DNA of 36,637 bases from a virus, in the IMG/VR virus record IMGVR_UViG_3300032093_000403, positions 1-36,637 of that record; one strand, written 5' to 3'. The first letter of the stretch is position 1, and each line of letters opens with the position of its first letter. The notes under the pieces were generated by a model that was not told where the DNA came from, did not search any database, and saw only the letters and a program-made list of their open reading frames with translations. Below, piece after piece: positions 1 to 36,637 of the stretch. Position numbers and translations under genes: made by a program.

Positions 1-1113
1 GCCATCCCCACCCTTCTTCGGCGGCTGCACATTGGTGATCGGTCCATGCGTCTCAACCACCCCTGCAAAGTCCAGCACCAGGCAATGGTCGGCATGGCTC
101 TTGGGCCGCATGCCTCGCCCTGCCATTTGCACGTAAAGGCTGGCGCTCATGGTTGGGCGCAGCATGGCAATCAAGTCAATGTCAGGATAATCAAAGCCTG
201 TGGTCAGCACATTGGCATTGGTCAGTGCTCGCAAGTGACCGGCCTTGTAGTCAGATAAGATCTGCTCGCGCTCTTTCTTTGGTGTTTCGCCTGTCACGCA
301 CTCAGCCGCCACACCATTGGCATTCAAGACATCGCACACCCGCTGGGCATGCTTGACTCCGGTGCAAAAGAATAGCCAAGCCTTGCGCTCGCCTGCCAAG
401 TCAATTACCTCGCGCACTACACGCTCGTTGTTGTCATCAGTGTCAACTGCTGCCTGTAACTCGCTCTCGATAAACTCTCCGCCCCTTTTATGGACCGCGC
501 TGGTATCAAAGCGCTGGCGGGTAATCTTGCTGCGCAAGGTAGCCAAGTAACCTTTGAAGACCAGCTCCTCGATGCTGACCGGCTCAATCAAGGCATCAAA
601 AAGCGCAGGCTTATCGGTAATCAACCCGTGGCCCAATCTGTAAGGTGTGGCCGTTAAGCCTACCACCCGCAGCTTTGGATTGATGGCCATCAGCTCACCT
701 AGGAACTCTCGGTAACCGCCCTCGTCCTTGTGATTGACTAGGTGGCACTCGTCAATTACTACCAGATCAATGTGGCCAATCTGCTTTGCCTTCTTACGCA
801 CCGACTGGATGCCTGCAAAGGTAATCGGCTCACCCAACTGCCTTTTGCCAATGCTGGCCGAGTAGATACCCAGCGGTGCACCAGGCCAATGCAAGCGCAT
901 TTTTTCAGCATTCTGCTCAATCAATTCTTTGACATGGGTAAGCATTAGAATCTGCGTCTCTGGCCAGCTTTGCAGTGCATCCTTGCACAGTGCTGCTACG
1001 ATATGGCTCTTGCCAGATCCGGTGGGCAACACCAAGCATGGGTTGCCTTTGTTGCCTGCCTCAAACCATGCATATAGCTGGTCAATGGCTCTTTGTTGAT
1101 AGTCACGAAGCAT
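1..1113 (-). CDS. SF2 DNA/RNA helicase, allele A (truncated by window edge)
   Basis: This is the N-terminal 371 codons of a superfamily 2 helicase whose full-length version lies at 33841-35442. Position x here aligns with x+34329 there over the whole length without net indels. Counting by eye, about 20 of the first 360 bases differ (roughly 94% identity), many at codon third positions. The part present corresponds to the whole ATPase core (Walker A, DECH box, motif VI) and stops just before the C-terminal zinc ribbon. Translation starts at the ATG whose complement is 1111-1113, overlapping the upstream gene end by 11 bases, exactly as in the other copy. It is probably the same locus from a second strain rather than a true paralogue. 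Confidence 0.85.
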   Translation of the reverse strand, partial: MLRDYQQRAIDQLYAWFEAGNKGNPCLVLPTGSGKSHIVAALCKDALQSWPETQILMLTHVKELIEQNAEKMRLHWPGAPLGIYSASIGKRQLGEPITFAGIQSVRKKAKQIGHIDLVVIDECHLVNHKDEGGYREFLGELMAINPKLRVVGLTATPYRLGHGLITDKPALFDALIEPVSIEELVFKGYLATLRSKITRQRFDTSAVHKRGGEFIESELQAAVDTDDNNERVVREVIDLAGERKAWLFFCTGVKHAQRVCDVLNANGVAAECVTGETPKKEREQILSDYKAGHLRALTNANVLTTGFDYPDIDLIAMLRPTMSASLYVQMAGRGMRPKSHADHCLVLDFAGVVETHGPITNVQPPKKGGDG

Positions 1114-1486
1114 TAACATGATCCAATCTTGTCAGCAAAAACAGCAGCGCCAGCTGAATGCTCTGCGGTACTTTCTGCCGGTTCGCTTTGTAATTGCACA
1201 GGGTCGCTTCAGTGACGCCAAGTTTTTCACACAGCTGCAAGTTCTTGAGTTGCAACGTGCGCTGAATCTTGCGTACATCTGCGCCTCTCATAGCTGGCAC
1301 ATACCCTTCAGCCTGCGCCAAGTCGGTCAGTCGCTGTTGCGCTTGCAGGACTTCTGGCGATATACAGTCTTCGCTGCGGCGCGGTGTGTTGAAGTATGAG
1401 TTTTTCATTTTAGTGCCTCCACAATTCGGGCATCCGTACTTGCCCAGGTAATCAGGAAAATCGTATTTGCAGTATTTGCAGATCAT
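1103..1486 (-). CDS. Zinc-ribbon plus helix-turn-helix protein
   Basis: A 127-residue protein with an N-terminal four-cysteine zinc ribbon (C3, C6, C19, C22) followed by a helix-turn-helix-like segment around residues 78-108 (LCEKLGVTEATLCNYKANRQ). The architecture resembles the type II toxin-antitoxin MqsA/YgiT-like or XRE-type regulators, but no toxin partner is visible. The last 11 bases overlap the start of the helicase gene, so the two are probably translated together. The Shine-Dalgarno is weak because a GC-rich hairpin sits directly upstream of the ATG. The allele at 35432-36339 has two different genes in this place. DNA-binding regulator is an inference; the family is not certain. Confidence 0.7.
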   Translation of the reverse strand: MICKYCKYDFPDYLGKYGCPNCGGTKMKNSYFNTPRRSEDCISPEVLQAQQRLTDLAQAEGYVPAMRGADVRKIQRTLQLKNLQLCEKLGVTEATLCNYKANRQKVPQSIQLALLFLLTRLDHVNAS

Positions 1487-1493
1487 GGTGTTA

Positions 1494-1509
1494 CCCGGCT
1501 TGCGCCAGG
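1494..1509 (-). other. Imperfect GC hairpin at gene start
   Basis: Inverted repeat CCCGGC-TTGC-GCCAGG with one mismatch, ending 8 bases upstream of the ATG of the zinc-ribbon/HTH gene. Its first 13 bases (CCCGGCTTGCGCC) recur exactly at 1781-1793, also in a gene leader. It may modulate translation or stabilise mRNA; no T-run follows on the minus strand, so it is not an intrinsic terminator for these genes. Confidence 0.4.
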
Positions 1510-1518
1510 CGAGTTAAT

Positions 1519-1758
1519 TTACCAGCTAGAGTAATGATCGGATGACAGGCGGCGGTTTGCTGCGTCCTCGGCATCAATCGCCAGATCGGCTTCCATCTGA
1601 GCGATACGCTGATCTTCGGCTGCGCGTTCTGCCGGGCTAAGGCATGACAGGAAAAAGGCGTAAGCGCGGCTTTCTTCGCACTGGTCGAACGCTTTAAGCA
1701 TTTGGCCAAGTTCGTTAATGACTGCAATGCGGTGGTCGGCTGTGTATGTAATCTGCAT
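1519..1758 (-). CDS. Small protein of unknown function (79 aa)
   Basis: A 79-residue protein starting MQITYTADHRIAVINELGQM, with an acidic, alanine-rich helical second half (residues 40-70). The ATG at 1758 is preferred over upstream starts because GGAG lies 8 bases before it on the minus strand. No domain is recognised. It occurs only in allele A of the variable locus next to the helicase, between two GC hairpins. The composition and short length are typical of early accessory phage proteins; nothing in it supports a function. Confidence 0.6.
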   Translation of the reverse strand: MQITYTADHRIAVINELGQMLKAFDQCEESRAYAFFLSCLSPAERAAEDQRIAQMEADLAIDAEDAANRRLSSDHYSSW

Positions 1759-1779
1759 TGTATATTCTCCGATAGTGAT

Positions 1780-1797
1780 GCCCGGCTTGCGCCGGGC
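1780..1797 (-). other. Perfect GC hairpin in intergenic leader
   Basis: Perfect inverted repeat GCCCGGC-TTGC-GCCGGGC (7-bp stem, 4-base loop) between the 89-aa gene and the 79-aa gene. Read on the plus strand it is followed by GGTTTTATTA and would look like a terminator of antisense transcription. Read on the minus strand, the sense strand of the genes, it lies in the leader of the 79-aa gene without a T-run. It shares 13 identical bases with the hairpin at 1494. Confidence 0.5.
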
Positions 1798-1804
1798 GGT
1801 TTTA

Positions 1805-2074
1805 TTAGAATCCGATATGTCTGAAGTTGCTCGGTTTAGCGTATCCACCATTCCCGCGCATACCGTGATAGCGGATATCGCTTGCGTCGTTCAGATTGTA
1901 TTCGCCAGAATCGTTAGCGTTGAACGTAGCCCAGCCGGTGTGCTGCTTTTTGCCAGCAATCGTTGTCATTGTTAGGCCAGAGATGGTAGCAATCTTTGAA
2001 TTCATACGCTCCCAAATGAATGCCGTCACTTCCTTAGTTTCGCTGCCTATCGTTAGCTTTACAGTTGCACGCAT
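1805..2074 (-). CDS. Small protein of unknown function (89 aa)
   Basis: An 89-residue protein starting MRATVKLTIGSETKEVTAFI. The start at 2074 is supported by AGGGG six bases upstream on the minus strand; the open frame extends further but without a better signal. The N-terminal half alternates hydrophobic and polar residues like a small beta-rich fold, and the C-terminal half is rich in Gly, Asn, Tyr and His. No family is recognised. It is the first gene after a 120-bp AT-rich gap containing a palindrome, so it may be separately controlled. Only allele A carries it. Confidence 0.6.
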   Translation of the reverse strand: MRATVKLTIGSETKEVTAFIWERMNSKIATISGLTMTTIAGKKQHTGWATFNANDSGEYNLNDASDIRYHGMRGNGGYAKPSNFRHIGF

Positions 2075-2194
2075 TTTTATCCCCTGGTTAGTGACGCTGC
2101 AATATGCTGCGTCCATGTAGAGATAATAGACTAAAATCATTTTAGTGTGTTTGATTGTTTCTATCGAATAGACCAGATTAATAGTTATAAATTA
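2075..2194 (-). promoter_or_regulatory. AT-rich intergenic region with candidate operator
   Basis: A 120-bp non-coding gap in an otherwise tightly packed minus-strand operon. It is strongly AT-rich and contains a perfect palindrome, ACTAAAAT-C-ATTTTAGT (2130-2146). A TATTAT hexamer (complement of 2122-2127) lies just downstream of the palindrome in the minus direction and could be a -10 element, though no good -35 is visible. A repressor or activator site controlling the 89-, 79- and 127-aa genes is a reasonable inference. Confidence 0.4.
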
Positions 2195-2539
2195 TTAAAT
2201 AATATTTTTTGTTTTTAATATGGCTTCAATGGCACGGGCAAATGCAAGATTGTCAACACGCGCTTCCCAAAGCAAACTCTTGATCTCCTCGTCGGTCAGC
2301 CCAACCCACTCGCGCTCACTGCACTTAACGCAGTACAGCGCCCACCCTTCCGATGCTTGCTTGCCGCATCCGGCGCAACCTTCTTCATTCTGTGACTTTC
2401 CAAAGCCCGCCTTTGAATAATCCGGTTCAGGCTGTTTATTCAGTGTGTTTATCACGCGCTGTATCAGGGCGTTTGTTATCTCGGGTTTCTCAATTGCCGT
2501 GGTCAGTATCTCAACCAGCCTTTGGTTTGTAACAATCAT
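2195..2539 (-). CDS. Small modular protein with zinc knuckle and C-terminal LTDEEI module
   Basis: A 114-residue protein. The ATG at 2539 has GGGGAG five bases upstream and overlaps the stop of the previous gene (ATGA). The middle has a CxxC-x11-CxxC zinc site (C55, C58, C70, C73). The C-terminal 35 residues, beginning [19 protein letters not shown], are nearly the same as the end of the 195-aa protein at 35432-36019, whose N-terminal part is unrelated. This shows a shared exchangeable module. Function unknown; a role in early take-over of the host is possible but only a guess. Confidence 0.7.
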   Translation of the reverse strand: MIVTNQRLVEILTTAIEKPEITNALIQRVINTLNKQPEPDYSKAGFGKSQNEEGCAGCGKQASEGWALYCVKCSEREWVGLTDEEIKSLLWEARVDNLAFARAIEAILKTKNII

Positions 2540-2793
2540 TGTTCTCCCCTTGCGCGGATAGCGTCGGCACATTCCTGATTGTCACGATATTTGTATTCGC
2601 TGCAATCATCAGTGATCTGAATTTCATCAACCGGCTGTTCGCACACCTTCGCACACGCCTCGCGTTCGGCTTGTACCGTTGGCTGTTCTGCATAAAGCGG
2701 TTGCCACGCTGCTCTCTCCTCTGACCTTGTGCTGGGTGAATCAGAATAACTCCAGCGACCGTTGCGAAATATTCTCCAAATCGCTGGCTTCAT
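2536..2793 (-). CDS. Small modular early protein (85 aa), allele A
   Basis: An 85-residue protein starting [18 protein letters not shown]. Residues 1-34 form a Trp-rich module ending WQPLYAE. Residues 42-82 form a second module with EREACAKVCE and ADAIRAR. Its counterpart at 36336-36560 matches the first half closely and diverges in the middle, keeping the IRAR end. Start and stop codons overlap the neighbours (ATGA at both ends), implying translational coupling. Both modules are, to my knowledge, common in phage early proteins without a known role. Confidence 0.75.
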   Translation of the reverse strand: MKPAIWRIFRNGRWSYSDSPSTRSEERAAWQPLYAEQPTVQAEREACAKVCEQPVDEIQITDDCSEYKYRDNQECADAIRARGEQ

Positions 2794-2870
2794 TGTTTGC
2801 CTCTTAATTTTATAATTCGTGCAGCCATAAACCAGCCCTCATTTTCAAGTAACTTTGCGCACTGCTCTCG
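2744..2870. repeat. 127-bp exact direct repeat, internal copy
   Basis: These 127 bases are identical to the last 127 bases of the window (36511-36637); the preceding bases differ (A at 2743, T at 36510). The repeat covers the start of the 85/74-aa genes and the end of the 76-aa gene. See the findings: it most likely marks the point where the assembly closes on itself. Confidence 0.95.
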
Positions 2871-3020
2871 CTCATCCTGCACACTATTGACCAATACTTT
2901 GGCCCAGCTCTCAACGATCTGCATATCAAGCTCAACCAGCAAGTCTTCTATTGTGTCCCCATGCCCAGTGGCATAGCCGCGCTGCATCATCCATTGAGCC
3001 AATGTCTCTTTGTCACTCAT
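2790..3020 (-). CDS. Small modular early protein (76 aa)
   Basis: A 76-residue protein starting MSDKETLAQWMMQRGYATGH. GGGG lies six bases upstream of the ATG at 3020; an adjacent ATG at 3023 is an alternative. The C-terminal half has the DEREQCAKLLE...AARIIKLRG pattern, which matches the EREACAKV...AIRAR module of the neighbouring 85- and 74-aa proteins. The gene overlaps both neighbours. Its last 27 codons are repeated at the right end of the window. Function unknown. Confidence 0.7.
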   Translation of the reverse strand: MSDKETLAQWMMQRGYATGHGDTIEDLLVELDMQIVESWAKVLVNSVQDEREQCAKLLENEGWFMAARIIKLRGKQ

Positions 3021-3288
3021 CATCTTCCCCTTTCTCATATTCCCAAATGGCATTCTCTAAAGCCTTCTGAGCCATTGGAGCGTCTTCCATAATTACTGGC
3101 ACGTTTGGCGATTCAATATATTGCTCTAACACCAGCAAGCCCAACATTGCAGCAAAGTACAATTTGTCAGACAGATCTTGATGAACTAAGGGTGTGACCA
3201 CCACATCAACTGGCATCTCCTCTGGCTCGTTAAGCTCGAACCAAACAGCCTGGTCGTTCTCAAGCATCCATGCAATTGGTTTATTCAT
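3013..3288 (-). CDS. Small modular early protein (91 aa)
   Basis: A 91-residue acidic protein starting MNKPIAWMLENDQAVWFE; the PxAWM opening is the same motif seen in the other small early proteins of this phage. The centre (YFAAMLGLLVLEQYI) is a hydrophobic or amphipathic helix, and the C-terminus is strongly acidic (EYEKGEDDE). The ATG overlaps the stop of the exonuclease gene (ATGA), so it is co-translated with it. No family is recognised beyond the shared motif. Confidence 0.7.
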   Translation of the reverse strand: MNKPIAWMLENDQAVWFELNEPEEMPVDVVVTPLVHQDLSDKLYFAAMLGLLVLEQYIESPNVPVIMEDAPMAQKALENAIWEYEKGEDDE

Positions 3289-4313
3289 CCCACAATCCTC
3301 GCATTAAACTCCCGTCTAAATTCCATCGCAAACTCGTCTGGGTTGGCACACACATCAGGATTAGCCAAGATTTCTTTCGATCCAAAAACGTGCATATCCG
3401 GCTCACCGTTAATCACATCCTTGCCATTAATAACGTAAATGGCCTGCCACCCGTTCTCGCTTTCCTTGCGCTGGTACGGCACAAGATCAGGATGCAACAC
3501 ATGGCTGTCGCAACCTTCACGTTGCCATTCAATCGGGATGCCATCCGATTCATGTCTCTCGCATCTCCAACTGCTATCTTCCTTGGCCGTTGAATGGGCG
3601 CATGTGCGGCAGTTAACATGTTTGGTGGTTTTGGTCTGGTGGCAAAACTCATGCGCTGCGCAGAACTTGCATTGATACCAAGATGGGTCGGTGCTAATCG
3701 GTGGCGGCAGGCGGTCAGACAAGGTGATGCGGTGACCGCGCTGGATGAGTTTCTCAGCCGTTTCCTTGTCATACTTTACGCGCTCGGTATAGATGCGGTC
3801 ATCGTCCTTGCAGATGGCCACATATAGTGCTCGATCAATCTTGGTGCCATGCATATAAGCCTGCATCTGGCCATAGTGCATGGGCTTGGATTTTTCCACC
3901 CCTTCTTTGACCATCTCGTCAAAAGACTTCTTGCTGTGGGTTTTGAACTCCACCACATGCCGAGCTTTGGGCGCTTCGGGCACGCCACTCTCAGCAATCC
4001 CGTCCAAGCTGCCTGAAACGTGCGCACCGAAGTCCACCCTTGTCTGCTTGCCGCTACCGTTGCGAATATCAATCCCGATGGCACGAAGATCGTTGATTAA
4101 TGTCGTTTCTTCAAGTTGGCCCCTGCGGAAAAGCCGCAAGATCCGCCCAGAAAATTGCTCTTGTACAGCCCAGCGAAATGACAGCCAGAGCCATCTGTCA
4201 CAGGGATGACCCAAGGTTGACGCACCCAGATGAGGCCGAGGAGGCTCATTTTTTGTCTCATGGTGCTTGTCAATCAGCGCAGAAATGCTATTCTCTGAAT
4301 TGGGGATTTTCAT
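3285..4313 (-). CDS. Cas4/RecB-like PD-(D/E)XK exonuclease with probable Fe-S cluster
   Basis: A 342-residue nuclease of the PD-(D/E)XK superfamily. Visible residues are C38, E69/E70, D104 in GSLDG, E122 and K124 in VEFKTH, and the QMQAYM motif (Q149, Y153). C38 together with C215, C218 and C224 gives the one-plus-three cysteine layout of the 4Fe-4S 'iron staple' known from Cas4 and AddB. A further cysteine cluster (C235, C238, C251) follows. It lies in the leftward operon after the ssDNA-binding protein and Sak4-like recombinase, so it probably resects DNA ends for phage recombination. A GGAG Shine-Dalgarno precedes the ATG. Fe-S binding is inferred from the pattern only. Confidence 0.88.
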   Translation of the reverse strand: MKIPNSENSISALIDKHHETKNEPPRPHLGASTLGHPCDRWLWLSFRWAVQEQFSGRILRLFRRGQLEETTLINDLRAIGIDIRNGSGKQTRVDFGAHVSGSLDGIAESGVPEAPKARHVVEFKTHSKKSFDEMVKEGVEKSKPMHYGQMQAYMHGTKIDRALYVAICKDDDRIYTERVKYDKETAEKLIQRGHRITLSDRLPPPISTDPSWYQCKFCAAHEFCHQTKTTKHVNCRTCAHSTAKEDSSWRCERHESDGIPIEWQREGCDSHVLHPDLVPYQRKESENGWQAIYVINGKDVINGEPDMHVFGSKEILANPDVCANPDEFAMEFRREFNARIVG

Positions 4314-4338
4314 TATCTCTACTCCTTCGTGTTGTTTT

Positions 4339-4371
4339 GCCCAGGTCTGCCAAAGCAGCCTGGGCTTTTTT
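4339..4371 (+). terminator. Rightward-oriented terminator-like hairpin inside the leftward operon
   Basis: GCCCAGG (4339-4345) pairs with CCTGGGC (4359-4365), and CTGC pairs with GCAG around a CAAA loop with one bulged T; a run of six T follows on the plus strand. The genes on both sides are on the minus strand, so this would end antisense (rightward) transcription. On the sense strand the same hairpin lies between the ssDNA-binding protein and exonuclease genes, where it could act as an mRNA-stabilising stem. Confidence 0.6.
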
Positions 4372-4372
4372 C

Positions 4373-4861
4373 TTACTTCTTAGCCCAAGGCGGTGCGGCC
4401 TTCGCAGTTGCTGGTGCCGCAGCCTTTGGTGTTGCAGGGCTGGCCGCAGGTGCTGGGCTGCCTGACACAGATTTAAAGCCTTTGATCTCGTTGCTGGAAC
4501 CGTACTGCGGGTCATCCTTGATTTCCAGCTTAATGCAGATCTGGCCACCAATTAGCTGGTCAGTGTCAGTTACCTTAGCCAGCCCAATAGCTCGCATGAT
4601 CTCCCCCAGTTGCTGCCTGCCAATCTCCTCGGCCTTTGCACTTGGGTTCTTGATGTTGAGGTTGCCAAACACCACCCGACCCTGATGGGATGGGCCAGTG
4701 ATGTCGTATCGGAGCTTGATGTACTGGCCATTGCCTGCCTTCGTATCTTTCAGCTCTGCCTGAGTGATAGTCGCTGTATACCAGCCTGCTGGCAGAGGCT
4801 CAAAGTTGCTAGTGCCTTGCGGCAGCTCGTTTACGTCAAAACTTTCTTCTAAAAATGCCAT
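4373..4861 (-). CDS. DUF669-family single-stranded DNA-binding protein
   Basis: A 162-residue protein beginning MAFLEESFDVNEL. The core, about residues 20-125 (PAGWYTATITQAELKDTK, YIKLRYDITGP, RVVFGNLNI), matches the DUF669 phage family, which is regarded as an SSB-like OB-fold protein. The tail from residue 130 is low-complexity Pro/Ala/Lys ending PPWAKK, comparable to the flexible C-terminal tails of SSBs but without their usual acidic tip. It is preceded by AAGGAG, six bases from the ATG. It sits between the DUF7173-like gene and the exonuclease, the usual company of Sak4-type recombination modules. Confidence 0.85.
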   Translation of the reverse strand: MAFLEESFDVNELPQGTSNFEPLPAGWYTATITQAELKDTKAGNGQYIKLRYDITGPSHQGRVVFGNLNIKNPSAKAEEIGRQQLGEIMRAIGLAKVTDTDQLIGGQICIKLEIKDDPQYGSSNEIKGFKSVSGSPAPAASPATPKAAAPATAKAAPPWAKK

Positions 4862-4864
4862 GAT

Positions 4865-5278
4865 TTACTCCTTGGGGGTAATTTTGAAAGATGGTCTACC
4901 GGCTTCGGCTGTGATGGCCGCAGACAGTGGTCTGGTAATGTCATCGCTGGCAGCTTTCCACACAGCCATGTTTATCTCAGGCTTCCACCGAAAAAGTCTG
5001 GATAAATGGTCACCCAGTCCATGCTCGGCAGCAAGCTCCTGCAATTTGTCCGAGTCGATCTTGCGATTGATTCGGCCTTGAATCTTGATGGTAAAAAGAT
5101 CAGGTGCAACTGTCTCAGTGCCTTCAAGGTTTTCTGCAATGCCTGCCAAAGACTTAATTCTGTCTTCGATTTTGCGGCGGTCGTTGGTAGCTTGATCCTC
5201 ATTTTGTTTGGCTTCCAACCACAAGCCAGACAATTTATTGAGGTCATCCAAGCCTTTCAGATCTTCTTCGATTGTCAT
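4865..5278 (-). CDS. Conserved phage recombination-module protein (DUF7173-like)
   Basis: A 137-residue protein, helical at the N-terminus (residues 1-45, charged, probable coiled coil) with a C-terminal half containing IKIQGRINRKIDSDKLQEL and LFRWKPEINMAVWKA. This pattern recalls the DUF7173 family commonly found beside Sak4-like ATPases and DUF669 proteins; the assignment is from memory of the family. The ATG overlaps the stop of the upstream ATPase by one base (TAATG) with GGAGG upstream, so it is co-translated. Biochemical role unknown. Confidence 0.65.
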   Translation of the reverse strand: MTIEEDLKGLDDLNKLSGLWLEAKQNEDQATNDRRKIEDRIKSLAGIAENLEGTETVAPDLFTIKIQGRINRKIDSDKLQELAAEHGLGDHLSRLFRWKPEINMAVWKAASDDITRPLSAAITAEAGRPSFKITPKE

Positions 5279-5952
5279 TATTTGCCTCCGATCTTGGCAA
5301 TAATGTCACCCAAGTCTGGCGCTTCCCAAGTGTCGAGCTTGCCGCTGCGGTCTTTGGCAAGCCAAACCCCGTCGCTGTCGCACATCAAGGCTCGCTGCGT
5401 GTTGCCCTCAGCATCGCGTTCAACCCGCAGGGCCAGTACCTCATCAAAGAAGTAGGGCAGGCCTTGTGTCAGGCTTTTGCCAGGCATGCCAGGGTTGTAG
5501 AGCATCTTGCCCATCTCATCCTGCGACTTCTCCAGCTTGGCGCTCATGTAGACATGCTTGCCTGGCAGATCTCGGAAAGACCGGATCAGCTCCTGCATGG
5601 TGGTATTCATCTCACCGTAAGCTGCCCGCCCGTCCTTGTTCTTCTTCATCTCGTGGACCAGAACCACCTCGGCCACCTCGCTAATCGAATCCAATGCTAC
5701 CGACTGAAAGCCTGTTGCTTCCTTGCTGTCTCGGCACCAGGCATAAGCCTCGCGCAAGTCATCCATCGAAGCCACCTCAATATAGGGCAGGTCTGCGTCC
5801 TGTATGGACAGCAACCCACCCTCGGCTGAGAGGACGATGGGGTTGGGCAAGGATTTAATCAGGCTAGTTTTGCCTGCGCCTGCCTGCCCGTAGACCAGCA
5901 GTTTGACTCCGTTGGCGGTCAAGCCGCCCGTACTTTTTAAATTGATTGCCAT
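5278..5952 (-). CDS. Sak4-like RecA-fold ATPase (AAA_24), ssDNA annealing/recombinase
   Basis: A 224-residue P-loop ATPase. Walker A is GQAGAGKT at residues 22-29, and a Walker B-like strand SVALDS lies at about 84-89. The layout (short N-terminus, AEGG after the second strand, YMSAKLEK) is that of the AAA_24/Sak4 phage family, known to promote single-strand annealing with its cognate SSB. The start at 5952 is chosen because AAGGAG lies 8 bases upstream; the open frame continues upstream through the promoter region. It is the first gene of the leftward operon and would be made earliest from the promoter at 6009-6038. Confidence 0.88.
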   Translation of the reverse strand: MAINLKSTGGLTANGVKLLVYGQAGAGKTSLIKSLPNPIVLSAEGGLLSIQDADLPYIEVASMDDLREAYAWCRDSKEATGFQSVALDSISEVAEVVLVHEMKKNKDGRAAYGEMNTTMQELIRSFRDLPGKHVYMSAKLEKSQDEMGKMLYNPGMPGKSLTQGLPYFFDEVLALRVERDAEGNTQRALMCDSDGVWLAKDRSGKLDTWEAPDLGDIIAKIGGK

Positions 5953-6004
5953 TTTGGCACTCCTTATGTTGCTGCACCTTCGGCCTATTCCGTTCGTGCA
6001 GTGG

Positions 6005-6034
6005 TTGCATAATAAATCAAAATTGAGGTATATT
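6005..6034 (+). promoter_or_regulatory. Rightward sigma-70-type promoter (Pright)
   Basis: TTGCAT (6005-6010), 18-base spacer, TATATT (6029-6034). Transcription would begin near 6041, 33 bases before the ATG of the small HTH gene at 6074. It overlaps completely with the leftward promoter on the other strand. Confidence 0.55.
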
Positions 6035-6038
6035 GCAA
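6009..6038 (-). promoter_or_regulatory. Leftward sigma-70-type promoter (Pleft)
   Basis: Read on the minus strand: TTGCAA (complement of 6033-6038), 18-base spacer, TATTAT (complement of 6009-6014). Transcription would start near 6002, about 50 bases before the ATG of the Sak4-like gene. The -10 of each promoter overlaps the -35 of the other, so polymerase cannot occupy both. Confidence 0.55.
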
Positions 6039-6073
6039 GCACCCCCGAAAAAATATATTTGAAGGTGCTGATT

Positions 6074-6256
6074 ATGTTAACTATTGAGCAAATAAAGAAA
6101 CGGCTGGAAGATGCCAACCTTAAGCGGGTAGCTGAAAATGCCGGTGTGCATCCGGCTACGGTTTACCGATTCATGCAGGATGATTCCAAACCCTTGTACG
6201 AGACGGTCAAAGCCTTAAGCGACTACCTCTCGGACAAGGAGTTTGCAAATGGCTGA
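6074..6256 (+). CDS. Small helix-turn-helix regulator (Cro/CI-like)
   Basis: A 60-residue protein starting MLTIEQIKKRLEDANLKRVA. Residues 16-50 (LKRVAENAGVHPATVYRFMQ...ETVKALSDYL) have the spacing of an XRE/Cro-type helix-turn-helix. The ATG at 6074 follows a GAAGGTG sequence; the frame remains open upstream, but that extension crosses the promoters and would not be expressed. It is the first gene rightward of the overlapping divergent promoters and overlaps the primase-helicase start by 8 bases. It is therefore a good candidate for the repressor of one or both promoters, though the sequence alone does not prove this. Confidence 0.75.
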   Translation: MLTIEQIKKRLEDANLKRVAENAGVHPATVYRFMQDDSKPLYETVKALSDYLSDKEFANG

Positions 6257-8261
6257 TCTTTCTAAAGTGCTTGGTGGTCCTTGGTCACCGCCACCAGACA
6301 AGATTCTGGCCTCGCCTGAAGATCAGCTTCGCACCGCCATGATTGAGGCGGGTTTGGAGCCTCCCGAGTTTATTGCGATGGATGGCAAGATTCACCGCTT
6401 TAAGTCTGGCACTAAAGGCTCGCCTGGGCATGACAAGCCTGGCTGGTATTTGATCTTCGGGGATGGTGTGCCAGCCGGACGTTTTGGCTGCTGGCGATCA
6501 GGCATTGAAATGACGTGGCGTGCAGACGTTGGGCGCAAACTTACCCAGACTGAGGAGATGGCTAACGCCAGACGCATGGCTGAAGCAAAAACCCTGCGGG
6601 ATGCTGAGTTAGAGCGCAAGCATGAGATAGCCAGCAGCACAGTTGAAAAGATCTGGTCAGAGGCGCAGGGCGCATCTCCAGATCATCCTTACTTGCAACG
6701 CAAAAGCATCGGCGTACACGGTGCTCGAGTAACTGGAGACGGCAGGCTAGTTGTACCGCTTTACGATCCAGATGGATCACTTTCCAGCTTGCAATATATT
6801 GCCCACGATGGTGGAAAGCTCTATCACCCTGGTGGCGCTACAGGCGGGAAGTTCTGGATTCTTGGGACAATGGACGAGCCTGGCACGCTTTATGTGGCCG
6901 AGGGTTTTGCTACCGCAGCCACCATTCACGAGACCACAGGCCAACCCTGCGTGGTAGCCTTCTCAGCCTCAAACCTTGTGCCTGTTACCGGCACGCTGCG
7001 GGAAATGCATGGGGCAACACAGGACATTGTTATCGTTGCAGACCACGATCAGTCTGGGGTTGGTCAGCGATACGCAGAGCAGGCCAGCGCCAAGTTCGGC
7101 GCTCGGATGGTAATGCCTCCGATTTTGGGTGACGCTAATGATTACGCTAAGGCTGGGCATGATTTATCCAGCTTGTTGATGCCAGCCGCCGACGATTGGC
7201 TTATCCCTGCCGACGATTTTTCAGCTCAGCCAGCGCCCATTTCATGGCTGGTCAAACGCTGGTTGCAGGCCAATGCTTTGATAATGGTGCATGGCCCTTC
7301 CGGTGGAGGAAAAACCTTTGTGGTGCTTGACTGGTGCTTGCGTATTGCCTCCGGCACGACCGACTGGTGCGAGCAAAAGGTCAAGCCAGGCAGCGTGGTT
7401 TATCTGGCCGGTGAAGGCCATCACGGTCTGCGAGGTCGCATTGCAGCTTGGAAACATCACAATCAGGCCGGAAAGCTCAACATGTGGCTATCCAAAGATG
7501 GCTGCGATCTAAACACCCCAACCGGCTATCTCAAGGTGGTTGAGCAGGTCAGGGCGCTGCCAAAACCTCCCGAAATCATTGTGGTCGACACCTTGCATCG
7601 CTTTTTAGCTGGGGATGAAAACAGCGCCCAAGATGCCAAAACCATGCTCGATGCCTGTAATTCCTTAATGGGCGAGTTCCATTGCAGCGTTATTTTGGTG
7701 CACCACACCGGCGTGTCTGAGGAAGCCCAGCACCGCGCTCGAGGCTCATCAGCTTGGCGAGGTGCGCTGGACATCGAGATCAGCGTCATCCCAGGCAAAG
7801 ACAATATTCCCATGCAATTGGTGCAGCGCAAATCAAAAGACGCTGAATTAGCCCAGCCGTTACATGTTGAGCTACAGCAAGTAACCATCCCAGGCTGGTA
7901 TGACGAGGACAATCATCCGGTTACCAGTGCCGTTGTGGTTCAAGCACAGGCTCCACAAGCCCCTAAAAAAGAATCCAAGCTAGATGGACACCGAAAGACG
8001 TTTGAAAACGCTTGGTGGGCCACAGGTGCAGAAATCCGAGATGGTTTACCCTACCTCAGCCGGTCAGCCTTGAAAGACAAACTTGCCTCAGATGGCCGGA
8101 AACCACGAACAATCGAGAACGACTTGAGCGCTGCTTATTCGGATAAATTGATTGGATTACTTATCAATTCGGAAATTATTAGCCCATTTGAACACGGCTG
8201 GGTGATCTGCGATGAGGTTCAGGCAAGCGTTATGATAATGAGAAAAGGCGGTGAGAATTGA
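6249..8261 (+). CDS. Bifunctional primase-helicase (TOPRIM plus RecA-like helicase)
   Basis: A 670-residue replication protein. The N-terminal part (residues 1-120) recalls the DUF3987/zinc-free primase leader of phage and plasmid proteins. A TOPRIM domain follows, with YVAEGFATA around 215-223 (E218) and IVIVADHDQSG at 260-270 (D265, D267). The C-terminal RecA/AAA_25 helicase has Walker A HGPSGGGKT at 348-356, Walker B IIVVDT at 443-448 and VILVHHTG at 481-488. I chose ATG 6249, which has AAGGAG seven bases upstream; a TTG at 6243 also fits the frame. It probably unwinds the origin and primes replication. It is translationally linked to the small HTH gene. Confidence 0.88.
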   Translation: MADLSKVLGGPWSPPPDKILASPEDQLRTAMIEAGLEPPEFIAMDGKIHRFKSGTKGSPGHDKPGWYLIFGDGVPAGRFGCWRSGIEMTWRADVGRKLTQTEEMANARRMAEAKTLRDAELERKHEIASSTVEKIWSEAQGASPDHPYLQRKSIGVHGARVTGDGRLVVPLYDPDGSLSSLQYIAHDGGKLYHPGGATGGKFWILGTMDEPGTLYVAEGFATAATIHETTGQPCVVAFSASNLVPVTGTLREMHGATQDIVIVADHDQSGVGQRYAEQASAKFGARMVMPPILGDANDYAKAGHDLSSLLMPAADDWLIPADDFSAQPAPISWLVKRWLQANALIMVHGPSGGGKTFVVLDWCLRIASGTTDWCEQKVKPGSVVYLAGEGHHGLRGRIAAWKHHNQAGKLNMWLSKDGCDLNTPTGYLKVVEQVRALPKPPEIIVVDTLHRFLAGDENSAQDAKTMLDACNSLMGEFHCSVILVHHTGVSEEAQHRARGSSAWRGALDIEISVIPGKDNIPMQLVQRKSKDAELAQPLHVELQQVTIPGWYDEDNHPVTSAVVVQAQAPQAPKKESKLDGHRKTFENAWWATGAEIRDGLPYLSRSALKDKLASDGRKPRTIENDLSAAYSDKLIGLLINSEIISPFEHGWVICDEVQASVMIMRKGGEN

Positions 8262-8400
8262 AGCCCCCTAGCCCCCTGAATCCCCCTAGGGGGCATTTGA
8301 AGGTTAGGGGGCAAAACGCTCGAAAAGCCCCCTCCCCTCCCCTCACACCCTTTAGGGTGAGGGGGATAGGGGGGCATCGATGCGGCAAGTTTTTAGGGTA
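8262..8400. repeat. G/C-tract block with inverted repeats (candidate origin or control region)
   Basis: CCCCCT occurs at 8264, 8272, 8282 and 8328, and AGGGGG at 8288 and 8306. CCCCCTAGGGGG (8282-8293) is a perfect 12-bp palindrome. Around 8337-8364, CCCCTCACACCCT and AGGGTGAGGGG form a longer hairpin, and GCATCGATGC (8374-8383) is a further palindrome. No coding frame or ribosome-binding site fits. The block lies just after the primase-helicase gene and before the DnaA box. It could be an origin, a terminator cluster or a protein-binding array. Confidence 0.6.
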
Positions 8401-8402
8401 AG

Positions 8403-8411
8403 TTATCCACA
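8403..8411 (+). promoter_or_regulatory. Consensus DnaA box
   Basis: TTATCCACA is an exact match to the bacterial consensus DnaA-binding site. It stands alone here, next to the G/C-tract block and upstream of an AT-rich stretch (8430-8475). One 9-mer can occur by chance, but the position in the only larger non-coding gap near the replication genes makes a role in initiation plausible. Confidence 0.45.
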
Positions 8412-8478
8412 GGCAGGTTAGTGACTACTTACAAAAATGAAGTTGCACAAAGAATAAAAAAGAAAGGATAATCAAAGC

Positions 8479-9009
8479 ATGAGCACAAAATCACACAATC
8501 CCGCAGATAAGGTCGAGCAGTGGCCCATCGACAAACTTATCCCCTACGCTAAAAATTCTCGCATTCACTCCGATGAGCAGGTTGCACAAATTGCATCCTC
8601 GATTAAGGAATGGGGATTTACCACGGCAGTCTTGGTTGACGAGTCCGGCAGCATCATTGCTGGTCATGGTCGATTGATGGCTGCGCGTAAACTAGGCATG
8701 GCATCATTGCCGGTCATGGTGGCTAAAGGCTGGTCCGATGCCCAAAAGCGTGCCTACATTATTGCTGATAATAAATTGGCATTAAATGCTGGCTGGGACA
8801 ATAAGCTGCTGGCGCTTGAGTTGGGTGAAATTAAAGACCTTGGCTTTGACCTAGACTTAATTGGCTACAGTGCTGGAGAAATTGCCGGATTAACTTTTGA
8901 AGAAAAAGATTTATACCCTGATTCCAGCACGCAAGAAATTGATCCAGATGATTACAACATGGGACATCAATGCCCAAAATGCGGATTTGAGTTTGATGAT
9001 GATAAATAA
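8479..9009 (+). CDS. ParB/Srx-like nuclease-domain protein with C-terminal zinc motif
   Basis: A 176-residue protein with a ParB N-terminal-type domain at about residues 13-115: IDKLIPYAKNSRIHSDEQVA, then GSIIAGHGRLMAARKLGM, then IADNKLALNAGWD. In many phages this domain is fused to a DNA methyltransferase; here it ends instead in a small CPKCGFEF motif (C165, C168). The methyltransferase follows as a separate gene overlapping by 14 bases. There is no ParA, so plasmid-type partition is unlikely. It probably recognises DNA for the methyltransferase or acts as a CTP/ATP-dependent nuclease. AAAGGA precedes the ATG at a long spacing of about 11 bases. Confidence 0.75.
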   Translation: MSTKSHNPADKVEQWPIDKLIPYAKNSRIHSDEQVAQIASSIKEWGFTTAVLVDESGSIIAGHGRLMAARKLGMASLPVMVAKGWSDAQKRAYIIADNKLALNAGWDNKLLALELGEIKDLGFDLDLIGYSAGEIAGLTFEEKDLYPDSSTQEIDPDDYNMGHQCPKCGFEFDDDK

Positions 9010-10060
9010 ACCAGATTGTGCTTGGAATTTGAAAGACCTTGAAGCTGTTCCAAAAAATGGCATCAAAGTCATGAGCACTTTTGCTTGTGGTGGTGGCTCT
9101 AGCATGGGATATAAACGCGCTGGATGTGAAGTGATTGCAGCCAACGACATTGACCCAGAAATGGCGTGGCATTACAAGCTGAATATCAATCCAAAGCATT
9201 ATTTCCTTTGTCCAATTGGTGAATTACTAGAAAAGGAATTGCCAGAGGAACTCTACAATTTAGATATTCTTGACGGTTCGCCGCCTTGTTCTACTTTTAG
9301 CATGGCAGGCAGCAGAGAAAAGGCTTGGGGCAAAAACAAGCACTTTCGAGAAGGCCAAGCAAAGCAAGTTTTATCTGACTTGTTTTTTGACTATCTTGAC
9401 TTAATAGGAAAGCTCAAGCCAAAGGTAGCTATTGCCGAGAACGTCAAGGGAATGTTGATTGGCAATGCCAAAGGCTATACAAAGATGGTAATGGCACGAT
9501 TCAAAGAGTTGGGTTATCGGCCACAGTTGTTCTTGTTAAATGGTGCAGATTGTGGTGTTCCACAGAGGCGTGAACGGGTTTTCTTTGTGGCCATTCGTAA
9601 TGACATTAAAGTTCATCCATTAAAATTAGCGCCAAAACATCAATGGATTAATTGCGAAAATGCTACAAAAGATTTAAAAATAACTTCAGATGAATTGGAA
9701 GAAGTTAAATTTACTGCTAATACAGATTTAATCTGGTGGCCTAAAACTCGTCCAGGTGAGGATTATGGAGATGCTGTTAAACGTAGTGGACAACCAGTCA
9801 AATTATGGAATTCAAAAAAACTTGATCCAAATGCACCATCTTTAACATTGACCGCAACTCATACAATGTTCAAACATTGGAAAGAACCAAGACATCTAAC
9901 GTTTCGTGAATACGTGAGATTGGGAGCATTTCCAGATGATTATCAAGCTAAATCAGACAAGATCGGCAAGTACATGATTGGGATGAGTGTTCCTCCTAAA
10001 ATGACTGAACAGGTCGCTCGTGCAGTAATTGACCAATGGCTTTTGCCAAAGGATAAATAA
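8996..10060 (+). CDS. C5-cytosine DNA methyltransferase
   Basis: A 354-residue protein with the ordered motifs of the DNA C5-methyltransferase family. These are the SAM-binding motif I (MSTFACGGGSSMGYKRAG, residues 26-43), catalytic loop SPPCST with C98, AENV at 147-150 and QRRERVFFV at 190-198; after the target-recognition region come LTATHTMFKHW and a C-terminal motif X-like segment. Motif I is unusual (FACGGGSSMG rather than FAGxGGxxxG). ATG 8996 is used; 8999 is equally possible. The frame is open further upstream inside the ParB-like gene. It is AT-richer than the terminase genes that follow, suggesting separate acquisition. Likely role: protecting phage DNA from restriction. Confidence 0.88.
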   Translation: MMINKPDCAWNLKDLEAVPKNGIKVMSTFACGGGSSMGYKRAGCEVIAANDIDPEMAWHYKLNINPKHYFLCPIGELLEKELPEELYNLDILDGSPPCSTFSMAGSREKAWGKNKHFREGQAKQVLSDLFFDYLDLIGKLKPKVAIAENVKGMLIGNAKGYTKMVMARFKELGYRPQLFLLNGADCGVPQRRERVFFVAIRNDIKVHPLKLAPKHQWINCENATKDLKITSDELEEVKFTANTDLIWWPKTRPGEDYGDAVKRSGQPVKLWNSKKLDPNAPSLTLTATHTMFKHWKEPRHLTFREYVRLGAFPDDYQAKSDKIGKYMIGMSVPPKMTEQVARAVIDQWLLPKDK

Positions 10061-10473
10061 TGGCTAAAACTGAAAAACCACTACTAAAAAAGCGTGGGCA
10101 AAATGGCGGCGCTCGTCCAGGCGCTGGCAGACCAGCCTTTGAGCCGACAGATGCCGAGCGAAAGCAGGTAGAAGCCTTGTCGGGCTACGGCCTACCAATT
10201 GACCAGATCGGCGCACTGGTGCGCGATGGCATACACATTGACACGCTTCGAGCACACTTTAGCTCTGAGCTGCAATCGGGCAAGGCCAAGGCAAATGCTC
10301 AGGTTGGCAAGACGCTGTTCAGCAAAGTTATGGCAGGTGACACAACCGCAGCTATCTGGTGGTCCAAAACCCAGATGCGCTGGGCTGAAACCCAAAAGCA
10401 TGAGGTAACCGGCGCAGATGGTGCGCCCCTAGAGTTCCGAGAAATCAAGCGAACAGTGGTAAAAAATGGCTGA
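10060..10473 (+). CDS. Terminase small subunit
   Basis: A 137-residue protein. The basic N-terminus contains GGARPGAGRPAF (about residues 16-27), a common opening of phage terminase small subunits, followed by a helix-turn-helix-like segment (YGLPIDQIGALVRDGIHIDT) and a helical oligomerisation region (SGKAKANAQVGKTLF). It should bind the packaging site and present DNA to the large subunit. The ATG overlaps the methyltransferase stop by one base (TAATG), and its end overlaps the large subunit by 8 bases. The packaging site probably lies in or just upstream of this gene. Confidence 0.85.
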   Translation: MAKTEKPLLKKRGQNGGARPGAGRPAFEPTDAERKQVEALSGYGLPIDQIGALVRDGIHIDTLRAHFSSELQSGKAKANAQVGKTLFSKVMAGDTTAAIWWSKTQMRWAETQKHEVTGADGAPLEFREIKRTVVKNG

Positions 10474-11692
10474 GGTGCTGGAGCTGGCTACCCCAGAATG
10501 GGCGCTGCCCCTGCTTGAACCCTCGCGCTACAAAGGCGCATGGGGAGGCCGAGGCTCCGGCAAGTCCCACATGTTTGCCGAGCTGATGATCGAGTCCCAC
10601 ATCATGGACCAGAAGCGGCGCAGCGTCTGCGTTCGTGAAATCCAGAAGTCCCTGAACCAGTCGGTCAAGCGCCTGCTAGAGACCAAAATCGAGGCCATGA
10701 ACGCTGGCGCTTACTTCGAGGTGCAGGAAGCTGTCATCAAGTCCAAGAAGGGTGATGGCATGATTATCTTCCAAGGCATGCAAAACCACACAGCCGACTC
10801 GATCAAGTCGCTGGAAGGCTACGACTGCGCCTGGGTGGAGGAAGCCCAGTCCCTAAGCCAGACCAGCTTGGATCTGCTGCGCCCAACTATCCGAAAGCCT
10901 GAGTCCGAGCTGTGGTTCACGTGGAACCCTCGCCAGCAGAACGACCCTGTTGACTTCCTTTTGCGTGGCCCGACACCGCCCAAAGATGCGACCGTCCTGA
11001 AGGTCAACTTTATGGACAACCCTTGGTTCCCTGACGTTCTCCGAGACGAAATGGATTACGACAAGCGGCGTGATCCCGACAAGTACCAGCACGTTTGGAT
11101 GGGAAGTTACCTCACCAACAGCAATGCCAGAGTCTTTAAGAACTGGCGCATCGACGAGTTTGAGGCTCCCCGCGACGCTATCCACCGGCTCGGCGCAGAC
11201 TGGGGGTTTGCTGTTGACCCGACTACTTTGGTGCGCTGCCACATTATTGGGCGCACCCTTTACATCGACTATGAGGCCTACATGGTGGGCTGCGAGATCG
11301 TCAACACCCCTGAGCTGTTCATGCAGGTGCCGGAGGCAGAGAAATGGCCTATCGTTGCCGACTCAGCTAGGCCAGAGACCATTAGCCACATGAGGAAAAA
11401 TGGCTTCCCCAAAATCATGACCGCAGTCAAAGGCCCGAAGTCAGTCGAGGAAGGCATCGAGTTCCTCAAGAACTACGACATCGTGGTCCACCCTCGATGC
11501 ACTCACACAATCGACGAGCTGACCCTGTATTCTTACAAAACCGATTCGCTGACTGGGCGCATCCTGCCGGTGCTTGAAGACAAGAAAAACCACGTGATTG
11601 ATGCCCTGCGCTACGCTTGCGAAGGTGTCCGGCGCTCAAACGCAACAAAAACAACTGCATTCACACCATTGCCCACAATGCACAAGTGGTGA
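10466..11692 (+). CDS. Terminase large subunit
   Basis: A 408-residue DNA-packaging motor. The N-terminal ATPase has Walker A GGRGSGKS at 27-34 and Walker B CAWVEEAQ at 121-128 with adjacent catalytic Glu residues. A coupling motif-like FTWNP lies at 151-155. The C-terminal RNase H-like nuclease shows the expected acidic residues D245 (GADWGFAVDP), D299 (VADSARPE) and D379 (HVIDALRYA). The layout fits the PBSX/Terminase_3-6 type used by headful-packaging phages. Its start overlaps the small subunit gene. Confidence 0.93.
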   Translation: MAEVLELATPEWALPLLEPSRYKGAWGGRGSGKSHMFAELMIESHIMDQKRRSVCVREIQKSLNQSVKRLLETKIEAMNAGAYFEVQEAVIKSKKGDGMIIFQGMQNHTADSIKSLEGYDCAWVEEAQSLSQTSLDLLRPTIRKPESELWFTWNPRQQNDPVDFLLRGPTPPKDATVLKVNFMDNPWFPDVLRDEMDYDKRRDPDKYQHVWMGSYLTNSNARVFKNWRIDEFEAPRDAIHRLGADWGFAVDPTTLVRCHIIGRTLYIDYEAYMVGCEIVNTPELFMQVPEAEKWPIVADSARPETISHMRKNGFPKIMTAVKGPKSVEEGIEFLKNYDIVVHPRCTHTIDELTLYSYKTDSLTGRILPVLEDKKNHVIDALRYACEGVRRSNATKTTAFTPLPTMHKW

Positions 11693-11721
11693 GATACTTG
11701 CAAAAAATGAGGAATTAACTT

Positions 11722-13782
11722 ATGGCCCGACTTTCCAACGACCAGCGACTTGCTAACCTGCACTCCGAGGCGTTAGCTCAGTTTGATGATGTGCAAAGCG
11801 CCCTGCGCGATGAGCGCCTGCAATGCCTGCAAGATCGGCGCTTTTACTCTTTGGCAGGCAGTCAATGGGAAGGCCCACTCTGGGACCAGTACGAAAACAA
11901 GCCAAAGTTTGAGGTCAACAAGATTATGTTGGCCGTGATTCGGGTGGTCAACGAGTACCGCAATAACCGCATCACCGTGGACTACGTGTCCAAAGATGGC
12001 CAAGAGAATGACAAGCTGGCCGAGGTTTGCGACGGTCTTTACCGCGCAGATGAGCAGGCATCGGTAGCTGACGAGGCTTACGACAACGCTTTTGAGGAAG
12101 CAGTTGGCGGCGGCATTGGAGCCTGGCGCTTGCGTACTGTTTACGAAGACGAAGAAAACGACGAGGATGACCGGCAGCGCATTCGCATCGAGCCGATCTT
12201 TGATGCCGACAGCTCAGTGTTCTTTGACCTTGGGGCCAAGCGACAGGACAAGTCCGATGCCAAGTATTGCTTTGTCGTGACCAGCATGACCCGCCAGGCA
12301 TACAAAGAAACCTGGGGAGATGACCCAACCGACTGGCCAAAGATCATCCACCAGTATGAATTCGACTGGTGTACACCCGACGTTGTTTACGTTGCCGAGT
12401 ATTACAAGGTCGAGGAAAAGACCGAGACCATTCGCATCTTCCAAGCCATCGACGGCACTGAGGAGCGTTATACCCAAGCCGACTTTGCGGCAGACGAAGC
12501 CCTTGAGGAAACCTTAGCCGCCATCGGCACCCGCGAGGTTCGGCAGAAGAAGGTCAAGCGCAAGCGAGTGCGCAAGTACGTTATGTCTGGCGGTAGAGTG
12601 CTCGAAGACGCAGGCTACATTGCAGGCAAGTGCATTCCAATCGTCGTGGTCTATGGCAAACGCTGGTTTGTGGATAACGTTGAGCGTTGCATGGGTCATG
12701 TCCGTCTGGCAAAGGATGCCCAGCGCCTAAAAAATATGCAGCTCTCTAAGCTGGGCGAGATCAGTGCGCTGTCGAGCGTCGAAAAGCCGATTCTGACTCC
12801 AGAGCAGGTGGCTGGCCACCAAGTGATGTGGGCCGAGGATAACCTGAAGGATTATCCTTACCTGCTAATCAATCCAGTTACAGACCAGAATGGCAACCAA
12901 GCAATCAGTGGGCCAGTGGCTTACACCAAAAGCCCACAAATCCCACCTGCAATGGCGGCTCTCTTGCAGATCACCGAGACCGACATGCAGGACATCTTGG
13001 GCAACCCAGCCGGTGCTGAGAAGATGGTCAGCAACATTTCAGGCAAGGCTGTTGAGATGATTCAGTCTCGGGTTGATGGCCAGGCCTACATTTACATGAG
13101 CAACTTTGCCAAGGGCATGAAACGCTGCGGCGAGATCTGGCTCTCAATGGCTCGTGAGATCTACACCGAAGAAAAGCGCAAAATGAAGACCATTGCCGCT
13201 ACTGGTGAGGCCAGCACAATTGAGCTGATGCAGCCGACCATCGACGAAGAAACCGGCAAACTCATGATGGAAAACGACATCAGCTCCGCCACCTTTGATG
13301 TCGTGGCCGATGTTGGGCCAACTAGCAGCAGCAAAAAGCAGGCCACCGTCCGAGCCATCACTGGCATGTTGCAGATTACGCAAGACCCAGAGACCGCGCA
13401 GGTTCTGACCGCTATGGCCATGATGAACATGGAAGGCGAAGGCTTGAGCGACACCAATGCTTACTTCCGCAAGAAGCTGCTGCGCATGGGTGCAGTCAAG
13501 CCGACAGAAGAAGAAACACAGGAAATGATGGCTGAGATGCAAGGCCAGCCAGAAGATCCAAACTCGATTTTCTTGCAGGCGGCTGCTGAAGAAGCCACCG
13601 CCAAGGCAGCGAAGGCTCGTGCCGATACAGTCGAGACCGTGGCCAGCGCAGAATTGAAGCGTGCTCAGACGCTTGAGACCTTGGGTAAGGTTGACGAGAC
13701 GGTGCAAAACATGTCTTTGACCAATGCCGAGGCAGTGCAGGAGCTTTTGCAGGGACAAATTGTCCAGCCTGTTGTCAGATAA
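11722..13782 (+). CDS. Portal protein (P22 gp1-like)
   Basis: A 686-residue protein, close to the 725 residues of P22 gp1. The N-terminal region (RRFYSLAGSQWEGPLWDQY...FEVNKIMLAVIRVVNEYRNNR, split here by a charged linker) matches the P22-type portal family: a conserved 'NRxxxxV....N..R.NRI' segment near residues 55-80. The C-terminal 90 residues (about 600-686) are Ala/Glu/Lys/Gln-rich and helical, like the barrel of P22 portals. It forms the 12-subunit vertex ring through which DNA enters and leaves. GAGGAA precedes the ATG. The position, terminase-portal-scaffold-coat, is canonical. Confidence 0.9.
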   Translation: MARLSNDQRLANLHSEALAQFDDVQSALRDERLQCLQDRRFYSLAGSQWEGPLWDQYENKPKFEVNKIMLAVIRVVNEYRNNRITVDYVSKDGQENDKLAEVCDGLYRADEQASVADEAYDNAFEEAVGGGIGAWRLRTVYEDEENDEDDRQRIRIEPIFDADSSVFFDLGAKRQDKSDAKYCFVVTSMTRQAYKETWGDDPTDWPKIIHQYEFDWCTPDVVYVAEYYKVEEKTETIRIFQAIDGTEERYTQADFAADEALEETLAAIGTREVRQKKVKRKRVRKYVMSGGRVLEDAGYIAGKCIPIVVVYGKRWFVDNVERCMGHVRLAKDAQRLKNMQLSKLGEISALSSVEKPILTPEQVAGHQVMWAEDNLKDYPYLLINPVTDQNGNQAISGPVAYTKSPQIPPAMAALLQITETDMQDILGNPAGAEKMVSNISGKAVEMIQSRVDGQAYIYMSNFAKGMKRCGEIWLSMAREIYTEEKRKMKTIAATGEASTIELMQPTIDEETGKLMMENDISSATFDVVADVGPTSSSKKQATVRAITGMLQITQDPETAQVLTAMAMMNMEGEGLSDTNAYFRKKLLRMGAVKPTEEETQEMMAEMQGQPEDPNSIFLQAAAEEATAKAAKARADTVETVASAELKRAQTLETLGKVDETVQNMSLTNAEAVQELLQGQIVQPVVR

Positions 13783-13856
13783 TTGAAAACGGTAGAGAAT
13801 GTGATAAGCGGCATCCACCCAGCCGTTCTAATGGGTGAGTTTGATGGGGTTTAAAG

Positions 13857-14711
13857 ATGAACGCACAGGCAGATCAGGACGAGATCGAAATCGAGGAAAC
13901 CATTGTTGAAGATGAACAGCCGCTAGAGGTGCAAGCCGAAGGTGAGGAACAGTCCGAAGACGAAGGCGAATCCGATGAAGTGATCGTATCCATTGGTGAG
14001 GAAGCGCCACCTCCCGAAGAACAGACTCATGCGCCTGAATGGGTACGCGAGTTGCGTAAGACAAACAGGGAATTGCAACGTCAAAATCGTGAACTGCAAG
14101 GCAAGCTACAAAGTACCGCACAGACTGAGACCAAACCAGTTGTGCTGGGCAAGAAGCCGACACTTGAAGACAGCGACTATGACTCTGAAAAGTTTGAGGC
14201 AGCACTAGCTGATTGGTTTGATCGTAAGCGACAAGCCGATGAAGCAAATGCCAAGCAGGAGGCTGAAGTTATGACTCAGCAGAAAGCCTGGCAGGCCAAA
14301 CTGGATGGCTACGGCAAGGCGAAAGCCGAGCTGCGAGTTAAAGATTTTGATGACGCTGAGGCAGTAGCTCAAGAGTTATTCAACATCACCCAACAAGGCA
14401 TAGTGTTGCAAGGAGCTGACAATCCCGCGCTTGTGATTTACGCACTTGGCAAAAACCCAAAGAAAGCGAAAGAGCTGTCAGACATCAAAGACCCCGTAAA
14501 GTTTGCCTTTGCGGTTGCGAAACTGGAGAAGGAATTGAAAGTGACGAACCGAAAAGCAGCGCCACCACCAGAGCGAATTGTGTCAGGAACTGGCCGAGTA
14601 TCTGGTGCGGTAGACTCAACCCTTGAACGGCTGCGAGAAGAAGCGGCACGCACTGGCAACATGACGAAAGTCATCCAGTACAAATCGCAGAAACGAGCGG
14701 CATCCAAATAA
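13857..14711 (+). CDS. Scaffolding protein (P22 gp8-like position)
   Basis: A 284-residue protein between portal and coat. The first 60 residues are strongly acidic (multiple EDE and EEE runs), followed by a coiled-coil stretch with repeated NRELQ (residues 62-82), a helical middle, and a basic C-terminus (SGTGRVSGAVDSTLERLREE...YKSQKRAASK). P22 scaffold (303 aa) likewise ends in a basic coat-binding helix-turn-helix. The protein should direct coat assembly and then leave the procapsid. The family call rests mostly on size, charge pattern and position. Confidence 0.8.
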   Translation: MNAQADQDEIEIEETIVEDEQPLEVQAEGEEQSEDEGESDEVIVSIGEEAPPPEEQTHAPEWVRELRKTNRELQRQNRELQGKLQSTAQTETKPVVLGKKPTLEDSDYDSEKFEAALADWFDRKRQADEANAKQEAEVMTQQKAWQAKLDGYGKAKAELRVKDFDDAEAVAQELFNITQQGIVLQGADNPALVIYALGKNPKKAKELSDIKDPVKFAFAVAKLEKELKVTNRKAAPPPERIVSGTGRVSGAVDSTLERLREEAARTGNMTKVIQYKSQKRAASK

Positions 14712-14733
14712 TTTTTTGATTTAGGAGCCAATT

Positions 14734-16014
14734 ATGGCAAACGCATTTAGTAAGGAAGAAAGAGTAGCATTTGAGGACATCCTTGAAGGTTTCCAAGACG
14801 CATTGGTTTTGTCTCGTCATGTCAACATCTACAACACAGATCAGACAATGATGGAACGCGCCAATAACACCATTTGGCGGCCACAGCCTTATATCGCTCA
14901 GTCGATCAACAGCACACCTGGTACGCCAATCTCTGGCTACCAAGGCATGACTCAGTTGGCCGTTCCTGCAACTCTGGGTTTCAGCAAAACAGTTCCTTGG
15001 GAAATGACTACCCTTGAATTGCGCGATGCTTTGCAAGAAGGTCGTTTGGGTGAAAGCGCCAAGCAAAAACTGGCATCTGACATCAACGTGGCCATCATGA
15101 ACTCTGCTGCTACTTTGGGTTCTTTGGTTGTCCCTATTGGTGCTGCTGCTGGTGACTATGATGATGTCGCCTTGTGCGATGCCATCATGAACGAGCAAGG
15201 CGTTCCTGACTATGATCGTTTCATGGCTTTGTCTAGCCGTGACTACAACGGTCTGGCCGGTAACTTGTCTCAAGCCAGCCGTTCGTTTGGCAATGCCAAG
15301 TCTGACAAGGCATACGAGCGCAATTACGTTGGCATGGTCGCAGGTTTTGATACCTACAAGATGGACTATGCAAACCGTCAAGCTGCTGCTGCTGGTGGTG
15401 GCTCAATCACCATCGACACAAGCGGTGCAGGCACACAAGCCAACTATGCTCCTGAAGCCACTTCCACAGCAGTGGGCGGTCAAATCAACGTAGACAACCG
15501 CTTTCAGACTGTGACTGTCTCCTCGACTACTAGCGTGGCCGCAGGCGATGCATTCAAGATTGCTGGCGTATATGCTGTGCATCACATCACCAAGCAAAGC
15601 ACTGGTCAATTAAAGACTTTCCGTGTTGTGTCTGTTGATTCTGCCACCACAATGACCATCACACCTCCAATCATTGGCGCTCAAGCTGGTGCTACTGACG
15701 CGCAAAAGCAATATAAGAATGTGGAAGTCGATCCAGCTTCCAACACTTCTGCTATTACTTTCTTGAACGTCAACGCAGCCTCTGTGAACGTGTTTTGGCA
15801 GCGTGATTCCTTAGAAATCTTGCCTGGCCGTTACGCAGTGCCTTCTGACGCTGGTGTCGCAGTGATGCGTGCAAGCACAGACCAAGGCATTGAGTTGGTC
15901 TTGCAGAAGTTCTATGACATCGACAGCATGACCATCAAATACCGTATGGACACATTGTTCGGTGTGGTTAACAAGAACCCTGAGATGTCGGGCATTCTGC
16001 TGTTTAACCAGTAA
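14734..16014 (+). CDS. Major capsid protein (P22 coat gp5-like)
   Basis: A 426-residue protein, against 430 in P22 gp5. Diagnostic similarities are NTIWRP near residue 50, an ELRDA segment near 95, GSLVVPIG near 130, and INVDNRFQTVTVSSTTSVAA near 250, which parallels the VNVDNRFATVTLSATTG of P22 coat. ITFLNVNAASVNVFWQRDSL near 345 parallels the '[20 protein letters not shown]' segment of P22. The fold is therefore HK97 with the inserted domain of the P22 type. Codon use is T-rich and appears suited to high expression, and a strong AGGAG and a downstream terminator frame the gene. Confidence 0.93.
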   Translation: MANAFSKEERVAFEDILEGFQDALVLSRHVNIYNTDQTMMERANNTIWRPQPYIAQSINSTPGTPISGYQGMTQLAVPATLGFSKTVPWEMTTLELRDALQEGRLGESAKQKLASDINVAIMNSAATLGSLVVPIGAAAGDYDDVALCDAIMNEQGVPDYDRFMALSSRDYNGLAGNLSQASRSFGNAKSDKAYERNYVGMVAGFDTYKMDYANRQAAAAGGGSITIDTSGAGTQANYAPEATSTAVGGQINVDNRFQTVTVSSTTSVAAGDAFKIAGVYAVHHITKQSTGQLKTFRVVSVDSATTMTITPPIIGAQAGATDAQKQYKNVEVDPASNTSAITFLNVNAASVNVFWQRDSLEILPGRYAVPSDAGVAVMRASTDQGIELVLQKFYDIDSMTIKYRMDTLFGVVNKNPEMSGILLFNQ

Positions 16015-16027
16015 TCTGTAAAAGACG

Positions 16028-16051
16028 GGGGAGCTTCGGCTCCCCTTTCTT
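16028..16051 (+). terminator. Intrinsic terminator after the coat gene
   Basis: GGGGAGC-TTCG-GCTCCCC: a perfect 7-bp stem closed by a UUCG tetraloop, followed by TTTCTT. It lies 14 bases after the coat stop codon and before the Shine-Dalgarno of the next gene. It would limit transcription of downstream genes relative to coat. Confidence 0.9.
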
Positions 16052-16065
16052 AATAGGAGCGCATC

Positions 16066-16236
16066 ATGCCATTAACCAAAGGTTATTCAAGCAAGTCTAT
16101 CGGCGAGAATATCAAGATGGAAAAGAAGTCCGGCAAGCCAATAAAGCAGGCTGTGGCCATCGCATTGAACGTGGCGACCAAAGCAGCAAAGGCCGCAGGG
16201 AAACCTAGCAAAGCGCCAAAGAAGGCCATGAAATGA
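16066..16236 (+). CDS. Small basic protein, DUF6496-like
   Basis: A 56-residue lysine-rich protein starting MPLTKGYSSKSIGENIKMEK, with a helical KQAVAIALNVATKAAKAA middle. The opening and the 'GKPxKQAVAIAL' pattern match the DUF6496 family, found in many phages and of unknown role. ATAGGAG lies upstream of the ATG. The stop overlaps the next start (ATGA). High positive charge suggests DNA or capsid-interior binding. Confidence 0.75.
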   Translation: MPLTKGYSSKSIGENIKMEKKSGKPIKQAVAIALNVATKAAKAAGKPSKAPKKAMK

Positions 16237-16409
16237 AGGCCGGTCTGTACGCCAACATTCATGCCAAGCGTGAGCGCATTGCAGACCAAAAGGCCGCAGG
16301 CAAAACGCCTGAGCGCATGCGCAAACCTGGAACAAAGGGCGCACCTACGGTTGCAGCTTTTAAAGCCGCAGCAAAAACAGCCAAGCCAATGAAAAGAAAG
16401 GCCAAATGA
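16233..16409 (+). CDS. Small basic protein (58 aa)
   Basis: A 58-residue protein starting MKAGLYANIHAKRERIADQK and ending KTAKPMKRKAK; about a third of residues are Lys or Arg. The 'GLYANIHAKRxRI...G.MRKPGxKGAPT' pattern recurs in many phages, to my knowledge without an assigned function. Its start and stop overlap both neighbours (ATGA each side), so the three small genes here are one translational unit. It may coat DNA or be packaged in the head. Confidence 0.7.
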   Translation: MKAGLYANIHAKRERIADQKAAGKTPERMRKPGTKGAPTVAAFKAAAKTAKPMKRKAK

Positions 16410-16693
16410 TGCAAGACATCATTCTCATGCCAAGATACTCAAAGAATAAAAAGCCAGTCAAAGTGCGCAAGCCATCCAAGCCAATTGACGGTATCAACCA
16501 CCGACTGTTGAGAGAGCAAGCCGAGGCAGCTACCAAAGCCGCAGAATATCAGGCCATCATGCCCGAGGACAATGCATTGCCAACCCGCGAGGAACTTGAG
16601 GCAAAGGCCACAGAATTAGGAATTCGCTTTGATGGTCGCACAAAAGATAAAAAACTGGGACAATTGATCCAAGTCAGATTGACTGGAGAATGA
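16406..16693 (+). CDS. Small protein with C-terminal HeH/SAP-like segment
   Basis: A 95-residue protein. The N-terminus is basic (SKNKKPVKVRKPSKP). Residues 58-93 (LPTREELEAKATELGIRFDG...DKKLGQLI) have the helix-extended loop-helix pattern (…L..A.ELGI..DG…..L...I) of HeH/LEM-SAP domains known from phage head or tail proteins. The ATG overlaps the previous stop. A role in the head-to-tail region is plausible from position, upstream of the gp4-like gene, but not shown. Confidence 0.65.
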   Translation: MMQDIILMPRYSKNKKPVKVRKPSKPIDGINHRLLREQAEAATKAAEYQAIMPEDNALPTREELEAKATELGIRFDGRTKDKKLGQLIQVRLTGE

Positions 16694-16694
16694 C

Positions 16695-17036
16695 ATGGAT
16701 TTATCGCAAATTGAGGCCATCCTCAATCAAAATAACAGTAAAAATTTTGTAAAAAGAATTTTATTGCCAGAAGCGTACCCAACATTACAAGAAAACAAAA
16801 ATCAAGTTGCGACGCACAAAATGGCATGGGGAGAATCCGATGGAAAATATTATGTTTTTCCAACTGTTATGCAAGAAAAAACAGGAAAATTAAAAGATTA
16901 CGGGAAAGATGCTTTTGATGTTGCTATGAAACGTCAAGAATTTATCTCGTTTGACAATCCAAAAGATGCCGAGGCTTTTTCAAAAAATTACAAAGCCTAT
17001 TGGGACAAAATAGGTTTTAAACCAGGAGTAAAATAA
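16695..17036 (+). CDS. Phage protein of unknown function (113 aa), AT-rich
   Basis: A 113-residue protein. Residues 38-105 (THKMAWGESDGKYYVFPTVM … FDNPKDAEAFSKNYKAYWDK) resemble a small module often found at the ends of phage virion or lysozyme proteins, where the pattern is 'xxM...DGxxxxxPTV ... IFDxPEAAxxY'. That match is from memory of the family pattern. The gene is clearly AT-richer than its neighbours, with many AAA and TTT codons, suggesting recent insertion between the basic proteins and gp4. Confidence 0.65.
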   Translation: MDLSQIEAILNQNNSKNFVKRILLPEAYPTLQENKNQVATHKMAWGESDGKYYVFPTVMQEKTGKLKDYGKDAFDVAMKRQEFISFDNPKDAEAFSKNYKAYWDKIGFKPGVK

Positions 17037-17037
17037 A

Positions 17038-17520
17038 ATGGGATGGACCAAGCGCCAATTTATCGAGCAGGCCTTTGAGGAGATTGGCCTTGCATCCTAC
17101 GCCTTTGATCTTACACCTGAACAATTACAGTCTGCGCTGCGTAGACTTGACACCATGATTGCTGCATGGAATGCCTTAGGCATTCGTATTGGCTACCCGT
17201 TGCCATCCAGCCCACAGGATAGTGATCTGGATGAGGAAACCAACGTGCCTGACAGCGCATATGAATCTATCTACACCAACTTGGCGATTAAACTGGCTCC
17301 GTCTTATGGCAAGCAAGTTATGCCTGACACAAAGGCAACGGCTAAGGAATCGTACAACACACTTTTGTCTCGCGCTGCTATGCCAATGGAGCAGCAGATG
17401 CCAGGCACAATGCCATCCGGCGCAGGCAACAAACCTTGGCGCGTCTATGACGATCCATTTTTACGGCAACCATACGATCCATTGCTTGCAGGTCAAGATG
17501 GACCAATTGAATACAACTAA
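17038..17520 (+). CDS. Tail accessory factor / DNA stabilisation protein (P22 gp4-like)
   Basis: A 160-residue protein, against 166 in P22 gp4. The N-terminus MGWTKRQFIEQAFEEIGLAS, followed by LTPEQLQSALRRLDTMIAAWNALGIRIGY, is characteristic of the P22_Tail-4 family. The later segment ESIYTNLAIKLAPSYGKQVM is also typical. gp4 binds under the portal and closes the head after packaging. AGGAG lies upstream of the ATG. Confidence 0.9.
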   Translation: MGWTKRQFIEQAFEEIGLASYAFDLTPEQLQSALRRLDTMIAAWNALGIRIGYPLPSSPQDSDLDEETNVPDSAYESIYTNLAIKLAPSYGKQVMPDTKATAKESYNTLLSRAAMPMEQQMPGTMPSGAGNKPWRVYDDPFLRQPYDPLLAGQDGPIEYN

Positions 17521-17528
17521 GGAACATC

Positions 17529-17984
17529 ATGCCAACAATCAATCAACTCGCAAGTCTAACGCAGGTTTCAGGTGGAGACCAACTTCCAATTTATGTCCCC
17601 AATAATGGTGACGCACGTAAAGTTTCGGTCAGCCAACTCTTGCAATATTTCCAGACCACTTTTGCGGCTCCGACTGTAGCCACCAACCTTTACACTCCAG
17701 GCACAGGATTTAATGTCACCGTCCCGACTCCTGTAAGTGAACAGCAATGGATGATCATTCAGCCTGCTGGGACACTGGCCGCAGGCACAATTACGCTGCC
17801 TTTGAACACTGGCACCCCTGACGGCACACAAGTGCTAGTTACAACAACTCAGATCATTACATCTTTTACTCTGGCGCTCAATGGGGCATCTAATGCATAT
17901 GGCGCACCAACTACACTAGCTGCCAATGCATTTTTCACCATGCGCTTTTATCAAGCTACAAACAGCTGGTATCGCGTTGCTTAA
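17529..17984 (+). CDS. Putative virion-associated protein (151 aa)
   Basis: A 151-residue protein starting MPTINQLASLTQVSGGDQLP. The first 40 residues resemble the short opening domain of phage proteins that read 'LPxxxxVSxGDxLPIYxxxNGDxRKxSVSQL', commonly found near head-tail joining genes. The rest is Thr/Ala/Gly-rich, predicted beta-strand, ending in NAFFTMRFYQATNSWYRVA like a decoration or fibre domain. AAGGAA precedes the ATG. Position between gp4 and gp10 suggests a tail or head surface protein. Confidence 0.6.
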   Translation: MPTINQLASLTQVSGGDQLPIYVPNNGDARKVSVSQLLQYFQTTFAAPTVATNLYTPGTGFNVTVPTPVSEQQWMIIQPAGTLAAGTITLPLNTGTPDGTQVLVTTTQIITSFTLALNGASNAYGAPTTLAANAFFTMRFYQATNSWYRVA

Positions 17985-18000
17985 TTTTTAGGAGAAAACC

Positions 18001-18294
18001 ATGTCAGTAGTCAATCAATTTAGCCAACGCCTTGGCTCTAACCAAGTTGTTACGCCAGCAGTAGCATCTGCAAGCATCACTATTAACCAACAAGATAAAG
18101 CAGTTCGTTTGGTTAACAGTGGGGCAAATATTTGTTACGTTCGCATCGGTGGCGGTGCTGCAACAACCGCTGATATTCCAGTGCGCGCTAACAGCGAGAT
18201 CATTATTCGCAAGTCTACCGAGGATACCGAACTGGCTCACATCTCAGCTTCTGGCACCACACTGAACGTGGCCACAGGAGAAGGTGGCATTTAA
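18001..18294 (+). CDS. Putative small virion protein (97 aa)
   Basis: A 97-residue predicted beta-sandwich protein with VRLVNSGANICYVRIGG (about residues 36-52), PVRANSEIIIRKS and a C-terminal SASGTTLNVATGEGG. This pattern is common in phage structural clusters as a small decoration-like protein, but no tested homologue is known to me. AGGAG lies before the ATG. Its last base is the first base of the next ATG. Confidence 0.6.
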   Translation: MSVVNQFSQRLGSNQVVTPAVASASITINQQDKAVRLVNSGANICYVRIGGGAATTADIPVRANSEIIIRKSTEDTELAHISASGTTLNVATGEGGI

Positions 18295-18578
18295 TGGCTA
18301 CCAAAGACACTCGCCTTGCTCGAATTGGAGTTGATGGCTATAACAAGCCCAAGCGCACGCCTTCGCATCCGACTAAAAGCCACGTTGTTGTAGCAAAGTC
18401 TGGGGATCAAGTGAAGACTATCCGTTTTGGTCAGCAAGGTGTGTCTGGATCACCAAAGAAAGAAGGCGAGTCAAAATCAAGCCAAACCCGTCGGGAATCA
18501 TTTAAGGCTAGGCATGCAGAAAATATTGCCAAGGGCAAAATGAGTGCAGCTTACTGGGCCAATAAGGTTAAGTGGTAA
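18294..18578 (+). CDS. Small basic protein (94 aa)
   Basis: A 94-residue basic protein. The central VKTIRFGQQGVSGSP and C-terminal SFKARHAENIAKGKMSAAYW form a pattern found repeatedly in phages of aquatic bacteria, function unknown to me. The start codon overlaps the preceding stop (TAATG), indicating coupling. The Lys/Arg content suggests nucleic-acid or virion-interior contact. Confidence 0.65.
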   Translation: MATKDTRLARIGVDGYNKPKRTPSHPTKSHVVVAKSGDQVKTIRFGQQGVSGSPKKEGESKSSQTRRESFKARHAENIAKGKMSAAYWANKVKW

Positions 18579-18580
18579 AA

Positions 18581-19987
18581 ATGCAAATACAAATACTTAA
18601 CGGAATTTATGCTGATGCAACACCAGAGCTGCGCACCGCTTATCCTGTCAATATGGTTCCGGTGCCAAAGCAGTCTGGTATCAGCAACGGATTCTTGCGC
18701 CCAGGCGATGGCATTGTAGCCAACGGTACAGGCCCAGGCATTGATCGAGGTGGTATTAATTGGAAAGACGTTTGCTATCGCGTAATGGGAACCAATTTAG
18801 TTGAGATTGATAGCAACGGCGCAGTAACTATTTTGGGCAATGTTGGCGGTCCAACCGACACCTTGGTGACGATGGATTATAGTTTTGACCGTTTGGTTAT
18901 CGCCAGCGGTGGCAGACTCTACTATTGGGATGAGATATCTCTAGTCCAAGTAACAGACCAAGATCTTGGCACTGTTCTTGATGTGGTCTGGGTGGATGGC
19001 TACTTCATGACCACCGATGGCGAGTTCTTAATCGTTACCGAGCTGTCAGACCCAACTCAGGTCAACCCGCTAAAGTATGGTAGCTCCGAGGTTGACCCAG
19101 ATCCAGTGGTCGCACTGCTTAAACTGCGCAATGAGGTCTATGCATTGAATCGCAACACCATTGAGGTGTTCGATAACGTTGGCGGGGATTTATTCCCATT
19201 TGCACGTATTGATGGCGCACAAATACAAAAGGGTGTGATTGGGACTCAAGGTTGCTGCGTTTATATTGATCGCATTGCATTTTTAGGTGGTGGCAGAAAT
19301 GAATCTCCTGGCATTTATGTTGGTGCAGCAGCTACTACCCAGAAGATCAGCACCCAAGAGATTGATGAGCTGCTGCTGACCTATACTGAAGCGCAGTTAG
19401 CCACAGTCAAGCTAGAAGCCCGAAATGACAAGTCGCACCAGCACCTATATGTTCACTTGCCAGACCGCACTATCGTCTACGATGCAGCCGCATCTGAGGC
19501 TTTGAGCGATCAAGTATGGTTTACTCTTACCAGCACTCCAGTGGGCTTTTCACAATACCGTGCCAGAAATCTGGTTTGGGCATATAACAAGTGGCTGATT
19601 GGAGATCCACAGAGTAACTCTATTGGCTATCTTGTGCAAGACACTGGCCACCACTGGGGCCAGCAAGTACGCTGGGAATTTGGCACAATCATTGTTTACA
19701 ACGAGGGCAATGGCGCAATCTTTAACCGCTTAGAGTTGGTCAGTTTGACTGGCAGCATAGCGCTCGGCAAGAATCCGCAGATCAGCACCAGCTACAGCAT
19801 AGATGGCTTGTCCTACAGTCAAGATCGCAGCATTGCTGTTGGAACCATTGGGAACACTGCAAAGCGATTGGCATGGTTTCAGCAAGGGCACATGCGCAAC
19901 TGGCGAATACAGAGATTCCGTGGCGACAGCGATGCACATGTTTCTTTTGTTCGATTAGAAGCTCAGATTGAGGCGTTGGCATACTGA
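18581..19987 (+). CDS. DNA stabilisation / tail hub protein (P22 gp10-like)
   Basis: A 468-residue protein, against 472 in P22 gp10. The opening (MQIQILNGIYADATPELRTA then YPVNMVPVPKQSG...GFLRPGDGI) parallels the 'LPVNMLATPKE...YLRSFPGI' region of P22 gp10. The rest shows beta-propeller-like repeats with GGRLYYWDE and VVWVDGYFMTTDGEF. It forms the hexameric tail hub below gp4 and carries the tailspikes. ATG 18581 is chosen from the match to the gp10 N-terminus; a GTG at 18572 is also in frame and has a nearer AAGG. Confidence 0.88.
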   Translation: MQIQILNGIYADATPELRTAYPVNMVPVPKQSGISNGFLRPGDGIVANGTGPGIDRGGINWKDVCYRVMGTNLVEIDSNGAVTILGNVGGPTDTLVTMDYSFDRLVIASGGRLYYWDEISLVQVTDQDLGTVLDVVWVDGYFMTTDGEFLIVTELSDPTQVNPLKYGSSEVDPDPVVALLKLRNEVYALNRNTIEVFDNVGGDLFPFARIDGAQIQKGVIGTQGCCVYIDRIAFLGGGRNESPGIYVGAAATTQKISTQEIDELLLTYTEAQLATVKLEARNDKSHQHLYVHLPDRTIVYDAAASEALSDQVWFTLTSTPVGFSQYRARNLVWAYNKWLIGDPQSNSIGYLVQDTGHHWGQQVRWEFGTIIVYNEGNGAIFNRLELVSLTGSIALGKNPQISTSYSIDGLSYSQDRSIAVGTIGNTAKRLAWFQQGHMRNWRIQRFRGDSDAHVSFVRLEAQIEALAY

Positions 19988-22014
19988 TGGCAACCGCACC
20001 CGTCTCTCGCAAGCTCAACCTGACACGCGATCAGCTTGCGCAATTCTTGACTGACCAGCAGCAGATCAGGCAGTTTGAATTGTTGTTTTCCACGGTTGAT
20101 GCTATTGCTCCTGATGTAGTTAATGAGGTCAAGATAGAGGCAGGAAGTGCTCAAGCAACTGCAAATGAGGCATTAGCTGAACTTGCACGTTTAGCAGATG
20201 CTGTTGAGTTACTAACGGCTGCGCCAGTCATCGAGAACAATAACTCGGTGGTGACCGATTACATTGACTTCAATACCACCACACCAGTGCCTGCCCTTAA
20301 AGTCGGACGCATGCATTGGAATGGCGGCTATACCCTGAATCTGGAGATGACTCCGAATGTCAATCAAGCTATTGGTGAGTCACAGTATTACTATCTAAAA
20401 GCAACGGCAACCATTACCAAAGGCCAGTTGGTAATGTTTGACGGTGGTGTTGGTTCTTCTGGAGTGATTCAAGGCAAGCCAGCTACCGGCGTGACTAACG
20501 GCCAATACATTATGGGTATTGCAGCCGAGAATATTGCAAATAATGCTTTTGGCCTGGTAGCTAGCTTTGGTGTAGTGCGTGGGTTTGATACTACTGGCAC
20601 ACCATATGGCGAAGTCTGGGCTGATGGCGATATTCTGTACTACAACCCGTCTTACGTTGGCGGGTTAACCAAAAATCTACCGCCAGCGCCGACACCTCAC
20701 GTTGTTGTGGCGGCTGTTGTAAATGCTGGACCAGCAGGCTCTGGCTCTGTTTTTGTCAGAGTGCAAGCTGAGCCGTTGGTGAGTCAGCTCTCGGATGTTT
20801 TCATTAGCGGCATAGCTAACGGAGACCTTCTTCAGTACGATTCTGTACAACAACGCTGGGAAAACGTGCCTGCGTCAACGCTGCCAGTCGGAACGGCCAC
20901 CAATCTAGCAGGCGGCGCAACAGGATCAGTGCCGTATCAATCTGCATCGAGTAATACCGCAATGCTGCCCATTGGCACCGCATTGCAGGTACTCAAAGTC
21001 AACGCAGGCGCAACAGCACCTCAGTGGGTTAGCGGCGCGGCTTTGACTAAAACAGATGACACCAACGTCACGCTGACGTTAGGTGGCACGCCAGCTACGT
21101 CGCTGTTGGCTGCAACATCATTGACTCTGGGTTGGACAGGCCAATTAGGGCTAACTCGCGGTGGAACTAACGCCAGTTTGACTGCATCTGCCGGTTCAGT
21201 AGCTTATTCGACTGCTAGTGCTCTGGCATTAAATACTGCTGGCAGTTCTGGCGATTGGCTTAAAAGTGCAGGAACTGCTGCGCCTACTTGGACAGCTCCC
21301 GCTGCCTTGACCAAAACGGATGATACTAATGTCACATTAACACTTGGCGGCAGCGCCAGCACTGCGCTATTAAACGCTGCGTCTTTAACGCTTGGTTGGA
21401 CAGGGCAGCTTGCAACTACAAGAGGCGGCACAGGTACAGCGACAACATTTACCGCAGGATCAGTTGTGTTTGCTGGCGCGTCAGGCGTTTACAGCCAAGA
21501 TAACGCCAACTTTTTTTGGGACGATACGAATAATCGACTTGGCCTTGGTAATGTTGCGCCAGCTTGCGCTCTTGACGTAACTGGTGGCATTCAAACTAGT
21601 CGCACTGGCGTAACTTCGCCAGCAACAACGGATGGCAACATTTTTTCAGGTACGTATACACCACAACAATTATCTATTGGCGGCATTGCTCAAAACACTA
21701 ACGTCGACGCTGTTACTTATCAATTGGCTCAATATATGAGGGTTGGTAATATGGTCACGGTTAGTGGGCGCGTGGATATTGACGCAACCGCAACTGGGAA
21801 TACGATAGTTCAGTTTAGTGTGCCTATCGCGTCTAATTTTAGTAGTACCGCCCAAGGTGCGGGGACAGCGGCATTTACAAGCGCCACGGTTGCCAATAAT
21901 TCATTTGCAAGGTTGTCGGCACAAACTACCGATGACTGTATATTTTTACAATGCAATTCAACTAACACAGCGTCTGTGTCATGGTTTTATAATTTTACTT
22001 ACAGGATTATTTAA
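19987..22014 (+). CDS. Large tail fibre / receptor-binding protein
   Basis: A 675-residue protein. Residues 1-85 are helical and basic, then acidic, and may attach to the tail hub. Residues 90-290 contain beta-rich segments (HWNGGYTLNLEM, GQLVMFDGGVGSSGVIQGKP). Residues 350-500 contain two tandem copies of a unit including TLGWTGQLxxTRGGT. A C-terminal domain from about residue 560 (YTPQQLSIGGI...MVTVSGRVDID) is a beta-sandwich of the receptor-binding type. ATG overlaps the gp10 stop. In P22 the gene after gp10 encodes the needle gp26; this fibre occupies that place, so the needle may be missing or replaced. Confidence 0.8.
   Translation: MATAPVSRKLNLTRDQLAQFLTDQQQIRQFELLFSTVDAIAPDVVNEVKIEAGSAQATANEALAELARLADAVELLTAAPVIENNNSVVTDYIDFNTTTPVPALKVGRMHWNGGYTLNLEMTPNVNQAIGESQYYYLKATATITKGQLVMFDGGVGSSGVIQGKPATGVTNGQYIMGIAAENIANNAFGLVASFGVVRGFDTTGTPYGEVWADGDILYYNPSYVGGLTKNLPPAPTPHVVVAAVVNAGPAGSGSVFVRVQAEPLVSQLSDVFISGIANGDLLQYDSVQQRWENVPASTLPVGTATNLAGGATGSVPYQSASSNTAMLPIGTALQVLKVNAGATAPQWVSGAALTKTDDTNVTLTLGGTPATSLLAATSLTLGWTGQLGLTRGGTNASLTASAGSVAYSTASALALNTAGSSGDWLKSAGTAAPTWTAPAALTKTDDTNVTLTLGGSASTALLNAASLTLGWTGQLATTRGGTGTATTFTAGSVVFAGASGVYSQDNANFFWDDTNNRLGLGNVAPACALDVTGGIQTSRTGVTSPATTDGNIFSGTYTPQQLSIGGIAQNTNVDAVTYQLAQYMRVGNMVTVSGRVDIDATATGNTIVQFSVPIASNFSSTAQGAGTAAFTSATVANNSFARLSAQTTDDCIFLQCNSTNTASVSWFYNFTYRII
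21040..21495 (+). repeat. Two tandem 88-residue units in the fibre gene
   Basis: The segment beginning ALTKTDDTNVTLTLGG occurs at 21040 and again at 21304, 264 bases (88 codons) apart. Similarity extends over about 64 residues, including SLTLGWTGQL and TRGGT. The DNA of the two copies has drifted at third positions, so the duplication is not recent. Confidence 0.8.
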
Positions 22015-22173
22015 ATGATTGATTCGGTAAAATTAGATTGGGTGAATCAAAAGATTACCGTTACGCTTGATAACAGCATAACAAAGGAATACACGCAAGT
22101 CGATAAGGAAGCATATATTGCCGACTACCCTGACCGTGTATCAGATGTCGTGGCAATGGGTTGGAATAATTAA
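22015..22173 (+). CDS. Small protein after the fibre (52 aa)
   Basis: A 52-residue acidic protein starting MIDSVKLDWVNQKITVTLDN, with an EAYIADYPDRVSDVVAMGW C-terminus. It starts immediately after the fibre stop codon (TAAATG), so it is translated by coupling. It could be a fibre chaperone or assembly factor because of its place, but nothing else supports that. No family recognised. Confidence 0.6.
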   Translation: MIDSVKLDWVNQKITVTLDNSITKEYTQVDKEAYIADYPDRVSDVVAMGWNN

Positions 22174-22184
22174 AGGACAAAAAA

Positions 22185-22520
22185 ATGACAGTCACAGTTA
22201 AACCCCTGATTAATTCAAAACAAATGGAGGCTGGACAGACAATCCAATATTCTGCCATTAATTGCGTAACTATTATTGACAAATTTACAGCCACCAACAC
22301 CAGTGCCAATAATGCGCTTATAAGCATTAATTTAGTAACAAGTGGAGACAATGCGGCAGTGTCAAACTTAATTGTCGATAATCGCGCAATTGCCCCAGAT
22401 GAGACTTATACATTCCCTGAATTGATTGGCCAAGTTTTAGCCTCTGGAAGTTTTATCTCAACTACTGGCACAGCAACATCGCTAACTATTCGAGCCTCTG
22501 GCCGCGAAATTACATCTTAA
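22185..22520 (+). CDS. Putative beta-sandwich virion protein (111 aa)
   Basis: A 111-residue protein, predicted nearly all beta-strand: CVTIIDKFTATNTSANNALI, SINLVTSGDN, TYTFPELIGQVLASG and SLTIRASG. The pattern is that of small phage proteins of the fibre and decoration type, with a hydrophobic core and Asn/Thr-rich loops. AAAGGA lies upstream of the ATG. Function unknown. Confidence 0.6.
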   Translation: MTVTVKPLINSKQMEAGQTIQYSAINCVTIIDKFTATNTSANNALISINLVTSGDNAAVSNLIVDNRAIAPDETYTFPELIGQVLASGSFISTTGTATSLTIRASGREITS

Positions 22521-22531
22521 AGGAAGACAGC

Positions 22532-22933
22532 ATGGACAAGTTTATGGTTATCCCAAAAGGTTTTTCAGGTTTGCCAATGGATGAGGAATTTATTAGCACA
22601 GCTGAAAACAAGAAAAACACCCAAGTGGTAATTGATGACTGGATGCTTGGTCCTGAGAATCCAAGCAATGAGCCAACGGACAATAAGGTCTACTGGGTTG
22701 CACTTGGCAAGGCCATGCAGGTAGACGAAAAAGAAGCTCGCCGCCGCCGATGCAGTAATTGTGAGTATTACGACAACAGCACCATGACACAAGCCAAGAT
22801 GGAGCGCATTCCACGCAACGACTGGGATACTGACGCAGGGTTCCGTGGCTACTGCAACAAGTTCGACTTTATCTGCCACGACTTGAGATCTTGCCAGGCA
22901 TGGGAAGAACGTGAATTTCAAATGGAAGATTGA
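22532..22933 (+). CDS. Cysteine-rich protein, possibly Fe-S (HiPIP-like) or zinc binding
   Basis: A 133-residue protein. The N-terminal half (FSGLPMDEEFISTAENK … YWVALGKAMQVDE) is unremarkable. The C-terminal half has CSNCEYYD near residue 73, then GYCNKFDF near 110, then CHDLRSCQAWEE near 118. The pattern CxxC…C…C-x-x-W recalls high-potential iron-sulfur proteins, which also end 'C-x-x-W/Y', but the spacing is not exact and zinc is as likely. Phage proteins with such clusters exist in aquatic metagenomes. AAGGAAG lies before the ATG. Confidence 0.6.
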   Translation: MDKFMVIPKGFSGLPMDEEFISTAENKKNTQVVIDDWMLGPENPSNEPTDNKVYWVALGKAMQVDEKEARRRRCSNCEYYDNSTMTQAKMERIPRNDWDTDAGFRGYCNKFDFICHDLRSCQAWEEREFQMED

Positions 22934-22937
22934 CCAA

Positions 22938-23021
22938 ATGCCAAAATGTGGGAAAATAGTAAGCACTGAGCTGTCCGAGCCGCCAGTAGCTCACAAGCAT
23001 CTGCATAGGAGTTGCCTATGA
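22938..23021 (+). CDS. Possible leader peptide (27 aa)
   Basis: A 27-codon frame starting MPKCGKIVSTELSEPPVAHK. Its stop overlaps the ATG of the next gene (ATGA at 23018), and GGAAG lies 9 bases upstream of its start. This arrangement would couple translation of the following gene. The frame is short and could be chance; evidence is only position and overlap. Confidence 0.35.
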   Translation: MPKCGKIVSTELSEPPVAHKHLHRSCL

Positions 23022-23467
23022 CTGGTATTGATTGGCTCAAAGAGAACCTGCAAAGGGTTTTCCTGCTGCCTGCGCCAGCCGTAGAGTGGCTTCTTATGGT
23101 CTACGATTCCCTTCAAGTGTTTGATGATGTTGCCGACAGTGATCCAGTAGATCGCAAAGACCTCAATGCAACCATTTGGAATACGCTAGTGGGTATGCAT
23201 CAAAACTTGTTTTTTACTGCCAACAGCCACCATTTAGTGCCTCTATTGGCATGCATGATATTAAAATGGCAAGCATCAGATACAGCAGAGCGTTCAGGCC
23301 AGGCAAATGTGATGTCGTTTATTTGGCGAGCTGGTTACTATGACTTGGTTCTAATGGCTGTTTTACTTACTCACGGACCAGGGTTTGCCACAAAGAATGC
23401 TCACTTGGTCATGGAGTTGTACGGCGAAACATTTGAAGATTACATGAAGGAGTTTGGCAATGCCTGA
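23018..23467 (+). CDS. Helical protein of unknown function (149 aa)
   Basis: A 149-residue mainly helical protein starting MTGIDWLKENLQRVFLLPAP. It has hydrophobic helices (AVEWLLMVYDSLQVF, HLVPLLACMILKW, YDLVLMAVLLTHGPG). AGGAG ends six bases before the ATG at 23018, which is preferred over a TTG at 23012. The stop overlaps the start of the gp7-like gene, so it belongs to the ejection-protein unit. It may assist the ejection proteins or be one of them; no family is recognised. Confidence 0.65.
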   Translation: MTGIDWLKENLQRVFLLPAPAVEWLLMVYDSLQVFDDVADSDPVDRKDLNATIWNTLVGMHQNLFFTANSHHLVPLLACMILKWQASDTAERSGQANVMSFIWRAGYYDLVLMAVLLTHGPGFATKNAHLVMELYGETFEDYMKEFGNA

Positions 23468-24110
23468 TCCAATGACAGCTTTAGTAGTTGGGGGGAGTCA
23501 ACTTGTCGGCGGCATAATGCAGGCTGGAGCAGCCGAAGATGCGGCTCAAATCCAAGCAGGCACTGCTCAATTAGGCATTGAGGAAACACGTAGGCAGTTT
23601 GATGCTCTGCAAGAACTACTTAAACCTTACACAAAAGCAGGTTTGCCTGCTCTTAAAGCGCAGCAAGCATTGCTTGGTCTGCAAGGACCAGAGGCCGAAC
23701 GTGCAGCCATTGAGCGGATTCGAGGTGGAGAGACATTTCAAGCTCTGGCAAGACAAGGCGAAGAAGCTCTGTTGCAACGAGCATCGGCTACTGGTGGCTT
23801 GCGAGGCGGAAATATTCAGGCTGCTCTTGGTCAATTTCGACCGCAACTATTATCTAGCTTAATTGAGCAGCAATATGGCCGCTTGGGTGGGATGACTTCT
23901 TTAGGTCAGCAATCTGCTGCCGGTGTTGGTGCTGCTGGCATGGAGACAGGCGCAAATGTGGCAAATCTATTAGGCCAGCAGGGTGCTGCTTTAGCGGGTG
24001 GTGAACTTGCTCAAGGAAGGGCTTATAGTGGCCTCTTAAATCTTCCGTCTCAAATTCTTGGCTTTCAGTACGGAGCAGGCGGCAAAGCAGGCCTAGGCTT
24101 TGGGTTCTAA
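23460..24110 (+). CDS. DNA ejection protein (P22 gp7-like)
   Basis: A 216-residue protein, against 229 for P22 gp7. Glycine/alanine-rich with amphipathic helices: an N-terminal glycine zipper (ALVVGGSQLVGGIMQAGAAE), IEETRRQFDALQELLKPYTKAG, then ASATGGLRGGNIQAALGQF and a glycine-rich tail (YGAGGKAGLGFGF). These are the features of the gp7 family, which is injected to build a channel across the host envelope. ATG 23460 has AAGGAG seven bases upstream. First of three consecutive ejection genes, as gp7-gp20-gp16 are in P22. Confidence 0.8.
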   Translation: MPDPMTALVVGGSQLVGGIMQAGAAEDAAQIQAGTAQLGIEETRRQFDALQELLKPYTKAGLPALKAQQALLGLQGPEAERAAIERIRGGETFQALARQGEEALLQRASATGGLRGGNIQAALGQFRPQLLSSLIEQQYGRLGGMTSLGQQSAAGVGAAGMETGANVANLLGQQGAALAGGELAQGRAYSGLLNLPSQILGFQYGAGGKAGLGFGF

Positions 24111-24122
24111 AAGGAAAAAAAC

Positions 24123-25859
24123 ATGGCAGGCATTAATCCATTTCAAGGCCCAATAAATTACTCAGTTGATGTGCAAAGCCCATTTGAGGCTGCACTTGCT
24201 GGTATGAAAATGGGCGCAGGCATTGCAGAAGTGCAAGCAGCGCAACAAAAACGTGAGCTTGAGCGTAAGGCATTAGAACAAGCTCAAGCAGCACAAGTTG
24301 AATTAAAAAATTTATTTCAAAATAAAAATGCAACAGCAGCTGACTTTGCACGTGCTTCAGCTTTTTTACCAAAAGATCAGGCTGAAAGTGTGCGCAAATC
24401 TTTTGAAATGCTTACAACTGAAAAGCAACAAAACTCGTTGAAAAATGCTGCTCAGGTTTATTCTGCTTTAAAGTCAAATCAACCTAATATTGCAAAAGAT
24501 TTATTGAGACAACAGGCAAATGCAGAAAAAAATGCTGGTCGAGAACAAGATGCAAAGGCAACTGAAAAATATTTGGAATTGATTGAACTTGATCCAACCG
24601 GCGCACAAACTATCATTGGTCTAATGACTGCTGGTTTGCCTGGGGGAAAAGAGCTTCTTGAAAATGTTGATAAAACATTATCTACTGGTCGTGCAGAAGC
24701 GCTTGCGCCAAGTGAATTAAAGAAAAAAATTGCTGATGCAGAAGCAGCTGTATCTGACGCTAAGATTAAATTAGAAGAATCAAAAACCGCAGAAGAAAAA
24801 CAACTTGCCGCAGTTGAATTAGCTAAAGCACAAGCAAGAAAAGCAAAACTAGAAGCAGACGTTGCTGAAAGAACAGAAGACACAACAGTAATAAAACTTG
24901 TTGCTGAGGCGGATAGAGCTGTTGCTGATGCGAATAAAGCTGTCGCTGAAGCCGAAATTTCGCAAGCTAATGCCAAAAATGCAGAACAAAGATCTGAGGC
25001 TGAGCTTAAATTGGCTCAAGCAAAAGCAGAAAAAGAAAAAGCAGATGCAGAAAAAGCAAAAGTAGACGCTGAAGTTGCTAAAGAAACCAAAGCAGACATT
25101 ATCAGTGGTAAAAAAGCAGAAGCAATCATTAAACAAGCCGAGGCCAAGTTTGCGCCAGATAAATTTGGTGCAGAGCTAGGTCTTACAAGAGCACAGATTG
25201 ATGCATCAAAGGCTGCACGTCGTGCATCAGATGCTGCCGCAGCCAAATCTGGTGCAGATGCTGCTCGTGCTCGTGCTGAAGCAGATCAAATTGCAAAAGG
25301 AGTTATTCCTGCGGATAAACGAACAGAGGCCGAGTTTAAGTTGCGCAAGGAATTTACAGATCAAACTAAAGTTTTTCAAGATATCAAATCATCTTATGGC
25401 AGAGTTAAAGTATCTGAAGACACTGCGGTTGGTGACTTGTCATTAATCTTTGGTTTTATGAAGATGCTTGATCCAGGCTCTGTTGTTCGTGAGGGTGAAT
25501 TTGCTACTGCGCAAAACGCAGCAGGTGTGCCTGAGCGAGTCGCAAACTTGTATAACCGTGTTATTAGCGGGGAGCGTTTATCTAAAAGCCAGCGCGACTC
25601 ATTTAAAGGTCAAGCAGAAAAACTTTATAAATCTGCCTCAGAACAAGAAAAAGTTGTCCGTGATGGTATCGGAAGGATTGCAGGTGGTTACGGCTTAAAC
25701 ACAAAAAACATTTTTTACACTGACAAAGAAGTGCCTCCAAGTGGCCCAGAACCAAAACCAGCTGATAAAGTTACTGTTGGGGGGAAAACTTACGCTCGTC
25801 CAGCAACCATGACTGACGCACAGTGGAATGCTTACAAAAGATCGGTAGGTGTGCAATGA
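24123..25859 (+). CDS. Coiled-coil ejection protein (P22 gp20 position)
   Basis: A 578-residue protein with an extremely Ala/Glu/Lys-rich coiled-coil stretch, roughly residues 195-390. A globular segment around 430-530 (MKMLDPGSVVREGEFATAQN, then RVANLYNRVISGERLSKSQR) is a conserved pattern in phage internal and ejection proteins. The C-terminus has a short VGGKTYARPATMTDAQWNAY tail. P22 gp20 is 471 residues and also helical. The gene is AT-richer than the neighbouring gp16-like gene. It is expected to be packaged in the head and injected. Confidence 0.72.
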   Translation: MAGINPFQGPINYSVDVQSPFEAALAGMKMGAGIAEVQAAQQKRELERKALEQAQAAQVELKNLFQNKNATAADFARASAFLPKDQAESVRKSFEMLTTEKQQNSLKNAAQVYSALKSNQPNIAKDLLRQQANAEKNAGREQDAKATEKYLELIELDPTGAQTIIGLMTAGLPGGKELLENVDKTLSTGRAEALAPSELKKKIADAEAAVSDAKIKLEESKTAEEKQLAAVELAKAQARKAKLEADVAERTEDTTVIKLVAEADRAVADANKAVAEAEISQANAKNAEQRSEAELKLAQAKAEKEKADAEKAKVDAEVAKETKADIISGKKAEAIIKQAEAKFAPDKFGAELGLTRAQIDASKAARRASDAAAAKSGADAARARAEADQIAKGVIPADKRTEAEFKLRKEFTDQTKVFQDIKSSYGRVKVSEDTAVGDLSLIFGFMKMLDPGSVVREGEFATAQNAAGVPERVANLYNRVISGERLSKSQRDSFKGQAEKLYKSASEQEKVVRDGIGRIAGGYGLNTKNIFYTDKEVPPSGPEPKPADKVTVGGKTYARPATMTDAQWNAYKRSVGVQ

Positions 25860-28189
25860 GTCCAGAAGAATGGCTGGCATCACAGGCTAATCAAACAGAG
25901 GAGCGATCACTTCCAGAGGTGGTGGTCACCGCAGAGCCAGAGACTGAAGTTGATCCAATGTCTCCTGAGCAGTTTCTTGCTTCACAGCCAAAACCAATGG
26001 GGTTTTTTGAAGGTATAGCAGAGTCGGTTACAGGCCGAGCACGAGCCACGCCTGAGACTCAAGCATTGCCTGAGTGGACCAGCATGCCAGAGCTTAATCA
26101 AATGAGCATGGCATCGTTTAAGTCGGCACTAGGTAGTTTGCTGTCTAATCCGCAAGAGACGGTTCAGATTCTTCAGGCTAACTTCCCTGGCATGCAAGTT
26201 CGTCAAGATGCCAAAGGCAACTTTATCCTGCGCTCATCTGTCGATCAAAAAGAATACGTTATCCCGCCTGGCTTTACAATGGGCGACATTCCACGCGCAC
26301 TGGGTGGGTTTTTGGCTTTCACCCCAGCAGGCCGAGCCACCACAATCCCTGGTGCAATCGTGGCAGGTGGTGCAACTCAGGCAGCTATTGAAACAAGCCA
26401 AGCAGCAACAGGCGGTGAATTTTCTCCCACCGAGACTGGCATAGCCGCAGCTTTGGGACCAGCAGGACAAATAGTACAGCGAGTCGCATCCCCAATAGCA
26501 CAAGCCTTCAGACCAAGGCCTGCGACCGCCCCAGCAGCCGCCCCAGGCGCTTTTGAAGCGCCAATGCCTGTCAGTCCTGCCCCGTCCGTGGTAAGAGCCG
26601 CTGACGAGGCTGTGGTGCCACCCGCTGCGCCTGTTGCTGCGGCTGCACAAGCCACTGAGGAAGAAGTCGGCAATCTGGTCAAGAAGGCATCCGGCACTGG
26701 GATGGGGTCAGCCGCTGCTCGTGACAAGCTAGCAGATCTTGCCCAAGTTAATGTAGCAGCCAAAGACGCAGCCGACCGGCTTGGCATCCAGCTTCCTGCC
26801 GATGTTTTTAGCGACAATCCACAAGTTCGATCAGCTGCTGGCCTGACCCGTTCTGTAGCTGGTGGCGAGGCTGAAGCCGCATGGCGCAATACAGTTACCC
26901 AGGCTGTGGACAAGGCCGACGATGTAATCAAGCAGTTTGATGCTACCTTTGTTGAAGGTACGGTTGCGCCTGGGGTTGTCTCCCAGAGAATCAAGGATTC
27001 GCTGACCAACACACGCAAAGAACTGAATGCACAGGCCAGCAAGGTTTACGATGCAGTTGATGAGGTGGTCCCAAAGACATCAATCGTTGAATTTCCAAAA
27101 CTCAAAGAAACACTTGATGCTGTAAGGGCAGAGGTTGGCGATGCAGGTATGTCTTCAGCCGAGCGGAATTTGGCCAAGATGATCGAGGAAGGCAACATCA
27201 CGTATGGCCGATTAAAGCGGGAAAAAACGCTCATTGGCAAAGCATTGAGCAAAATGGAATCACCCTACGGCAGCATGGCCGAGGCAGATCTCAAGCGTTT
27301 GTATGCTGCATTGGCTGACGATCAACTGACGAACGTTGGCAACATTGGTGGCGAAGAACTGCGCCAGCAGCTTCGGGCAGCTAATCTGCTGTATGCCAAA
27401 GAGCGTGCCTTAGGAAACCGCATCGTCAATGCCTTTGGTCAGGACATTGAAGGCAGCGTGGCCAACAAGATGCGCACAGCCATTACCAGTGCAGCTAAGG
27501 GTGACGCTGGCGAGTTTAACCGCCTGCTCAAGACCGTCCCAGAAGACCTGCGCAAAGAGACGCTGGCCACCGCATTGGCATCCGTCACGCGCTCGGCTAG
27601 AGGCGCTGAGAAGGGTGGGTTTGGTTTCTCAGAGTTTGCCGACATCTATCCCAAGCTGCGTGCTAACCCACCAGTCTACAAAACCATTGTTGATACATTG
27701 GGTAAAGACTCGGCAGATGTGTTGCGCGACCTTTTTGAGGTTTCCAAGCGAGTTACTGAAGCCAGAGCTAATGTACTGACCACCGGCAAGGCAAACCAAG
27801 CACTGCTGCAAGGCATGCAGGCCGAAAGCCTGATCGGTAAGGTTATGGAGAGCACGCTGGCAAAAGGTGTTGTGACTGGTGCTGCCGCAATGGGTGGTCC
27901 TGTTGCAGCAGCTGCCACCTCGGTTGTTACCAGTTCCTTGACTCAAGGAAATAAGGATTCGCTTAAAGCCGCAGGAAAGCTCTTTGCCAGCGAAGAATTC
28001 CAAAAACTTGCCATTGATGCCGCAACCAAAGGTACACCAAGCTCGGCTAGTATTCGTCGTACAGCCATGTCACAATCATTTCAGAAATTTGCCGATGCTG
28101 CAAAAATACCAAAATCGCTAGATGCGAGGATTCAATGGTTGCAGACAGCAGTCCAAGCACAGCGCCAATTTGACCAGGAGAACCAGTAA
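25856..28189 (+). CDS. Large ejection protein (P22 gp16 position)
   Basis: A 777-residue protein (P22 gp16: 609). The N-terminus repeats the MSPEEWLAS / MSPEQFLAS motif (residues 1-9 and about 36-45). A hydrophobic Gly/Ala segment follows (residues 140-190, RALGGFLAFTPAG), then a Pro/Ala linker (220-265), a long helical body, and a C-terminal hydrophobic segment VVTGAAAMGGPVAAAATSVV (about residues 675-695). Start ATG 25856 overlaps the previous stop (ATGA). Likely injected into the periplasm or membrane. Family similarity beyond position is weak. Confidence 0.68.
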   Translation: MSPEEWLASQANQTEERSLPEVVVTAEPETEVDPMSPEQFLASQPKPMGFFEGIAESVTGRARATPETQALPEWTSMPELNQMSMASFKSALGSLLSNPQETVQILQANFPGMQVRQDAKGNFILRSSVDQKEYVIPPGFTMGDIPRALGGFLAFTPAGRATTIPGAIVAGGATQAAIETSQAATGGEFSPTETGIAAALGPAGQIVQRVASPIAQAFRPRPATAPAAAPGAFEAPMPVSPAPSVVRAADEAVVPPAAPVAAAAQATEEEVGNLVKKASGTGMGSAAARDKLADLAQVNVAAKDAADRLGIQLPADVFSDNPQVRSAAGLTRSVAGGEAEAAWRNTVTQAVDKADDVIKQFDATFVEGTVAPGVVSQRIKDSLTNTRKELNAQASKVYDAVDEVVPKTSIVEFPKLKETLDAVRAEVGDAGMSSAERNLAKMIEEGNITYGRLKREKTLIGKALSKMESPYGSMAEADLKRLYAALADDQLTNVGNIGGEELRQQLRAANLLYAKERALGNRIVNAFGQDIEGSVANKMRTAITSAAKGDAGEFNRLLKTVPEDLRKETLATALASVTRSARGAEKGGFGFSEFADIYPKLRANPPVYKTIVDTLGKDSADVLRDLFEVSKRVTEARANVLTTGKANQALLQGMQAESLIGKVMESTLAKGVVTGAAAMGGPVAAAATSVVTSSLTQGNKDSLKAAGKLFASEEFQKLAIDAATKGTPSSASIRRTAMSQSFQKFADAAKIPKSLDARIQWLQTAVQAQRQFDQENQ

Positions 28190-30306
28190 TGTCTGCACTC
28201 TCAATTCAAGTACCGTTTCCAGTCTTCCAAGACCGTGATGGACAGCCGTTAGACAATGGGTATATCTGGCTTGGAGTATCTAATCTTAATCCGCAGACAA
28301 ATCCGGTTATAGCCTATTTTGACGAGGCTTTGACCATTGTTGCACCGCAGCCTTTGCGCACTATTAATGGCTACGTTTCTCGCTCAGGAACACCAGCTCA
28401 GGTCTATGTTGATGCTGTAAATTTCAGCATATTGGTGCAAGATAGCAATGGAACGATGATATACAATTTTCCAGAAGGAACTGGAATTGATCCAAATGCC
28501 TCTGGTGTGGCATTTACTGGCTTTAAAGGTCAAATCGGTTTTGTTTCAGACTTAGCTGATGATGATGGTTCGGATTGGATTGGTTTTGAGCAAAGCGGAG
28601 CTAACGCAGTTGCAAGATCAGCACAAGACAAAATGCGCGACATTATTAGCGTGCGAGATTTTGGAGCTGACCCTACGGGTGTAACAGATAGTTCTGCGGC
28701 AATTACATCAGCGATTAATGCAGCGATTGCAGTTGCACCCGCAACCGTTAATTTTGGCGGCGGCACTTACCGCTGCGATTCTGTTTTGGGGCCGTTTAAT
28801 TGCAGTGACATTACCTTAGATTTAAATTCAGCAATTTTAAATTTTGCCAATGTAACTGGCGTAACTGTTTCTTTGATCCAGTTTGCAGGAACAATCGCAA
28901 GTGCAGTAACTTTAGCATCCAACGCCGTATCAGGAACAAAAGCAATTTCATGCACCAGTTCATCATTTGCTGTTGGTGACATGGTGTTGATTAGATCAAA
29001 TACCATTTGGGATTCCGCAAGAACAAGCACAAGAATTGGTGAGCTTAATTTTGTAGAAACCATCCCAACGGGATCGTCTTTAACAACCACTCTTGAATTG
29101 CAAAGCGCCTACACAACGGCTGCTAGCGCAGCAATTCAGAAAATTACGCCAGTTAAAAGAATCACGATTAAGAATGGGACTATTTTAGGGCCAGTAGCAA
29201 ATGACGAATTGATTGGTATTCGTATTTTGTACGGCGATACATGTTTGATTGAAAACATAAAAAGTTACGACGTAGATCAAAAACACGTTCGTTTAGATCA
29301 ATGTGTTTATACGAAAGTTACAAATTGCCATTTTCAAGAATCAAATAATGATTCTCAAGCATATGGAATTTCTTTCGCCGATGCAACGCAAGATTGTTCT
29401 GCTGTAAACAATACGTTTGTAGATGTTCGCCATTCATTAAGCACAAATAATGCGGTCAACTCGTCTTATGGAATAACTAGACGCATTTTGTTTATGGGAA
29501 ACAATGTGTCAGATTCAGCCAAAGCAACTAACATTGGCCAAACTGGCGGCGACGCGATTGATACTCATGCGGGTTCAGATCAAATATCAATTATTAATAA
29601 TATCGTAAACTCTGCATCAAACCACGGCATAAATGTTGAAGGGCGAAGCGCAGTAATTAGCGGAAATCAAATATTCAATACTGAGGGTACAGGTATCAAT
29701 TGCAGACCTAGCGCAGACAGTGCTTCGGCTTTTATTGTTACCGAAAATTATTTATTAAATATTGAAAGTTATGGTATTCGTGTAAGTTTATTTGTTACAG
29801 ATATGGCTAATTGTGTTGTTGCAAACAATCGCGTTATATCAAAACTTGCGCCAATTGGTTTAAGTAGAGACAGTACGCAAATATTTAACAGAGTGTCCGT
29901 AACTGGCAATATTGCACAAATATCTAGTTCTGGGACATCGTTGTACGGTATTGAAATTACTGCGGCAAGAGCGTCGGTAACCGGAAACACTGTTGTGGCC
30001 AATAACGTTGGCATTGTTTTGGAAGTATCTAGCAATAGTATTATTTCTGGTAATTCTGTTGAGTTAATAGGTGATGGGTCTTTGAGTGCTAATGGACAAG
30101 GCATTAGATTAGCTGGGATTACTGAGTATTCAAACGTAACTGCAAATACTTGTCTTGATTCCAGCTCAGGTATTACAACTACGGGCATCTCGTTTGCTTC
30201 TGGCAACGCTGTAACAAATTCCGCAGCAGTTGCAAACGTAACCCAAGGCTTCAACACAAGCGTAACTGCTGCGGGGACAAACAATGTTTCTGCAAATAAC
30301 ATTTAA
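28189..30306 (+). CDS. Tailspike with P22-type head-binding domain and beta-helix
   Basis: A 705-residue protein. Residues 1-105 match the P22 tailspike head-binding domain: PFPVFQDRDGQPLDNGYIWL, FDEALTIVAPQPLRTINGYV, GTPAQVYVDAVNFSILVQD. After a linker, VRDFGADPTGVTDSSAAI at 155-172 begins a pectate-lyase-type right-handed parallel beta-helix continuing to the C-terminus with many NxVxxNxx turns. P22 tailspike is 667 residues and cleaves O-antigen; the polysaccharide target here cannot be told. The C-terminal trimerisation domain of P22 is not obvious. AGGAG is 8 bases upstream of the ATG. Confidence 0.9.
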   Translation: MSALSIQVPFPVFQDRDGQPLDNGYIWLGVSNLNPQTNPVIAYFDEALTIVAPQPLRTINGYVSRSGTPAQVYVDAVNFSILVQDSNGTMIYNFPEGTGIDPNASGVAFTGFKGQIGFVSDLADDDGSDWIGFEQSGANAVARSAQDKMRDIISVRDFGADPTGVTDSSAAITSAINAAIAVAPATVNFGGGTYRCDSVLGPFNCSDITLDLNSAILNFANVTGVTVSLIQFAGTIASAVTLASNAVSGTKAISCTSSSFAVGDMVLIRSNTIWDSARTSTRIGELNFVETIPTGSSLTTTLELQSAYTTAASAAIQKITPVKRITIKNGTILGPVANDELIGIRILYGDTCLIENIKSYDVDQKHVRLDQCVYTKVTNCHFQESNNDSQAYGISFADATQDCSAVNNTFVDVRHSLSTNNAVNSSYGITRRILFMGNNVSDSAKATNIGQTGGDAIDTHAGSDQISIINNIVNSASNHGINVEGRSAVISGNQIFNTEGTGINCRPSADSASAFIVTENYLLNIESYGIRVSLFVTDMANCVVANNRVISKLAPIGLSRDSTQIFNRVSVTGNIAQISSSGTSLYGIEITAARASVTGNTVVANNVGIVLEVSSNSIISGNSVELIGDGSLSANGQGIRLAGITEYSNVTANTCLDSSSGITTTGISFASGNAVTNSAAVANVTQGFNTSVTAAGTNNVSANNI

Positions 30307-30454
30307 AGATTTATGATGAAATGGCCTGCCGATTTCCCAAATAAACATGACAAAATTCCTGAGCAATATAAATATGGGAAATGATGAAATGGATTTTGGA
30401 AACAAAGAAATTGACCCCGTAAAATATGGCGTTTTATAGTAAAAATTTTAAAAC
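30307..30454 (+). other. Intergenic stretch between tailspike and lysis genes
   Basis: AT-rich, without a convincing gene. It holds a 12-base direct repeat (ATGATGAAATGG at 30313 and 30381) and three very short frames: 30313-30384 (23 codons), 30381-30422 (13 codons) and 30374-30439 (21 codons, ending NKEIDPVKYGVL). The last resembles the opening of holin-like proteins in other phages that continue after '...PVKYGVL', so it may be a remnant. A promoter lies at 30411-30440. Confidence 0.35.
30411..30440 (+). promoter_or_regulatory. Sigma-70-like promoter before the lysis cassette
   Basis: TTGACC (30411-30416), 18-base spacer, TATAGT (30435-30440): each hexamer is one base from consensus. Transcription would start near 30447, only about 8 bases before the ATG of the first membrane protein gene, which has no Shine-Dalgarno. 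Confidence 0.5.
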
Positions 30455-30676
30455 ATGGACACTCAGATACTTTTTAATATTGCTGTCGCCATTGCCGGAT
30501 TTTTCGGAGGATGGATATTGAACAACATCCACAAGTCGCTTGACCGGCTCGATACGGACGTTCGCGCCATGCCGCACAACTACGTTAGCCGCGAAGATTA
30601 CAAAGATGACATCCGCGATGTGCGCGAGATGCTGACTAAGATTTTTGACAAGCTCGACAACAAGCAAGACAAATGA
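30455..30676 (+). CDS. Small one-TM membrane protein of the lysis cassette
   Basis: A 73-residue protein. One membrane segment (ILFNIAVAIAGFFGGWIL, residues 5-22) is followed by a charged helical tail (RLDTDVRAMPHNYVSREDYK...). This layout is typical of small holin-associated phage proteins. No Shine-Dalgarno is visible (AAAATTTTAAAAC before the ATG), which fits a near-leaderless transcript from the promoter at 30411. Its stop overlaps the next start (ATGA). Confidence 0.65.
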   Translation: MDTQILFNIAVAIAGFFGGWILNNIHKSLDRLDTDVRAMPHNYVSREDYKDDIRDVREMLTKIFDKLDNKQDK

Positions 30677-31290
30677 TCGATCCGGTGACTATTGGCCTGG
30701 CTATAGCAGGTGTCAAGGCCGTTGTTACTGGTGTCAAGGAAGCAGCAGCATTAGCCCGTGAGGCATTTGACGAGATTAACGGCGCTGTTGAGTCAGGGAA
30801 AACGCTGGCCGACTCCATGTCTGGGGTCACCAAGTTTTTTTCTGCCGCAGGCAAATACGAGACCAAACGCACTCAACTAGAGGAAGCAAAGGTTGCGCAA
30901 GAAGCCGCTGTTGCGCAAGGTCAGCTGGTGCCAGATTATGTGTCGGATGCCGAATACGTCATGGAGCTGATGATTATTGATCGTCAGATAAAGCAATACT
31001 ATGCCGACATCAAGCACATCTTTACGTATCATTTTCAAGAAGCTGGCATGTGGGACGAGTTTTGGTCTCGGATGGACAAGCTGCGTTCTGAGCGGGAAGC
31101 AAAAGCAGAATCGCTGCGTCGCGTAGAGATGGAGAAGCGGCTGCATGAGAAAGCCGAAGCAATGAAGAAGCGCCGCGCTAAACAACAACTGATTGATACT
31201 GTTGAAATGGTGGGGGCAGGGATTGTGATTGTGGGTATCGTCTTCGTTTTCTTCTGGACAATGTGGTGGATGTTCCAACAAGGAGAGTGA
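30673..31290 (+). CDS. Membrane protein with coiled-coil, lysis cassette
   Basis: A 205-residue protein. The N-terminus is weakly hydrophobic (PVTIGLAIAGVKAVVTGVKE). The long middle is helical and charged (LRSEREAKAESLRRVEMEKR). A strong C-terminal membrane segment is present at about 178-200 (GAGIVIVGIVFVFFWTMWWM). A single C-terminal anchor with a coiled-coil could suit a spanin-like or holin-regulating role, but neither is established. Translation is coupled to the 73-aa gene (ATGA). Confidence 0.6.
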   Translation: MIDPVTIGLAIAGVKAVVTGVKEAAALAREAFDEINGAVESGKTLADSMSGVTKFFSAAGKYETKRTQLEEAKVAQEAAVAQGQLVPDYVSDAEYVMELMIIDRQIKQYYADIKHIFTYHFQEAGMWDEFWSRMDKLRSEREAKAESLRRVEMEKRLHEKAEAMKKRRAKQQLIDTVEMVGAGIVIVGIVFVFFWTMWWMFQQGE

Positions 31291-31291
31291 C

Positions 31292-31702
31292 ATGCTAGGA
31301 CTGGACGCGCTGCTAGGTATTGGCGGCAAATTGATCGACAAACTGATCCCCGACCCAGAGCAGAAAGCCAAGGCGCAACTGGAGTTGGCCAAAATGGCGC
31401 AGGATGGTGAGCTTGCCAAGATGGCAAACGATACTAAACTGTATGAAACAGAACAGGACAACCTGACTGACCGTTTAAAAGCCGACATGGGCAGCGATAG
31501 CTGGTTGTCCAAAAACATCAGGCCGCTGACGCTGGTATATATCTTGGTGGCCTACATGGCGCTGGCGATCCTTGACGCTTCGGCGCTGGACATTGCAGAT
31601 TCTTTCGTTGAACTGCTGGGGCAGTGGGGGATGCTGGTGATGTCGTTTTACTTTGGCGGCAGGACGCTTGAGAAGATCATTGATATACGGGCAAAGAAAT
31701 GA
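31292..31702 (+). CDS. Holin (GTA_holin_3TM-like)
   Basis: A 136-residue protein. Residues 20-60 (LIPDPEQKAKAQLELAKMAQ) are helical and charged; residues 69-75 carry SWLSKNI; membrane segments follow at about 77-95 (LTLVYILVAYMALAILDA) and 105-125 (LLGQWGMLVMSFYFGGRTLE). The 'IPDPEQKAKAQLE...SWLSKNIRPLT' pattern is characteristic of the 3TM holin family of phages and gene transfer agents. ATG 31292 has AAGGAG upstream. It would permit endolysin access to the cell wall. Overlaps the endolysin start. Confidence 0.85.
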   Translation: MLGLDALLGIGGKLIDKLIPDPEQKAKAQLELAKMAQDGELAKMANDTKLYETEQDNLTDRLKADMGSDSWLSKNIRPLTLVYILVAYMALAILDASALDIADSFVELLGQWGMLVMSFYFGGRTLEKIIDIRAKK

Positions 31703-32211
31703 AAGAGAACTTTGACGAAGCCTTGAAAGCCATTTTGAAGCACGAGGGTGGCTTTGTAAACCATCCTAAAGACCCTGGCGGCATGACTAACCTCGGCGTG
31801 ACCAAGAAAGTGTGGGAAGCATGGATAGGCAAAGCTGTTGGCGAAAAAGAGATGCGCGCATTGACCCAGGATACAGTGGCACCGATGTACCGCAAGAAGT
31901 ATTGGGATGCGGTCAAGGGAGACGAGCTGCCAGCGGGTCTGGACTACTTGATGTTCGACTTTGCGATCAATGCGGGACCGAACAGGGCGATCAAGACCAT
32001 GCAGAAAGCCCTTGGAACCAATCCTGACGGTGCTATTGGCGCAAAGACGCTGCAAGCGCTCAAAACCGCTGACCCAACGGATCTAATCTCTAAGTTCAGC
32101 ATGGAGAAAGAGTTGTTCTACAAGGCGCTGCCAACGTTCGCCACTTTCGGCAAAGGCTGGCTGCGTCGGGTTGATGAAACCAAGTCACATGCGGTGACGC
32201 TTCTGGCGTAA
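31699..32211 (+). CDS. Endolysin, GH108 family N-acetylmuramidase
   Basis: A 170-residue muralytic enzyme. The N-terminal catalytic motif LKHEGGFVNHPKDPGG (residues 13-28, catalytic E16) and TNLGVTKKVWEAW are typical of glycoside hydrolase family 108. The C-terminal part (INAGPNRAIKTMQKALG then DGAIGAKTLQAL) is the PG_binding_3 peptidoglycan-binding region. There is no signal peptide, so release depends on the holin. ATGA overlap with the holin. The 3' end overlaps a convergent minus-strand gene by 27 bases. Confidence 0.92.
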   Translation: MKENFDEALKAILKHEGGFVNHPKDPGGMTNLGVTKKVWEAWIGKAVGEKEMRALTQDTVAPMYRKKYWDAVKGDELPAGLDYLMFDFAINAGPNRAIKTMQKALGTNPDGAIGAKTLQALKTADPTDLISKFSMEKELFYKALPTFATFGKGWLRRVDETKSHAVTLLA

Positions 32212-32376
32212 CTGCCGGCAGACCTCACGGTCACGCGTTGACATGTCGGGCGCGATCTCGGCCACACTGCACTCAGCAGGTGTCGGGCGCGGTCGGTCAA
32301 CTGGCACCGCTACGCTCAGAAAACCCACAGTGGCCACCACAATCGCGGCGTAGTAAATAATTGCAGACTCTTTCAT
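32185..32376 (-). CDS. Small membrane/periplasmic protein (63 aa)
   Basis: A 63-residue protein with an N-terminal membrane segment (IIYYAAIVVATVGFLSVAV, residues 6-24) and a hydrophilic, presumably periplasmic tail containing two cysteines (C36 in PAECSVAEI and C53 in REVCRQLR) that could form a disulphide. Last gene of the leftward operon; its end overlaps the convergent endolysin gene by 27 bases. A spanin-like role is conceivable but there is no lipobox. Coupled to the upstream gene (ATGA). Confidence 0.55.
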   Translation of the reverse strand: MKESAIIYYAAIVVATVGFLSVAVPVDRPRPTPAECSVAEIAPDMSTRDREVCRQLRQKRHRM

Positions 32377-32555
32377 ACGCTTAACAGCCGGCCAAACAGC
32401 TTGATTATGGGCGACTCAACGTCAGACTTGCAGCCCAGCATGATGTCTTGCACCAGCCGCTCTTCGGGCGTTGATTGGCGTGTGTAAAACTGCGGCACAT
32501 AATACGCGCCGATCTTCGGGGGTTCTTCTCGAATAAAGTGTCCGTCACGTAGCAT
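32373..32555 (-). CDS. Small protein of unknown function (60 aa)
   Basis: A 60-residue protein starting MLRDGHFIREEPPKIGAYYV. Start 32555 is chosen because AGGAGG lies 7 bases upstream; an ATG at 32561 is only one base from the same AGGAGG. The sequence has a compact, basic/hydrophobic mix with RQSTPEERLVQDIMLG. The frame overlaps the zinc-ribbon gene by 11 bases. No family recognised. Confidence 0.6.
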   Translation of the reverse strand: MLRDGHFIREEPPKIGAYYVPQFYTRQSTPEERLVQDIMLGCKSDVESPIIKLFGRLLSV

Positions 32556-32790
32556 CGTCATTCCTCCTGTCTTCATTTGCGCGGCGAGCGTCAATGCCTT
32601 TCTTTTTTATTAACGCCGCCTCATCATTAGTATAGATTGATTTTCCGACCATCACGTTGCCTGCGATCCACACCTCTGCGGTGTAGGCGCTGACTTTGCA
32701 AGCCTCACACCGACGCTGGCGACGAATGCCGCCTGGCTGTTGGTTGGTGTTGACAACATACGTCTTGGAGCCGCAGGTTTGGCATTTCAT
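32545..32790 (-). CDS. Zinc-ribbon protein (NrdR N-terminus-like)
   Basis: An 81-residue protein. MKCQTCGSKTYVVNTNQQPG followed by GIRRQRRCEACKVSAYTAEV has CxxC-x21-CxxC and the 'VVNT...IRRQRRC' arrangement of the zinc ribbon of NrdR, the repressor of ribonucleotide reductase genes; the ATP-cone domain of NrdR is absent. The rest is charged. It might bind DNA or imitate NrdR. ATGA overlap with the upstream HTH gene. Confidence 0.68.
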   Translation of the reverse strand: MKCQTCGSKTYVVNTNQQPGGIRRQRRCEACKVSAYTAEVWIAGNVMVGKSIYTNDEAALIKKKGIDARRANEDRRNDDAT

Positions 32791-33008
32791 TTCGGATCCA
32801 CTACGTGATTCCTAATCTTTTCAATACTCCAATCGGTCTTGTCGTAAATGCGCAGGATCATGTCGCCCGACACGTTGTATCGGCGGTGGCGAATCCGAGA
32901 AATTTGCGGCGCTGGTACGTCTAAAAATTGGCTTAAACCAGCATCACTTTTCAAATTAAACTCTTCAATGATGGCATCAAACAGGCGGTGGTTAGTTTTT
33001 GGGGTCAT
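32787..33008 (-). CDS. Helix-turn-helix regulator (73 aa)
   Basis: A 73-residue protein starting MTPKTNHRLFDAIIEEFNLK. Residues 20-50 (SDAGLSQFLDVPAPQISRIR followed by HRRYNVSGDMI) fit an XRE-type helix-turn-helix with the 'AxLSQFLDVPAPQISRIR' recognition helix. Second HTH of the genome besides that at 6074. Could be the phage repressor or an anti-repressor. Coupled to the 24-aa gene upstream (ATGA). Confidence 0.7.
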   Translation of the reverse strand: MTPKTNHRLFDAIIEEFNLKSDAGLSQFLDVPAPQISRIRHRRYNVSGDMILRIYDKTDWSIEKIRNHVVDPK

Positions 33009-33079
33009 GGTCTAATGGCTCCTGATATAACTTTGAGTTGTTCACGGGCATCACGAAGAGCGCAGTAGCTCTGGTGCAT
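33005..33079 (-). CDS. Very small protein (24 aa)
   Basis: A 24-residue frame, MHQSYCALRDAREQLKVISG then AIRP. AAGGA lies 8 bases upstream of its ATG and its stop overlaps the ATG of the HTH gene (ATGA). The helix DAREQLKVISGAIRP is similar in style to the small AIRA(R)-type modules of this operon. Both signal and overlap support translation. Confidence 0.5.
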   Translation of the reverse strand: MHQSYCALRDAREQLKVISGAIRP

Positions 33080-33097
33080 TCTGTCCGTTCCTTAACA

Positions 33098-33289
33098 TTA
33101 GCATCCTTCTTTTGACTTAAATGCAGGCCATCCGGCTTGCCCTTTGGTTTCTTTCCAGAGTTTAATCATTTCGCAGTATTCTTGGCCTTGGCGTTGTTCT
33201 TCTTCAACATCCATCTGGCCGACAATGCCCATCATAGAAATAAAAAAGATTGCAATTAAAATAACTTCATAACGTTTAAGTTTCTTCAT
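33098..33289 (-). CDS. Small membrane protein (63 aa)
   Basis: A 63-residue protein. Basic start (MKKLKRYE), membrane segment VILIAIFFISMMGIVGQM (residues 9-26), then a charged tail with two cysteines (C39 in QEYCEM and C63 at the end). AAGGAG is 7 bases before the ATG. Likely inserted in the inner membrane with the tail outside. Function unknown; superinfection exclusion or early membrane take-over is conceivable. Confidence 0.65.
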   Translation of the reverse strand: MKKLKRYEVILIAIFFISMMGIVGQMDVEEEQRQGQEYCEMIKLWKETKGQAGWPAFKSKEGC

Positions 33290-33311
33290 GGTCAGCTCCT
33301 TTGCTGGTCAA

Positions 33312-33488
33312 TTATTTTTGTTTTGCCTGCTCTTGCGCAATGCTGCGAGTGACGTAATGCAGCACCTGTCCAGCCAACGTGCGCTGGCTTTCTTTGGCTT
33401 GTTGCCTGATCTGCTCTCGCAGTTCTTCAGTCAGACGGATGGACATGAAAACGGATTTTTTATCAGACTTTAAATTTTGTGCGCTCAT
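33312..33488 (-). CDS. Arc/MetJ-like ribbon-helix-helix protein
   Basis: A 58-residue protein. After a short basic start (MSAQNLKSDKKS) comes VFMSIRLTEELREQIRQQAK followed by ESQRTLAGQVLHYVTRSIAQ: a beta-strand with alternating residues (FMSIRL), helix A and helix B of a ribbon-helix-helix DNA-binding dimer. P22 Arc is 53 residues with the same fold. It may regulate early transcription. It starts in the end of the VRR-NUC gene (ATGA overlap at 33485-33488). Confidence 0.75.
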   Translation of the reverse strand: MSAQNLKSDKKSVFMSIRLTEELREQIRQQAKESQRTLAGQVLHYVTRSIAQEQAKQK

Positions 33489-33844
33489 AAAACATCCTTA
33501 TGGTAATCAAAAAAGACGCTGATTTTTGCCTTGGCATCATCAGCACCTTTTCCCACTATACACCAATATTTCACACCTTCCAAATACTGGATCCAGTTCT
33601 TTTGCTCTGCGCTTAAGTTCCCGCCCTTGGTGCGCTTCATCTCGATCCACAGCCGCCAGGCTGGGATAAACAGATCCGGCACACCTGAAGACACACCCTC
33701 TGCCTTTAGCCGCCCAGCAGTAGCTGCGCTTCGATAGCCTCCGTTGGCAATGGCAAAGATGCGAACATCTGGCCATGTCTGCCGGAACCAGCGCACCAGC
33801 TCTCGCTGTTCTTCGTGCTCGGTTGGGATTCGGTCAGTAGTCAA
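33485..33844 (-). CDS. VRR-NUC domain nuclease
   Basis: A 119-residue single-domain nuclease of the VRR-NUC family. Motifs are EHEEQRELVRWF (E11), IANGGYRSAATAGRLKAEGV, SGVPDLFIP (D57), WIEMKRTKGG (E68, K70) and the terminal QYLEGVKYWCIVGKG. Start is a TTG (33844), whose AAGGAG is 6 bases upstream; no ATG occurs before the first motif. TTGA overlap with the helicase stop couples them. Such nucleases with an SF2 helicase are common in phages, possibly resolving branched DNA. Confidence 0.88.
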   Translation of the reverse strand: MTTDRIPTEHEEQRELVRWFRQTWPDVRIFAIANGGYRSAATAGRLKAEGVSSGVPDLFIPAWRLWIEMKRTKGGNLSAEQKNWIQYLEGVKYWCIVGKGADDAKAKISVFFDYHKDVL

Positions 33845-35442
33845 TTCCAGCTCCTTTTTATTACCCGATGAAATTTACCGTCCAAGCGGTACTCGATGCT
33901 TTTGGGTGGCTTTGAATTACTCATCTGCACCGACAGGTAATCCAGCCCACGCTCACCTTCCATGTTTGCTGCCTCTGCCAGATTCGCACCACATGAGTTG
34001 GCCATCGTAAATAATTGCTGCATGGCCTTTTGGCCTGCATACCCGTCATGCAGAACAGGCAGGTATTCGGTAATCGGCTTGTCACACAGACTGCCATAAT
34101 AGGTGCAGGCCAGCATCATCTTCCCGCTGGCTCGGCTGATGTGGATGCGCCAATTCCAGCTACTAACCTCAAGGTCTTTACCATCCAACCCCATGATGTC
34201 AACGTCTCGCAGTGCCAGCTTTTTCTTTTCCGGCTCTGGGAAGGCATGGCCGCAGGCAGGGCAGATTGCTGCTGAAATATGGACCAGCTCGCCGCAGTTG
34301 TCGCAGACCTTGACCGGCGCTTCTCCATTCCCATCCCCACCCTTCTTCGGCGGCTGCACGTTGGTGATCGGCCCATGCGTCTCAACCACCCCTGCAAAGT
34401 CCAGCACTAGGCAATGATCGGCATGGCTCTTGGGCCGCATGCCTCGGCCTGCCATTTGCACATAAAGGCTGGCGCTCATGGTTGGGCGCAACATGGCAAT
34501 CAAGTCAATGTCGGGATAATCAAAGCCAGTTGTCAACACATTGGCATTGGTCAGTGCTCGCAAGTGACCGGCCTTGTAGTCAGCTAAGATCTGCTCGCGC
34601 TCTTTCTTTGGCGTTTCTCCTGTTACGCACTCAGCTGCCACCCCATTAGAATTCAAGACATCGCACACCCGCTGGGCATGCTTGACTCCGGTGCAAAAGA
34701 ATAGCCAAGCCTTGCGCTCGCCTGCCAGGTCAACTACCTCGCGCACCACACGCTCGTTGTTGTCATCAGTGTCAACTGCTGCCTGCAACTCGCTCTCGAT
34801 AAACTCGCCGCCACGCTTATGGACCGAGCTGGTGTCAAAACGCTGCCGAGTGATCTTGCTGCGCAGGGTAGCCAAATAACCTTTGAAGACCAGCTCCTCA
34901 ATGCTGACCGGCTCAATCAAGGCATCAAACAGCGCAGGCTTATCGGTAATCAACCCGTGGCCCAATCTGTAAGGTGTGGCCGTTAAGCCTACCACTCGAA
35001 GCCTTGGATTGATGGCCATCAGCTCGCCGAGAAACTCGCGGTAGCCGCCCTCGTCCTTGTGATTGACCAAGTGGCATTCGTCAATCACTACCAGATCAAT
35101 GTGGCCGATCTGCCGAGCTTTCTTTCGTACCGACTGGATGCCAGCAAAGGTAATCGGTTCGCCCAGTTGCCTCTTGCCAATGCTGGCCGAGTAAATTCCA
35201 AGCGGAGCGCCAGGCCAATGCAAGCGCATCTTCTCGGCATTTTGCTCAATCAATTCCTTGACGTGCGTGAGCATAAGAATCTGCGTCTCAGGCCAGCTTT
35301 GCAGTGCATCCTTGCACAGTGCTGCAACGATGTGGCTCTTGCCAGATCCGGTGGGCAGCACTAGGCATGGGTTGCCTTTATTTCCTGCCTCAAACCACGC
35401 ATATAGCTGGTCAATCGCTCTCTGTTGATAGTCACGAAGCAT
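33841..35442 (-). CDS. SF2 DNA/RNA helicase with zinc ribbon, allele B (complete)
   Basis: A 533-residue superfamily 2 helicase. Walker A PTGSGKS at 30-36, DECH box at 121-124, GLTATP at 152-157, the motif VI QMAGRGMRP at 329-337, and a zinc ribbon C380, C383, C394, C397 followed by a C-terminal phage-specific domain. The first 371 codons have a divergent counterpart at 1-1113. It likely works with the VRR-NUC nuclease that follows. Its start overlaps the upstream gene by 11 bases. Confidence 0.9.
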   Translation of the reverse strand: MLRDYQQRAIDQLYAWFEAGNKGNPCLVLPTGSGKSHIVAALCKDALQSWPETQILMLTHVKELIEQNAEKMRLHWPGAPLGIYSASIGKRQLGEPITFAGIQSVRKKARQIGHIDLVVIDECHLVNHKDEGGYREFLGELMAINPRLRVVGLTATPYRLGHGLITDKPALFDALIEPVSIEELVFKGYLATLRSKITRQRFDTSSVHKRGGEFIESELQAAVDTDDNNERVVREVVDLAGERKAWLFFCTGVKHAQRVCDVLNSNGVAAECVTGETPKKEREQILADYKAGHLRALTNANVLTTGFDYPDIDLIAMLRPTMSASLYVQMAGRGMRPKSHADHCLVLDFAGVVETHGPITNVQPPKKGGDGNGEAPVKVCDNCGELVHISAAICPACGHAFPEPEKKKLALRDVDIMGLDGKDLEVSSWNWRIHISRASGKMMLACTYYGSLCDKPITEYLPVLHDGYAGQKAMQQLFTMANSCGANLAEAANMEGERGLDYLSVQMSNSKPPKSIEYRLDGKFHRVIKRSWN

Positions 35443-36019
35443 TCTTTTCTCTCAGTAATGTCTCAATGACACGGGCAAATTTAAGATTGTCGACCCGTGT
35501 TTCCCAGAGCAAACTTTTAATTTCCTCATCCGTTAAACCTTGCCAAGGCTTCGGCAGTCCTGAATATAAAGGCCAGCCATCAATTAAAGGTTCGCCTGTC
35601 ATTGGATCGTATTTCCATTTTTGCGCCGGTTCAGGATGTGGTAGGACGGCATAGAGTGGCATTGTTGCTGTTGGCTTACCATGCGCCCATACCTTCCAAT
35701 CCGTTCTTCCCATATCGCTTTCGTTCATCCACGCCACCGGCTCCGGTTCAGGCTGCGCGGTCGGGACTGCTCTCCCAAGTTTCCGAATGTCTTTTTCGTA
35801 CTTATCAGCCAACATTTCTCGAAGACGCTTTTCCTTCTCGTACATATCTTTCCAGTCAACATCCGGTTCAGGTGCGCTAAGTCGGGCGCGGAATAATCGA
35901 ACAGCATCGCAGAAACGATGAAATGAATCTCCGCTCATTACATTGGATGTTGCTTTATCAATACTGAGAAACGCATCCAGCACAGACTGCGCTTCCTCTT
36001 TGGTTAGTGTGATGGTCAT
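35432..36019 (-). CDS. Modular early protein (195 aa), allele B
   Basis: A 195-residue protein. Residues 1-48 are an N-terminal helical unit; 53-85 are a charged helix; 94-127 hold a PEPVAWMNE...TMPLYAVLP module; 145-155 [13 protein letters not shown] repeats the PLY theme; residues 161-195 ([19 protein letters not shown]...) correspond to the end of the 114-aa protein of allele A. GGAGGAG lies before the ATG at 36019, which also overlaps the previous stop. Overlaps the helicase gene by 11 bases. Function unknown. Confidence 0.7.
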
Positions 36020-36339
36020 TTTTTCTCCTCCGTATATATAGGCTCCCACCCTTCACCGGGCGAGCGTTTAGTAAACATAAGCCCTCGAATGCCACGTCGA
36101 GTGCGTTTTACCCAACCAATGGGCGCAGAATCTAAATCTACAGGTGTGGCTTTGTCAGCATCACTTTCGCGACCGGCCAGCAATCTTTTCGTTGATGTCA
36201 CTTCGTACACCGCAAGAATTTTTGTGACGTAAATTTTTACTGTAGATTCCGCGATAGTTAATTTGCGCGCAATTTCTTTATTGCTTAATCCCTGTTGGAG
36301 CAACTCAAAAACTTGCAATTCTCGCGGTGTAAGTTTCAT
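36016..36339 (-). CDS. LuxR-type HTH protein with C-terminal W-PxY module
   Basis: A 107-residue protein. Residues 1-55 are a GerE/LuxR DNA-binding domain: [20 protein letters not shown] then [20 protein letters not shown]. There is no receiver or autoinducer domain. Residues 73-105 ([11 protein letters not shown] … [11 protein letters not shown]) have the same P-x-W…W-x-P-x-Y layout as the other small early proteins. Likely an early transcriptional regulator, found only in allele B. ATGA overlaps both neighbours. Confidence 0.78.
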
Positions 36340-36560
36340 GCTTTCCTAGCTCGAATCATTGTTGCCAGCGCAAACCCCTTGTCATCCCACGCACCGCAAT
36401 ATTGTTCGACTATCTTGGCGCAAGACTCCCGCTCTAATTCTATTGTTGCCTGCTCTGCATACAGCGGTTGCCAAGCTGCCCTGTCTTCTGACCTTGAGCT
36501 GGGCTTGTCTGAATAACTCCAGCGACCGTTGCGAAATATTCTCCAAATCGCTGGCTTCAT
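36336..36560 (-). CDS. Small modular early protein (74 aa), allele B
   Basis: A 74-residue counterpart of the 85-aa protein at 2536-2793: residues 1-35 are nearly identical ([18 protein letters not shown] and WQPLYAEQ), then [13 protein letters not shown] and ATMIRARKA keep the pattern but not the sequence. The different middle segments indicate recombination within the gene. ATGA overlap at both ends. Confidence 0.75.
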
Positions 36561-36637
36561 TGTTTGCCTCTTAATTTTATAATTCGTGCAGCCATAAACC
36601 AGCCCTCATTTTCAAGTAACTTTGCGCACTGCTCTCG
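36511..36637. repeat. 127-bp exact direct repeat, terminal copy
   Basis: Identical to 2744-2870 over its whole length up to the last base of the window. Joining the end of the window to 2871 restores a complete 76-aa gene. Confidence 0.95.
36557..36637 (-). CDS. Small modular early protein, C-terminal 26 residues only (window edge)
   Basis: The last 27 codons, including the stop, of the same gene as 2790-3020 (…EQCAKLLENEGW…RIIKLRGKQ); the start lies beyond the window. Identical in DNA to the internal copy. Confidence 0.8.
   Translation of the reverse strand, partial: REQCAKLLENEGWFMAARIIKLRGKQ

Follow-up and report, generated by a model that had tools for sequence, protein, structure and literature searches.

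The window, that is, the whole stretch of DNA analysed here, is an IMG/VR record of 36,637 bases, whose terminase shares 81% identity with its counterpart in MW202867 and 71% with the one in Xanthomonas phage PBR31; MW202867 derives from groundwater of Manatee Spring, and its gene annotations include a P22-like portal and coat. The two ends of the record are diverged variants of one region comprising the helicase and a set of small genes (1-2870 versus 34330-36637, 88-95% identity, and 88% for 2636-2870 versus 36403-36637), with copies of the helicase gene at 1-1113 and 33841-35442. The preliminary description had spoken of two alleles, which this comparison bears out, and the two variants were likely brought together by an assembler joining population variants. 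In the following, unit a denotes the motif PVAW..PLY, unit b EREACAK..IRARG, and unit c WVGLTDEEI..KLKEKN; EREACAK and WVGLTDEEI are the first anchors of b and c, respectively.

All genes of the region lie on the minus strand, where the exonuclease (3285..4313) forms the conserved upstream border of a variable slot and the helicase (33841..35442 in allele 2, with the second copy starting at 1113) the conserved downstream border. In allele 1, the four ORFs of 91, 76, 85 and 114 aa at 2195-3288 are present as described previously. P91 (3013..3288), the first gene of the array, has a 4-nt overlap with the stop of the exonuclease gene and opens with PIAW, weakly resembling unit a (3232-3282, 7.4 bits). 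P76 (2790..3020) consists of a head of its own and a divergent tail b (2793-2885, 23.8 bits), and its end, AAGAGGCAAACAATGA in the junction sequence of the window, contains the Shine-Dalgarno (SD) sequence and the start of P85. P85 (2536..2793) combines an a-like head (2680-2793) with a tail b (2539-2679, 54.3 bits), and within its IRARGEQ codons the sequence contains a Shine-Dalgarno motif, AAGGGGAG (2544..2551), ahead of the ATGA start of P114. P114 (2195..2539) carries a head, a CxxC..CxxC knuckle (2321-2377) and a tail c (2201-2311, 53.0 bits), and after it the coupled chain of allele 1 breaks. The last gene ahead of the helicase, encoding the 127-aa P127 (1103..1486), has an 11-nt overlap with it; P127 contains an HTH and two CxxC pairs and is weakly similar to MqsA-type antitoxins or Xre regulators.

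The ORFs of 74, 107 and 195 aa in allele 2 (35432-36560) are likewise present, outside the interval to which the preliminary description was attached. P74 (36336..36560) is the allelic counterpart of P85, with the same a-like head and another b interior (36342-36437, 33.8 bits); at the P76/P85 junction 127 bases are identical between the alleles, beyond which the two drift apart and similarity is lost within the interior of tail b. P107 (36016..36339) joins a LuxR-type HTH, matching Pfam GerE at 2.4e-15 with 56.3 bits against a gathering cut-off of 23.5, to a weak a-like end (36031-36123, 8.1 bits), and its end, GGAGGAGAAAAAATGA, contains the SD and the start of P195. P195 (35432..36019) is composed of a helical head, unit a (35645-35749) and tail c (35438-35548), and overlaps the helicase start by 11 nt; the NAS ending common to P127 and P195 follows from this overlap, which dictates it. 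The partner domains named previously were thus recovered, the LuxR HTH in P107 through GerE, the knuckle in P114 from its sequence, and the helical N-terminus in P195 in an AF2 model.

Between the exonuclease and the helicase, three different gene sets occupy the slot, those of allele 1, allele 2 and MW202867. In MW202867, with the same exonuclease and helicase, the slot holds one 81-aa gene made of a common head, MTREDIIRMAREQG, and tail b, with an ATGA overlap on both sides; the coupling is unbroken there, as it is from P76 onward in that portion of allele 2 which was sequenced. The annotated helicase of MW202867 (7740-9545) starts too far upstream, and this masks the 81-aa b protein at 9331-9576. 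Judged from their position, the genes of the slot are probably early. A gene-neighbour survey of the other loci, made with window proteins, gave too few matches to establish an early location.

Profiles of the units were built from related viral-contig loci collected with the 85-, 195- and 114-aa proteins, and all ORFs were rescanned. Units b and c proved to be real, in that the above scores of b in P85, P74 and P76, and those of c in P114 and in P195 (45.3 bits), were each reached by 0 of 500 shuffles. The proposal of unit a stood in part: it is strong in P195 only (30.9 bits, 0 of 500 shuffles), moderately supported in P85 and P74, and weak in P107 and P91. These last four proteins score 6.2-8.1 bits in the profile scan, values reached by 0-1 of 500 shuffles, and an hhalign profile comparison gave 62.6% and an E of 7e-5 for P85/P74, the opening of which reads P-A-I-W and not the P-x-A-W claimed. 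The profiles of b and c are unrelated (hhalign 1.4%), and homology between them was rejected. Altogether, 472 unit-bearing proteins were found in 208 loci, two-thirds of the loci with module genes holding at least two, and the nonredundant set of 391 consists mainly of 161 b, 159 c and 50 a-c proteins. Because a match to an exact 8-residue word was needed in the scans, the first anchors look closer to invariant than they are; 232 of the 472 proteins contain no such word, and in these the units are still present with less conserved first anchors. The third-base complementarity between the anchors of a unit is partial for a and c and absent for b.

The units are found recombined, in many phages, with heads that are unrelated, and the mix-and-match arrangement suggested in the preliminary description is thereby strongly supported. 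Tails at least 75% identical sit on heads without detectable similarity in 46 of the 97 pairs of b tails and 146 of the 300 pairs of c tails, some of the tails being 100% identical. Conversely, one head type may carry b or c/a-c tails, as do IKTWxERCEEHPDH (1e-18), RIMSEAYDLAD (7e-18), MTQDEIIEMAQEC (4e-17) and FNxWW (5e-13); among the 128 head pairs listed a few are artefactual, with the previous tail read in another frame, and the four heads named here are clean. In two loci (L006 and L011) the head of P85 is joined to the P76 protein. The profile searches per module therefore found the units with independent, unrelated partners, as mosaic proteins have a similar fragment in common while being otherwise unrelated, and the unrelated heads on near-identical tails contradict one continuous domain without independent partners.

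Exchange also seems to reach inside the tails. Where both DNA anchors of a c pair are at least 90% identical (n = 346), the interior is less than 40% identical in 320 pairs, suggesting that the interior of tail c is replaced as a block; hypervariable interiors between near-identical DNA could reflect replacement by recombination, although this is a guess. Pairs of c tails with the DNA of both anchors 90-100% identical and unrelated interiors occur in L165, L153, L212 and others. In L156 (5954-6526), a full c tail continues in frame into MSDSYDDYEAKI, the opening head of other genes, and this ORF represents two genes fused at the coupler. Some c tails (L150, L169, L192 and L199) are extended by GGEYRN(G/K)ATTERT, followed by a second KLKEKN-like or a KLNQENT end.

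The codons at the ends of both tails are strongly biased. Of the two Arg in the IRARG of tail b, the second is encoded by AGG in 81% and AGA in 13% of cases (n = 144; background 13% and 17%), and the first has no AGG/AGA preference; in the KLKEKN of tail c, K is AAG in 96% (background 50%) and E is GAG in 89% (background 45%), so that KE mostly reads AAGGAG. An ORF starts at the ATGA overlap (-4) after 121 of 144 b and 105 of 183 c tails, with a further 41 c tails followed at -8 and 15 at -11. The share of SD-like junctions is 93% for b and 88% for c, against 44% at other ATGA pairs of the same contigs (ORFs of at least 150 aa), and the anti-SD energies are -8.9, -7.7 and -5.8 kcal/mol, respectively. 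Adjacent module genes overlap in 157 of 261 cases, and only 3 have opposite-strand neighbours. A KLKEKN C-terminus is also found on 6 ORFs without a match to unit c, including membrane-like and zinc-ribbon-like proteins, and all 6 are coupled; IRARG-type ends of a similar kind number 9, and in L107 WQGLTDEEI is joined directly to KLKEKNA.

This plan recurs at every junction of P91-P76-P85-P114 and of P74-P107-P195-helicase in the window, with starts that overlap or abut the upstream stop and an SD motif inside the upstream ORF, a layout supporting the translationally coupled array proposed previously. The C-terminal ends of both tails are dual-coding, specifying protein and a putative ribosome-binding site of the next gene, a feature absent from the preliminary description, and at least for the C-terminal part of each tail this would be an explanation other than docking. 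SD coding accounts for only the last 5-8 tail residues and leaves the first anchors unexplained. The few uncoupled tails retain AGG or AAGGAG, so the codons may be partly inherited and not maintained, and the non-module genes of the operon are likewise coupled. Synonymous conservation is present in the heads too, at a level comparable to that of the units; it is therefore read, except at the SD codons, as the mark of a shared, recombining gene pool, and its reading as a DNA element was rejected since conserved heads have the same pattern.

Both tails are predicted to fold into hairpins of two helices, and their interiors are hypervariable. In the AF2 model of P85 (mean pLDDT 81.6), tail b forms helices 40-52 and 63-82 (blocks with pLDDT 93-95) behind a beta hairpin, and in that of P195 tail c forms helices 174-184 and 188-204, while unit a is poorly predicted. 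Foldseek gave no match at E<=0.001 for P85 against the PDB and viral models or for P195 against the PDB, no family in Pfam or NCBIfam matched the tails, and sequence and fold searches together found no relative of them. A resemblance of c to EF-hands among PDB sequences (E 0.03) was taken as chance, the calcium loop being absent. Hardly any named phage carries the tails, and few bacterial genomes do, with b in 2 of 300 and c in at most 4, within one order; of the GTDB genomes, 4 were found with b, and c is in 4 of these 4. The carriers are uncultured freshwater-type phages, and a literature search found no paper describing such tails or containing the b word.

Based on these findings, we propose that the array is a set of exchangeable early-operon cassettes, in which the tails are helix hairpins and also portable translational couplers, and that the region is an exchangeable slot in the leftward operon of a podovirus; we put the probability of this explanation as a whole at roughly 0.7. 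The slot contains a variable set of tiny genes, each with a variable head, and most of them carry tail b or tail c at the C-terminus, the two being interchangeable; in some, the spacer-like unit a stands ahead of c. The IRARG and KLKEKN codons double as Shine-Dalgarno sequences, and with the stop overlapping the next start (ATGA) the ribosomes would be handed on. As the coupler is carried in the tail, a gene could be inserted, lost or swapped with the chain still translatable, and the short common tail DNA would also act as homology for swaps. We infer that the coupling operates and that tail homology drives exchange, some part of the tail mediating it; the products may be accessory host-takeover or counter-defence factors. 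More speculatively, these phages could possess a recombinase-free cassette system, wherein the tails are standard connectors giving a common fold, the ribosome-binding site of the next gene and homology for shuffling, and wherein a single slot lets the phage population go on sampling novel small anti-host proteins, the tail interiors being diversified too.

The tails could instead be adaptors, b and c docking one host or phage target and being conserved for protein binding, with the heads as effectors. The conservation of the first anchors as protein, inexplicable by SD, the predicted folding of the tails into helix hairpins, and heads that include a LuxR HTH and zinc knuckles speak for this reading; however, no target or solved relative emerged from the sequence and fold searches, the interior, where specificity would be expected to reside, is hypervariable, and the KLKEKN end is retained on proteins without the rest of c, so that we regard docking as possible but doubtful. 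Still less can be said for descent of the array from a single ordinary paralogous family, as divergent copies of one domain without true exchange: its members are adjacent and have tails in common, but b and c are unrelated by profile, identical tails are found with unrelated heads, and a given head with different tails, leaving this the most improbable of the readings considered.

In-frame mobile palindromic elements are known from Rickettsia, and each unit might be such an element, a DNA or RNA hairpin with the two anchors as its arms. At third codon positions, the 5′ anchors of many loci have mostly G/T and the 3′ anchors mostly C/A, and for a and c the arm duplex energy is better than in synonymous redraws, with a mean z of about -1. 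However, the arm duplex of b has no effect (z -0.07), whole-unit folding reaches z values of only -0.7 for a and -0.2 for both b and c, and the heads have comparable codon conservation, which makes this origin improbable. An RNA hairpin between the anchors, the signal of which is weak for a and c and absent for b, does not appear to be general.

Small domains are recombined in regulators of DNA viruses in the case of BRO/KilA-N/ANT, whereas the units here are about 40 aa and dual-coding, and none of those domains was reported for window proteins in the Pfam search. The cassettes of our proposal resemble termination-reinitiation coupling in the ATGA overlap and in the SD in the 3′ end of the upstream gene, where an SD inside the upstream gene constrains the upstream C-terminus (PMC6728339). 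This SD-imposed constraint is already known; what differs here is that it is built into a pair of protein tails that recur on unrelated heads and are transferable. Phage protein mosaicism, far more of which is expected in proteins of unknown function, likewise involves fragments common to otherwise unrelated proteins, but the examples stressed in that study are polymerases, tail fibres, tail spikes and endolysins and not tiny genes that are coupled (PMC10684548). Ea22, with a short N-terminus, a coiled coil and a C-terminal domain differing between phages, and the lambda exo-xis genes are similarly small early leftward genes beside recombination genes (PMC10834534). Lambda Ea22 matches phrog_250/368 and the a-c proteins faintly match phrog_60/660; kinship with Ea22 was rejected, the PHROGs being different and no Pfam Ead/Ea22 appearing among the matches listed.

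Tiny early phage genes are many, of unknown function and hard to group by homology, and the two tails described here group hundreds of them and suggest how such arrays can change in content and remain expressible. Should reporters confirm the coupler, accessory phage proteins could be found and screened with the tail sequences as a tag, and this would be a protein motif shaped, throughout an entire gene pool, by the translation of the next gene.
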